Source of the DNA: Rhyzopertha dominica
Lineage: Eukaryota > Arthropoda > Insecta > Coleoptera > Bostrichidae
Direction of reading: 5' to 3'
Assembly: GCA_025024175.1 (NCBI GenBank)
Contig: QCXZ01000137.1
Location: 76,818,680 to 76,882,679, forward strand
DNA length: 64,000 bases
The notes below the pieces were generated by a model. That model searched no databases, was not told where the DNA came from, and saw only the letters and a list, made by a program, of their open reading frames with translations. The translations under genes were made by a program, and so were the position numbers. Shown here in pieces: positions 1 to 64,000 of the stretch; within the stretch, counting starts at the first letter, position 1; each line of letters begins with the position of its first letter.

Positions 1-385
1 ACAGCACAGCATAGACATGCATTTTAATGTATGTCGGTTTTTGCCCGCTAGCAAAAAGTGCCATGGGGGCCTGCTGTCAAATTGAAGTATGCAGTGGCAT
101 GCCAATTTGTCAGGCTACAGGTCACTTCCTTTAGGAAGTAGTACCCGTTAAGGCAGCTAGGTGGCTTTGTCGTCATGTCAGTGTAATGCTGACAGATGGC
201 ATTGCCATCCTAAATTCTTACTTACATCATACCATTGCTTTGGTATATAAGCAAAACCAGTTCTATGCCGTGCTGTCTACACTAGACCTAAACTGCACTG
301 ATGAGCTGTAATGNCAGCGAATTAGATCTATCTGCAGTTGGTTGAGGTGTAGACAGCACAGCATAGATATGCATTTTAAAGTATA
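1..385 (+). mobile_element. Retrozyme-like hammerhead repeat, copy A
   Basis: One full unit plus the tail of a preceding unit cut by the window edge. Bases 1-29 match 353-381, giving a tandem period of 352 bp. The same sequence occurs inverted at 33604-33909. Copy A differs from that copy by about 21 extra bases near 240-260 (containing a TATATAA-like string) and about 25 extra bases at the unit junction (about 28-54); together these explain the 352 versus 306 bp lengths. The unit contains a type I hammerhead ribozyme motif at 270-359. No ORF is present. Small non-coding repeats with a type I hammerhead and tandem arrangement match what is known of animal retrozymes and hammerhead satellites; the assignment to that class is inference. 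Confidence 0.75.
270..359 (+). ncRNA. Type I hammerhead ribozyme motif (copy A, damaged core)
   Basis: Outer helix I: GTGCTGTCTACAC (270-282) pairs with GTGTAGACAGCAC (347-359). Inner helix I: AACTGCA (291-297) pairs with TGCAGTT (333-339). Core CTGATGA is at 298-304. Stem II is GCTGT/NCAGC with an AATG loop (305-318). Then comes GAAT (319-322), a self-complementary TAGATCTA stem III, and TC ending at 332, the predicted cleavage site. The fourth base of the usual GAAA is T (position 15.1), which removes the A15.1-U16.1 pair, and one stem II base is N. Cleavage by this copy is therefore doubtful. Confidence 0.75.
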
Positions 386-659
386 GTAGTAATCTTATGC
401 TCTCTCTTAAATGAAAGAAGTACTGCCCTATGGCCTGTGCCTATTATAAGCATCTCCTCATTCTGATAAGTAAATGCAACTTACATATTATGTAAGATAA
501 AATTTTCTGCTATGATGCATTACGATATCAGTTCTCTAAAGCTTCGTCGCACGAAAATTTTGTAGAGCTTTTGACTTTTTTATCATTGTAACCTCAAAAT
601 GGAAATAACGTACGACAATAAATTTTAACATTATTTTCACATACAGTAGCTAATAGGCA

Positions 660-2013
660 TACAGGCCAACTGGGACAAAGGAATGCTGGAAGAAGCTTTA
701 AACCTCATCAAACAAGGATAATCTCAATGGTACGTTGAGCAAAGGTATGGTATGCCGAAACCACATAAAAACTCAAAGGACGAAAACTGGGTAGGCATAC
801 AGTGTTTATCACACTCGGGGAGAAAAGTTACAAAGTTGGCCAACAAAGGTTCTCCACTTACATGAGTTACTAAGAATATCTGTGTATACATATGTGGAAG
901 AAAATAAATTTCAACACCGTTTCAACCAAGAAACCAAACTTGCCGGTAGAAAATGGTTAAAAGTTTTTTTGGAAGAATCATCTGAAAATTTTCAAACGTC
1001 CTATCTGTTAAAAGAGAAAAACGACTGCATTTAATTTCCCAGGAGTATACAGAAAATACCACCATCGTAGTATGCGCTAATGCCTCCGTTATTGTATTCA
1101 AGGGCAAATAATGAAAGCCACGTATTCAGATGGTTTACCTACTGGCTCAATGGTCATGATGCCCCCAAAGGAAACATGACAATAGAAACATTCACTAAAT
1201 GGCTCGATCACTTTGTCGCCTCCACCTGCAGCTTTAATTTTTGATGTTGTTAAATGCCATTTAGATATTACAACTGCCAAGAGAGCAGAAGAATATGGGA
1301 TCCACATGTTTGCCTAGCAACATAACGCATGAACTGCAGCTTATGAATAAGGAAGTTTTAAGGACATATGAATCATTTTGGGATAAAGAATTGATGAAAT
1401 ACTGGGATATACATCCTACTAGAGATTCAAACCGAGAGAGATTTTCGGATATTTTTACACCAACGTGGGAAAAGACGATGATAATATCAAAATGGTTAAC
1501 GGAATTCGAGTTACAGGTATTTGCCCTTACGAAAGAGATATTCTTCTATCTGAGGCATTTGCTTCTAGCCTGCCAACTAGCTAGCTAAAACGAATCTATA
1601 CTCTTACTGATTCTGAATGTGATTCAGATGATCATCTAGTGTTAAGTGCCTTGCAGCAAAAACTATTTCTCGGAAGTATTACTCACACCATATTTGGTAA
1701 AATAGAAATCTGTTCAAAAGCTACCAATTATAAAGCTATAGAGGTCAAACATGCTGTGTTTTCGAATGACAATTTTTAGACCGCAGTATCTTCGATTTCG
1801 GCCACTTTCAACCCAAAAATTAGAGAAGCTTCCACATCTTCTCCTGGTAGCATGGTGCCTACAAGTTCTTCCACGAAGTAAAATGGTTATGTGTGATTTG
1901 TGACAGAAGTACGTGGCGGATATGAGGAGATGCGACCAATATGGGTGGTATGAGAAGTGTGCAGGGTTAACTGCCGAAGATGCAGATCCTTTTCTGTGCC
2001 TAGACTGCATGTA
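660..2013 (+). pseudogene. Degenerate pogo-type DDE transposase with PHD-like C-terminus
   Basis: Read across several frameshifts and stops, this is a pogo/Tigger-like transposase. At about 670-830 there is an N-terminal helix-turn-helix region (NWDKGMLEEALNLIKQG, then RYGMPKP). At about 905-1035 is the second DNA-binding segment with the family phrase FNQETKLAGRKW. At about 1105-1225 is part of the DDE catalytic core (FTKWLDHFVAS). At about 1305-1500 is the conserved segment SNITHELQLMNKEV with a following Tyr-Trp region. At about 1885-2013 a Cys-rich tail (MRRCDQYGWYEKCAGL, then CLDC) resembles the PHD-finger-like end found in many insect pogo proteins. The first catalytic Asp region is not readable and there are many stops, so it is non-functional. 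No terminal inverted repeats were visible, so the element ends are unknown. Confidence 0.8.
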
Positions 2014-2302
2014 GAAGGAGTGGGCAGTTATTTAAGCCAGTGGGCTTTAGTATCTGCACTAGCACAATACAAATTTTAAATATTTTTATATACTTTATGT
2101 TTATATTTTACAAGAATGTATTTTTCTTTCAATAGTTTATTGCATGTTTTGAATTTTAGAAACATAAAACTGCAAAAAAGCACTGTTTCTAATAAAAAAT
2201 ATAATTCTTAGGTGGGCCGTATTACCCCCAGGTACCTTACTATTAAAAAAATAATACGTAAGCAATCTAAAACAAAGGTTACCTGTAATCTAAGTCGCTT
2301 AT

Positions 2303-2599
2303 GTGTGCTACATAAATCTATATCAAGGTGTCTTTGATACTTTGGCCTCCTTCTGTAAAAAGCGGGAACCATTCCTCGAGTCCCTAATAAATAAGCATAA
2401 AACAGGCACATATTTAATTCCTACAGTACGATGCATTACGGCTCACTATATGCACACGAATAAAATTTATATTACAACAATCCAAAGTGTTACAAACCAT
2501 AAAATTTTAATTACTTGCAATAATGGACATACAGCAGCGGAATTTGCATATAAACATAGTGTACAGCATTTGATTTTCGACTGCAAATACTCGACATGA
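2303..2599 (+). CDS. Unrecognised AT-rich ORF
   Basis: An open frame of about 98 codons on the + strand with no ATG near its beginning (first codon GTG). Residues look protein-like rather than simple-repeat, with charged and aromatic residues and a phrase CNNGHTAAEFAYKHSVQHLI near the end. The stop TGA overlaps the ATG of the next frame (ATGA at 2596-2599). This could be a compact two-gene arrangement, or one older ORF with a frameshift here. I do not recognise the family. The segment follows the pogo relic directly and could belong to another mobile element or an old viral insertion. Confidence 0.3.
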   Translation: MCYINLYQGVFDTLASFCKKREPFLESLINKHKTGTYLIPTVRCITAHYMHTNKIYITTIQSVTNHKILITCNNGHTAAEFAYKHSVQHLIFDCKYST

Positions 2600-3012
2600 A
2601 ACATCGTTTTCATAGAATTTTATATGAAAATATAATCGATAGTAGGGCAACCACGAAGGCAACAAGTGGCTTTGAAAGCTTGGTTAGATGTATTTTAGTG
2701 CGAGCGTTGGAGGGGAATCTGCATATGTACACAATATAAACAGTGGTTAATTTAAACGATAATCCATATTTATACAACAATTGCGTAGAAAAGTTATTTA
2801 GAATAAATTTTGCAGAACGGCAGGTAAACAGTAAGTTTAACAACTACACCGTATTACATTTAGTTATCGTAAAGCAAAATCGATTTTTTTGCGTCTTTAC
2901 GTACAATGGTGTTCGATATGCATCATCATACGCAGTATCAAAAATCATGTTCAAAGACGTTCATAAAAGAATAAATAAAATTTTGTATAAAAAACGGTCA
3001 TTTAGACTCTAA
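2596..3012 (+). pseudogene. Unrecognised ORF with one internal stop
   Basis: Starts with ATG overlapping the preceding stop and stays in one frame for about 138 codons to a TAA at 3010-3012, interrupted once by TAA at about 2728. The downstream part is basic and aromatic-rich, with the phrase FTYNGVRYASSYAVSKIMF followed by KDVHKRINKIL. The end of the preceding ORF has a loosely similar phrase, which may hint at related domains. A remote resemblance to small DNA-binding domains of insect large DNA viruses crossed my mind but cannot be supported by eye. Function unknown. Confidence 0.3.
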
Positions 3013-3029
3013 AAGCAGCACCCTAGTAG

Positions 3030-3795
3030 CCATACCTAAAAAAATTATTTCCATAAACCTACAAGCCAAAAGCTAACATTTAGTAAAAACCGGAGATTCA
3101 ATATAGCGTTTAGAAACCGAGAACTCACTATCAACGAATGCGATGCGTATATGTTAGGGATAAGTATTGTTGTAAGATACAAAACAGTTATTACAAACTG
3201 CTGTAGAAGTTGTGCAAGTCTGACCACAAACTAATTGGTTAAATACGCGAAAGTAAAGAACCCGTCGGCCTTTAAGAGCTCATTACTACTTTCGCCTTGC
3301 ATACCCTCTTCCTTGAGATGCATGCTCATGAATTCAGTGCAGAAACAAATTATTCTTCAGCGACTTACTTAAGCTCTGTTAAATTAGTCTGCCATTATTG
3401 TGTAACGTCACCAGTATTAGTATCAATGTTACCTACATCTGCAGGAATTATTATAATTTGTTCTGAAAGTAATTTGTATTCAATTATTTTATACATTTTG
3501 TCACTGTACTCTCACTGGAGCATGTATGTTGCAAAAATTGGTTCATACACAGTACCAGTTATTTAAGAGAGCTTACGAAGCGCTACCACTAGAAATGCCA
3601 ACCATACATCGACATTTTAGTAGTATCGATACAGAGGTAAAAATATCGCAACGTAGTCGTACAATATTTTGGGTGTGGTATCTAAAAAGCGAGAAAGGTA
3701 TAAGGATATATTCTAGTTTTAGTTTCCTTTTCTCAGGAATAAAATGCATTCTAGGTTTGGTGTTTTGGTTTTCAAAACAGTTTTTCTCGTAATAC
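3030..3795 (+). other. Short overlapping + strand ORFs, unrecognised
   Basis: Three short open frames follow one another on the + strand: 3036-3233 (phrase RRFNIAFRNRELTINECDAY), 3297-3566 (hydrophobic, possibly membrane-like near its end) and 3526-3792 (basic, aromatic). The last two overlap in different frames. None has a recognisable domain, and any may be chance in AT-rich DNA. They are listed because they continue the two ORFs at 2303-3012 in the same direction. Confidence 0.2.
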
Positions 3796-6789
3796 TCTAA
3801 ACTAAGATTTACTATACTTTTCATCAAGTATCGAGGAGTAACGACACTTTTAAAACAAAGAGCATCTTTTGATACCAGTATTTATAGTTTCGTTCGATGC
3901 TAGCGACCTGCCACGGCGCTTAAAAGCATTAGTCGATAAAACATAAATTACCTATTAGTTTCAGCGCAGTGCAGGCTTGATAAGAAATAAAGAAACAAAT
4001 CATTCCGTGAAGCAAATGCCATAAATATGGTAATGCCGGTCGATTGCTTTCCCGTTCAACAGCATAACCACAGATCTGCCAAAGTAATCCCGCTTAAACA
4101 TTATAATTTCCAACTTTTCAACAAGTCATAAATACCCATCTATCAATAAGTACTACAGCAGAAATTACGGTGGTGGAATTGGTTTCCCGCCTCAGGAGCG
4201 GATGCAGTCGAGCGCTGATGAGAAACAAGGCAAACTAGCGTTCTGCGGGTTCCCGTTACTACGCATTCTTTCAATGACGGCCTGATTCATTGCACTTGCA
4301 ATATTTGCATGCATCAGTGGCCACAGCTACCGATCCGGTACTGTCGGCAAGTGCACTAAAAATCGCTCGTGAAATGTTGCTGAAGTGGGCATGGTGCTTG
4401 TAAAATATTTGCAGTGTTGCGTTCGCATCTGGATACAGAGGTCTTGTTCTGCAAACACTGGTTGCAGCGCACGCGGTTTTTAAACAGACTTTATTTTGGT
4501 ACATAACAGATCAAACTATGCAAATTTTTTGTAGTAATATCGCAGACATTTGGTCACCGACGCACAATTTTATGGAACGAAGAAAAGAACGTGTATAAAC
4601 AATATAAAACATACAGTTGCTAATTTCTTTGGATTTCTGTTGAAATCATCACCAAGGCCGGGGTGGCATCTAATACTGGGCCCCCTACCCTGTGTACAAC
4701 ATAAATGGTTTCCCCATTTTGAAAATCAATAAAAAACAGATGGTATCTATTATCAAGGTCCTCATGGTATCTCAATTGAAAACGATTCTCGTGTACCCAC
4801 CTGGGGTTTAAGGAGGTCTTCCCACAAGGGAGCCTTTACCCGGAAAGCTGCTGCTACTAGTCGCGAATTCACACGATTATTGAACATTATGGAAAAATTT
4901 AAGACTACCTGACTTTAAATGCCATCGTGTGCAGTATTCAATATTGTTACTTGCAAAAAATTAACGAAAAGAAAACAGCTGAAAGGGCGTTTGCTAAAAA
5001 AACTCTGATAAAAATGAAATTATTAGCTCAATCATTGAGAAAATTAACAAGGTTGTAACGGACCGGGTGAGTATTAAATACACACGTTACATAAATAAGA
5101 ATATAATAACAAAAACGTAACAGGTAACACATGCAGCGACATAACAAATCGATATCAACAATAAATACTGGTAAGTATAATTCAAGGTAATATAAATTTG
5201 AAAGAATATGTATAAATAATAAAATCTAAATGCTGTATAAATAATTTCTGTTTCAATTTAATGTAATAATATGTGACATTGGACTATTAAATGATAATTA
5301 AATATATATGCAAACAGTGGTGGTTTTACTAAATCGTTTGTTTATGAAAATGCAAACTCAATTAAAGAACAGATAGGTAAATATAATATAGAACATTCAA
5401 TAAACACAATATACCGCTATATACGTAAGTTACTTGATCAAGTACCCCCGTTTAACATTTAATCTATCTCGAGATATAACACAAATAAAACATTTAAATA
5501 TTGCAATATGAACGAACGACACCTCCAGCGCTACTTATCTTGTTCTTTATACTCGTTTTTGTCAGCAAGCTATCGCATCAATGGCAGTTGTTCTCTCTCG
5601 CACCCTCGGGAAGTACGGAACCTCGATTCTGGTTGTTCATGAATCGTTATTAATAACTGCATCAATTGTTGACAATTTCCCTTGTAATGAGCTTTCCCAT
5701 AGACGTTTACGTGTGGTTGTATGTTTAGTCCCTTAATGATTGACTAGTAGTAGATATAGGTATAGATCTAGATTTAGAGCCTAAAACGAAGTACTAAATT
5801 GTGAGGACAAAAGCACTTCTTAACTCACCCCTCACTGCACTGCATACATACAATGTGTTTTAAATCACAAGGAGCTCTAATAAGCACAACCTAGCGAGCC
5901 AATGTGCTGCGCCGGAAGAAGTAATTCGGTCAAAAAACATTTATCTATACCTTCAATGACACTAACCCTATCGACAAATCACGCATGCACCGCTGCAAGG
6001 TTCTATTCTGATAGCTACGAAACGATTAAAAGTCATCGAAATCGGTCAAGAATGGTCATCNATGGCGTATAATTACTTATATTTATAGAGATACAGAGAT
6101 GACTCGTTTTTTCAAAGGCAATTTTAGATCATATTTAACATTAAATATCACTTTATTGGTAAATTGGTATATAAAAAAGCTTAATTTTTCTCTTCTTTCA
6201 GAACTATACTTTGTACTACTAGTCTAGTAGTCACAAGTATAGTTTTCCCATTGGAATAATATTATATGGAGGGTCTTTTTGTGTAGAAGTAATCGTAAAT
6301 TTGTACAGGAAACAATCGCTATCACAACGAGTTTACTGCAGACACGTGTCGCTACCATAAATTTGCATAATTAGGGTCATCTACATACCTTCCAGTCCCG
6401 TATTGGAAATTATCATCATGTTTAGAAAACAAGATGACCACCATTTAGACCAGCTTTAGATATGAATTTGAATAATATTCGTTGCACAGGTTTGTTTTCT
6501 TATGTGTATAAGTACTTGTTTATTAGGGTTTAAGCAGAATTGGTAATAAAGTGCTTAACTTATACAAGAGGGCTGAATACGGTACTGAAGCAATGTCTCT
6601 CTGGGGTGCCTGCGACTAATTTAGGACTTGTTTGTCGGTATTTTCTACAGGGCACTGAAGTGGTAAGTAATCCTCCATTATTGCAGTTAAAATATTTTAC
6701 TATGACAATATAACCTTAGAAGAATGGGAAAATTATAACAATGTAGAAGAATGCAGAAGGTATATATTCGGAGAAACCCTGTCACTGAT
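3796..6789. other. No gene recognised; AT-rich with one GC-richer patch
   Basis: No convincing coding region, RNA gene or element end. A GC-richer, low-repeat patch lies at about 4180-4500 and another at about 4640-4870. The first leaves frames open on the minus strand without a recognisable product, and both could be old non-coding elements or exon remnants. The remainder is AT-rich with frequent stops in all frames. Confidence 0.4.
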
Positions 6790-6856
6790 TTAAAAACTGA
6801 CAAAAGTTCATATTCTGACGTTTCGATCACTTCAGCAATATTTGTCAAAGAAATAG
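6790..6856 (-). ncRNA. PLE-type minimal hammerhead relic
   Basis: On the minus strand the segment reads CTGAAGTGATCGAAACGTC. This matches the layout of the small hammerheads in Penelope-like terminal repeats: CTGAAGN core, a very short stem II (GATC), GAAA, and an ACGT stem III followed by C. The base at core position 9 is T instead of A, so it is probably inactive. Flanks show only weak helix I pairing. No reverse transcriptase is visible next to it, so this is at most a terminal fragment of a PLE. Confidence 0.4.
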
Positions 6857-7790
6857 AAAAAAATTTTTAAAACATACAGTTTAAACAAGTTTTTAAAGTA
6901 AATAAAAGAAACACCTTGAAAGCGAGACATCATGGAAATAATATGCCAACCTGATATAATTTAAACCGATTATAGAAACACCACACAGATTTGAATGTGG
7001 GTGGTTTTGATCAGTTTAGGTTTTATTGTAATGCTGTTTCTATGACGTCTCGCGTCCCTGGTGCTTGGTATTTAATTATTTAAAAAAACTGTTGGAACTG
7101 CATGTACCAAACATTTTTCTTGGAAAAGAAAAAAGTCGTTCTTCTTGCTATGTTCCATCGTCGAAACATAAATGCTGAATCGCCTCCCTCATAGAGTATC
7201 CTTATTACGTTCTGATGGTTATACTTTTGTTACTTGAGTATTGGATTAGTAACAGGAACAAGTAATTTTGATACTCAACAGATATACGGTGTCATTAAAT
7301 TTTAGGAGTTTTGTGTCTCAAAACTATGACTAGTTTAATAATCTAATATCAGCTAATATGATTTATGCATTAGGTACTTATGTTTTCCAATAGATCACGA
7401 ATGCAGTGATATGGAACAGATTTAATACAGGTACGATCGTTCAACTCACTTCAATTCAATTTAATAAAAACACAAAGTCGTACGGCCGGTACTCATTACA
7501 ATTATCTTTACTGAAGCCGATATTAGCTAAGTAATATTAAACCCGGTAACCATACAGCGCCTTCGGGTAAGGCAGACGGTTTAGATTTAAATGACGGGAT
7601 TTTGATATTAGCTTTATACAGAGAATAGGAACCAACCACCGGCGCATAAACTATTTGTATTACACTCTGCCACTACATACAAACCATGTCCCAACCTCTC
7701 CAGGGTTAGCCTGAATTTTTTAATACACATAATCCTTTACGTAATATTTTTATTAATAGGTTCTCAAAACTGTATATTATGAATGTTAAC
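6857..7790. other. No gene recognised
   Basis: AT-rich sequence with no ORF or repeat structure I can support. It leads into the hexanucleotide repeat and the LTR retrotransposon. Confidence 0.4.
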
Positions 7791-7833
7791 AAATGTAAGT
7801 AATGTAAATGTAAATGTAAATGTAAATGTAAAA
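7791..7833. repeat. (AATGTA)n microsatellite
   Basis: About seven imperfect tandem copies of AATGTA, ending shortly before the LTR retrotransposon insertion. Confidence 0.85.
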
Positions 7834-7894
7834 ACTGTAAGAGATGAACCTACATAAAATTAAAGGTCCTGTGCGATATCCCGTGTCTAACTAT

Positions 7895-8394
7895 TGTCGC
7901 ATACCCTCTAATCACCCGCAACATCGTTGCAATTTTTCATTTAGTAGATCTGTTCAAAAAAAAAAAGAAACATGACAACCCCGTAAAACGCGAAGCTGCG
8001 ATTTTTACCTAAATACGGAGATTGAAAAGATCGAGGAGTCACGTTCGGGCTTGATCAGCGAGAGGTTGCGACACTACCAACCAGGTATCCCCATTAGTTA
8101 AGAAAAGAAGATGTAAGTACAATAACTCACGTAAGTAGTAAATTTTATTAACCTTTATTCTCTTTAATAATTCAGTATCGTTGATTTTTGTGTGCGTAGA
8201 TAATTTTTACATTTTTATTTTTGTGAAAGGTGTAACTTGTTCTTTATTTTTTGTATGTCCCTGTTGAACTGATCTGCCCATTGTTTGTAAAATTAGTGTT
8301 ATTAAATCTAGTGGCTTGTATACGGCATTTGACTTGACCATCCCTGATCCCGTCCCGCTTCAGGTGTCACTCTCGCTGAGGCCCAAATGCGACA
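7895..8394 (+). repeat. 5' LTR
   Basis: 500 bp with terminal TG...CA and short inverted ends TGTCGCAT/ATGCGACA. It probably carries the promoter and polyadenylation signals of the element; none was assigned precisely. Confidence 0.92.
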
Positions 8395-8396
8395 CA

Positions 8397-8410
8397 TGGT
8401 GGAGGCGCCC
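8397..8410 (+). promoter_or_regulatory. Candidate primer-binding site
   Basis: TGGTGGAGGCGCCC begins two bases after the 5' LTR. TGG is the complement of a tRNA CCA end, as expected for minus-strand priming. I could not assign the tRNA. Confidence 0.45.
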
Positions 8411-8461
8411 TTTCTTTTTTTGTAACTTGTAGATTCTTCAAAATTTGCATCGGCAAGTCAA

Positions 8462-8995
8462 ATGTCAAAAAAGCCTGAAACCCGAAGTGAGGCTAAAAAG
8501 AAATTACAATTAAAATTAGACCCACAAAATTTCGCTGCATTTCAACCACCTTTAAGAAGTACAGAGTTATACGGAACTCCCTTTAGACCTAATACTAGCT
8601 TACCCAGAAGTCCGCCAAACCCTGCACCTGTTTCCGCTACACTTAGAGAGCATTTTGAAATTGAAAACTTTAATTTAGAACCTGCAGCAGAAGCAAGTGC
8701 ACGACCACAGATAAAAAGTACGGAATTACCTAATAAGCAACATAGAAACATGAATTCAAGAGACGAAAATTTTGAAAATGTGACCATATCAGATGCATTT
8801 AATTCAAGAAAAACCCCCGTTACCCCCCAATTCATCAGCCCACAAATTTTTTATCCGGCAAGTTCCAACCCTACAGAATTTATTAAAAATTTTGAAAGAT
8901 GTTGTATCGCTAACGGTTGGACTACCGACTTAAAAATAGCATATTTTGGGAAGAATACAAATTGCCGCTCGGAACAAGCTCAAAACAGCAACTAA
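8462..8995 (+). CDS. Truncated Gag-like protein of the LTR retrotransposon
   Basis: A 177-codon ORF starting with ATG 68 bases after the 5' LTR, the usual place for gag. The N-terminal two thirds is hydrophilic and rich in Pro, Ser, Asn and Glu. Residues about 130-165 (phrase PTEFIKNFERCCIANGW, then KIAYFGK) resemble the start of the capsid-like Retrotrans_gag domain of Ty3/gypsy elements. It ends about ten residues after FGK, where the sequence switches abruptly to unrelated frames. I read that as the junction of the large internal deletion, so the rest of the capsid domain and any zinc knuckle are missing. The product could not assemble normally; the element probably depends on helper proteins. 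Confidence 0.75.
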   Translation: MSKKPETRSEAKKKLQLKLDPQNFAAFQPPLRSTELYGTPFRPNTSLPRSPPNPAPVSATLREHFEIENFNLEPAAEASARPQIKSTELPNKQHRNMNSRDENFENVTISDAFNSRKTPVTPQFISPQIFYPASSNPTEFIKNFERCCIANGWTTDLKIAYFGKNTNCRSEQAQNSN

Positions 8996-9362
8996 AAATC
9001 CCAGGAGAAGCCATCATCCACCAGCAACTGCTGAGCACTCATCTTCCCAACGCCCAGATACACCAACAAGTCCGCGAGATAAGAACAGTATTACCACGAA
9101 AAAATCACGACGCCAGTGCGATAAACGTTCACTATCAAAAACAGTATTAAGTTTCCTAAGACCAACGTGCGCGAAAGTGGTGCGAGTAAACATTAAGTAA
9201 CATGATAAAAATAACAAACTGATAAACATTGCGTATTATGCTACTCATCAGATAATATTGTATCATGATCACGATTTATTGGTTCCATTTTTTTTTGTTT
9301 TTGTTGTTAGAATTAGGTTTTAGGATTCTAGTTCTCCAGGTGGAGAACTTCCGGGCGGGTAG

Positions 9363-9862
9363 TGTCGCATACCCTCTAATCACCCGCAACATCGTTGCAA
9401 TTTTTCATTTAGTAGATCTGTTCAAAAAAAAAAAGAAACATGACAACCCCGTAAAACGCGAAGCTGCGATTTTTACCTAAATACGGAGATTGAAAAGATC
9501 GAGGAGTCACGTTCGGGCTTGATCAGCGAGAGGTTGCGACACTACCAACCAGGTATCCCCATTAGTTAAGAAAAGAAGATGTAAGTACAATAACTCACGT
9601 AAGTAGTAAATTTTATTAACCTTTATTCTCTTTAATAATTCAGTATCGTTGATTTTTGTGTGCGTAGATAATTTTTACATTTTTATTTTTGTGAAAAGTG
9701 TAACTTGTTCTTTATTTTTTGTATGTCCCTGTTGAACTGATCTGCCCATTGTTTGTAAAATTAGTGTTATTAAATCTAGTGGCTTGTATACGGCATTTGA
9801 CTTGACCATCCCTGATCCCGTCCCGCTTCAGGTGTCACTCTCGCTGAGGCCCAAATGCGACA
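9363..9862 (+). repeat. 3' LTR
   Basis: 500 bp, one visible difference from the 5' LTR. It is preceded by a G-rich tract (GGGCGGGTAG) that could serve as the plus-strand primer, although it is not a clean polypurine run. Confidence 0.92.
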
Positions 9863-10004
9863 CTATTAATGTGAAAGAATTAATCTAAGAATTCCTGCAC
9901 TATAAGCATCCGTTTGCTCACATTTTGGATATTATGTTTCTTTAGTCTGCAACACTTTTCAATAAATGAAAGAGAGATTCCGCTACTCGCAAAATTAGGA
10001 CAAC

Positions 10005-10465
10005 CGAGGGCGGTAAATATGATAATATCTTTTTCTGACTTGGTTCACCACATTTGTTTCAACAAAATTCTGCGTCATTACTACTGCTCTAAGTAGAATT
10101 AAGAATGATCTTGTATGCAACACTGATGAACGAATGTCGCCAATAGTATGACAATGTTCAACTACAATGAGGTCTGTACCATTAGCCCTGAAATCCTGCT
10201 GCTAGTTAATGCATTAAGCGATTCAAAGATGGTAGGACTATCTATGAAATCACAAGAATACTGTTAAACTGGATCAGCAATCTTCGCATTTTGCAGTTTT
10301 AAATCAACAACAAATATCTCTTCTCCTATAAAGTTGCCAATCTCAGCAATAAACAATGTGCTTTCATATTTGGATTTAACAAGCTACTGAAACGAAGATG
10401 TCTGGAACACTCCAAGAAGCAAAGCAAGATTTAGCGTTACGACAGAAAATATAAATGCATCTGAA
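10005..10465 (-). pseudogene. Decayed coding segment, family not recognised
   Basis: From about 10465 down to 10164 one minus-strand frame runs about 100 codons with only two internal stops (TAG and TAA, each one change from a Gln codon). It contains protein-like text such as ESTLFIAEIGNFIGEEIFVV and DSPTIFESLNALTSSRISG. Near 10178 the signal moves to another frame (DLIVVEHCHTIGDIRSSVL and onward), open to about 10005. Long phrases between few stops, plus one frameshift, look like a once-coding sequence now decayed. I do not recognise the protein. It could be a mobile-element ORF or a processed copy of a host gene. Confidence 0.4.
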
Positions 10466-13400
10466 AGACGTGTGTGAGTAGACCCCATTGCTTATATTTT
10501 CTTGTCTATTGTTGATTGTTCGCTCTGATTTCATTGCTTTTGCGCCTTCTCTATCCGCGATGATTCCCGGTAAACATTATCCGTTCGGACAGGAGTACAA
10601 GCCCACTGCAGTCTGTAATGGGATTTTGCACAGCAGAGCAATGATCTAATAAAGCACCCTCCTCTGGGAGTTGTCGAGCCGTGAGTCGTTTCACCTCGAA
10701 TCAATTTTGTAATTAGGGTGTCGGTGGGAGACCAGTGGTGCGTCCCCAGGTAATTCCTTGATTGAGAAATAACTTGTTAGCCGTGTACGAATGTGTACAA
10801 ATAGGCACGAGGAATTTTACCAGTGAACTTCGGCATTGCCGGAAACCTTTATTTCTTCTCAGTGAGTACGGTTTTGATGACGTTTTTCCTACAGAAGTAA
10901 CTAAAACACAGGGTGCTTGAAAAAATGTATCTATACACAGTTTGAAGCATCAGAAAATTTCCTTTTCGTTCTACAAGGTCTAATTTGAATTAGATGGACT
11001 TTCTGATGAAAGTGGTGACCTTCATCATCAGTGTAGTTCTGAATATGAATCACTACTGATTCTGGACATTTGGAAGATATCATTTATCATTAATAAACAG
11101 TACACCCTCTAGTATTGTATCAATAAACAGATGACGAATTTTCATTCAAAACTTATACTGCACTATTATATTGTTCCAATATGCAAACATACGTCGTTTT
11201 TACCTTAGTATGTTACGCGTACTCAAGTGCTTATTGCTACTATTAATAACAGTCGCACTTTCAGGAAACATTTTCACTGAGAAGCTTCAAGTAAGTGAAA
11301 GGATTTCATTAGCATTAATGAGTTTCGCTAGACAAGATAGATGGACTCAGTAATTAATCCGACACCCGATTTATTGAAGTTGTTTTTGTCTATTATGTAA
11401 GCTTCCTTATTGGTAAGAATGCCTCCAGTCTAAGAACAGCATAATCTAGAAAACACCAATATATTTCAAATGACAGAAATATCTAGAGTGCAAATTCACT
11501 TGTGACTAACTGCGGCTTCAATTCTCTGCATCTAACACGAACATTCGATGAATGGCAGCAGTGCGAAACAGGTGTGTCTCGATTTCGAAAGCAACAAAGT
11601 CCCATGTAAATTACCGTAAATTGCACGTTTAGCATAATTGACAGGTTTATTTCTGCGATCTGATTTACTATGTTTAAAATCTACGGTTGTTCCTAATTGA
11701 ATTAGCACTACTGGATTTTTAACTGACGTGTGAGTCGAAAAAGGAGACTGAAAGTGTTGAGTAGATACTCGAGTGTTCAGGTACCTGTATACAATTAATA
11801 AATCAAGACAATGGGTGTGTTAATATGTATGTCACAAGAGAAGCCGAAGACCAATGAAACTTCTAGTTTGATAGATTCGCAGGCATACATTTTTCAGCAC
11901 GAAAATTCGTCTTGAGTTGCCCTGTTTGTTTTATGGATTGAACATGCAAATAATAGATAATGGCAATACAAAATGAGAGACAAGACAGGTGAGAAAAGAA
12001 AATGATAACCGAGTCAGAATCAGGTCAAAAAAAAACCAATAAATAGGTATAACAATAATCGCCGTTAAAATAAGAGGAAGAAAAAAGAATCAAATTTGAG
12101 AACAACTCAAAAGAAGGAAGGCCTAAGTGCGCACCGGTTTACAGAAAAAAATACAAATTTTAAAATTTATAAAAGACAAAAGATTAGACGATAATTGATC
12201 TTGAATTGTAAGAAAACTTGGTGGCAAAGATAAAAAACTAATCGCTCTGTTTACAAAAACAGGAATGTTGTATTTGTCATTAAAAAACAAATAAAAAGTT
12301 ATGTATAACCTTAAGAAAGGGCAAAAGGGGAGTAGTTTGTATAGAAGTAAACGATGATCTACCAAATTAAAGAAGAGTGATTAAAGATGGCGAAAATTAA
12401 TGAAGGCGTAAATGTTTGTATAGTATACCATTACTGGATACAGGCCTAAATCAATTGCTGTAATCAGAGGCAAAAATTAAGACTCTTGAACCGTTTGCGG
12501 GGGATTTTTGTCACCTGTAGTGGTGCAATAGTTACAAAAATTTGCATGATCAAACCTCACCGTGGCCTAACCTCTAATCTGACCGGTTCTCAATCTCCAC
12601 ACCGCGGTTGACTGGCTTTCTTCTATTTGCTAACGACCCGCAACTAAGATATTAATTAAAACATAAAAAAGGTGAGAACACAAGGTGCCATGCCTCTAAC
12701 GTAATATTTCGAAGCCGACGTGAATGATTGGTTTGCATTCCGGCGCAACATCAGCATTGCTGTTGTTCCGCATTTGCTGCCAGACATGCCTTTCACTTTT
12801 TATTATCGGCGATATGGAACGGATTTCTGGTGTCCGATACTTTCTAGACGAGACGAAATTGCGGCGTTTGGAGTAAAGTACTTAAAAGTTTTAACGGTGT
12901 CGTTGTAACCCAGAATTGCAATTTTTAGTTGGAACAAATGCATGCCTTTTAGATGGCAATCTAGAAGAAACTATATTAGTTCTCAGGCACTTCTGACAGG
13001 GCTTTATAAGCCTTTTTCGAAATTGGGGAAGGCAACAGACACTAGTACGTGGACTTCACAACTGAACTTTACATAAAAAACATTTCCTAATTAACGTGTT
13101 TTTACAAATTTATATTTCCATATTTGCATGCTTTTTAACATGATAGATTTAAACAGACAGTCTATCACTGGCTAGCACAGGGTGCTTAGACAAGAAGGAT
13201 TTTTCGTTGTTTAGTTTCTGAGATAATAGTGTTTTCTAGTGGAAAGAAACATGCATGGACCATAAAACCAAAAGTCAATAATTCTTGTCTTACTGATTCG
13301 AACCTTGTCTTTTTCTACACATTCAAATATTGTTCTTGCAAGCGAGATTCTGAAATATTCTTGCACGTTATTAGTATATGTTCATGGGTAAAGGGTAGAA

Positions 13401-13579
13401 ATATGTGAATGCCAAATAATAAGTATACGCATTTAGGAATTTTAGGAGGTATATAGCATGTGTGTAATAATAACAAAAATATTGCAAGTATAAGTTGAAA
13501 ATAACAGTTGCTGGCGATCATAAATCACAATCAGCAGAGAAATCTTAAAGAGAATAAACACATCTTAACAGCACTTTAC
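10466..13579. other. No gene recognised; GC-richer islands
   Basis: No supportable coding region. A GC-richer, non-repetitive island at about 10540-10870 (with TAATTA-type homeodomain-like sites) and a smaller one at about 12500-12640 stand out against the AT-rich background and could be conserved regulatory DNA. The short ORFs here look like chance frames. Confidence 0.35.
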
Positions 13580-13670
13580 ACTCAAAAAGTCAGGGTCAAA
13601 AGTTAGGGGGCCCAGAATTGAGCCCTGAAGCACATCAGTACATTAATACGCCCTCAACCAATAAGAGCAT
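13580..13670 (-). pseudogene. Tiny LINE reverse-transcriptase motif relic
   Basis: The minus strand around 13600-13630 encodes VLQGSILGPLTF, close to the conserved non-LTR reverse transcriptase motif (GVPQGSILGPLLF type). Surrounding frames are broken. This is probably a small remnant of a Jockey/CR1-like LINE, but a single motif is weak evidence. Confidence 0.35.
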
Positions 13671-14964
13671 CATAACCTCTCAATGTAACTATCAGTAACA
13701 TGAGTCACCAAGGCAACAAAAAGATGAATGCATCTGAACACACTGACTCTCCAAGTCGAAATCTAATGACACGAACTGTTTACAGCCCCTCAGTTTGGGC
13801 CCAATGGGATATAGGACGTTTGCTCTTAAACAGACTAACGCCCTTAATCCGCCAAACGACCTTCTCGAGCCACGTAGGTCTGTTTCTTGCACTTAACAAC
13901 TTGGAAGCGTGTCCAGATCCGGTAGATAGGTGGGACACAAAAACCGCACATAATCTCGCCATAATCAGATTATAAGATACGAAGGCATTTGTTATTGAAC
14001 TGCGGATTATCTCGACTACCGAGCACGTAACTTACAGTCGGGATTTGCGGCCTCGGCCGTTGGCTAAGGGAACACTGACAAGGCAAGGTTAGGCCTTTTT
14101 CTGGTCTTCGAGGACACTTGAGATCTCAGAACGACTAAGGGACGCAGAAGTTGAGAAAGAAGTCGGGTAAGCTACTCTAAGCATTAATTTAAGCGATCAT
14201 CGTGATTAAAGCTACAAAAAATGAAGGAGAGGATTGACAAGTTCATGAAACAAAACAATCAATGTTAGAAATTGAAAAACACATCTTGTCGAATTTTTTT
14301 GGAGTTACTTATATTCATTTCTAAAAAAGTAAAATAAATAACTTGAAGGATATGCGCAAGGAACGGTAGAATGTGATTTACTGTTAATGTCAGTTCACTT
14401 TAATTTTACTAAATTGTCCAAGATATATTTATAAAATTTTTGAAACCCCCATGACTTAAAAAATAAATGCGCTTAGCTATCACGTCTTTATAAACCATCT
14501 ATTGATCAGTTCGTAATATATAATTAGTTATCATAAACATAACAGTATCCGTGAGAGAAAATATCTGTACTTACAAAAGTCATTACCTTAATACGCAATG
14601 CTTCTGAAAATTATATTCTGATGTCTAGTTATGGAGCGTTTGTCAATAATTATGGCCTGTAGGTAACTGCATTCTGAAGTAGGTATTCTTAACTCTTACT
14701 CTTGTTGTAGTTATGTCACCTTTAATAATGAAAGCATTAGATCCAGTAATTCCGGTTGCCTTGTTATTTATTTATATTTATCAGTTTTTTTTATTTATCA
14801 AAAAGATTAAAATAGGTATTGTGCGTGCGTGTGTGTGTATATTCGGACACCTTTCGTATTTCTGAGGCTTACTAGCTTATTCGGCATATCGACGAGATAA
14901 AAACATGTCTCCTTAAAGAACTTTTATATGTTAAATCCAGTGACGCAGTTAGCTTTTGTCTATA
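13671..14964. other. No gene recognised
   Basis: GC-richer sequence at about 13690-14160, then AT-rich DNA with a short T-rich run and a small GT-rich tract at about 14820-14840. Frames at 13700-13975 are open on both strands, which suggests base composition rather than coding. Confidence 0.35.
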
Positions 14965-15653
14965 CAGGGTGATCAGTTAAGGCTGAACAGGAAATTAATT
15001 GTGCTGCACTCTTATGGTAACTATTTTAACAAATATAGCCACACATTGATTTCATTTAAAATATTATGAAATACGTAACTNTCGCGTTCAGTGGTGCATT
15101 TTAATATGACACACCATCATGAAAGTCGTATTTTAATATAACCTAATTTTATTTGAAAAAGAAAAAAATTGCCAAATTCATGGACGGGATTACTTTACTA
15201 TAAACAAGAAATGACAATATCGACCTCCGGTTTTCAAATTTATAAGGCTTCTTTAAGGGGTTATGACTACTAACGAAGAGGTTTATATAGGGTTGCACTT
15301 CATATTTGGGTAAATGTATTGCAACTTAAAAAAACGATCGTATCTTATGTCTAAGGTCACTGTGCCTTGAAAGGTATGGATAATTCCATCTACTACCCCA
15401 TCTCTCGCTTGCACCATGTGGAAAAGTATCATTCTGTCTTTTGGCTTCCAGGCTCAAACCTGAGACTATAGTTGGCGGTACCTTATATATGCAGTGACCT
15501 TACGCATGTCATATTAAATGCGCCAACTAGCGGCAAAGTTACGTACTTCATAATATTTTAAATATTGAAATCTATGTGGGCAGATACATGTTAAAAAAAA
15601 CACCCAAGATTCTAGCACGATTAATTTCCAAAATAGAGCCGCTAATCAATCTG
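14965..15653. mobile_element. TIR element (CAGGGTGATC family), 689 bp
   Basis: Long imperfect terminal inverted repeats of about 150 bp. The left end starts CAGGGTGATCAGTTAAGG and the right end is its degraded complement (…GCTAATCAATCTG). It is flanked by TA on both sides, the Tc1/mariner-type target duplication. There is no transposase ORF, so it is non-autonomous. The same family is at 31843-33435. Confidence 0.75.
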
Positions 15654-16554
15654 TATAATTCCGTTTTCGAAACTGTTATAAAAATAGTAACATAAGGTTT
15701 CTCAAAATATTAAAAAAATTGGTGGTCCATCATGACTAAAAATGTACTTCGCAAAATAAATCAATACAAAGAAAACAATTATACGATAACAATTTAGAAA
15801 ATACAAATAACGTTTGACAACCGTCACTTACAAATATCACTATTACTCATTGTGCGAAAAAAAACCGTTAAAATTTCGAAAATATACCAATAGACAGAAA
15901 CTAACTACGTCACTTGATTTTACATAAAAAGTAGGTATATGTAATGAAGCTGTTCTACCTAGTTAATACGCTATAAGGCCTCTAAGATATACAAGGAATA
16001 TTCGAAATTCTTAATTTCTTAATTTTATATCAAAACCTAAATGAGCTATATAACAACTGCGTGTGATGCATTTTTCATATCACAAAAAGCAGCACTGAAA
16101 AGCACATAGGGTTGCGAAACCCGCATATATTTATTTCTATTAATAAGAGAGATTTCATCCAACATGCAATCAAAATAGAAAACCCCTTTAACTACTTCAC
16201 ATACTCCTTCAAAATTAAAATAACTATGCTATTGTTGATAAGTTTGAAAAATTATAAGAGCTGTGTGAATAGAAAGGCTAAATTGTTACTAGATAGTTTC
16301 AGAAAAAGATGAATAATATAGAAATACATGCCTTTTTAAAGAAATTGTGCATAACGTTTAGAACCGACGTAGTTAATTTATTACTATCACCTTATACAGT
16401 AGCTACTATAAATATATGAGTACGCTGACAATATTAGTTGTTGGTTTCGTTAAGAAATATTCAACATCCCGTTACATATCACCTACATAACATAATTACA
16501 CCTCTATCCATAATACTCATAATTAAAATCTACAGAAGTAAAAGTGATAATCTT
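15654..16554. other. No gene recognised
   Basis: Very AT-rich; short ORFs here are of the sort expected by chance. Confidence 0.4.
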
Positions 16555-16760
16555 TCCTGGAGGCGATCTAGAACTAGCAAGCTCCGGTCTCAACGACACC
16601 GATCCCAAGAACCGGAACACCGTTCGCATTTTCGCCGCTGAAAGCGAGGACAAAAGCATGTGCCTGTCATGCGGCACTACCTGCACGCAAAGTGCATTAA
16701 TCTGGACGGAACGTACGTGAGGACCGAAGGTTTACGGCTTTTTTATTGCAAAAATATGCA
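16555..16760 (+). pseudogene. Possible PHD/zinc-finger relic
   Basis: Across two frames the + strand gives MCLSCG, then HAKCINLDGTYVRTEGL and LFYC. The Cys and His spacing is reminiscent of a PHD-like finger. Such fingers occur in the first ORF of some insect LINEs and in chromatin proteins. It is broken by frameshifts and has no clear neighbours of the same type. Confidence 0.3.
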
Positions 16761-17379
16761 CTCGAAAGCTGATGGAGCAATTTAAATCAAAGTTAGCATT
16801 ACGAATGCGCGTTACGTTTTTATTCCTTTACGACGCTTTGTTTCCCAGAAATCCGCAGGGGTAAAATTTCTGGAGGGCAAGAAGCCAAATGTCAAAACAT
16901 CGTGGCCCATGAGACAACAACACGTCCCGGTGAGACACAGCAGTGCTATATTTTTCCATGGATAAATCGCCTACCCATATAAAAGCTAAAAGTTTTTATT
17001 TTAAAGTCATAATTTTGAAGTTAATGTTAAAATTACATGATTGTAACTTTAATATTAAAGATCAGTTGTCTGCATCTCTAATCCAACATAAAATTGACTC
17101 AAGATTTGGTGATATACATCTATGGTNTTTGGAGATATCCATAAGTGTTTAAAAAGTCTCTATTACTAGGTTTCTATTTTAAAAATGCAGTTAATGTCAG
17201 TGCAGCTTGTATATACCAAAAAATTTAGTTTATGAAGAAAAAGAAATAATGTAAGTTAATTAAAAGATTTTTTTGATAGCCGATCTAATAAAGAACTTAC
17301 GCGCACTAGGTGTCCACCCAAAAAATTAGTAGTTATACGATACTCCTTATGCCTTTCATCCGTTTTTTATACTGGTTGA

Positions 17380-17600
17380 AAGGAATGGGACCAGAAAGGA
17401 TGAAAGTGCCGACAAAAATATTTAATATTTAATTTGACATGGAATAATGGAGCTGTACTGGATGACTGGAAAATGGGGATAAATGTATCAATATATAAAA
17501 GAATGTGGGAACTAAAGAGGAATTAGACTGTTAAGTGTAGCAGCAAAGGTTTTAAGAAAGACCGATGAAAGCAACATTAAGGGGGCTCATTCCTTTTCGT
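17380..17600 (+). pseudogene. RTE-type reverse transcriptase relic, 5' part
   Basis: Across frameshifts the + strand encodes FNLTWNNGAVLDDWKMGINV then SIYKR and RLLSVAAKVL. This is the early RT region of RTE-like LINEs (IWNNG..P.DWK..I..PIYKKG, then RGISLLSV..KV). It stops at about 17600. The next part of the same domain appears at about 19420, so an insertion of about 1.8 kb may separate them. Confidence 0.6.
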
Positions 17601-19419
17601 AACGGTAAATTTGAGGGTGTTGATGACGTAGAGAAAAATAACTGTCGAAAGCGTAAAAATTAAATGGGATATCACTTGTCTGAATGGTGGGCAGAGAATG
17701 ATTGACAGGACCATAAAATGTAAATAGATTTGGTCTTACCCAGGAACGATAAGAGACATAAATTGACGATCCACTAAAGATTTGCAAATTAGAATACTAT
17801 ACTCGTATTTCGATTCTCAAGAAAATTGGGCATCGTGTAACAGCATAAAGTTTGTCAACAAAGTGTATTTTTGGTAAACTGTTTTCAAACATATTGTAAA
17901 AGCATCAAAACAATCTTGATAAAGTACTATTTTTTAACAAAATGTTTATTCTAGTAAATGGTCTTATAACAAAACATGAAATGATCAAAGACTACGCGAT
18001 ATAAAAAAAAATCTGAGGAAAAAACGGTATCGAGCAAAATTTGAATGTGGCACAGCGTTTATTAATATTTGCAGTAGATAATGTTTTACGAGTAGTTTAC
18101 ACAAAGTATAGTAAGTTGTGTTACAATTTTCAGCAATTTTATTTCGCTACCATAGTGGCACAAGGTTGTATGTGAACTTTGAATTATCGAAACTGTAAGC
18201 TCAAATTATTCAATTTTATTTTTGATTAAGCATGAAACTATTTTTTTGGAAGATCAGGCCAAATACGCGGATTACGTTTGTTATTTATAGTGTTACGTTT
18301 AGTTTTAAAAGTATTTTTACACAAAAATACCTGAAATATAACAAATGTACATGCGACCTTCTGCTAATATGGTAGCGATTTTATATACCGTAATATCACA
18401 AGCTTTTAGTAAATTTTCGACTTTTTATATTGTTACTACAATTGTTTGTTTGAGAGTACGCGACTGTCAATAATTTTAAGAGATCAAATTATTGTTAACA
18501 AACTTACAAGAGATCGTGTATTTTAGCACGAAAACCTTCGCTAAAATTTGTTAATGACATTTTGATCGGCTCAAATTTTAGAACGTTCGCACTCAATAAA
18601 AATTAGGACAATAATTATAATAATAGCTTATTCATCAAGATCGAGTTATGTTTGTTGGGATGTTCCCTGAACAAAATATGCGTAAACTTTTATTATTTGA
18701 CATTACAATGAAAAGGACATAAGGACTTGATTGAATGTACTTTTTAAAACAATCGATTCACAGCAGTCGCTCATTTGTCAATATTTCAATTTGATAGAAG
18801 AAAGAAATATTGTGTATAAAAGTTTTTCGTTGTCGAAAATTTAGTAAGAGTAAAATTTAAATATATTACGCTCAATTCAAGTATAATAAGTAAAAGATAA
18901 ATATTTTCGGGCACTATCGTTTAAGATTCCCTTTAATTCTATTTACAATGCTGCCATAAATTTTCCCGCCTGCAAATGATTGAAAGGAAAGGCGACCGCC
19001 GACCGGAGACCCTTCAGCCGACAAAAAGGAGAACGCACTATTGAAGGACGGCTATAGACGTTTCATTTTCAAATATAAAGAGTTTAACTAGTGTAATTTA
19101 ATCATTTTTGAATCAAATTAAAGGTTTCATTTTTTAACTTCTTGTTACTTACTCTATCAATATCTCGTTTAGAAAAATTAAAAATATAATTTTTAACTAT
19201 ATTTAATTAATAAACTCTGATAAAAAAGTTAAAATCTAAATTTTTGAAACGAGAGACTGCAACAAAATAAAATTCTGATTCAGGTGGTAAAAACCCCATT
19301 CAAATATATGAAGGGGTTTCAGAGTAATTCTTATTAAAAGTTATCATTTATTCTCCCTATCCCTGAAAACGGCATGAGCCCTCTTAAGAGAAAATCTGTA
19401 ACCAAACGAAGCACAAAGC
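17601..19419. other. Sequence between the two RTE pieces
   Basis: AT-rich DNA with no ORF, no clear terminal repeats and one small GC-rich patch at about 18965-19060. It is either an unidentified insertion into the RTE relic or a coincidence of two separate fragments. Confidence 0.3.
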
Positions 19420-19700
19420 GGGTTTAGAAGGGGTTGAAAAGACAGGCAAAGAAAAAGGAATCTGTTTAGCATTCCTGGACTTCCAGAAAGTATTTGATAC
19501 TGTCCCTAGAAAAATAGTTTGGGAACGTATGAAGAAAATGGGTATAAATAACAAGCTTAGAAAAAATTACGTCAGAACAAGTAACACAGAATCACGGAAT
19601 TTCCAAGTAGCGGATGGAAGGGGTTAAGCCCAATACTGTTTATCGTGGTAATGGGCAATATATTGTGGAAGTTAAATTAGGGTGTAGAAAATTAAAGGTG
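19420..19700 (+). pseudogene. RTE-type reverse transcriptase relic, middle part
   Basis: Encodes GKEKGICLAFLDFQKVFDTV and PRKIVWERMKKMGINNKL, the RT segment holding the first catalytic Asp (FLDFQKAFD type), then a frameshifted stretch with GLSPILFIVVMG-like text. No YADD motif can be read. Order and strand match the piece at 17380-17600. Confidence 0.65.
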
Positions 19701-19740
19701 GTAAAGCTAGCAGAATGCTCGTTGGCAGATCATGACGATC

Positions 19741-19820
19741 CGTGCAGAAAACGAAGAGAAGTGCACTGATGAGCTCTAACAACAGCAAAACAGATCTGTC
19801 TGTAGCCGGTACTGCGAGAT
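19741..19820 (+). ncRNA. Degenerate hammerhead motif, second type
   Basis: GTGCA, core CTGATGA (19766-19772), stem II GCTCT/ACAGC with an AACA loop, AAAA in place of GAAA (19787-19790), self-complementary CAGATCTG as stem III, T, C (19800), then TGTAGC. The layout is the same as the hammerheads at 270-359 and 33624-33713, but helix sequences differ, G12 is replaced and helix I is only partly paired. It is probably a decayed relic of another hammerhead-bearing repeat. No long match to copies A and B was found in the flanks. Confidence 0.5.
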
Positions 19821-22800
19821 ATCAAAAGAGTAATCTTTGTAATGCTGCATCAATGAATTTGGCACTCTTACAAAATAAAATTTTTAACAGAATCGCTCTG
19901 TGAAACTATATCGTGCGCTAGGGGTTGCTCTCGTGGCACTAGCTATTATTATACACCATCCCACGTCGGGGTAAGCCCGATTGTTCCATGATTTATACAG
20001 CCTCCGCGGATTTTTGCCAAGAATAGTTGCACGACATGAAAAATTTCCTGGGCGATTTCTCAAGGAGTTCTAATAATCGGAAAGCCATGCGCGGAGGGTG
20101 CAGGCGTGAGATGCCACTGCGACGGCATTTGATAACGGTGCTAAACGAGTGTCACGCACTGCATCGGTAAATCACTGGGCGACATGATCGCTGTTTACTG
20201 TAAAGGTAACATAAAGGCCCTGTCACGGAGTAAATCGGCGTTCGTGAAAACCATTAGTAAAACTCGGTGTCGGTAGGTGTAACGGTCTGTTTTAAAAGTG
20301 AAACAAAGAATGTGGTAACGATATCATTTCGCTTCATGATAAATAATTGCACCCAGGGAATAAAAATACGGTTTTTAATACATAGTACAACGGTAGATAA
20401 TGCGAACATGCTGTTGACAACGCTAAATACGGAGACAGTTTATTTAGAAACTACCATTTTTTCCATAAATGTGGATAAAGTAATACATAAGGTTCCAAAT
20501 AAAGATCATTTGCAAAAATTTTAAGAAACGCTGAAACAGCCAACTTAATATATATTTTGGGACGACTGAAACAGAGCAACCTTTTACCATGACAAAATAC
20601 ATTCTTTTAAATAAAACCGTAGCATTATTGTATCATTCGAGCCCTTATGAATTAAAAATGGTTATTTAGCACGTTACATAGTGAAGTTGGCAAACTAATG
20701 TTCGAAGTGTGATCACTTAATTTACAATTTATGTGATCGATTCATTTGACACTCCAAAAAGATATTCGTTCGAGAAATGTTTATTGATATCAATCGTGTA
20801 ACAGACGCTGGACGATGTTAGGTTATCAATTGTTTAAGAACATGGAACACCATAACAGACCAACTATTGTACAATTTACTCTAACATCTTGACTGCTTGG
20901 TGTTCTTGGACACCTGTTTTTTCTTCTTCCAAAAATATCGGCGTTTATCGCATCATTCATGATTCAAATTTCAATTAGTTCAGTTTAACAAAATCTGACT
21001 GAGTTGTCCACACAAATTAGCCGCCTTAATGACAGTTATGATTACTGTCGTGTGTAAAGTGGACACTAATGGAGTATCAAAAATGCTGCTCTTCAAATGT
21101 TGATGCAAATGAGCTGTTGGTTGATATCTGCCATGAAATGCCTCAATTATTCACGTTCAAGTTTAGAGTAGCCGTGTCTCTACCTCATGAATTGATGGAG
21201 CCATTGGCAGTAATGGCCGCGTTTACATTAACGTTTAACAACGATAACTGGCATGTGCATTTAGTATAAAAAGAAGGCTACAATAATGGTTTGAGTAACA
21301 TGCCGGACATTAAATATTAGCCGCTCTACCAATTTCCAGATAGTATAGAAGAATAGTTACTGCTAGCAAATCGTTGAACTCTATTGGATTGTTTATATTT
21401 CGAATAAGTTAATTTAATTCACTTTTCACCGAGTTTGGATAGACACTGTTCTCTAAACAGCAATTAACGATGATATGCCTTAATATGAGAAGCTTTTACG
21501 GATAAGCTATGAGCAATAAAGTAGGAAGAAGGTTGTTGACTTCTGCTGCGTTTGGTTTGATTGTATTTAGTGCGTAGAGAATATCATTTTTGCTAATACA
21601 TAAACACTTCTCTCTTAAAGCTTGTTCTTCAATGATATTAGTCCTTGAAAAGGAATATTCAGAGTCATGCACACGTTACCTTATATTATCATCATCAGCA
21701 CCTGGTACAGTTGCAATAAATTGGTAGTTATGAATAGTAACGTTCACGTCGTGTATTTCCACATTCGCTGCAGCTTGTCATAAATTCTTCTCTCAACCTT
21801 AATTAAATGAGTTCGATAATTACCCAGATGTTTATACTGGACACTGACGAATGTTGGTGCTGGACTTTTTGTGAAAAAGTACAAATACTGGATTAACTAC
21901 ACAATACAGGTTATGTTTCAAGAACATGTGTGTCCACATTGAAGTATTCACCGGCCATTAGAAGAGATAGAACAATAGTTAAATCTAATATTTTACGGAA
22001 TTCAATCTCATTTTAAATTTACACTGACTTCTGAGAATTAAAAGAAAATTAAAATTTGCCTATTTTAATTTTCCATAATAACTACTAATGCATAATGCCA
22101 TCGTCCTTAAAAGATTTACACATTGTTAAGACACCTTTATAAGTCATATTTTCTAATGCTAGAAGGAATCTTCTATTTTTATTTATTTCTTAGTAATTAT
22201 CGCTATCTTTTGTGTTGCTTACGGCAGCCATATTCATACGAACATAAACTCCAGCGTGTACGGGAATAGTCCTCAAAACATAATCGAATTAGAAGTGACA
22301 ATGAAATAGACTAGATTTCTCCAAAATGGATTAGGAATGGACTTTCAGTTAGACTATGCTGAAAAAGCTCCATCCATAATGATCTAGAAAGCCTGGCTGA
22401 GCTGCCATTTTCGTTGAAAGGAACGACCTCTGGAGGATATTCTACTCATCAGAGATTCGGCTGAACCGATGGTTTTTAAAAAGTTGTTAATATTATCCCA
22501 CGCAAAAGGGGCCACCATGTATAGTTGTAGCTTTGTTATAAAGGTGTAGAGCAAAGCTGTCTCCATAATGAACAACCTCTCTAAATGAATCTAAAGTTTG
22601 AATTTCGTATGTTGCTCATATCTCTCGTAGAAATACAGATTTACTAGGTATGGTGTAGATATCCCGTTTTAAGGACTATATAACTAACCAATAATTCAAT
22701 ATAACCGCCATAAGGAAAACAAAAGATAGCGATAATAACTGAATGGTCTTTTGTTAACAGGAAAAAAATTGTACTGTGGTTAGGGTTTTTCGTTGCTGTT

Positions 22801-24249
22801 CATTATAGGTATATAAAACGTGTTATTTGATGGTATTAACCAATTAATTAAGATTACTTGATTACCTTGTACGTCATACTCTCGAATTGTGTTATAACCA
22901 GGTAGAATCAATAAATCACGATTATAGTTCGGCGCAATGCGAAATGCCATTAAAATTTATTCGTCTCTACAGCCAAAGTGTGCTAAGTTTTCTTTAACAT
23001 CCTTATAGGCCCCCGTTTAATTATGGCGTTTACTGACGTGCCTCCCCGCGGGAAGATTAAAACAATTCAACTGCTTCCGAACGATGCTCGCGCCTGCTGT
23101 GGCCTGGGCATGTCTAATGGATTTCCGATGTTTCTCGATGCATACTAAGAGTTGACGAGACGCACTCACACTATCAACCTAAACCAAACTCCCGAACTCC
23201 GCCAACAATTGACAACAAATGGCCAACTTGATAATGCAAACTTAATAACTCGGCCCGGGCCAATAAATTAACGTGAAGCTTTTGAATGAATGCGACTAAT
23301 TTAAAGTTCCCGGGTTCGTTTTTTTGGGAAGTAAGGACATGAATCAATGTTGACTTTATTACGCCTTTGTCGGTAATCTTTGTTTAATCCGGATAATTTG
23401 TGAACCCTTCACTTCGGATTCGAGGGGGCCATTTCTTACGTGAGCAAATGATTAATTCGGTTTCGGGACGCTGGCTCCGATGGGGAGAAAAAAGGCCGAT
23501 GTGCTAAATGCCAGCAGGAACCACACTTACAATGGCAGCTAACCTAGTTTTTGCCGCCAGCTGGGATTACTCACTAATTGAGATTTCGTGCCTAAAATGC
23601 AGTTTTAAGTGCACTTGATAACGGACGCCTTTAACAGCCAAATGATTATACTGTCCATTAATAATAATAGTCGTTCGAGGTATTACAACATAATGCACTT
23701 GAAGGAATGGCGTCCGACGCTCTTTCTCCCCATGAAAATAATTGCATGGCGAGAGTTGAGCAAATTTAATAAATTCAATATTCCTATATTTTTGACGTGG
23801 AAATGCACTTTGTTGTAGCCTAATAGTTCCTAATGACATTTGTCAGTGATGTAATAGACATTTCTGTGATCGTAAGGTTAACACATGTTCCGAAAAGGTA
23901 TTGAAGAAGAAATACTGCAACTACATATAGTATAAAATATAAAATTGATAGGTATCTGTCATATATATATTTCTCAATGTATGTGGCATAATATATCTGA
24001 GCGAGTTTATTATTTGTTGTGAATGCTGTAAATGTAGAAGTAGAAGACTTTGTCAGGTTGAAAAATTAGTAGAAAAATAAAAATGGTGTCAATTACACAG
24101 TCGATGGTTGCTCGCGCAATCTCATCAGGTTCACGAATGGTAAACCAAAGGAATATTCCCTTTTCTTCTCGAATGTGCCGGCATACAGCATCATTTTTTA
24201 TACCAATACCAGATAAGTTTTTCTTTTCTTTAAACAGCAATGTCCAGTA
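19821..24249. other. No gene recognised; prominent GC-richer islands
   Basis: No supportable coding region. GC-richer, unique-looking islands lie at about 19920-20250 and 22975-23600. The second is the longest in the window, about 600 bp, with several TAATTA/TTAAT homeodomain-like sites and no long frame. These look more like conserved regulatory DNA than genes. The ORFs at about 20267-20524 and 21069-21269 have no recognisable content. Confidence 0.35.
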
Positions 24250-24590
24250 AGCGGCCTAAGACCTACTTTTAACATTTACACCGCCTACATTTTGATTTAA
24301 AGTTGATCGGCCAATGATGTAGCCTGCTATACACCTATCCAGATGTTCACCTTTTGGGATTCTTGGGTAAGCGACCCTCTCAAACAGTGGGTTACTATGT
24401 GCGATCTAATAGTAGTAGCTCTGACACTTCCGTAAACAGAACATTCTCTATTCATATGATGTTGTCCAATCTTTCCATCATTTGCTCACAAAATTCTACT
24501 TTGGTCTATCAAAGTCGTCTTCACTTAGCTCTTGAGTTGGAATTACGATATGCGGATGCATTTTATTCTCCTTTAGTATAAGTAATATGA
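24250..24590 (-). pseudogene. Tc1/mariner-type transposase relic
   Basis: Minus-strand text, over several frames: ELSEDDFDR, FCEQMMERLDNI, ENVLFT, then NPKKVNIWIGV and IIGRSTL. These match, in order, the catalytic-core region of insect DDE transposases of the Tc1/mariner/IS630 group (R.FC..M......VLFTDES ... P.KVNVW.GI). It has many stops and frameshifts and no visible inverted repeats. Confidence 0.6.
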
Positions 24591-26737
24591 ATGGTCTTGT
24601 TACTTTATATTCTAAAGCGACCTAAGGAGTTGGTGCATTCGTTTTTTTTTTTTTCAAAACTAAGCTTGCGTCGAATTCCGTTACATCATTATATTACGAA
24701 CTTGCCGTACAGGTCCCGGTTTCCTAAACTGTTTTAAATTTTGTTAATAATACCTTGAGATATGGTGTAATTCTAAAAACCTTTACCCGATAACGCAAGG
24801 AACTTCAGATTTAGCAAGTGATATAATCTCCGTAACCTATCATTATCAAAATACAAAAATATGCATCTCCATTAAATACTCTAAGTTTGCAAAAATCTAA
24901 CTGAGCTTGTTTTTCAAAGTGACGGTGGCATTAACACAAAATATTTACTTCTTATGGTGTAGGTACCAGTTACTTATTATAGATTTTTTTCATACTATTT
25001 GAATATTGCTACTTTAATGTGATTTAAGGCTAATTAGTAAGTTAAGTGTTTATTGTCGTATTTTTAAATTTTACAGTTTATCTATTTATTTATTATTATT
25101 CTTTTTCCATTAATTTAAAAACTCAACACTTCTCTTTAAACAATCTTTCCAATAAGGTGTCATTTTCCACACAATCACAGATGGATTGGTTGTTGACGAT
25201 CAGTTAGCAGTTAGTGGCCCACTTTTTTGCAGAAAAGAAAATTGGATATTTTAGCGGGATTTTAAAACAAATGTAAAATGTCAAGCCGCATGTAGGTATA
25301 TACTTGCAATATTTAATGAGCCTTGAGTGGTGGCGGCAATCCTTGCCCTTGGAGATTAACAGACGTTTAAAAATGCATTCCATGTGCTGTTAAGCTTTTC
25401 CCTTTTATCGTTTTACACTGGGTGATAGCCATTACGTATAGGCGTACACACTGAGTAAACAAATTATTACCACAGCTGCAGTAGACGATAGGGTACCGAG
25501 AATGTAACTTGAATATCAACAAAGGCTTTTATCGGTGTTAACTTTCCTAGATGCGCGAATGCCTTGCAGACACTAGTTCCAAAGGAATTGATGAATATGT
25601 TTTAATGAGCGAGGTACCTTTGCAATGTGCCTTCTTTGGGTCTCCAAGCAATAACGTAATTGCCGGAGAATTAAATTTACTTTCTTGTTAAGTAATGTTC
25701 ACTTTCAAGTACAAAAGGTCATGTAATTTGAACCTTATTTGCCGCAAACTGAAGCTGTTTGCAAACATGGATCCTCAGTCTTTTTGAAGAACGTTGTACT
25801 ATTGAATATGAACAGGATGGGCATATTTAGCTTATACCATTTTCAATTTTACCTTTAAAGTTAGATAGGGCAGCGTTATAAGCGATAAGAAAGTAATTTT
25901 TTGTGACCAAAAACGTTTCTTGTTTCAATAAGATATAAACAATTTCTAAATAATGTCATGGTAGAAAGCTATTATGGTTTAGAAGTATGTCAATGTCAAC
26001 TATTTTTGTAAGTGAACTGCGTCATAATGTTCACCAGGATTTAGCTGATGGTTGGTAAATATAGTAGCAATTTTGCATTTTGAAGAAGAACAGGAGAACT
26101 TGAGAAACAAACAATTATCAAACTGTTATAGGTAGTTAGAGTTGGGAAACGTCAAACCCTCTAATATTTTATTTGTTTAATGCGTTCCACAGAATGTGAT
26201 ATTTAATAGTGTTATGCAAAATAAATACAACAAACTTTAAGCACGATTACTATATCTACGTAATGTGGAGAAGATATAATTGTTCCTAATTTAAACAATT
26301 TGTTCAATGTTTACAAACAGATAACGGAAACATTATCCTTTAAGAGAAAGAAGCATACAATATTCACTGTAAGCTGCTTCGCGTTTCTCCTGATTTTTTA
26401 GAAAAACTGAGCGCACTTCCATAACCATGACTGTGTCAAAATTAGAAACATTATCTTTTTGGGAGACCCCGTATAGCATTTTGGTATTTTTTAAATAAAA
26501 ATACAACTTGATGAAAAAATCAGTGCTGTGTCTTTAAAATTAAAATAAAAGTTAAGAGAGCGGTTTAAATCTAAATAGCCGTGTACACTTTTGTCAATAT
26601 TTGGATAGACATCCATAGGACTTCAATCGTCTTCAGTAGTTTTAAACATCTTTTCAATCGTACAAAAAAAATGTAAAGGTATTTAACTTCATACTCCTGG
26701 AAAACATTTTATATTGTTTGAACTACTTGGAGCTTTC
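24591..26737. other. No gene recognised
   Basis: AT-rich DNA including a poly-T run at about 24641-24655. A slightly GC-richer part at about 25130-25660 shows nothing recognisable. Confidence 0.4.
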
Positions 26738-26768
26738 ATTATTTATTTATTTATTTATTTATTTATTA
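26738..26768. repeat. (TTTA)n, the (TAAA)n tail of a minus-strand LINE
   Basis: About seven copies of TTTA sit exactly where the 3' end of the LINE at 26769-28142 should be. Read on the minus strand it is a (TAAA)n tail, as on many LINEs. Confidence 0.8.
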
Positions 26769-28142
26769 CAGGGGGTGCGAACAGGCAAGCCCAAAGTGGC
26801 ACCCACTAGAAAAAAACATAGTTATGCTAAACCTGAGAATAACCAAACGTGAATGTTACAATTTATTGTGTACAAAACTAATTAGTCTATCTATATTAGC
26901 AAGAAAAAACAGTTATGGATGATAAGCAAAATAGCATAATTAAGTGATAATAATATAAGTATAATATACAGAAAAAAGAAGAAAAAAATATATACATATA
27001 GGTCAGTATTCTCGAATACAATAAGTAAACTATAAAGCATTATGCAATATTCAAACTGCATATAAGAAACATTGCTAAGCTAAGAAAAATTTACAAACGA
27101 AACACTATTGTCTGAATTTTAACTAAAGCTCTAAATTTTTTCAAAGAGTTATGGAAAATATCGACGTCAGAACAGTGCGAATTATATGATCTAGTAATGC
27201 GGGCTAAAGGTCCATTACGACCTAAATTGGTTCGGAAGAGATATTCGCGAAATGAAGGTAAAAAACCACTGTTATACACGGGAACACTTAAGAAGATACT
27301 AGAGAGCAAAGAGGGTGAATCAACTGAGCTATTGATTATTTTATGGAGAAAAAGCAAATCCGCTACTAGTCTTCTCTTTTCTAGGCTCATTATGTTGTAC
27401 ATTCCGGTCAGCGTTGTGGCATTTATTAACTCATAGGAACCCACAACTTTAAAATGAAGATACCTTAAAAACTTGTTTTGTACCGACTACAGTCTTAATT
27501 TGTATATGTCATACTGTGGAGACCACACAACGGATGCAAAATTGAGTCTGCTATATACAAATGCGAAGTACAGGTTTTTTATAACTTCAATAGAACTAAA
27601 GTTTTTAGTTGTTCGAATTATAAAGCCCAACATTCTATTTGCCTGATAAGCTATATTATCTATATGCACACAGAAGGTCATTTTCTGGTCGAAAGTGACT
27701 CCCAAATCTTTCACATGAGAAACGGCCTTTATCTTATTGTTGTCAAAGTTATAGTCAAAGGAAAATGGTCTAATGTTTCTAGAAAATGTAATAGTACAGC
27801 ACTTACTGAAATTTAAATAAAGTTTGTTAATTTTACAGTAATTATAGAATTGACATAGGTCGTTTTGAAATAGTATACAGTCGGAGATATTACTTATGGG
27901 AGCGAAGATTTTTAGGTCATCAGCATAAAGAAGAAAATTGCAGAATTCAAAACAATGTTTAATATCATTAATATAAATTAAGAACAGCAGGGGCCCTAAA
28001 ACCGAACCTTGTGGTACACCTGAAGTGACCCAGTAAGGTGATGATTTAAAACCATTTATCGATATTACTTGAGTTCTGCCGCTGACATATGATGATAACC
28101 ATCTTAACAAAGTTCCGTGCACACCTATTTTTGACAGTTTGT
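26769..28142 (-). mobile_element. 5'-truncated LINE (Jockey/CR1-like), LINE 1
   Basis: Minus-strand non-LTR retrotransposon 3' half. It has a reverse-transcriptase ORF at 28141-27091 and a 3' untranslated region at 27090-26769, and ends in a TAAA tail. The 5' break at about 28142 abuts a short tandem repeat. Confidence 0.85.
27091..28141 (-). pseudogene. LINE reverse transcriptase, C-terminal half with one nonsense codon
   Basis: Read from the 5'-truncation point, this single frame holds about the last 350 codons of a LINE ORF2. It contains the palm motifs (GVPQGSVLGPLLFLIYIND, then catalytic LLYADD) and the following KDLGVTFD thumb-side motif. The C-terminal part runs to a natural stop at 27091. 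The only break is an in-frame TAG at 27487-27489, one base from a Glu or Gln codon, followed in the same frame by SVQNKFLRYL. The endonuclease and first RT motifs are missing through 5' truncation, so the protein could not act. The good preservation suggests a fairly young copy. Confidence 0.85.
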
Positions 28143-28171
28143 AAATTAAATTAAATTAAATTAAATTAAAA
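28143..28171. repeat. (AATTA)n microsatellite
   Basis: About five copies of a 5-base AATTA-type unit directly at the 5' truncation point of LINE 1, either a pre-existing target or a product of insertion. Confidence 0.8.
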
Positions 28172-29565
28172 TTGTTACACAAGAACCTTTATACCGATCG
28201 AAAGCAAAAATCGGTCTCCCATTTAAGGAACAAATTCATCCAGTGTTTACGAGATTTTCAACTTTTGGCGCTTGAAGAACAGTATGCATTGTTTCCTTTT
28301 ACACTCTTTTGGAATATTTATTTAAAATTAAAATATACTGTATATAAAATATCCAGGTACTTCTATACAGAGCTCTACTTCTACTGCTAAATGGTGTTTC
28401 CCATAGTTTCTATTGGCAAATGTAGATGACATTGTCTGTTGGAAGGAATGACCCTGTTATGGATATCGTTTTAATTCTGAATTTCGTTAGTCCAATACTT
28501 GCATTAGGATTTAATAAATCCAGCGTTAACTTTCTGGTTTAGTTATTGCTTGGACCTTATTGATTAGTGGTCTAGTGAGAGTTCTTGCTTTATTTTAAAT
28601 TACTGAAGGATGATTATTATTATTAAAGATTCTTGCCGCACGTTTATCTAACAACAAGATGAAACGATACTGTCTAATGCTTCCAAAAGTTGTGATAGAC
28701 AAATTTGTAAGTTATATGCTTAATAGCATGATAGCCAATGTAGAATAGGAAAAGTATTCATGAACTTAAGAGCTGTTAACGAGCGATTTGAAATAAGAAG
28801 TTTTAACAATGTTTTTAAGGATGTGTTAGTGGTCTCAAACTAATTTGCTTGTCTCCGGCAATACAGGCATTATCACAAAGTGTATTATATTTACTACTAA
28901 ATGGTTTTGCAATGAAGTCTCTATAGAATCAAAGGATTGAAGGAACTTCAAAGTAGCTTGGTGCGTAGGCGATTTGCCGATATAAGTTAATTTTCCGCAG
29001 CAGCTTCCTGATGCTCCTGCAGCAGGAGTAATTTGCCAGAACCGCAAGCAGCTTTTTGTTGGAGTTATTAAGTTTCTAATGAAAGCATCTGCCTCCAAGA
29101 ACAAAACCTAAATTACCTGTACGTCAGAAAACGTTCGAGGAATCCCTTCCGGCATGTTTGTTCCAAAGAGGCAGGCGCACAAAGGTCACGTACAATGCAG
29201 ACGGTAGCATAGCGCTATCTACACACTTCACTTTGATCTCCTATAATTAATATTCATGTGTCAATAACAGGAGTTTCCTTCAGACACAAACACAATAACG
29301 CACAATCACCAAGAATACGGGGATTATTAACGAGCACACACAAATTAACATAATTAGTTTAATCCTGTTTCGTGGGTGAAAACGCGAGCGGGATCCTAGG
29401 TGGCGCACACCCTCCACAGGGCGAGCAACAAGTTGCCGCACGTGCCCGATTTATATTAACACAAAGGCGCACACGATTTGCTAGGCCCCGGTGACGGACG
29501 CTGCTCTGTGGTCACCGGCAACTCTTGTTACCGTCTGAACTCCTGCTGCATCGCCTGCACGCTGT
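28172..29565. other. No gene recognised; GC-rich island at 29120-29565
   Basis: AT-rich to about 28800, then increasingly GC-rich. The part at about 29120-29565 is non-repetitive, has TAATTA-type sites and lacks long frames. It is a candidate regulatory element. Confidence 0.35.
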
Positions 29566-30000
29566 TTGTTCAACTCTCCCTCGCATGCTGAACCGGTTGG
29601 AGGACACAACTGCTACTGTCGGTGGTCAGTGTGTACCAAACTCTTCGGAGATGGAGCGAAATTCGCGAACGCTCGATGGGTGTATCAAATTTTCTTTTGT
29701 CTCGGCAGAGGACGGGTTCGTGGGGCCTTTAAATGCGCCAGATGTAACTCTATACTTTGCAAGTACCGTAACCGACAAATGAAGCAAAACGAGGAGCGGA
29801 CCTCGCTCCGATGCATCCGTTGTTTATCGGAGTGGCATCCAGAATTTTATAAGTTGATGGGGATCAAACGAGTTGCTCCTTTTGCTTCGAGGTTGGCTGC
29901 TCCTATGACTCCTCGCATGAGACCGATTTGTGTAACAGTCGACGTCTTCAATCGGACTGTTACATCCTCATATATTTGCAGAAAATCTATGAGGGGTGAG
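29566..30000 (+). other. Cys-rich open frame in a GC-rich region, unrecognised
   Basis: An open + strand frame of about 145 codons without an ATG near its beginning (TTG first). It encodes two Cys pairs (FKCARCNSILC and LRCIRCLSEWH) with the look of a small zinc-binding module, then a Pro/Arg-rich part. It runs into the TAA-rich tail of the neighbouring minus-strand LINE. It could be an exon remnant, a mobile-element ORF or chance. I do not recognise it. Confidence 0.3.
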
Positions 30001-30044
30001 GAGAAATTTAGACAAGAGTCAAAGTCAAATAAGAGTTCTATTTA

Positions 30045-30081
30045 TAATAATAATATAATATAATAATAATAATAATAATAG
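30045..30081. repeat. (AAT)n, the (TTA)n tail of LINE 2
   Basis: An AAT-rich simple repeat. On the minus strand it is a (TTA)n tail at the 3' end of the LINE that carries the frames at 31130-31837. Confidence 0.75.
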
Positions 30082-30355
30082 ACTTTATTGACAACGAATA
30101 AACAGAAATAGATACATTAATGTGAGATTCTAAAAACAAAAATGTTGTCAAACGGCGAAGTTCAGCTTTACTGATACATCAGCATGCTGCTTTACAACTT
30201 AACCGTAAATGTGTATAATTGGAACTTAAAATTAGAGCAACAAAATGCAAATTCTAAATACATTAATAGTAATAACAATAACAACCAAAGAACATTTAGA
30301 AAAATTTAGATGACTAGAGACAACAAAGCACATAGCATCTTGAATATAATGAATA

Positions 30356-31001
30356 ATGTTAATTAAATATATTGGGTTTCGGCCTTCTAAATAAAACTCC
30401 TTTTATCTATGCCAAGCTTTCGGAGATCATTTGTCTCCTTCTTCTGGGCCTGTAATATTTTATTAAATAACTGCAAATAGAGTACAACAAATCACATGAA
30501 AATACTTACAACAGAAACGGAATTAGTCTAAGTTGAACAGCAGTCTTAACTTCATATAAATAACTCTAAACTTATAGGTAATTTTAAATTTTGCTAACTA
30601 TTAATAATCACAAACAATATTGACAAATATTAATATATCTTTCAAAATTAAAAAACTGACAACCAATAATATGAAATCTAGATAGATAGATTGGTTGTCA
30701 GTTTTTTAATTTTGAAAGATATATTAATATTTGTCAATATTGTTTGTGATTATTAATAGTTAGCAAAATTTAAAATTACCTATAAGTTTAGAGTTATTTA
30801 TATGAAGTTAATACTGCTGTTCAACTTAGACTAATTCCGTTGCTGTTGTAAGTATTTTCATGTGATTTGTTGTACTCTATTTGCAGTTATTTAATAAAAT
30901 ATTACAAGCCTAGAAGAAGGAGACAAATGATCTCCGAAAGCTTGGCATAGATAAAAGGAGTTTTATTTAGAAGACCGAAACCCAATATATTTAATTAACA
31001 T
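30356..31001. repeat. 646-bp near-perfect palindrome (PLE terminal repeats head to head)
   Basis: Two arms of 312 bp (30356-30667 and 30690-31001) are inverted copies separated by a 22-bp spacer. I see only about five or six mismatches. Each arm carries, reading outwards on its own strand, a hammerhead-like segment (AGAAGA, GGAGA/TCTCC hairpin, GAAAGC). The same layout, decayed, ends the PLE at 48.9-51.1 kb. I infer the palindrome is a pair of inverted PLE terminal repeats with no protein-coding interior. It would form a long hairpin as RNA or single-stranded DNA. Confidence 0.9.
30909..30940 (+). ncRNA. Hammerhead-like motif in the right palindrome arm
   Basis: TAGAAGA, stem II GGAGA/TCTCC with a 7-base loop, GAAA, then an AGCTT stem III-like end; GCC and GGC flank it as a short helix I. 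Core position 4 is A instead of U, as in the left-arm copy (30418-30450, minus strand), and position 3 is T here. It is probably inactive. Confidence 0.45.
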
Positions 31002-31129
31002 CAAAGATAAACGGTCAATAACGGTACAATTCTTAATAATAAGAATGGGTTTTTTTGAAGATAATGAATACTATTCATTTAAAAAAGAAAATAAACTATG
31101 CCAGGGACAATATAATTTAGGTGCGGTAG

Positions 31130-31837
31130 CTATTGTCGACCCAAGAGGAGTGTGGTTATATGTTTTTTGAAGGCAGGTAGCGAAAGACTTCGGATGTCAT
31201 GAGGGAGAGAATTGCATATTTTATATATATTAAAAGTAAACGAACGTTCAAATTTAGCAGTGACATGAAGAGGTGCAGTAATGAGGTCCTTTCTTCTAAT
31301 ATTAACATTGTGGACATCTGTACGAAAACTAATTTTGTAATATAGGTACGCTGGAGTAAAAGTTTGTATAATTCTATAGTACAAGCACACCGCGAGAATC
31401 ACCCTTCGGTTCTTCATGTTGAGGCAGCCGACTTCCTTTAATTCTTCTTATGCCAAAAATTAATCTGAGACACGAATGTTGTACCCGTTGAATTCTACTA
31501 CTATCTACCGAATCCAGACAAGGTCCATATAACACATCACAAAAATTAAATCTACTAAGGACCAATGATTCACAGAGCAGCTTTTTCGTTTTGCTATCAA
31601 GTGCCAAGCGATTGTAATAAATAAGCTTTAAATTTCCAAATGCATTTTTGATCATTCTATTTACAAACTCCTTAAATCTTAAGTCACGATCTATAGTGAC
31701 ACCCAGGTTTTTATAAGACGTCACCATAATTAAAGGTTGATTTTTTATTTTAATGTTGCCTTCTACTACACCTGTATATTTATTCAAAACTTTAGCTTTA
31801 TCTTTAAAGAGACCATAAAGGTTTGTTGTAGTAGGCA
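31130..31837 (-). pseudogene. LINE 2 reverse transcriptase C-terminal region
   Basis: Minus-strand frames 31787-31374 and 31417-31130 join through a frameshift near 31437. The first gives the post-catalytic RT motif (YKNLGVTIDRDLRF) and the C-terminal region with RIQRVQHSCLRLIFGI. The second gives the C-terminal end (TDVHNVNIRRKDLITAP, then ICNSLPHDIRSLSL) and a natural stop at 31130. The YADD region is missing at the 5' end. It belongs to the same broad group as LINE 3 (32466-33399), which has the parallel phrase SDVHSVNIRTD. Confidence 0.8.
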
Positions 31838-32230
31838 GTATACAGGGTGATCAATTAAGGCTGGACAGCGGCTGTATATTGGGAACTAAGCGTGCTAGAA
31901 TCTGACAATTTGAATAAATGTGGGCACCCAGATTTCATTGAAAATATTTTGAAGTACGTAACTTTGCCGTTAGGTGGCGCATTTAATATGCCATATCAAA
32001 GAATAACTGCTTTCTCCAAAAAGTGCAATACAATGTTGGTCTAAAATAAACTCATTGCAATCTATGTTTATTTCCTGATAAATTTTGTTTGAAATTTTTT
32101 TTGTAGTTCCTATGACAATGACAATAGGAGGGATAGAAGTTTCAAATCTTCAAAATGGCATAACTTAAGTATGGTTCAACCGAATTTAACGAGTGATGGC
32201 TAGTTTTAAAGCGAATTTTATGGTTTTCAA

Positions 32231-33398
32231 TATAATAATAATAATAATAATTTATTGAGTAACAAAACAAGTTACGCAATAGGAAGGAGTTAGCACAATG
32301 CTATCTACCACTCCTCCCCAAATCAAAATACATATATAAGCACCAGAGTAAAGAAAACAATATAGCTACTGCGAAACATATAACAGCAGTTAATACATAA
32401 TTAATATTAATTCCATATCAAAGAAAACCAATAGGATAGTGTACAAAATATATAACAACTATTCATTAATAATCTACAAGTAGAAGAGATCTGACTGCAG
32501 ACTTAAATTGAGATAAACTTAAAATTAAATATTCTAAAAATTTGTTAAGTAATACAGGTGCACAGTAACAAAAGCAACCTCTGAACCTGTTGGTATGGTG
32601 TGGTGGTACTGTAAAGCTGTCCGTTCTGATATTCACCGAATGAACATCAGATCTCCTCCTCAATAAAACAAACAAATAAGCAGGGACACCGGTACGCAGA
32701 AGTTTGTACAAAAATACAGCATACAAATAATACATTCGGTTATACACCTTCATTTCACAAATATTTTTGATGTAAGGAGTGACATGATTTCGGTATGGTA
32801 TATTGCAAACAAAACTTTTGCAACCGTTTTGTATGCGTTGCAATCTTAATTTATTGTATTGAGGCAAAAAAATCAGAGTAAATAAAACCACAGTAAAAGA
32901 TATGAGGGTATATAAGGGATTCGACTAACTTGAATTTTACATCTGAAGAGAAAAATTTCTTAAAACTATACAGTGACTTTAACTTCCACATAGTAACTCG
33001 GCAAACGTGCTGGATTTGGTCATCAAATGACAACTTATTATCAATGACAATACCAAGATTCTTTACGGATGTAACCCACTCAATACTCTCACTTTTTATG
33101 CATAAAGAAAGATTTAGTTGATTAGGCTGATTACTGTGCCTTCTGGGAGGGCCAATACACAATGCTTTAGTTTTGCCATGATTAAGTCTTAAGCCATGTT
33201 TCTCACAAAAATTTTCAATACTATCATGTTCAATATTCATCAGATCTATAGCCTGTTTAAAATCCTTTAACTGAAACGGATAATACACCTGGATGTCATC
33301 TGCATATAGGCGAACATCAGCACAATGCAGCATTTTATGAATATCAAATATGTAAACAGAAAAAAATACAGGACCCAGAATGCTGCCAAATTTTACCA
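32231..33398 (-). mobile_element. LINE 3, 5'-truncated, nested in the TIR element
   Basis: Minus-strand LINE fragment ending in a (TTA)n-type tail (32231-32251 on + reads AATAAT). It has a 3' untranslated region at 32252-32465 and coding remains at 32466-33398. It sits inside the TIR element at 31843-33435. Confidence 0.8.
32466..33398 (-). pseudogene. LINE 3 reverse transcriptase, one frameshift
   Basis: Frame 33398-32851 holds the RT motif SILGPVFFSVYIFDI, catalytic LYADDIQVYYPF, HGKTKALCIG and VKNLGIVIDNKLSF. It shifts near 32860 into frame 32891-32466, which carries NKLRLQRIQNGCKSF, the C-terminal SDVHSVNIRTD and the natural stop. The catalytic YADD is intact, but the domain start is lost by truncation and the frameshift would prevent a full product. 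It resembles Jockey/CR1-type LINEs and is close to LINE 2. Confidence 0.85.
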
Positions 33399-33603
33399 AG
33401 ATACCGCCGCTGTCCAGCCTTAACTGATTACCCTGTATAAATGAAACATAATTGCCAAAACGAACAATACAATACCAATAAATCTGACCAGATGATGAAA
33501 TTAGTAAGAGGTTAGATCCTACAGAACAGGATAGTGAATTTAATGAATATGTATTTCCGAAGAAGGCAAATACCTAATTATAAAAATAAATAAGTATCAT
33601 ATG

Positions 33604-33909
33604 TTAAAATGCATGTCTATGCTGTGCTGTCTACACCTCAACCAACTGCAGATAGTACTATTTCGCTGTCATTACAGCTCATCAGTGCAGTTTAGGTCTA
33701 GTGTAGACAACACGGCATAGAAAGCAATGGTATGATGAAAGTAAGAATTTAGGATGGCAATGCCATCTGTCAGCATTACACTGACATGATGACAAAGCCA
33801 CCTAGCTGCCTTAACGGGTACTACTTCCTAAAGGAAGTGACCTGTAGCCTGACAAATTGGCATGCAACTGCATACTTCAATTTGACAGCAGGCCCCCACG
33901 GCACTTTTT
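33604..33909 (-). mobile_element. Retrozyme-like hammerhead repeat, copy B, with 12-bp TSD
   Basis: A 306-bp inverted copy of the repeat at 1-385. It is flanked by a perfect 12-bp direct repeat AAGTATCATATG (33592-33603 and 33910-33921), a clear target-site duplication. On the minus strand it starts AAAAAGTGCC and ends GCATTTTAA. It has no ORF. It carries a hammerhead with a fully conserved core (33624-33713). A duplication of this length suggests insertion through target-primed reverse transcription; small hammerhead retrotransposons (retrozymes) fit. It lacks the 21-base and 25-base segments present in copy A. Confidence 0.85.
33624..33713 (-). ncRNA. Type I hammerhead ribozyme, intact core
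   Basis: On the minus strand: outer helix I GTGTTGTCTACAC with GTGTAGACAGCAC; inner helix I AACTGCA (33692-33686) with TGCAGTT (33650-33644); core CTGATGA (33685-33679); stem II GCTGT-AATG-ACAGC (33678-33665); GAAA (33664-33661); short self-complementary stem III TAGTACTA, then T and C. Predicted cleavage is 3' of the C at 33651. Every invariant hammerhead base is present, including A15.1-U16.1. The tiny palindromic stem III suggests the motif may work best as a dimer, as proposed for other animal satellite hammerheads. Confidence 0.88.
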
Positions 33910-33921
33910 AAGTATCATATG

Positions 33922-35210
33922 TCCTAAAGAAAGAAACCGACAGGAGAATCCATCCTGTTATAGCGGAAGAAGTGTAAGTCAAGTCAAAATTCTATATAAT
34001 AATAAAAAACTTCAAACATAATTTCTTTGGGGTGTTGTAATACCTCGGAGCTTGCCTTATAATAATAGCCTAGATATACAGGCAGCATAAAGTACACGTA
34101 AACGTAATATGACGATTCTTGGAATTTAATTTAGCGCCATACCCTGCAGCTTGCTCTGTAGCAAGCCTTCTCATAAACTGATGATGGTATTGACCTTACC
34201 TGCACGTACAATTTCAATAATGCGGAAGAATGGATTCTTAAATAACTCTGTCGTTCATTACACGACAATAGTGGAACCGAAATGTACATTTATGAGACAC
34301 AAAAAAATTATAACGGGGAAGTGAAACTCGAAACATGAAAAGGGCGTGATATATGCTGTTATGAACGTATGCCATTTAATGCACTCGATAAGAACCGTAC
34401 ATAATGGCAACAAGAGATTGAGGAACAAAGGTGTTATTGTACGTGTCTTTGCGGAGTTGAATTATTGGATACGCGACCTGCAAATGCATTTTGCTGCAGT
34501 AACTTATATAATATATTTAAGAGCTTCAAACAAGCGTTTGTCTTTCACTGTACCATGAATATAAAATTTGTGAAGGCTGTAATAACACATAAACTACTGG
34601 AGCACAAGATTCCACAGTTGTGACATCACAACTGGATGTTTGTTGTAAAGGACACCATGTATTGCAGTCTTGTTAAGTGATCGAGGTCAGTGTCAGTAAC
34701 ACGTTATTTCGAAAACGATTTCGTGAGATTACAAGCGAGTTACACATTCAAATGCTATTATAAATGAGTTTATTAGTGTCTCGCGATGATCCTTGAATGA
34801 AATCATGATGTTAATGGGCATTTAATTCGTGTCTTGGTACAATGCAAGAACTGTAGGTAATAAAACGCTGAATTAAACTTACATTCATGTACAGATAGCT
34901 TTAATATTTAATAGTGTATTACCTTCAAGGCGGTAAATATCACTCTAGAGCTATGTCAACCCATGATAATTAAATATGTCACGTAATTGAAACATAAACG
35001 AAACGTAATTAATTTATCAGTATGCAGAAATAAAGGCCAGTCAAATTTCTACAGTATTTATGGGGCATATATATCTAAGAATAAAGATGCAAAATGGCGT
35101 TTGGTTTAGATGTTTGTTATGTATGAGAAATAAGTAGAGGAAAAATTAGGTAAACTACCTAACAGGAAGCCTTATACAGTTAAAAAAAAACGCTGCAAAT
35201 TGAATCAATA
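33922..35210. other. No gene recognised
   Basis: AT-rich DNA without a supportable ORF or repeat boundary. A slightly GC-richer stretch lies at about 34130-34520. Confidence 0.4.
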
Positions 35211-36006
35211 CTTCTACATCCAATTGTCAAAATGAGATTTATGTTTTTATTTCTTATACTATACGATCAGTAATCAGATTTTGAGCATTTTGTCCCTTTA
35301 CACATTTTTTCTAACACAATGTCCCCGTGGTATTAGCAAAAATATATAAATTTTAAAATCGGTTTTTTCCAAATAACTCGAAAATTATTAACTTAACAAA
35401 CAATTACAAGAGCGCTTTCTGATCAGAAATTTGATTTTCTATATAATACTAAAATTAAAAAAAAATCGTACGAGCAGGGACCAAAATAGGCGTTTTGGAA
35501 ATATTTCGAAAATGTCAAAATTTTGAATAAATTTTCTGACACTTTTTGTGAGAAATTTGATTTCCTATCTGATGGCATTTTCATTTTTTGAATATATTAA
35601 ATATATTCTGAGATATTTAGGAAAAACCGTTTTCTCTAAGTGACGCTTTTTTTGCTAATATCTTCTAACAGTATGCTGCACCGAAAATTTATAAGAGCAA
35701 ATAATTCTCGCAGTTATACTACTAATCACATACTAAAACGAAAAAAATATAAAAAAAATAAAAATTTGCGAAAAGGGTAGTTACCTCCCAGTTTTGCCCC
35801 CCTTTCCGAAACCCTACTTACCCCACAAACCATAGGTCGCTTTGGGTAGTTGAGATTTATACGTTTGCCAAATTTTAAGTTCATATATTAAGTCTTTCGA
35901 AAGTTATCGTGTCTACCAACAAAACCACAGACACACAGACAAGAAATTTTTGCTCAAATTTTGTTTTTTTCGCAATGCAATACTTCCCATTCGTTGGATG
36001 TGGAAG
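35211..36006. mobile_element. TA-flanked TIR element, copy 1
   Basis: Begins CTTCTACATCCAA and ends TTGGATGTGGAAG with TA on both sides, as expected for Tc1/mariner-type insertion. It is homologous to 51489-52317 (inverted) and 60188-60909. It has no transposase ORF. Interior landmarks shared by all copies are a CACAGACACACAGACAAG string and TAGGTCGCTTTGGGTAG. This copy lacks about 60 bp near its right end compared with copy 3. Confidence 0.8.
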
Positions 36007-37104
36007 TAATAAAATGTCTTGACATGAATTGACAAATAGTTGGGAAACTAAATTAATATCAGTGGTGTACTATAGTCAAATGTGAGGATTTTGTACACAT
36101 ACTTAGTTTTACAATGTTGTAAAAACTACTAGCCTGAAGACAGGATGCATAATTTCGGTAATACCACAGATAATATTTAATAGTTCAGGTTCTTCTATGT
36201 TTGATAAGATGGAGATCCTTATTTTATTTTGAAAATTACTCATAGCTCATTTATCCCAACAAACACAAAAAGTGAGCTATTAAACATTCGAGAAATATGC
36301 ATAATATATAGGTCAAAGTAATTTTACCTTTAATGAGTTAACAGGTTCACTTTGTTCCCAATCTTGGCAGAAGTTTTTATGTGAAATTTTGAGGAAAAGC
36401 CCTTTATGACAAAAAACGAAATTATGAAGGGTATAATATTCTGGACCACACATATGGTGGATATTTTTTACATTTGGACGGGAACTGACAGGAAGTTGAT
36501 ATATTTTTAAGATTCTTAATTGCATCTAACAAAACTATCAAATTTATATTAGAGAAAGAAAACAGTTATCTTCTAACAATGGATACGACACAAAGCTGTG
36601 GAATGAATACAGTATAAAGCAAGAATACAAAGAGTGCTGTACAATGTTAATGTAAATGAAGAATTACATATTTTTACGACAGTAAGTAGTAACAAACGGA
36701 ATAGCGTTTGTGTCAAAAATAGGCTCAAATAGTCAAATACGAATACATTAAACAAAGCGGTATTTGGCAACTAAAATACATGCAATGTGACAACAAGATT
36801 TGGAAGAAATTATTTTTCTGTGCAAGACTATCCGGTTGTGTTACCTGCAACCAGACAACATTTTGAGTGCTGCGCTAGTACATATATTTGTTTGATTAAC
36901 GAATAATGCCGTGTTTTTAAATTAAATGATACGCTCCAATATTATCGTTGTTAGTCGTTCTATGAAGACCAAGTGTAAACGTAAGATTGTAGATTTAGCC
37001 GTTGGCTTTTATTTTTAGGATAGTTAAGGAATTGACGGGATAATACGCGTACTAATAATCATAACTATATAAAAATCACAAGGAAACAACGAACTCGTTA
37101 TATT
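36007..37104. other. No gene recognised
   Basis: AT-rich DNA without recognisable coding or repeat structure. Confidence 0.4.
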
Positions 37105-37204
37105 TTAGAGGTATAAGGCAACTAAATAGATTACCGCAGAACATAAAATTATTTGATTCTGTAAGATTGTTCAAAAGGTGTTTAAAGCTATATAAGTATG
37201 TGTA
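37105..37204 (+). pseudogene. LINE ORF2 C-terminal tail
   Basis: Encodes FRGIRQLNRLPQNIKLFDSV then RLFKRCLKLYKYV and a stop. The N.LP..IK......FK..LK.YL pattern is the usual end of Jockey/CR1-like LINE proteins. Nothing upstream can be joined to it. Confidence 0.55.
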
Positions 37205-38224
37205 ATAAATAAGTTACAGGCTAATTATTGATACCTCGCCTTTTACAATTTTTTCTAGGACTATCAATTTCAAAAAACATTTAAATAATTGTGATCCTAG
37301 GGTAGATTTTGGATCATGCCCTATTTCTCCACCACTATATCCAACTAAACTAAATCCGTCAAAGTTCAGAGCGGAAAACCTTTCCCCGGCGCATTTAAAA
37401 AGCCTGGTGCAGTGGGACAGAAACGAATTCCAAATGAAATTTGTTTGTAACAGTGGAAAGTATTGCGTCGCGTGGAAAGAGTTTTAGTTTGAGCCGTCCT
37501 TTCTTTGCAACGGGTAAATAGAAAGCGTTCTGAGTCAGGCCGGGAATAAAATCTCCATAAGCGATTTCGGGCGTACGACGCGGCATTCACCAGCAAATAA
37601 GCTCTCCTGCATATGTAGGTCTTCGGTCTAGTTATTAAAGTAAAAAAAAACAGGAAAAAACATACGTGTACAAAAAGGTTTCATATTTGCTGCGTTATTC
37701 CTCATCTGCCTACCTATGTTCGGTGTGATGTCAAATTTCGTGAGTTCAAAGGCATTTTTTTTATTGAAAAAGGTATTTTGCTTTCACCGGGACACTGGGT
37801 CCCTAATTATATATAATTATAGGCGACGTAGCTGTAACATTCGAAAATGTCGAACGAGCCTTGGCAGCTTAATTTTTGAACAGGGAAGAGAGGCTAAGAA
37901 ATACCTACAGCTGGTATTAATTACGTAGAGAAAGGCAAATTTTTAAGCAAAAAGGAAGACATACAAAGAGTTTATTCTAACAGTGATCAAATGTTTGTTA
38001 GTTTTACAACCTACTGACAAAACACTTTACATAGACGTAAGTTTGTAGTAGTCCTCGATAAGATGTTCAACAACATTTCTTCCTAGAAAAGGATAAAATA
38101 AGCAGGGTTTTAGCAGCGGATTTTTTAATTTCATCAGAATTTCACAATGCTAAGTAGAAATGACAATTTTCGTATTATTTAAAGCAGAATTTGTCGTAAT
38201 ATTTTCAGAATACCTAAGTATGCT
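37205..38224. other. No gene recognised; GC-richer island at 37360-37600
   Basis: The island at about 37360-37600 is non-repetitive and open on the minus strand in two frames, but without recognisable content. It is a candidate regulatory element. The rest is AT-rich. Confidence 0.35.
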
Positions 38225-39605
38225 ACTTACCGAGAACTTAAGAATTTCATGTATAATGATTTCCCTTGGGATTTAATAGATGTGAATTTAGACCGGATCC
38301 TATATATTGCCTAATGTTAACGATAAACTAAAGTATCTCAACTCTTGTATCTTAGATGTATTTAACAAGCATGCGCCTTTTAGAACTTCTTACATATCAA
38401 AAACTCATACACCATGGATTACATTTATGATTAAAATCATAATGAAGGAGAGAAACAAATATTTAAAGTATAAACGGACAGGAAATTTGGGAGACTGGAT
38501 TCAACATAAGTCGGTTAGGAACTTGACTATTGCTGCAATAAGAAAGGAAAAAACAGACCACATCAAGCGCATTGTCGAAAATGCAAGTAGCAAACACCTG
38601 TTGAAAGCACTGACGATTTAAACATTAAGCAAAGTAAAAATAATTGCGACCTATTATTTCTGGATTAAAATGAGATGCTGTAGGCCAAGATGGTGTATCT
38701 GCTAAAATGTTAAAGTTATGGTGCTCCTTAATCTGTAAATACATTGTGCACATTATAAACTGTTGCTTTGGGCTTGGAAATTTTCACTAATTTGGCCACT
38801 TCCAAAGACTAACGAGATTAATTCCGTGTCTGATTTAAGACCTATCAATATTTTGCCAGCTTTATCCAACGTGTGCGAAAAGTTTGTGTTTAAGCAGATA
38901 CGCGCTATTGAAGCTTTGCCTGACAAGCGATCAATGTTTCGTTCTAGTTGTAGCATTACTGTACTGCTAGCCAATTTAGTAGAAATTGTGTTGCATCTCT
39001 CGATAAAAAGGAAACAAGCATTTTGGAATTTTTGGATTATTCAAAGTCATTTTTGATGCATTTAATCATGCACTTCTTTACAGTTTCTTTTTTTTAATTG
39101 TACCTGCTGTACCGACGTTAACAAGTTGTGCTTCTAAAAAATAAACTCAGGAGTGCCCCAAGTAGGCTGAATAATTCAAAAATGCTATGTTGCCTTCTAA
39201 CTCGTGTATTCAAAGTATCTAGTTCTGAATTTTAAACTGCAAGAGAAACTATGCTCAGATGCTACGGATAAATATAGGCTACAGAAAATTCGGAATAACT
39301 ACTGCAAGTTTATCTTTGTGTTGAAAAAGTTTGATCACGTTAGTTAGTACATTCAGAAGCTTAAATAGGTGAAGGTTAATAATATTTCATTCTCGTTTTG
39401 TAGCATTTCTATTTCGCGTGCTTCAAACATCGACGCATTTATACTCACAATATAAATTTCATAATCGCCAAAGTTTTCATGGTAGACACTTAACACTTAG
39501 AAATGTTACTCACTTGTCTATGCCTAATTTCGGAACACCGCTATATAAGGGGCCATTTTCTTATAACGCTATTAAATGCTTTACTACCATGTTGTTTAAT
39601 TAAAA
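38225..39605 (+). pseudogene. Degenerate Jockey/CR1-like LINE ORF2, LINE 4
   Basis: A decayed + strand LINE. At 38307-38621 is the linker between endonuclease and RT (HAPFRTSYISKTHTPWIT, then KERNKYLKYKRTG). At 38763-39056 is the early RT region (IWPLPKTNEINSVSDLRPIN, then ILPALSNVCEKFVFKQI). The catalytic part around 39050-39400 is unreadable through stops and deletions. At 39418-39603 is the C-terminal tail (THLYSQYKFHNRQSFHGRH, then GPFSYNAIKCF). The order matches the family and the spacing shows an internal deletion. It is non-functional. Confidence 0.75.
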
Positions 39606-41709
39606 AAAAACAATTGTATGTATAAATTAGTCCTTTTGATGTATATTGCCAACAATCATTATTAGTATCTACTTCTCTGTTGTATTAAGTTTGTATACTA
39701 GCTATGTTAGACTTCGCCCATTTTTTCTGCAAAAACAAAGACTACCCAAAATGTAGCAAGCATACCCATAAAATTGTAAGTAGTACCTATAAATTTAAGT
39801 ATTTTGCCTTCTAAATTCTAAAGTATTAGCAATTGCAATTTCTATTACTTACGAACAACTGTTAATATTTTTTTAACAACCAGGGTTTTACTTGTTCTTT
39901 TGCGTGTTATCAAGAAAATGTAGTACTATCTATCTATTTCCCAGTCTATAATTAGACGATCTTGTAAAATTATGTCATGGATAAGATCAATATTTTCCGG
40001 AGTGGTCGCAGGAAATGTCACAAATAAACTTTTGGATATCAAACTTTGACAGCTTATTCATAAAACATCATAGCACAATAGCAAACTGATCGGGCTAACT
40101 AGATATCAACATGTTCTCGTACAGTAAATACATTGTTTTAAAATGCCCCTTCAAGTCCATACCAAGAGCAATTACAGATCCATATTCTGAAGCCTAAGAA
40201 AATGCATAATTGTTACACATGACGCTTGCACTACACCTTCATAAACGGTCACCTGCACATGCCGTTCCAAATAAAAACAGCTAGTATTGAAACAACCAAT
40301 TACCAGCCGTCGGCTAACACAACTTTAACGATTGCGCATGAGAACATATTTACTCGGGTGTTGATGTAATAAAAGGCTGTTGTGCCCCTTTCGTCAGCGA
40401 TTGTTGAGTAAATTAGACCATATTAGCGGTATTATTTACAAAGCAAAAGACCGCGCTCGGCGCGGAAAATGGCCGTAAATTTTCACTCGGCAGCTTTTTT
40501 AAATTCCACTTTGTATAACCGGAAATAAGTATACGATCCAGAGCTGTAGGTTTCGGCACATATATTTTTTGTCCGCCGGTTTGGGCTTAATTTCAGCAAA
40601 AAATATCTTCGGGTAAAAATACGACCAGACGGGATTATCATTCCGGAATAAATCAAATAAATATAACAGGAATCGATTTTAGCTAAATCACACTACCTAT
40701 GTAAATGGATTAGGGCGCACGATACGCGATTTAAATTTAATTCGGGACAAGCGCTTAAAACACGCACAACGTGGCAGTCTATTTCCGGCTAGCAATTTAA
40801 AAAGGTCACATGGGGAAATTTTACTTTTTTATATGACAATTCCGTTGGTCCAATCAAATATATTAGTTGAATTGTGTCCAAGATAGTGTTAAATATTTTG
40901 AATTAATTAATAGCTTGTATGTGCTTTGCTACAAGTGTTTTACTAGATACCTATAGCAATTGTTTCAACTTTAAATATAAATTGTCAAACACCATCAAAA
41001 TATAATGAATTCGGACGTCCACATCACTTATTTTTAAAAGCCAGAGATTTTGACCAAAATTACAAAATTCTGCACATATGAGTTCATATAATTTCGAACC
41101 TGTTTGAAAACTACCATTAGGTCAATGCACATTCATCTAGACAGCTATTTATTATCTAATCGAGATATTTAGACTAACGGTTCGAAAACCTTAGTTTGAT
41201 AACGGTAAATTTCTTATAATTTTCGAGTTAATAAGACTTCCTGTTTAAGAGGGATAGCTGTTTCTATCTAATAATGTAGCTGCAATATATTTGTATGTAA
41301 TTCGATGTAGCCAATATAACCATCTGCATAAAACAAGAAACGGATATTGTGTGGATAAATCCTTATTTATTATTATAATTAATTACTAATAATAGAAAAG
41401 CGATTAACAATGAAATGTATTATTAATAGTTATTTATTTCAGATAGCATTTTATCCAAGCAAGTATGTTTCATTTTCTTAAGTGGTTAAAATGCGACTGA
41501 AACACGAATGCAATACAACGTTTTATCCAGAATCACAGGCATTTATAACCAAAATGGCCGGAATTTTATCTGATTTCATAAAAAGATAATCGACATTTGC
41601 TGTGACAGCAGCTGCCACCTAAACAATCATAGAAATTAACTGGAGGTGTTGAATTGTTTTCGATTGTTTATCGACTCCATTTGCAAAAAAATTGTAAAGT
41701 TGGTGAGAT
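39606..41709. other. No gene recognised; GC-richer island at 40380-40880
   Basis: The island at about 40380-40880 is non-repetitive, with TTTAAATTTAATT and TAAT-type sites between GC-rich blocks, and no ORF. It is one of the stronger candidate regulatory elements in the window. The rest is AT-rich. Confidence 0.35.
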
Positions 41710-42790
41710 ATGGAAGAAAGTGTTCATGGGATAATCCTGAAGGAAGCTGCAGAAGCAACTCTACAGTTATTGCCTGATGCGAAGTCCAAGGAACTTTATG
41801 AAAAAGTATTTTCGGAATTTACCGAATGGAATGACAAACAGGGTGTATCTACCATAAATGTTATGATATTTACTTAAATTTGAAGAAGAAGTATACACTT
41901 TCATCCATGTGGTCGAAGTACTCGATGCTGAAGGCTGCAATAAAGGTTTATAAAAACATAGACATTGGAAAATATAGGAAGTACACTGCCTACCTGAAGA
42001 GTGTGTCTAGAGAGTGCAAAGCGAAAAAAGCTGCAGTATTGGAAACAGCGAATGTGGAAGAATTTTGGCAAAGGGCTTGCGATAAGGCATATTTGGTGAT
42101 CAAGGTAACATCTCATAACTTTCTAGACGTTATGGATAATAAATTTTGAAATATTTTAGGTTGCACTAATAATGGGAGTGTCTAGTACCTGTCGTTGCTG
42201 CGAATTAACTAATTTGAAAATCAGTAATGTAGAAGACAGGGGCGCATATCTGCTTATTTCGATAACAGATGTCAAGACATGCATTACACGAAATTTTACA
42301 ATAATAGAATACGGATTCTCGATCAATGCTGTGGAGGCATGCAGAAAATACACATGCTTACATCTAAAGAATTTATCCAACGACAGATTCTTTTTACGAT
42401 ACACTAATTAAAAGTATACTTTACATCCTGTTGGAATCAACACTGTCGAAGGACCCTTCAAGAGTTGCTTCATTTTTGAGTCTGGCAAATGCAGAAGCTT
42501 GTGGCGGTTATTGTGTGAGGCAGACCTCAACAACTTTACTGGATAATAAAGGTGCTGACCTCACAACAATTAAACGACATGGTGGTGTGTGGAGAAGCAC
42601 TGCTATGGTAGGAAACTATATCGAGAATTTCATTTCTAAAGAGCTGGACATTGCAAAGAAAGTCCAAGATTCTGCTGATACTAATCACGTCTTGCAAGAA
42701 GAGGCATCTGCAGATTTAACAAGAACTTCGACAGGCATGCGCTCTGAAACCGCTACAAACTTAATGTTGGTGGCAAAAAATAAAATTTGA
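41710..42790 (+). pseudogene. Crypton-like tyrosine recombinase, frameshifted
   Basis: Starts with ATG at 41710 (MEESVHGIILKEAAEATLQ) and continues in pieces. At 41858-42110 is the core-binding domain (LSSMWSKYSMLKAAIKVY, then KYRKYTAYLKS). At 42172-42411 is catalytic box I with Arg (CRCCELTNLKI) and NVEDRGAYLLISITD. At 42431-42790 is box II (GYCVRQTSTTLL), then DLTTIKRHGG and GNYIENF with the presumed nucleophile Tyr. In the usual R...HxxR...H...Y set, the first His (GHSLRR in relatives) is Tyr here; the others remain. Three or more frameshifts break it. The family is common in insects and relates to Crypton-type transposons. No terminal repeats were identified. Confidence 0.75.
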
Positions 42791-45384
42791 TAACAAAAAT
42801 ACCGAAATGTTAATGTTAATAAAAGATAATTAAATGCGACTGATTTAAGATTGTATTTTCTTTATGTCACTGATGGACACTAGTGGATAAAGTAGTACTT
42901 TATACGGTTCTCAAGTGTGGATAGTATTTCAATTATAAAATGATTTTGATTAAACAGCATTTAAATATGTCCAATAATTTACACAAAATAAATCAGTGAC
43001 TAATACATAATACTGTACATAGTAATAATTACAACCCCTTTTTCTGTATTGCCTATATAGTGGAAATGTGGTTTTGTTATGCTACGTTTGTATAATTTAC
43101 ATTGAAATAGATCTATATAGTTATCGATGCCGTATAAATTTTGAAAAAATATTTGATACACTCGTAAGTTTGACATGGACAAGTCTATCTTCAATATATA
43201 TTAGAATCATCCCAAGTAACTTGATTTCACTGGGTTTTCCTAATGGACTTAACGCTCACAATGTATGCCTCAAAACGAACAAAGTGCGGCAAGCAAGTGT
43301 CTAAATCAAAATGATATGCATCACATCAATATTGATGGCAGAATAATGATAGATCGAATGGCAGATATAAAAATATCAAAGTAATAAATTTTTAATTACA
43401 AAAGTAACACAATTGGATCCAAAAATTACTCGAAGAAAACTGTAGTGTCCTGGGAGGTATGCGAAGATCGAAAGTATGATATGTGTTCAGGCTAGATTTT
43501 TTGATTTGAATGCCAAGATGGACATGTACTGGCATCTATCGAGAGAACCAATAAAACACTAAAGGCGATAAGATCGAATAGGAAAAAAAAGGACAAGTTA
43601 GTCAAAAAAGAGATCACCAGCGTGTGTGTGCGATGTTAATTTATTGCCAATATTCGCGATCGCCCAGGTTCTTACTGAGTAAATCTATCAAAAGGGGGTT
43701 CCTCATTTCCATGTCCTTATTCTTCCCAACCCCCCAAAAGAGACGAGGAAGTCAGGAAAACTGGGGTAAGTGCGCTTTATTTTTTTTACTTATAATCACG
43801 ATCTGGTGCATAATTAATATGTGTACTCAAAGTAGTCGAATACGTTTTTGTAAACAGTGTGCTTTTTCATTAAAGTAATAACATACAGCTCCATTTAAAG
43901 TATATAAATAAGCCGCTAATCTTTAATATATTAAAAATTACTCGTATTTCTACATTTAGTGAAACAATATTTCTGTAACACTTGCTATGTTGGTTTTTTT
44001 GCTAGTTTCTTATTCATATGAAAAATGAAACTTTGTTTTACTAAGCCAAAAATTTAATGAAACACGTAGAGAAGAACGACATATTTTTCATTAATACAAT
44101 TCAACGTATTATATTACCAAGAACCTTCATCTTTCGGTATAATATTAACGACAACAAATTGTACAACGAGAAGTTTTGATAATTATATGCGTTGTGTTTC
44201 TGGCAATTCAATTGAAAGTGCAATCAAACACCACACACAGAAGGAAACTTGCCTGAAAGTTATTTTTGCGAGCTTCATTTCACAATTATATAAGGCATGT
44301 GATGTGCTGAAAAAAATTGTAGTTTACTACTTCTATCAAGAAATTTTATATTTTAATCGCAATTACAAAAGTACCTTCAAGTTAAATTAGAGTAGGACCA
44401 AATGTCGTATGAAAATTCTTGTTTCTTTTGACTATGGATAAATTTATGTAATGCAGAAGGTGCCACTGAACAGCTTTAAGTCGTGAAGTACAAGTTACTC
44501 TCAATTAAATGTAATACCTATAACATGAAGTGGGATTACTGCCATTACAATTTATAACAATTAACGTCCGGTCCTGGCAAGCAGAGTTTATAGCAAAGGC
44601 GTTTTTAATCTTATGCACATATCATGCATTATTCCTCGTTTCCACGAAACAAAGCGGTTATTATAACAGCTAGCCAGCGGTGCCGTGAGTATTTCTAAAT
44701 CAAGATTGTTCTTGTGGAAAAGTGGCATACGAAATTTAATTAAATGTACAGCTGGCTGGAGTGTAAATGCTACCGGCAAAAATATATACCGGAAAAAGCT
44801 GCATTATATCTCTGGGGAAGGGTTGATTGGACACAGCCGGCCCTGGCGAATGCAATCCCGGATGCGGCAGGAGGAATAATTTTTAAAGGTACCGCACTGC
44901 TTTCGAAGCGGATGAGTGCTGCCAGGTCGATTTCCATTTTGCAACGTTTGTAAGCTGCCGTTTTCAATTGCAGGTTGAATCTTTCATGCCCAGGTCGTTA
45001 TTCCCCAAAGAAGATGCATTTTATGAGAATTCGAAATTATTAGGGCTTGGTCAATTATAGTTTGTGAGTCAATTTGATATAGCAATTAAATTATACTGCA
45101 GTGTAGGTATAATATGAAGGTAAGATTCTACGAACTTCTATTTCTATGTCTACAATAAAGGCATTCGAATCTTCTGACTTTTTTAATAATACGGTTGTCG
45201 AGCTGTGTATGAAATACTATTTTTATCATTTTTGTTAGTGATTTACAACAAAACAACACCCTTAAACTTGAAGAAAAATGTAAAATTCTGTATATTAGCC
45301 TAAAACTGTACAATGCACGAGCGAGATGCTTAAATTTGGAATTTGCACTAATGGCTATTACAAATTCAACATCATTCAAACTTT
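42791..45384. other. No gene recognised; GC-richer island at 44560-45005
   Basis: AT-rich DNA, with a GC-richer non-repetitive island at about 44560-45005. Open frames there run on both strands, which suggests composition. No element ends were found. Confidence 0.35.
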
Positions 45385-47463
45385 ACAAGGACGAGTGGCA
45401 TAAAACAGCGTTTCAACGAAGGCGTACTTAAGGGCAACGAAGAACTAATACAATATAATGATATAAAGATAAGCCTTTGCTCCTTAGACGATTTAAGGAT
45501 AAATAACACCTTTTTAAGCCATAAAGCACAATATAAATACCCATTCAGGAACAATCGAGGACAACAGTCAACAACTGGATTTAAGAACTTAATTCTGCTA
45601 ACATTGGTTGTAATCACAGTTTGGTGTTGGGAAAAATTAGAATGCCACTAAGAGCAAACAAGAGCAACGTAATAAAAATACGAGAACGGAAAATTAACAT
45701 TGAATCACCATGGAAGAATTGTGTCAGAATCGATTGCAGGAAAAGATAAACAAACATCCGATAAAAAAGATGAAGGTATTAGCACGAAGTAGCCTCCAAA
45801 GCTCTCGGAACCAGTAGCACAACTCAACAAAGACCACGACAAAGCCAGACACCATGGTTCTGTAAAGGAGGAAATCAAAAAGCAATGTAAAAAGAAAAAC
45901 GAAGCTTATATAGACTATATAGCAACAAGAGCAAAAGAAGCATATGGAAAATGTAGGGAAATTCGGAATGATACTAAAGTACTTGTTGGACAAATCAAGT
46001 ATAAATACTGGGAAAATTTCTCAAAAAGAGTGGAACATGATTTCTATGGTATGCAAAAACAGATATTGCGTTTAATCAGAAACAAGGGAAAGGAAGTTAA
46101 TGAATTTATCGAAAGTAATCACTTAGAAAAAACACTTGGGTAAAATATCCAATGGAATTATACGGAACGTGAGGAACAAGAAGACAACTGAATACACCAT
46201 CAATGCAAATTAATAATAATTTTCATAGAGGAAAAGGACGTTATAACAGCATTGCAAAAACCAAGACGGGATCACGTATGAGCTTCATAAATATGGTGGA
46301 GATGCTCTAAAAAACAGTTGATGAATTTAGTCAATAAGGTTCTCTCTAGACGTGCAATGAGTGACGAATCAGCATCACCATCCAATTGTTTAAAAGGGGT
46401 GGCAAGAAGGTACCAGCAAATTATAGAGCGATAAATATTCTTAGTACTAGACCCTCACTACCAGAATTATAACAAATAAGGTCAATGAATTCATTTTCTT
46501 GTCAGATGAACAACAAGGTTTCCGATTAGGTAAATCCTGCATTGATGCCATGTTTGTTATTAGGCAAATAATTGAAAAATCGATAGATTTTTTTTTGGCA
46601 TTCATGTGTTCTGTTAATCTCGAAAAGGCGTTTAATAAGATACAACTAGAAGACGTGGTACACCCTCTTTATGATAGGCAAATACCTCACAATATTATCA
46701 AAACTACTAAAACTATATACTTAGTAAATAAAACTCAAACCAAGATAAATGACGAACTTAGTGAACGATTATATTCGCCATGACGAGTGTTTAAACTTGC
46801 TTCTATTCAACATTATAATGAATGAGGTAATAGAACAAATACGCAAACTTAAAGGGTACCCAATGGGAGACAAGGAAATTAGGATATTATGCTAAGGAGA
46901 TGATGCAGTACTAATCGCGGAAAAATGTGCGCTAAGACAAAATGCATGGCCACCTCAAAAACGCCCATTAGATGTAAACTCGCAGTAGACAGTAAAATCT
47001 CAGAACAAGAAACGAAGTTTAATTATCTTGGCATAGAAATATCTGGCTAGGGTGATGATGAGGCAAAAGTAAGAAACCAAGCGATAAAAGCTACAACAAT
47101 AGCAGAATGCCTTAACACCACGTTATGGAAAGACAAACACCTTGATATTGAAGCGAAATTTCGGATCTATAAGACTGTAGTGAGACCTATAATGACGTAC
47201 TCTGCAGAAACCCAGACGGAAACGGCAAAGACAAGAATAGTAACAAGAAGAGAGACGGCGGAGATGAAAATAGTGCGCAGAGTAGGTGGAAAAACTTTAA
47301 TGGTTAGAGAGAGTAGTGAAGATATTAGAAATGTGTGTAGAATACACATCAATGATCGGGTGCTACATAAAAAAATAGAATGGAACAAGTACATAGATCG
47401 CGTGNCGGAAAATAGAGCTGTGAGAATTACAAGAGGCAATACAGAGGAAATTGGGGAGTAGTA
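45385..47463 (+). pseudogene. RTE-type LINE relic (endonuclease end plus reverse transcriptase)
   Basis: A decayed RTE-clade LINE on the + strand. At 45440-45640 is the end of the endonuclease (SLDDLRINNTFLSHKAQYKY, then a degraded SDHxLV region). At 45840-46130 is the linker (KEEIKKQCKKKNEAYIDY). At 46499-46783 is RT (DEQQGFRLGKSCIDAMFVIR and NLEKAFNKIQLEDVV). Near 46888 the catalytic box reads C-stop-GDDAVLIAE where YADD is expected. At 47020-47463 is the thumb and C-terminal region (FNYLGIEISG, TVVRPIMTYSAETQTETAK). There are several frameshifts and stops throughout. No 3' tail was recognised. Confidence 0.85.
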
Positions 47464-48849
47464 CTATAAGTTGACACAAATTGATCACTAACTCGTTGTA
47501 AAGTTTGATTAATATTTGAAATATCGGTTGCTCCACCTTAAAGGGCTGGCTATTGCAAGGATCCATTAATGGGCCAATATTATTTTGTGATTTATTTGTA
47601 ACCTAATTAAACGGGTTAGTTGTAAATGAGGTCTGCATCATTCTCTCAAGAATAGCGTTGTGTTACAAGGGTTATTTATTGACAGATGGTTGTTTCATAC
47701 TTGGGCTTTAGATATGGCCACAGTCCAAAGTTCGGAGAAGAAATCCACGAGCCAGCGCCACAATGAAGCAACTGTGCATAAAGTTAATTTCAACGGCAAA
47801 AGCTTTGTGCTGCTACCAGGGCTAAAACACAAACTTCTAGATCTACTGCGACTGTCGAGCTTAAGTTCTCCCTTCTGTGACCTCCCACTTCATCACGAGG
47901 ACTGAATGAAAGTAGGAAAGTTTTCTTGTCGCAATCTGTACGAGCTAAACAAGAAAAATGATAGTAGGAACAGAGGTTGGGAGGTTACAAACAAACAATG
48001 GATAAACCTAAGCTAAAACAAACTGTTACAGGAGCAGTGTCTCATTACAGCCTCCGCCACATTATACCAAAAGCAGCTTCAGGTGGCGTATTCATCGCCA
48101 AAGTATAAACTTAATTTGCGGCATCCCCGAATTGCCCCTATCTGCGCTTGGTTTGCGGCCTAGTTTGTAATGCGTTACGTTTTGTTGCATTCACGATACA
48201 CTCACTTCCATTATTAGTCGCTGGTTAGTCATCCACGAGTTCAGTCTCAGTGCTATTATTTCACTTTCAAAGCTGTCGGCAAACTGCACCAGATGCATTA
48301 TGCATGAGAGTTTGGGTACACAGTCTGACGAATTCTGAATAATATTTGTTCTGTGTTAGGTATGGTTCTGTAATGAATTTTAGAACTAATTTTGCTCATA
48401 TGCTATCATTGTCACTGTCACTTAAAATTTAGCAGTTGATGGTCTCCAGATTTCCATAAAAATAAGTCAAAAGATGGTTAGTACAGTCAAACTTGAGTTA
48501 TATGAAGAAAACTCAAATAGTAATATTTGCAACCATTCAATAGTCGCGTTTACTATGACCTTTAATGGTGTTTTGCTGTCAGCCACATGCAAAATCGCTG
48601 AGATTATAGCTGTTTATTGTTATATTTTACCTTGCAAGAGAACTAATACAATAAAAACTTAGCAGCCAAATCATTTATACTAAAATTTAAAAAATCATAA
48701 TCACATAATTTATTTTTAATCCTAATCAATCGAATCGGCTTTACTTTATTCACATAATTGTTTGTAGACTCAAGCTAACTTTGAAGAGGTATTTGTATTA
48801 AAGAAAAACACAATAAGCAAAAATGCCTAAAAAAATAAATATATTTGTA
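47464..48849. other. No gene recognised; GC-richer island near 48040-48260
   Basis: AT-rich with a GC-richer patch at about 47690-48260. A short + strand frame (47660-47905) has no recognisable content. Confidence 0.35.
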
Positions 48850-49336
48850 GAGGTTTCAAATAAAACAAATCCTTTTAACTAAATGCCTAGCTTTTGGAGG
48901 CGTTTTGTTTCTTCTTTTCTTCAGGACCTAAAATCTTTTATTTACTTTATTTACAAACTACACATAACACTTACCTACTTCTAGTAATGTATTATGTAAG
49001 GGCGCCTAACGGGATCACAGTAAAACAACTACAAGGTAAGAAGAGACTAATAAATTAATTATAACTTTAGGGAACTGCATTTAAAAGTTAATGAGACAAT
49101 TATGACTAATTGGCAAATTATAAGACTAATGCAGCTTGATCAATTTCAATAACATGAAGCATTCCAAGAGGTCCAACGACGGTGGTTATGAAATACAAAA
49201 ATTTTTAAAATGGAATAAGTATGTATAAATTTTTGGTAAGTTGTTTATATCACTACCCTTATTTATACTACTTGTCTGTTTATTAATGTGTACCATTTCC
49301 AGAAAAAGTCGTTTTTTTAAATTTATTTCTTATTTA

Positions 49337-50530
49337 CTACAACTGTAGGAACTTTAACATGTTTTTTTTTCTATTTATAAGTTCTATTTTGTGTTCTTTT
49401 AGTATATTGATCAAATGTCTACAAGTCTGCCCAACATGAACAGACTGATAATCATTGCATTTCGTATATATGTTTGTAAGATCTCTTATTTTAGTTTTTG
49501 ATTTTAATTTTGAAAATAAATCCACAACTCCAATGAGAGGGTAATAACTTCCTCGAACTTTGCTAAACTTTACTAGTTGATTTATTAATAAGACCTTCAA
49601 TATAAGGAAAGGTAAAAATTTGAAAAATTTAGTCTGAGAAACCACTTCGTTAGTCACTCCAACAGCAGCATGCATTCAAGAAAGCTACAAAGTTATTGAC
49701 ATTAGATATTTTGTATAACAATTAGGTATGAATTATTTATTAGAATTGATTTTAATTTTCGCAGGTTTTTGTTTAATAGTGAGGTATGTGGAATTTTTGT
49801 AATTCGGTTCTTTAAAGCCAAAATTAAATAACTTTTTGTTTTGAAGTTATGATATAAATAAAAATCTGCCTGAGGATGTTGGTTTAATGTACCAGTAACA
49901 ATGTATCTAAAAAGGGTGAAGTGTTGTCAGTTTCTTTTCTACAGTAAACTGTACGTGATGATTATATTAATTGAAAGCTGTTAGTAATTCTTTATGTTTG
50001 TCGGCAGGTAATGTTAGAACTAAGTCATCCAAGTACTCCACTAGAAGAGGAACTTCAAATTTTAATTTATCTAAACAGGCTGATACGACTTCAAGCCTTA
50101 CATACTATGCTGTTATTGGGGACTCTTTACTATACATTTGAGTACCAAAAATTTGTTTATAAAAGATAGTGTTAAAAGCGGAAACTATATTATTGGATGT
50201 AAAATTTATGATTTCTAAAAACATATCAAGTGTAAAATTACAATTATCCTTTACAATATTTCATTTTTTTGTTATTACTTCATTTGCAGAGATCTAAAGG
50301 AACATTTGTAAAAAACAGAAATGACATGGAAGCTAACTAAACGATACCCATCAAAGTTAATATTTCTAACACTAAAATTGACAATTCTCGTGCTGGTGCA
50401 TCTTTAAAAGATCTGATAGGTAGAAAAGGTAAGTTAAGTTTATGTATTTTTGAAGGAGCATAATATTTTGGTATTACACTATTATATAACTCTTTTTACT
50501 AGCCGTTAAAGATATCATATTGTTGTCTCT
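49337..50530 (-). pseudogene. PLE reverse transcriptase plus GIY-YIG endonuclease relic
   Basis: On the minus strand, RT comes first. Near 50190-49980 it reads FNTIFYKQIFGTQM then SPITA, the PLE-type region (F.Q..GT.MGSPLSP in the family, degraded here), then LLVEYLDDLVLTLP with catalytic DD, and KHKELLTAFN. The C-terminal frame 49675-49337 ends with LTNIYTKCNDYQSVHVGQTC then RHLINILKEHK. That is the GIY-YIG endonuclease region (IY...C......YVGQT.R.L..R..EHK in the family), with the second motif YVG read as HVG and the catalytic Arg not clearly kept. Stops and frameshifts lie between. The RT-then-GIY-YIG order is diagnostic of PLEs. Confidence 0.8.
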
Positions 50531-51025
50531 CATCTTATAATCAAAAGATATTATAAACGGAAAAACAACATCGATTATTTTTAATCATTGTTTGGATTTC
50601 AACCACAAATTCAATTTTGAAGATGCTACAGTTATAGATAAACACATAATTTAAATAAAACGAATGTTTCTGGAAATTGTACACATTAACAGACAGACAA
50701 ATGTATAAATAAAAGAAGTTATATAAATATCTTATCAAAAATTAACACATATTTACAGCATTTAAAAAAAATTCGGGTTTTATAACCACCGTTGTGGACA
50801 TGGTTCGCGTTATCGAAATTGATCAAGCTGTATTAGTCGTATGTTTTGTCAATTTTTCATAATTGCTTTAGTAATTTTTAAAAGTGATTTCCTAAACATT
50901 ATAATTATTCTGTAAGTTTCCTGTTACTTTGTAGTAGCTTTACTGTAATCCTCCCTTACATAATCCATAACTAGAAGTAACTGTTACGTGTGATTTTGTA
51001 AATGAAGTAAATAAAACATTTTAGG

Positions 51026-51055
51026 CCCTGAAGAAGAAAACAAACACCTGAAAGT
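51026..51055 (+). ncRNA. Hammerhead-like motif in the right PLE arm
   Basis: Reads CTGAAGA, a weak stem II region, then CTGAAAG. The CTGAAGA core box agrees with the consensus, but the second box and stem II are degraded. It corresponds to the motifs in the palindrome arms at 30418-30450 and 30909-30940. Confidence 0.4.
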
Positions 51056-51075
51056 TTGTTTTATTTAATGTTACC

Positions 51076-51488
51076 CACGCCTTGATTATTTAAAGCATCT
51101 ACAAGTATAACAGAACCGTCAACACACTAAGTTATAATTAACAATAATATTGTTCAAAATATCAATTAATTTTAAATTTTTTTAATTGTCTTTGATAACT
51201 GCTTAAAACACAAAAATATATAAGTAAAACAATAAGTATTGCAAACGATATGCATTTTCTGAAAGCTGAGTACTTACAAACTAACTAAACAAATTGATTC
51301 TTCTCAGTGATCCTAATAAATGTTATTTATAAATAGCTTTATTTATTTTTAAATACGAATTAATATGATTTCCCGCTTAGTATTTACTAAAAAGAAATAA
51401 TGTGTATGCTGTCAAGACACCGCTAAAAAAATTGTAGAAAGGGGTGTTTGCGAACTGAGAATAAGGTCCCGCTACTAAAACGTAATTA
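51076..51488. other. No gene recognised
   Basis: AT-rich spacer between the PLE and the TIR element. Confidence 0.4.
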
Positions 51489-52317
51489 CTTCCACATCCA
51501 ACAGATGGAAAGTATTGTATCGCGAAAAAAATTTTCAGAAATTTTTATTTGCTCATTCGCTTTAAAATGATCAAAAACGCAAAAACAAATTTCTTGTCTG
51601 TGTGTCTGTGGTTTTGTTTGTGGACACGATAACTTTCGAAAGACTTAATATATGAACTTGAAATTTGGATAACGTATAAATATCAACTACCCAAAGCGAC
51701 CTATTGTTTGTGGGGTAAGTAGGGTATCGGGAAGGGGGCGAAATTGAGGGTAACTACCCTTTTTGCAAATTTTTATTTATTTTTTTCGTTTTAGTATGTG
51801 ATTAGTAGTATAAGTGCGAGTATTATTTGTTCTTATAAATTTTCGGTGAACCAGACTGTTTAAAAGATATTAGCAAAAAAGCGTCACTTAAAGAAAACGG
51901 TTTTTCCTACATATCTCCGAATATATTAAATATATTCAAAAAATGAAAATACCATCAGATAGGAAATAACATTTCTCATAAAAAGTGTCTTAGAAAATTT
52001 ATCCAAAGTTTTGGCAGTTTCGAAATATTTCCAAAAAACCTATTTTGGTCCCTGCTCGTACGATTTTTTTAAATTTTGGTATTATATAGAAAATCAAATT
52101 TCTGATCAGGAAGTGCTCTTGTAATTTTTTTGTTAAGTTAATAATTTTCGAGTTATTCGGAAAAACCGATTATAAAATGCATATATTATTGCTAATATCA
52201 GGAGGACTGTTTGTCTTAGAAAAAATGTGTAGAGAGAAAAATGCTCAAAACCTGATTACTAATCGTATAGTATAAAAATAATAACGTAAATGTCATTTTG
52301 AAAATTGGATGTGGAAG
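51489..52317. mobile_element. TA-flanked TIR element, copy 2 (inverted relative to copy 1)
   Basis: Begins CTTCCACATCCAA and ends TTGGATGTGGAAG with TA on both sides; 829 bp. It is the longest and apparently most complete of three copies. There is no ORF. Confidence 0.82.
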
Positions 52318-53639
52318 TACTGATTCAATTTGCAGCGGCTTTTTCTACAGCTTGAAAAAGCCATCCACTGAAACACAATCAGAGTTATTGAATCAAAAAT
52401 TTTATGTTTGCCTAAAAATATTTAATATTGGCACCAAAGCTTCCACTGTAAATATTGAATTTGTACGCCACGAGAAGCTTTGCAAAATTGAATTGCGATC
52501 TTCCAGCGGTGTGAGTGGTGACATGGACATTTTGCAATTGATTTCGCCGGCTATTAGCTTCGCTAAAACAATCTTCCCGTGAGCCATCTCGAACATTCCG
52601 CGAAAACGACACGGGTGATGACGGCGGAATTGGATTCTAGGTGNGCACGCACGNTCACGGAGTACGAATTTGCGTACAAATGCCCGTTTTATGCGAGGTC
52701 GCACTAGTCGGCACGGTCCTGCAGAACGCACTATTTCCCGACGAATATATATTTTCCATTGCACCGGGTCAAAAACTGTTTTCTGCGGTTGCCATATTAC
52801 CTCCAGTGAAAGAGTCTTTAGAATTCCCCACACGATAATAGATTTGCTTGCAGCGGCTCTATTGATTTCCCTGCACACCGGGAAGTTTTAGGTAATGAAA
52901 AACGGAAGATCAGCTCGAACCTCCGAAGGCTAAAATTCATCTCTGTGCAGGATGCAGGTTTTGCACCAGTAGTTTCATACATTTTCTTGCTGTGGGTTGC
53001 ATAAAGTGGGTGAAGCCGTAACATAATTTGAACACGAAATATATTTCTATGCATGGGTTTAAGGTAAAAGTTAAAATGCGGACACTTAGGCAGGTCAGGA
53101 CTAAAACAAAGAAAAACTAATGTAAGAACACATAACAATACCTAACAAATCATAAAGGAGCTGTTAATATATTTAATTATCTTCTCTGCAAGAAGCTTCC
53201 GCTTATACTCTCAAACATCCCATCTAATTTTTTTGAGTCTTGAAAACCCTATTATCATCATAGCTGATCATTTTTATAGATCCGAATAATACGTGCTATT
53301 TTTAAAAACTGTATACAATTCGATACCATTTTTTAGTAACTCGAAAACTTGTAGTTCACTGAAGAATACATTGAGAAGCTGTTAGTTACACTATTGTCAA
53401 AGATTTAATGTGGTATGTGTGAAATTCGCTACCAGAGATCAGTCATAATATTTGAAAAAAAAAGCCTGCGCTTAGTTGTGTATTAAGTTAAATTTTTGTT
53501 AAGATGAATTTATTACTTGCCTTTTATAGAGGAGATATAAATCTTTTAAACTACGAGTGGATGGAATGTACATTAACATACTTGGTATTTTTTAAGTGAG
53601 AACGAACCATGCACCGCTAATGGAAAACAAATTCGAGCA
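52318..53639. other. GC-richer island at 52400-52900; no gene recognised
   Basis: The island is open on the minus strand for about 158 codons (52402-52878, including two N bases) and partly on the + strand. The amino-acid content is not protein-like in a way I recognise. It may be a regulatory element or an old exon. After 52900 the sequence is AT-rich. Confidence 0.35.
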
Positions 53640-54190
53640 AAATAGGGGGACATCTTGTAAAGTAACATTTGAACAACTCCTGGAAGCTTGTACCCTTAAT
53701 TTATGATAATAAAAAAGGAATCTCCCAAAGCCCTTTTTGAAAATGAATACAAAAAACAGAACCATTTTTGCAAAAACAATCAAATTTTATCAAATGTTAG
53801 GTCAACGGGGAATTAATCGTTTTTCTTAAAAGTTTAGAAGTACTCGATGTACTATTTTATTTTTTTTACATACAGCTGGTGAATTTTTATTTTTAGAAAA
53901 CGAAAGTAACAGTGGTTTTCTAATGCCTAAGAAACAGGAACGACTTAATCGGTATATAATTTTTTACCGTGTTTTCTGCTTTCCTAACCCTTTTGCAGCT
54001 CATAAACTGAATTTTGTAGTTTGTTGGTTTTAATTTATAAGCGTTTTGAAAAGGAACTTTAGAAAACTCNCAAAATCAGGTATTGCTCGACCCTCCTTTC
54101 TTATTCAAAACTGGAGGGTAATAAGCGCCAAGGCTCAGGAATGTTGTGACAACTTCGAATGTTGTATTACAAGAGGTCCCTCTTCAAAAT
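53640..54190. repeat. Imperfect inverted repeat pair
   Basis: The segment at about 53640-53700 (read on the minus strand) resembles about 54120-54185 on the + strand: CAGGA, a short gap, then TTACAAGATGTCCC against TTACAAGAGGTCCC, with similar text around. The arms are diverged and about 420 bp apart. They may be two decayed copies, or ends, of one unknown repeat. Confidence 0.35.
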
Positions 54191-55799
54191 ATAATCGACT
54201 TGTTTCGGGATTTTACTCAATTTTTCCTGCCACAGGAATTTTTGAGGGTGGCAAGTATTTATTTAGGCACTCGGCATAAAGAAGTAATTTTAATGGTAAC
54301 GCAGCTGAAAGCTAACAATATCCTGTCAAACTATATGAAAATTCAACGATGGATAACGTTATATAGATCGCGCAATGCTTTCTCGGCATTTTCTCTTTAA
54401 AATAATAACTAAAGCTGCTGTGACATCCCTACATAATACACATTCTTTTGGTACGTCTTTATTTAAAATCAATAACTACTCAGCTACCTTGCTTAATATT
54501 TAACGTGCGAATATGTTTTTTCCGCCTCTATCAATTCAAGAACCCCTACCGTTTCTGAATGTGTCAAGCACTCGAAGCAAACTTTGCCAATTACCGACCC
54601 TTTATGCAGCATGCTTGTACGTACAAAAGGGTTATAGGCTCCCTGTATCGAATTAGCGGCCGTTCTATATTGTCTTGTAAAGCTTTACCGGCATAAAACA
54701 GGTTCCACCAAACATCGCTATATTGTTATGGTTTTCTAGGTAAGGTAAAACTTTCGACACCTAAATTTATTTCCTATACTAATAACACAGGGCCATGATT
54801 GATAATATACAGAGATACAACGTTTAGGATTTTAATTTGATCAGTGTAAAAATGTAAATATTCAGTTTGAAGTTAAGGTAGTGATTTCTTTGAAATTTTA
54901 TACGAGCACAATGCAACTAAATACTGTCCTGTTAGTAATAACAAGTTTATGAATTACATGGGCTATTAATTCTGTAATGTCAAAAACTAAATAAACTTGT
55001 CATTCCAGAGAGGTGTGGAAAGAGACAGACTCGCTGTTGCTAGCAGTGATATGCTTTATGTATAATCTGACTCTATTTAGTTTTACAGGTGAACTCACTA
55101 GCAAACGTACGAGAAATGAATTGCAAAACTAACTTATTACAATTCAACGGCCATTGCGCAGAGTAAAGCTTGTACTGCAACCAAATTCGTTATTATACTG
55201 GAGTATCAATATATCCTCCGCGCAATATAATGGCCACGATTACTCATGAAGCTGCACACGCTTTTATCTGAAAATGCACATGTATCGCAGTCTTGACAAA
55301 ATTTATCGTACAGGCCGTTGAAGTTTCATGCATTTGAGGATAAAATATGATATATGATAAAAACCATCTATACGTAAGTAGGTACTGGTCCTGCAATCAT
55401 TCAAGCTCTAAAATACCTTAAACTGAAAAGTCTGTCGGAAGGCACTAATCAATGCATTGCTTCACTTGACCGAAAGTCAAAGGACTGAAAACTTCTACGA
55501 TCACTGTAGGCCTACTAAGGTACGTAAGGTAAAATTGCCACTAATATGACAAGGAACTTGAAACAAAGTTAAAAAAAACACTTCTGAGAGAACGGGTGTG
55601 TAAGAAAAACAGGTACTCAACGTCATAATGCACGCAATCTACAGGTTAAACTTAATGTAGTTTTCAAGAAAACGTTAATATTCTTCCCAGGTAGCTAGTT
55701 GGAATTTAGCCAATCTTTGGGAGTAATAATTATTAAATGAGACTGAAGATGATCCTGATGAAAGCAGCCAATGGAGAGATCACTGAAAACATTTTGTTA
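54191..55799. other. No gene recognised
   Basis: AT-rich DNA with a small GC-richer patch at about 54580-54720. No supportable ORF. Confidence 0.4.
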
Positions 55800-55970
55800 T
55801 CTTATGACGTATGTGTGAACTGGTGTGGCCAGATGATAAAATTGTTTTCAATGTTTGGACAGACAACGTTGGTTTTATAAAGAAAATTTTAATGGTCCCA
55901 CAGAAAAAGATCCTCAAGCCAAAACAACTGGTTTCAACAAGATAATGCGTCGCCCCATTTTCTAAGGTTT
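55800..55970 (+). pseudogene. Transposase fragment (second catalytic Asp region)
   Basis: Encodes WFQQDNASPHF in the + strand frame, matching the block that contains the second catalytic Asp of Tc1/mariner-type DDE transposases (W.QDGA..H in the family). A Leu/Trp-rich, broken stretch precedes it. Too little remains to place it in a clade. Confidence 0.5.
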
Positions 55971-57411
55971 TCCAGTAGAGATTGTTAGGTATGAATTAAT
56001 TTTGTGGACGACTATATGGTTTATTTGTGGTATTTTATGAATATTTCATTTTGTACTGCCCTTGATGGTATACAACCAGTCGTCTTTCTCGTTACTTTGC
56101 TTCCAGTATGAATCAGGTGAGAGTTATATCAACCTTTTTTCTTTATTTGCGGATCCTTGGATCCAGTATGTTTCCTGCTGCTGGTGCGAGCAAATATCAC
56201 AATATTTTGCGGAATCGCCCAGAAATATTGCCTTAACGTTCTCCTTTGGCGATTTTGGACTAATTGAACTGATTTGTTAGCCACTTTCGTCCGTTGCTTG
56301 ATTTTCGGAGAATTCGACGTTTTATGGCAAATTTCGAGTATACTTGTCTTTTTTGTAACTCACTGCTGGTTGAATTCTTCATTTGGGTAAGTGCATATGG
56401 TGAAGGAAAATTACGATTTCGTTTTCATTGTGTTTCTTTTTTTGTCGTAGGTCATACCGTTAGCTGGATTGGTAGCTAATATAATTTTTGCTACTCTCAA
56501 ATTTTAAATTTAACTGAAGGCCATTACCACCTGGTAAGAAAATGATTAATAAAATATAAATTTTGTTGGTCAGTATGTAAATTTTTAGGCCTTTTTTCCC
56601 TTGGGTTTGTGAACTGGGTTGGTTCCCATTATTTTACAATAGGATTCATTCTATTGGTGTTTTACAACTCGAAGTTTACGTCTTGTGGAGATTTGGATCA
56701 CCTCATGAAGCCCCGCCTTATCGGTCATCACCCTCGTCATTGGGAGTCACCACAATTCAATATACACTCCATTTGCTGCTGGTGTCCTAAACGATGGTTC
56801 TTTAGGAATTTTCTCCATTATCTGGCAAGTCCGTGCATGTTTTTGTGGGTGTCTAATTAAGAGAAAGAACAATAAAGCTGGTAATACAAGATATGTTACC
56901 TTAAGAAAATTTAACTTTGATGTTATTGCAAAGAAAGAAACTATTTCTAATTACAGTAACTAAAGAGAAAAGGAGAAACAAGAATTGCCTGCTCTCTTTA
57001 CCATTTTTAACTTGTTAAGACCAAATAAAAGCTGAACATTATTAAGCTTAATTGTAAACCGAGTATAATTATACAAGAGCACCACCATCGCGTCTCACAC
57101 GGTTGTGTATGGTTTGTTTTGCCACACAAATGTATTTTGTATTTCTCTATTTGTAGATTGGTTGTTAGCACTCAATATTTACTATAAACATACAGCTATA
57201 GTTGTATTACCGCTATTAACTATTCATGCACGAATATTTGTGTCGTACGTATGTTATTATAGATCAGGGTTGGTTAAATAAATGAAGATTTTAGTTGGCG
57301 AAAATTATACTCGTCTCTTACGTGAATTTTCTTAAGTAGTTTCTTAATTGTGAAATCCGACGAAAGCGTCACTCTAAGCTCATACAAAACGGGTGGCGCT
57401 CTCTTTAACTA
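55971..57411. other. No gene recognised
   Basis: Short open frames at 56062-56280, 56294-56479 and 56609-56860 are on the same strand and rich in Phe, Cys and Trp, with a loosely repeated SxCCWC phrase in the first and third. I do not recognise a family and they may be chance. Confidence 0.3.
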
Positions 57412-58684
57412 TGAGGCATGTTTTTTAAGTAAGTACCGTTTTGTGATTCCACCGCCGCAGCCCTACGGTCGGCGTTCCGCGCATGCGCGCTGGTTACCTA
57501 CATCTCTTCTATACGCACTGACGCCATTACAGTTTGATTCTTCATTGTATACGTTGTTTACTGAGTGTCCCGCCGATTGTGAAGTACGGGCTGTTATACG
57601 ATTAATTAGTGCTAAAGGCGAAAAACCGATCGATATTCATCGTGAGATCTGTGAAGTTTACGGACAAAACATTATGAGTGATGGAATGGTAAGGAAATGG
57701 GTGAGAGCATTTAAAGATGGCCGCACAAATGTGCATGATGAAGAACGGAGTGGGCGTCCTTCGGTCGTTAATGAAGATTTGGTGCAGAAAGCGAACGAAA
57801 AGGTGAGAGAAAACAGACGCTTTACAATTTCATCATTGTGCGACTGCTTTCCTCAATATTCTCCTAGTGTTTTGTATCGCATTGTGATCGAGAACTTGAA
57901 TTACCGGAAATTGTGTTCACGTTGGGTTCCGAAAATGTTGAGGGATTTGCACAAAACCCAACGTTTAGGCAGTGCATTGACTTTCATTGAGCGGTACCAC
58001 AACGAAGGTGAAGATTTTTTAGACCAAATTGTTACTGGTGACGAAACATGGGTGGCCTACGTCACACCAGAATCGAAACAACAATCCATGGAATGGCGAC
58101 ATTCATCATCACCCAAAAAAGTGAAGTTTAAGCAAACAATTTCTGCCTGGAAAATCATGTGCACAGTTTTTTTGGGACAGAAAAGGAGTATTGCTAGTGG
58201 AGTTTCTGCCTCGTAATGAGACAATCAATGTAGTGTCTTATTGTAAGACATTGAACAATCTGCGTCGTGCAGTCCAGAACAAAAGACGTGGCAAGTTGAA
58301 TAAGGGTATCGTTTTGCTGCATGACAATGCCCGTCCACATGTGGCTAATCGGATCAAAGATCTCATCAAATCTTTTAAATGGGAAACTCTAGATCATCCT
58401 CCATACAGCCCTTATCTGGCGCCCAGCGACTATCATTTGTTCCTGCACTTGAAGAAACACCTGGGTGGCCAGCGTCTTCAAGACGATAACGAAGTCGAAA
58501 CATTTGTGATACAGTGTTTAAACAAGTCAGGCGGCAGAATTTTATGAGGAGTGCCTCAATATTCACGGAAATTATGTAGAAAAGTAGATTAAGGTACAGG
58601 CTTTCATGTAAGATAAAATTATTGCGATATCTTTGCACGTCTTTTTTTAATTCCAAAACGGTACTTACTTAAAAAACATGCCTC
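57412..58684 (+). mobile_element. Mariner element, nearly complete
   Basis: Bounded by inverted repeats of about 31 bp (GAGGCATGTTTTTTAAGTAA and onward, left; exact complement ending at 58684, right), differing only at the outermost base. TA lies on each side (57410-57411 and 58685-58686). Length 1,273 bp is typical of mariner. It carries a transposase reading frame from about 57568 to 58587 with two single-base insertions. Well-preserved ends suggest a relatively young copy that could perhaps still be moved by transposase from elsewhere. Confidence 0.93.
57568..58587 (+). pseudogene. Mariner transposase with two +1 frameshifts
   Basis: About 340 residues of a DD34D transposase. The N-terminal helix-turn-helix region is CPADCEVRAVIRLISAKGEK, then MSDGMVRKWVRAFKDGRTN and the linker HDEERSGRPSVV. 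First Asp is in VTGDETW, second in VLLHDNARPH, third in HPPYSPYLAPSDYHLF. The expected initiator Met is not present just before CPADC, where the frame runs upstream through the element end, so the start codon seems lost. A T run of 7 instead of 6 near 58170 shifts the frame. A further extra T near 58530 shifts it again before the C-terminal AEFYEECLNIHGNYVEK and stop at 58585-58587. All three catalytic Asp residues remain. Confidence 0.92.
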
Positions 58685-58686
58685 GT

Positions 58687-60187
58687 ACAATACATTTTTA
58701 TGTTTACCCACCCTACTCTGCCGTGTGGGTTAGTCTGTGCAATAGTAAGCTGGTGCCTTATTTTTTCGGTAAGTACCTTCAATCTTTGTGCCTCCTGGTT
58801 TAGCAATTCGAATAACGAATTACCGCCATTCCCTCTTTGTTTTTGGTGTTTGTTACCTCGTAGCAATAAGGGGGGTAACAATATTTCTATGCGGATGGAT
58901 TGGTAGAGGACAACCCTTTGAATGGTTACTCAGCTTGTCAGGTCTCAATATTTTGGACTAGTTTTTATGAGAGCACTTGAAAAGCAATTGTTTAAAATTT
59001 AACCTGCAAATTTTCATAAACTTTCATTAAATGCGTTTGTTTATCATCTCGTACATACTCCAGCTTTAAGTCAGTAACAGATAAAAGAGGATTGCACCGT
59101 AAATAAGCATCCCAATATGTCCGATATCGCAATTAGGACGAAAATGTATGCTTGATGTGAAGTAGCAACCCGTATTACAACTACTAGCTTTATGTGTACA
59201 TTCTGTATGCATAACACACATATTTAACACCGTCAGTGGCACGCATGATGGACAAATGACGATATTCAGCATACGCCTGTTGTAATATGCAGTGCTTACG
59301 TAGTCAAAGTGAGTGATCGAAGTCCCTGTGAGCCCAGCGGTCCCAAAGCCCTCAAATTTGCGCCGAACACGTTCCCATAACGGACAGCAAGATTGTAAAG
59401 TCCGATTAGTGCAACAGCCAACTGCAATCAAAGTCCGATAGGAATGTGTTTATTAGACCCAGCTCTCTGGGGCGCTATAATTATGTCAGTCGGGCGCTTT
59501 GAGCGTATATCGAAATTAATTGTTGACAAACAGGTATAATTAATTATCCCGTTCAGCCTGAATGTCGCACCTTCATTAGGTCCCAAATTATTTTATGTCT
59601 GTTTAATACGGTTGGAGTGCCGGGATTTAACGGGAGGCTATGACTTGTTTGCGGAAATAGGGAATATTGAATTGAAATTTATCTCCAACGGGTATAACTT
59701 ACTGATGTAGGGCGAAATCGGTTGCAAGACAAAGATTTAATTTAACAAAAAAGCGTACTCAACTTTAAGTGAAATATGCACGAAAACTGAACAGCTAAAA
59801 CTTTATAGTAAGTAAATGCGTCAATTCCACCATATTTCAGGTAGTATTTTAGTCATCGTCATGCTGTTTGGGCATGTGTTGTTTTGTATGGTGTTGATTT
59901 AGGTACTGCCAAAGTCGGAATGCTTTATTGCCCTTCGATTTCTTTAATTTACAGATTTCATGTCACAAGCAATTTGAAGAATTACACTAAGTTCTTTTTT
60001 CAAAAGCGCTTAAACAAAGAGCTAACATAAAATGAAATGTTTTTGTGTATAAGTGTCTAAAGAAAATAATTAATAATGTTGTCCATGCATGTGGGTTTCC
60101 CAAAAATTTCTAAAGATAAGTAAGGAGAAGACTGGTTTCGTATAATTAATTAAACCTAAGATTGATTATTAATTTCCGTTTCATAAC
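58687..60187. other. No gene recognised; GC-richer island at 59320-59720
   Basis: The island at about 59320-59720 is non-repetitive, with TTAATTGTTGACAAAC and TAATTAATTA sites between GC-rich blocks, and is a candidate regulatory element. A minus-strand frame at 59066-59431 is open for 121 codons but not recognisable. The rest is AT-rich. Confidence 0.35.
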
Positions 60188-60909
60188 TTTTTTCTAAGAC
60201 AAACAGTCCTCGTGATATTAGCAAATAACTCGAAAATTATTAACTTAACAAAAAAATTACAAGAGTGCTTTATGATCAGAAATTTGATTTCCTATATAAT
60301 ACCAAAATTTAAAAAAATCGTACGAGCAGGGTCCAAAATAGGTTTTTTGTAAATATTTCGAAAATGTCAAAACTTTGAATAAATTTTCTAAGACACTTTT
60401 TGTGAGAAATTTTATTTCCTATCTGATGGTATTTTCATTTTTTGAATATATTAAATATATTCGGAGATATTTAGGAAAAACAGTTTTCTTTAAGTGACGC
60501 TTTTTTGCTAATATTTTCTAAACAGTTTTCTGCACCGAAAATTTATAAGAACGAATAATACTCGCAGTTATACTACTAATCACATACTAAACGAAAAAAA
60601 TAAAAAATAAAAATTTGCAAAAAGGGTAGTTACCTCCCAATTTCGCCCCCTTTCCGATACCCTACTTACCCCACAAACAATAGGTCGCTTTGGGTAGATG
60701 AGATTTATACGTCTGCAAAATTTCTAATTCATATATTAAGTCTTTCGAATGTTATGGTGTCCACAAACAATACCACAGACACACAGACAAGAAATTTTTA
60801 TTTGCTCAAATTTAGTTTTTTTGCGTTTTCGACCATTTTCAAGCGAATGAGCAAATACCAATTTTTGAAAAAAATTTTCACGATACTTTCCATCCGTTGG
60901 ATGTGGAAG
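60188..60909. mobile_element. TA-flanked TIR element, copy 3 (5'-truncated)
   Basis: Matches copies 1 and 2 from the TTTTTTCTAAGACAAACAGT landmark onward and ends TTGGATGTGGAAG followed by TA. The left TIR is missing. It has the same orientation as copy 1. Confidence 0.78.
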
Positions 60910-61344
60910 TAAGAAAATTATTTATGTCATTGTAATTTCCTGTAAAAAGGCAAATAGCACCATCTGCATAACTATACCATAATATAATATGGTAAGAAAA
61001 TCAAATCTAGAAAATATCTTGTCCTAAATTATTGATAAAAAGTTCTGCTAAAAGTGGGTTTTGCTAAACCTGACTTTTGTATGGAATATTTATTATTGAA
61101 ACACAAGAAAATTGATTTAAAACAAATTTTGTTAAATAAACCAAATTATTTTTGTGTAACATATGTATATAAGTTACAATTTTTTGGAGGTATTAAAAGA
61201 AATAATTAAATGACATCGAAAGAGACAAGGAAAGAGTCTTGTGGAATTTTAAAATTCTCAAGTTTATTGGTCAAATCAATTGAAGTTTTATTAGCTAAGG
61301 AATTTTCGAAATTCAAAACGCCACAAAAAATCAAATTTAACCGT
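60910..61344. other. No gene recognised; probably PLE-derived at its right end
   Basis: AT-rich DNA. The last part probably belongs to the decayed PLE that continues from 61345. Confidence 0.35.
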
Positions 61345-62300
61345 TCAGCTAAATTTTAACAATGGGAATTTATGTAACAAACTAGATGTCTGATAGGACA
61401 GTTTATTTTCTTTGTGTATTTTAGGAAGTTCATTAAGGCTCGGTGTTAATGGATTCATAGACAATAATTTTGACTTAGTGCAGTTAAATAATTTTAATAT
61501 TGGTTCAACTTTGCATAACAGTTCTTTTAGTCTGTTGTTAAACTTAATAGTATTATCAGTCAGTTCTAAGATTTCCACCGTTCCAGAAGTTAAAAACTTT
61601 ATTTATATTATCGTTCTTATCTAAAATAACTAAACAACTACCTTTATCTGCTTTGGAAAAAATTAAGTTTTTATTTATTATTTTAGAATCTATACTTTTA
61701 AGTATATTAATTGTGTCAAAAGACAAATTTTTTTTTGATTTCTAGAAAATAATGCTTTTAATAATTTTTTGTAATAATGAAATCATATTTGGAATTTATA
61801 GGTTTAAATTTTCTAAAATTGTTTCACAATCTTCTACCTGTAAATTAATGTCTTTAATATTAATTTTTTACGTGCAACAAATTTCAATCCTCGATTTTTT
61901 AACTTACGTTTTAGCTTGAAATGAAGATTACTTGATCTATATGAATTAATCTCCCAATTTATAATCTAAACAAGAGAATTCAATATAACTGAGTAAAGAA
62001 GATAACTTAAAATACAAAAATTTTAAATTAATGTTAACTAAATTAAGATCGTCATAGTGGGTCTTCACTTCTGTCTTCAACCACATTCTTTGAGCTGTTC
62101 TTAAAGCAACTTGAGCTGCTCTACTGTTAAAAAATGTTTTAGTGGCCACAAAAACAGGTACAAGATCATGTTTAGTGTAAGCTTGGATAAACCATATTTT
62201 AAGCAGAAGTTTCTTGCGTTTCCATTAATAAATTATAGAAAGTCTTAACCAGTATAGCTTGTCTAGCTTCATTAGGTATTGTATTGTTGTGGATATTTAG
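61345..62300 (-). pseudogene. PLE protein relic, N-terminal region
   Basis: On the minus strand, frame 62149-61946 has the PLE N-terminal motif (AAQVALRTAQRMWLKTEVK, then HYDDLNLVN). Frame 61578-61345 has ILKLFNCTKSKLLSMNPLTP, then SLNELPKIHKENK, the block just before the first RT motifs of Penelope-like proteins (LPKIHK). Both are on one strand and in the correct order. The catalytic RT and GIY-YIG parts are not present within the window. It belongs to the same superfamily as the PLE at 48850-51075, but no long nucleotide match between them was seen. Confidence 0.7.
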
Positions 62301-62622
62301 TTGTGTTACTTATTAAAAATTAAACTCCACCAAGTCCAACGTATATGCACTTTATTTATAAATGAATGAGCAAGGCGCTTTCATTGAATTCATGTTTGTT
62401 TGTGACATGCAGGCTGCTTATAGTTTGAAGTTAAGAATACTTATTTCCAATTTGAAAACGTCATTTTCAATTTAAATCCTTTTTAATTCTAATTTTACAA
62501 GCCACAGACGATGGCTAGTAGTAGTTGAAAGCGTTTTGTCAATTCATTTATAAATAAAGTAGATACCTAACGTTGGACTTGGTGGAGTAAAATTACTAAT
62601 AAGTAATATAACTAAATATCCA
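62288..62622. repeat. Inverted repeat at the 5' end of the second PLE, with hammerhead-like motif
   Basis: Arms 62288-62378 and 62535-62622 are inverted copies (landmarks GTGGATATTTAGTT, CTCCACCAAGTCCAACGT, CTTTATTTATAAATGAA) with a spacer of about 156 bp. They lie upstream of the PLE N-terminal region and probably are facing terminal repeats. A hammerhead-like motif is at 62505-62532 on + (CAGACGA, GGCTA/TAGTT hairpin, GAAA, GC); core position 4 is A instead of U. Confidence 0.6.
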
Positions 62623-63704
62623 CTTTGAACAAAAGGTCCAGCTAGCAATATTTGAGCTTTATTAGTTAAAGGGTTCTAATAAAATGCGGATAAGATAGTA
62701 GCTACCAAGTCAAACATGTTAACATTTGTTGCTTCGTTCATTCGCTTACAGCACTATAGCTGTTTGTATAATTGTATTTGTGTGTAGATATACATCAAAA
62801 TTTCAAGTGTAGTGAAGAACCCTCCACGAAAGAGCGTGTCCTTGTTTTAATTTAGTCCATGTAGGTACTTGAGATTTCTAAAACTTCGTCGCCAATCCCT
62901 GAAAATCGTCTTCGTCAGTTAGAGGGGACCCAGACCAACTGCTTAGCGTGAAATTACTTCACTCACTTCATAAAATCTGTTGTACGATGTCCTCTTTGCT
63001 TAACTGAAATAACCTCATCCACTTAATTACTAGAAGCGTTAGCTACCTGGCCAGTTAGTGCCCTTGTANATTTCAGACGGCGCCATCGCCTTAATNATAA
63101 CGGAAGAAAGTGTCGCCGCTCGCTCCATGAAATGCCATGGAGACGACCGAGCACCCCTAGTAGATAAACTCCCTCGAGCGAGCTACATATAGNTTGCAGT
63201 CGCGTGTCTCTTGCTATGTTCCAGCACACAAGAAGTTTGGGACTTGGGGCGTATTCGGGCACTCACTGTTTGCAAACTTCTATGTTCTGCACACAGTCCT
63301 GCACAGATGTCGACTGTAGCGTAAATGGAGTCTACTAGTTATGCCATTGCGAATAAATAAATAATCAGTTCGTATCATATGACGTGGACAAGTTCGGGCA
63401 ACTTCAAAATTATCCAGAGGGGGTATTGGCAAAAAAACCTCATTTTTGAACAGTGAAAATAATGAGCAAAATGTGTATTGTACAGTGTATTCGTATCGTA
63501 ATGTAGTACAAATGTACTGTGTGACATCAGAAACGCAACGTGCTTTGTCAATTTTAGAAACAATCATTTTCTTCTTGTGTGTCAACCAGTATTTGTATTT
63601 TCACGTCTTTTTCGCGATAAAAACCATATCCGTTATCGCTAATAAGAACAAAATCTCCAGGTGTTTCTATTTTTCTCGTGACCTAGTGATAATTTTCATT
63701 CACT
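62623..63704. other. No gene recognised
   Basis: AT-rich flanks with a GC-richer part at about 63010-63260 containing three N bases. Open frames there are not recognisable. It probably includes the 5' part of the transposon whose ORF starts at 63705. Confidence 0.35.
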
Positions 63705-64000
63705 ATGTTATTTGCAATCGCAGTGCCTCAATTAACTGAACATGATCGCATCGAAATTTGGATGATGATTGGTTATGGAGATAGAAGGCGAAGTTATTCG
63801 GAAGTAGTTGCACCCTACAATGCAATTCACGAAGATCGTGTTGCCAGATCAACAGTTATTAAAACATTGTAACGCTCTGACGATACAGGCGGTGTTAAAA
63901 ATCGTCAAAAACCAGGACGTTCGAAGGTTACTACGAGAGACGAAGGTAGCTTGAATTTCCTTTAAGATGTGCAAAAGAATTGCAAGTATTCCGTACAACA
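63705..64000 (+). pseudogene. Tc1/mariner-type transposase, N-terminal part, runs off the window
   Basis: From ATG at 63705: LTEHDRIEIWMMIGYGDRRR and SYSEVVAPYN, then STVIKTL, the helix-turn-helix start of an insect DDE transposase (LTE.ERIEILMMIGYGDR type). The frame continues as DDTGGVKNRQKPGRSKVTTR to the window edge with two nonsense codons (TAA at 63870 and near 63963), each one change from a Gln codon. The catalytic domain lies outside the window. Confidence 0.7.

Follow-up and report, generated by a model that had tools for sequence, protein, structure and literature searches.

By what route does a short repeat that carries a self-cutting RNA motif and encodes no evident protein return to the chromosome? 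The question is raised by a 306-bp copy within a 64,000-nucleotide stretch of Rhyzopertha dominica DNA, which was analysed as a whole and is called the window here. The evidence drawn from this copy and its relatives supports retrozyme insertion by Penelope-type two-strand target priming, with a circular or multimeric RNA of the retrozyme as template. Features of the window copy, which defines what we term family 1, and of a second copy in the same window are collected in Table 1.

Table 1. Positions of retrozyme features in the window
Feature	Position	Strand	Remark
Retrozyme copy	33604..33909	-	unit 73-352 then 1-47, lacking unit 260-280
Left target-site duplication AAGTATCATATG	33592..33603	.	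A-end side; from sequence
Right target-site duplication AAGTATCATATG	33910..33921	.	from sequence
Type I hammerhead	33631..33701	-	Rfam Hammerhead_HH9 match; outer stem extends beyond
Hammerhead C3-A9	33685-33679	-	
Hammerhead stem II	33678-33665	-	
Hammerhead GAAA (G12-A15.1)	33664-33661	-	
Palindromic stem III TAGTACTA	33653..33660	-	
Hammerhead U16.1-C17	33652-33651	-	
Predicted self-cleavage site	33650..33651	-	between 33651 (C17) and 33650
Junction of 21-nt deletion	33722..33723	-	relative to 352-bp unit; from alignment to unit
Site A, putative reverse-transcription start	33604..33608	-	about unit 43-47; from insertion ends
Site B, putative second start	33737..33745	-	about unit 237-245; from insertion ends
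Second family-1 copy, cut by window edge	1..378	+	ribozyme reads GAAT for GAAA
Right copy of 14-bp target duplication AAGTATAGTAGTAA	379..392	.	belongs to second insertion (L080)

The hammerhead ribozyme and its repeat family

A preliminary description of this locus had reported an intact hammerhead on the minus strand, and its core, stem II, palindromic stem III and cut at 33651 could all be located. No match to any Rfam model was found anywhere in the window at the gathering threshold. The best match in a relaxed Rfam search of positions 33400-34100 is Hammerhead_HH9 (E 8.8e-5), so that the covariance-model hit proposed as a check was obtained, but its 28 bits lie below the gathering score of 52. 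A strict descriptor of the core plus helices finds one site in the window, that of the window copy, and none in 100 mononucleotide shuffles of the window. Likewise, the 111-nt ribozyme region folds with a z score of -7.3, and none of 200 shuffles folds as well.

Of 68 complete ribozyme segments, 67 retain a loosely defined core pattern, one that misses some core changes (a G at C17 in locus L042 and a C at U16.1 in one unit of L077). Variation affects 11 of 965 calls in the core vs 200 of 7052 elsewhere in the ribozyme region, where the copies compared are related rather than independent. Among 47 distinct sequences, a set that takes in the diverged L062 and L041, eight of 35 helix pairs are changed on both sides, most of the eight resting on one sequence each. 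Shuffled controls gave a mean of 0.7 such pairs, with none of 500 as high, and structures slid along the sequence gave 0-4. The low variation of the core together with the covariation of helix pairs suggests that the ribozyme has been kept, and thus the family-1 ribozyme appears to be under constraint.

Several family-1 copies exhibit a paired swap of TA to AT at unit positions 346-347, within the palindromic loop of stem III. The swap leaves the palindrome intact, which would be in keeping with a dimeric hammerhead, and may represent one inherited event. A decayed hammerhead-like stretch is also present elsewhere in the window (19759-19805, plus strand), where it is 79% like the family ribozyme over 47 bases. 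GAAA is replaced by AAAA in this stretch and its stem III is palindromic; no further retrozyme sequence was matched around it. In addition, L064 carries two old hammerhead-like copies at 5553-5945, some 303 bp apart and 78% alike, which possibly belong to a third retrozyme family.

There are 77 family-1 matches in the genome (479 Mb, 138 contigs) and they are spread across many contigs. These come from the best 40 of 851 candidates, the number scored, and they answer the call for further copies made in the preliminary description. Because only 40 of 851 candidates were scored for this family, and 40 of 498 for the second family described below, both samples favour close copies. The matches fall in 39 places (38 loci and the window copy), to which L080 was added from the window edge. 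One locus, L015, consists of 5.0 tandem head-to-tail copies of a 352-bp unit with 99% matches, and several other insertions extend past one lap of the unit. The repeat unit had previously been taken to be 306 bp, a length that this array corrects to 352 bp.

The window copy is therefore one truncated lap, shorter than the full unit, and it is one-armed. As had been described, it is flanked by a 12-bp target duplication that is perfect on both sides, and it lacks an ORF: the longest stop-free run in its 306 bp is 52 codons, and no Penelope-like frame (reverse transcriptase plus GIY-YIG endonuclease) is present. Its GC content is 43.8%, and that of the 352-bp unit is 43.5%. Apart from the 21-nt deletion, it carries the family majority allele at every aligned element position, which, together with the perfect duplication, makes it look young. 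Losses of at least 10 bases occur in the same region in six other insertions, with limits that differ from those of the window copy. The preliminary assignment to a retrozyme-like non-coding mobile element is borne out by the further copies, the 352-bp array, the target duplications and the two-sided helix-pair changes.

Other mobile-element traces are found in the window. Two RVT_1 reverse-transcriptase fragments are located at 27487-28155 and 32851-33573 (minus strand), one of them ending 31 bp from the left end of the retrozyme copy. Mariner-type transposase reading frames at 57326-58547 (plus strand) are split across two frames, the second of which was named by eye. An ORF at 49337-49675 (minus strand) resembles GIY-YIG by eye and matches no Pfam family at E 0.001.

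Outer ends and arms of family-1 insertions

Most family-1 insertions are not simple copies. Head-to-head composites account for 29 of the 40 mapped insertions (28 of 39 before L080 is added). The locus had been described as a discrete mobile unit; its mobility stands, but most of its relatives are two-armed, and the window holds a second copy at its left edge, where the whole insertion (L080) is head-to-head with one A and one B end. These two classes of outer end, defined in the count of 39 as unit 38-63 (A) and unit 235-252 (B), are centred at about 47 and 243. Twenty-five of the 29 composites have one of each (24 of 28 without L080), and the four others pair 311 with A, B with B, 109 with B, and 19 with A. 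Single insertions end at A in 10 of 11 cases and at B in one (L071); in the window copy, site B is internal and was not used as an end. When both ends fall within the two classes there are 25 A/B insertions, one B/B and no A/A, a distribution with P 4e-7 if the ends were independent and equally likely.

An exact 12-15-base duplication flanks 23 of 28 composites. Flank matches of at least 12 bases are present in 26 of 39 insertions vs 25 of 1482 mismatched flank pairs, the 26 including L074, whose match is element sequence (25 without it). Exact microhomology of at least 2 bases is seen at 19 of 26 A ends vs 108 of 650 swapped flanks, and at 11 of 24 B ends vs 55 of 552. These figures are an exact recount that omits L074; a looser count is higher, inflated by alignment past mismatches at L069, L046, L074 and the window copy. 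At the end of the window copy, only one duplicated base continues the element. Pairing of the cut target's 3' ends with the RNA would account for this pattern near A and, less clearly, near B. No poly-A run is present at the displayed A ends.

Minor alleles agree between the laps or arms of an insertion in 60 of 90 comparisons and disagree in the other 30, where comparisons within an insertion are not independent; permutation gave a mean agreement of 5.4% and a maximum of 13.9%. This sharing of rare alleles between arms suggests that both strands are copied from one RNA. Arms with their start at A extend through the position of the ribozyme cut, and thus their template was not a cut linear monomer. 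A circle and an uncut multimer both remain as candidate templates for these arms. The predicted family-1 circle is stable (MFE -138.5, z -7.0 vs 100 dinucleotide shuffles), and in this model A lies within a hairpin loop and B within a 16-nt open stretch.

A second retrozyme family and Penelope-like elements

The hammerhead of L062 matches Hammerhead_1 at 33.1 bits (gathering score 34) and lies in a repeat with a 346-bp unit, which we term family 2. Among matches with E below 1, this unit resembles family 1 only in or beside the ribozyme. There are 48 family-2 matches, from the best 40 of 498 candidates. The 14 loci mapped comprise 12 returned by the search, with L087 and L088 counted once as one place, and three fetched pairs. 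The A/B layout recurs in nine of the 14 (eight by script and L082 by reading the flank), with A at 49-58 and B at 240-252, which are almost the family-1 positions. L083 and L084 are single insertions with an A end, and three loci do not fit (L086, L087 and L092). Duplications of 9-13 bases accompany eight of the nine A/B loci, the exception being L089, which has none. In the predicted family-2 circle, A is open and B is not, 129 of 346 windows being equally open. A structural basis for the use of A and B is thus only partly supported, because B is predicted to be open in family 1 and not in family 2.

The same genome contains Penelope-like elements. The one at L059 has a 2780-bp unit with a frame of 864 codons for a reverse transcriptase and a GIY-YIG endonuclease. 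A GIY-YIG search gave 144 matches from the best 150 of 2080 candidates, not all of the same family as L059. Among the 95 protein relatives listed (7989 candidates scored), the top identity is 48%, the best named relative is from the ladybird Coccinella septempunctata (42%), and the other named ones are mostly from insects, with one from Hydra. Twenty Penelope-like loci were inspected and 13 match the 2780-bp unit, with L054 and L065 representing one place. Eight distinct places have 10-15-bp duplications; seven of these are head-to-head and one is a single insertion ending at 2776. In all seven head-to-head places one outer end is at 2774-2780 or 3 and the other at 32-45, and one end is without and the other with a tail of about 36 nt.

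According to Frangieh 2024 (PMC11167929), a Penelope-like protein, once purified, can cut both DNA strands, extend them and prime within the RNA at two adjacent positions, and the tail pattern is explained by these two internal start sites together with cutting and extension of both strands. The same start sites serve both strands in that account, the start shows no homology to the DNA that is cut, and mutating the hammerhead had no effect on insertion. Rotifer Penelope-like elements have a similar arrangement (PMC3846280).

No sequence likeness was found between the A and B sites of the retrozyme and the Penelope-like element, and shared start-site homology was accordingly rejected as the cause of the common layout. 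No Rfam hammerhead was detected in the L059 element at E 0.01, and the copies matched to the unit have no CUGANGA box. At nine loci (L047, L051, L055, L056, L059-L062 and L064) a conserved stem followed by GAAACGTC is found at the place expected for a hammerhead, upstream of the element end; these loci likewise have no CUGANGA box. The hammerheads of L062 and L064 were considered as Penelope-like parts and rejected, as they lie outside the mapped element copies there, and that of L062 belongs to the second retrozyme family.

Candidate routes of insertion and comparison with known systems

The ribozyme, the unit, the ends, the duplications, the alleles shared between arms and the same layout in Penelope-like elements are all read directly from sequence. 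The best explanation for them is probably a non-autonomous, protein-free retroelement (an animal non-LTR retrozyme) with a circle-based cycle in which a Penelope-type enzyme would extend both cut target strands. Transcription, cutting, circles and the identity of the enzyme are parts of this cycle that we infer. A genomic copy would be transcribed from the hammerhead strand, tandem transcripts would cut themselves, and a host ligase would circularise the 352-nt monomers. At the target, the two strands would be cut at positions about 12-15 bp apart by a Penelope-type reverse transcriptase/GIY-YIG endonuclease. Of the 3' ends so freed, one would prime on the RNA near site A, about 47 nt past the ribozyme cut, and the other near site B (about 243), priming often being preceded by pairing of a few bases with the RNA. 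Extension of both strands would use one and the same RNA and would often continue beyond a single lap, and the cDNAs would join head to head. Extension of the A strand alone would give a one-armed copy like that in the window. The choice of a Penelope-type helper is suggested by the two-ended layout common to family 1, family 2 and the Penelope-like elements. Counting against this account are the insertions that do not fit it, namely four composites among the 29 of family 1, one of its 11 single insertions and three of the 14 family-2 loci. The disagreeing allele comparisons, the lack of site likeness between retrozyme and Penelope-like element, the differing openness of B in the two predicted circles, the lack of a hammerhead match and of the CUGANGA box in the Penelope-like family and the shared, non-homologous start sites and hammerhead-mutant result of Frangieh 2024 weigh in the same direction.

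A more specific proposal, to which we give an even chance, is that animal retrozyme RNA has two fixed sites for docking, their positions set relative to the ribozyme, A about 50 nt after and B about 105 nt before the cut. Both cut strands would each prime once on one circular RNA through a trans-acting Penelope-type enzyme, and this geometry would be kept between families that share only the ribozyme region. If the proposal is true, each insertion records a two-sided copying event by such an enzyme.

The same priming might instead occur on long, uncut multimeric transcripts of arrays, with hammerhead and circles unnecessary for insertion. The five-unit array L015 makes such transcripts possible, and Penelope-like insertion was unaffected by hammerhead mutants (PMC11167929). 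Position 171 varies among the units of this array, which a monomeric circle without later change would not predict. However, the low variation of the core (in copies that are not independent) and the helix covariation speak for a ribozyme that has been kept, rare alleles are mostly common to laps and arms, and the A-start arms spanning the cut site exclude a cut linear monomer; on balance we regard insertion from uncut multimers as unlikely. LINE machinery of the Jockey or RTE type has also been considered, the two-armed forms then being ordinary twin priming, a LINE process that yields inversions. Two RVT_1 fragments lie in the window, one of them close to the retrozyme copy. This origin is nevertheless quite improbable given the two fixed outer ends, with A joined to B in 25 of the 26 insertions that have no outer end outside these two classes, the lack of poly-A at the displayed A ends and the same layout in Penelope-like elements. 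Perhaps least credible, and in our estimation highly improbable, is a spread like that of satellites, in which DNA recombination or circles of excised DNA would take the place of reverse transcription. Tandem units would be expected of a satellite and hammerhead satellites are known from cave crickets (PMC2837043), but target duplications, fixed ends, head-to-head arms and dispersal over many contigs are at odds with this route.

The favoured reading, a circle-based retrozyme copied by a Penelope-type enzyme, bears on how animal retrozymes return to chromosomes. In the portion of a 2020 review (PMC7761336) drawn on here, animal retrozyme repeats are said to show no conserved motif pointing to a helper element, and Penelope-like elements and Terminons are considered likely helpers from shared hammerheads and co-occurrence. 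The junctions of retrozyme insertions are physical evidence for a Penelope-type helper and point to start sites that an assay with purified enzyme could probe. A further suggestion from them is that a single ribozyme-made RNA may be the template from which both strands of an insertion are copied. In a survey of titles, abstracts and parts of selected papers, no earlier description was found of two fixed ends or of head-to-head retrozyme insertions.

The window element adds a new member to the animal (non-LTR) retrozymes, related to published elements by described features rather than by sequence comparison. Its hammerhead is of type I, with core and helices intact (at an Rfam score below gathering), the element is non-coding with GC below 50%, and its 12-bp duplication exceeds 4 bp. 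The unit falls within about 150-450 bp and is repeated in tandem (352 bp, five times, at L015), the window copy being less than one lap, and its predicted circle is stable and highly self-paired. Published animal retrozymes share the type I hammerhead, tandem units of 170-400 nt, GC below 50%, duplications of more than 4 bp, highly paired predicted circles, variants with indels of about 20 nt, and Penelope-like elements in the same genome (PMC7229834). Circles and cleavage have been shown for those elements (PMC7229834) and are predicted for family 1 from its DNA. Two fixed ends, the pairing of opposite arms and alleles shared between arms are not described in the part of that account by Cervera and de la Pena (2020; PMC7229834) used for comparison.

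Plant LTR retrozymes (PMC4918200) are also non-coding, hammerhead-bearing and circle-based, but their hammerheads are of type III, they carry LTRs and their duplications are 4 bp long, as described in PMC7229834; family 1 differs from them by its type I hammerhead and the 12-bp duplication of the window copy. The pDo500 satellite of cave crickets is likewise an insect repeat family with a hammerhead (PMC2837043) and is likened to family 1 by description only. Penelope-like elements differ in that the retrozyme is non-coding, its sites are about 196 nt apart vs about 30-40 (PMC11167929), and there is no common site sequence. Nevertheless, family 1 as a whole, of which the window copy is a one-armed member, has the two arms, two different fixed ends and 10-15-bp duplications of the Penelope-like mode. 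Head-to-head arms, short target duplications and RNA-internal priming are thus common ground, and the optional tail on one arm and start sites downstream of the hammerhead are further likenesses (PMC11167929, PMC3846280).
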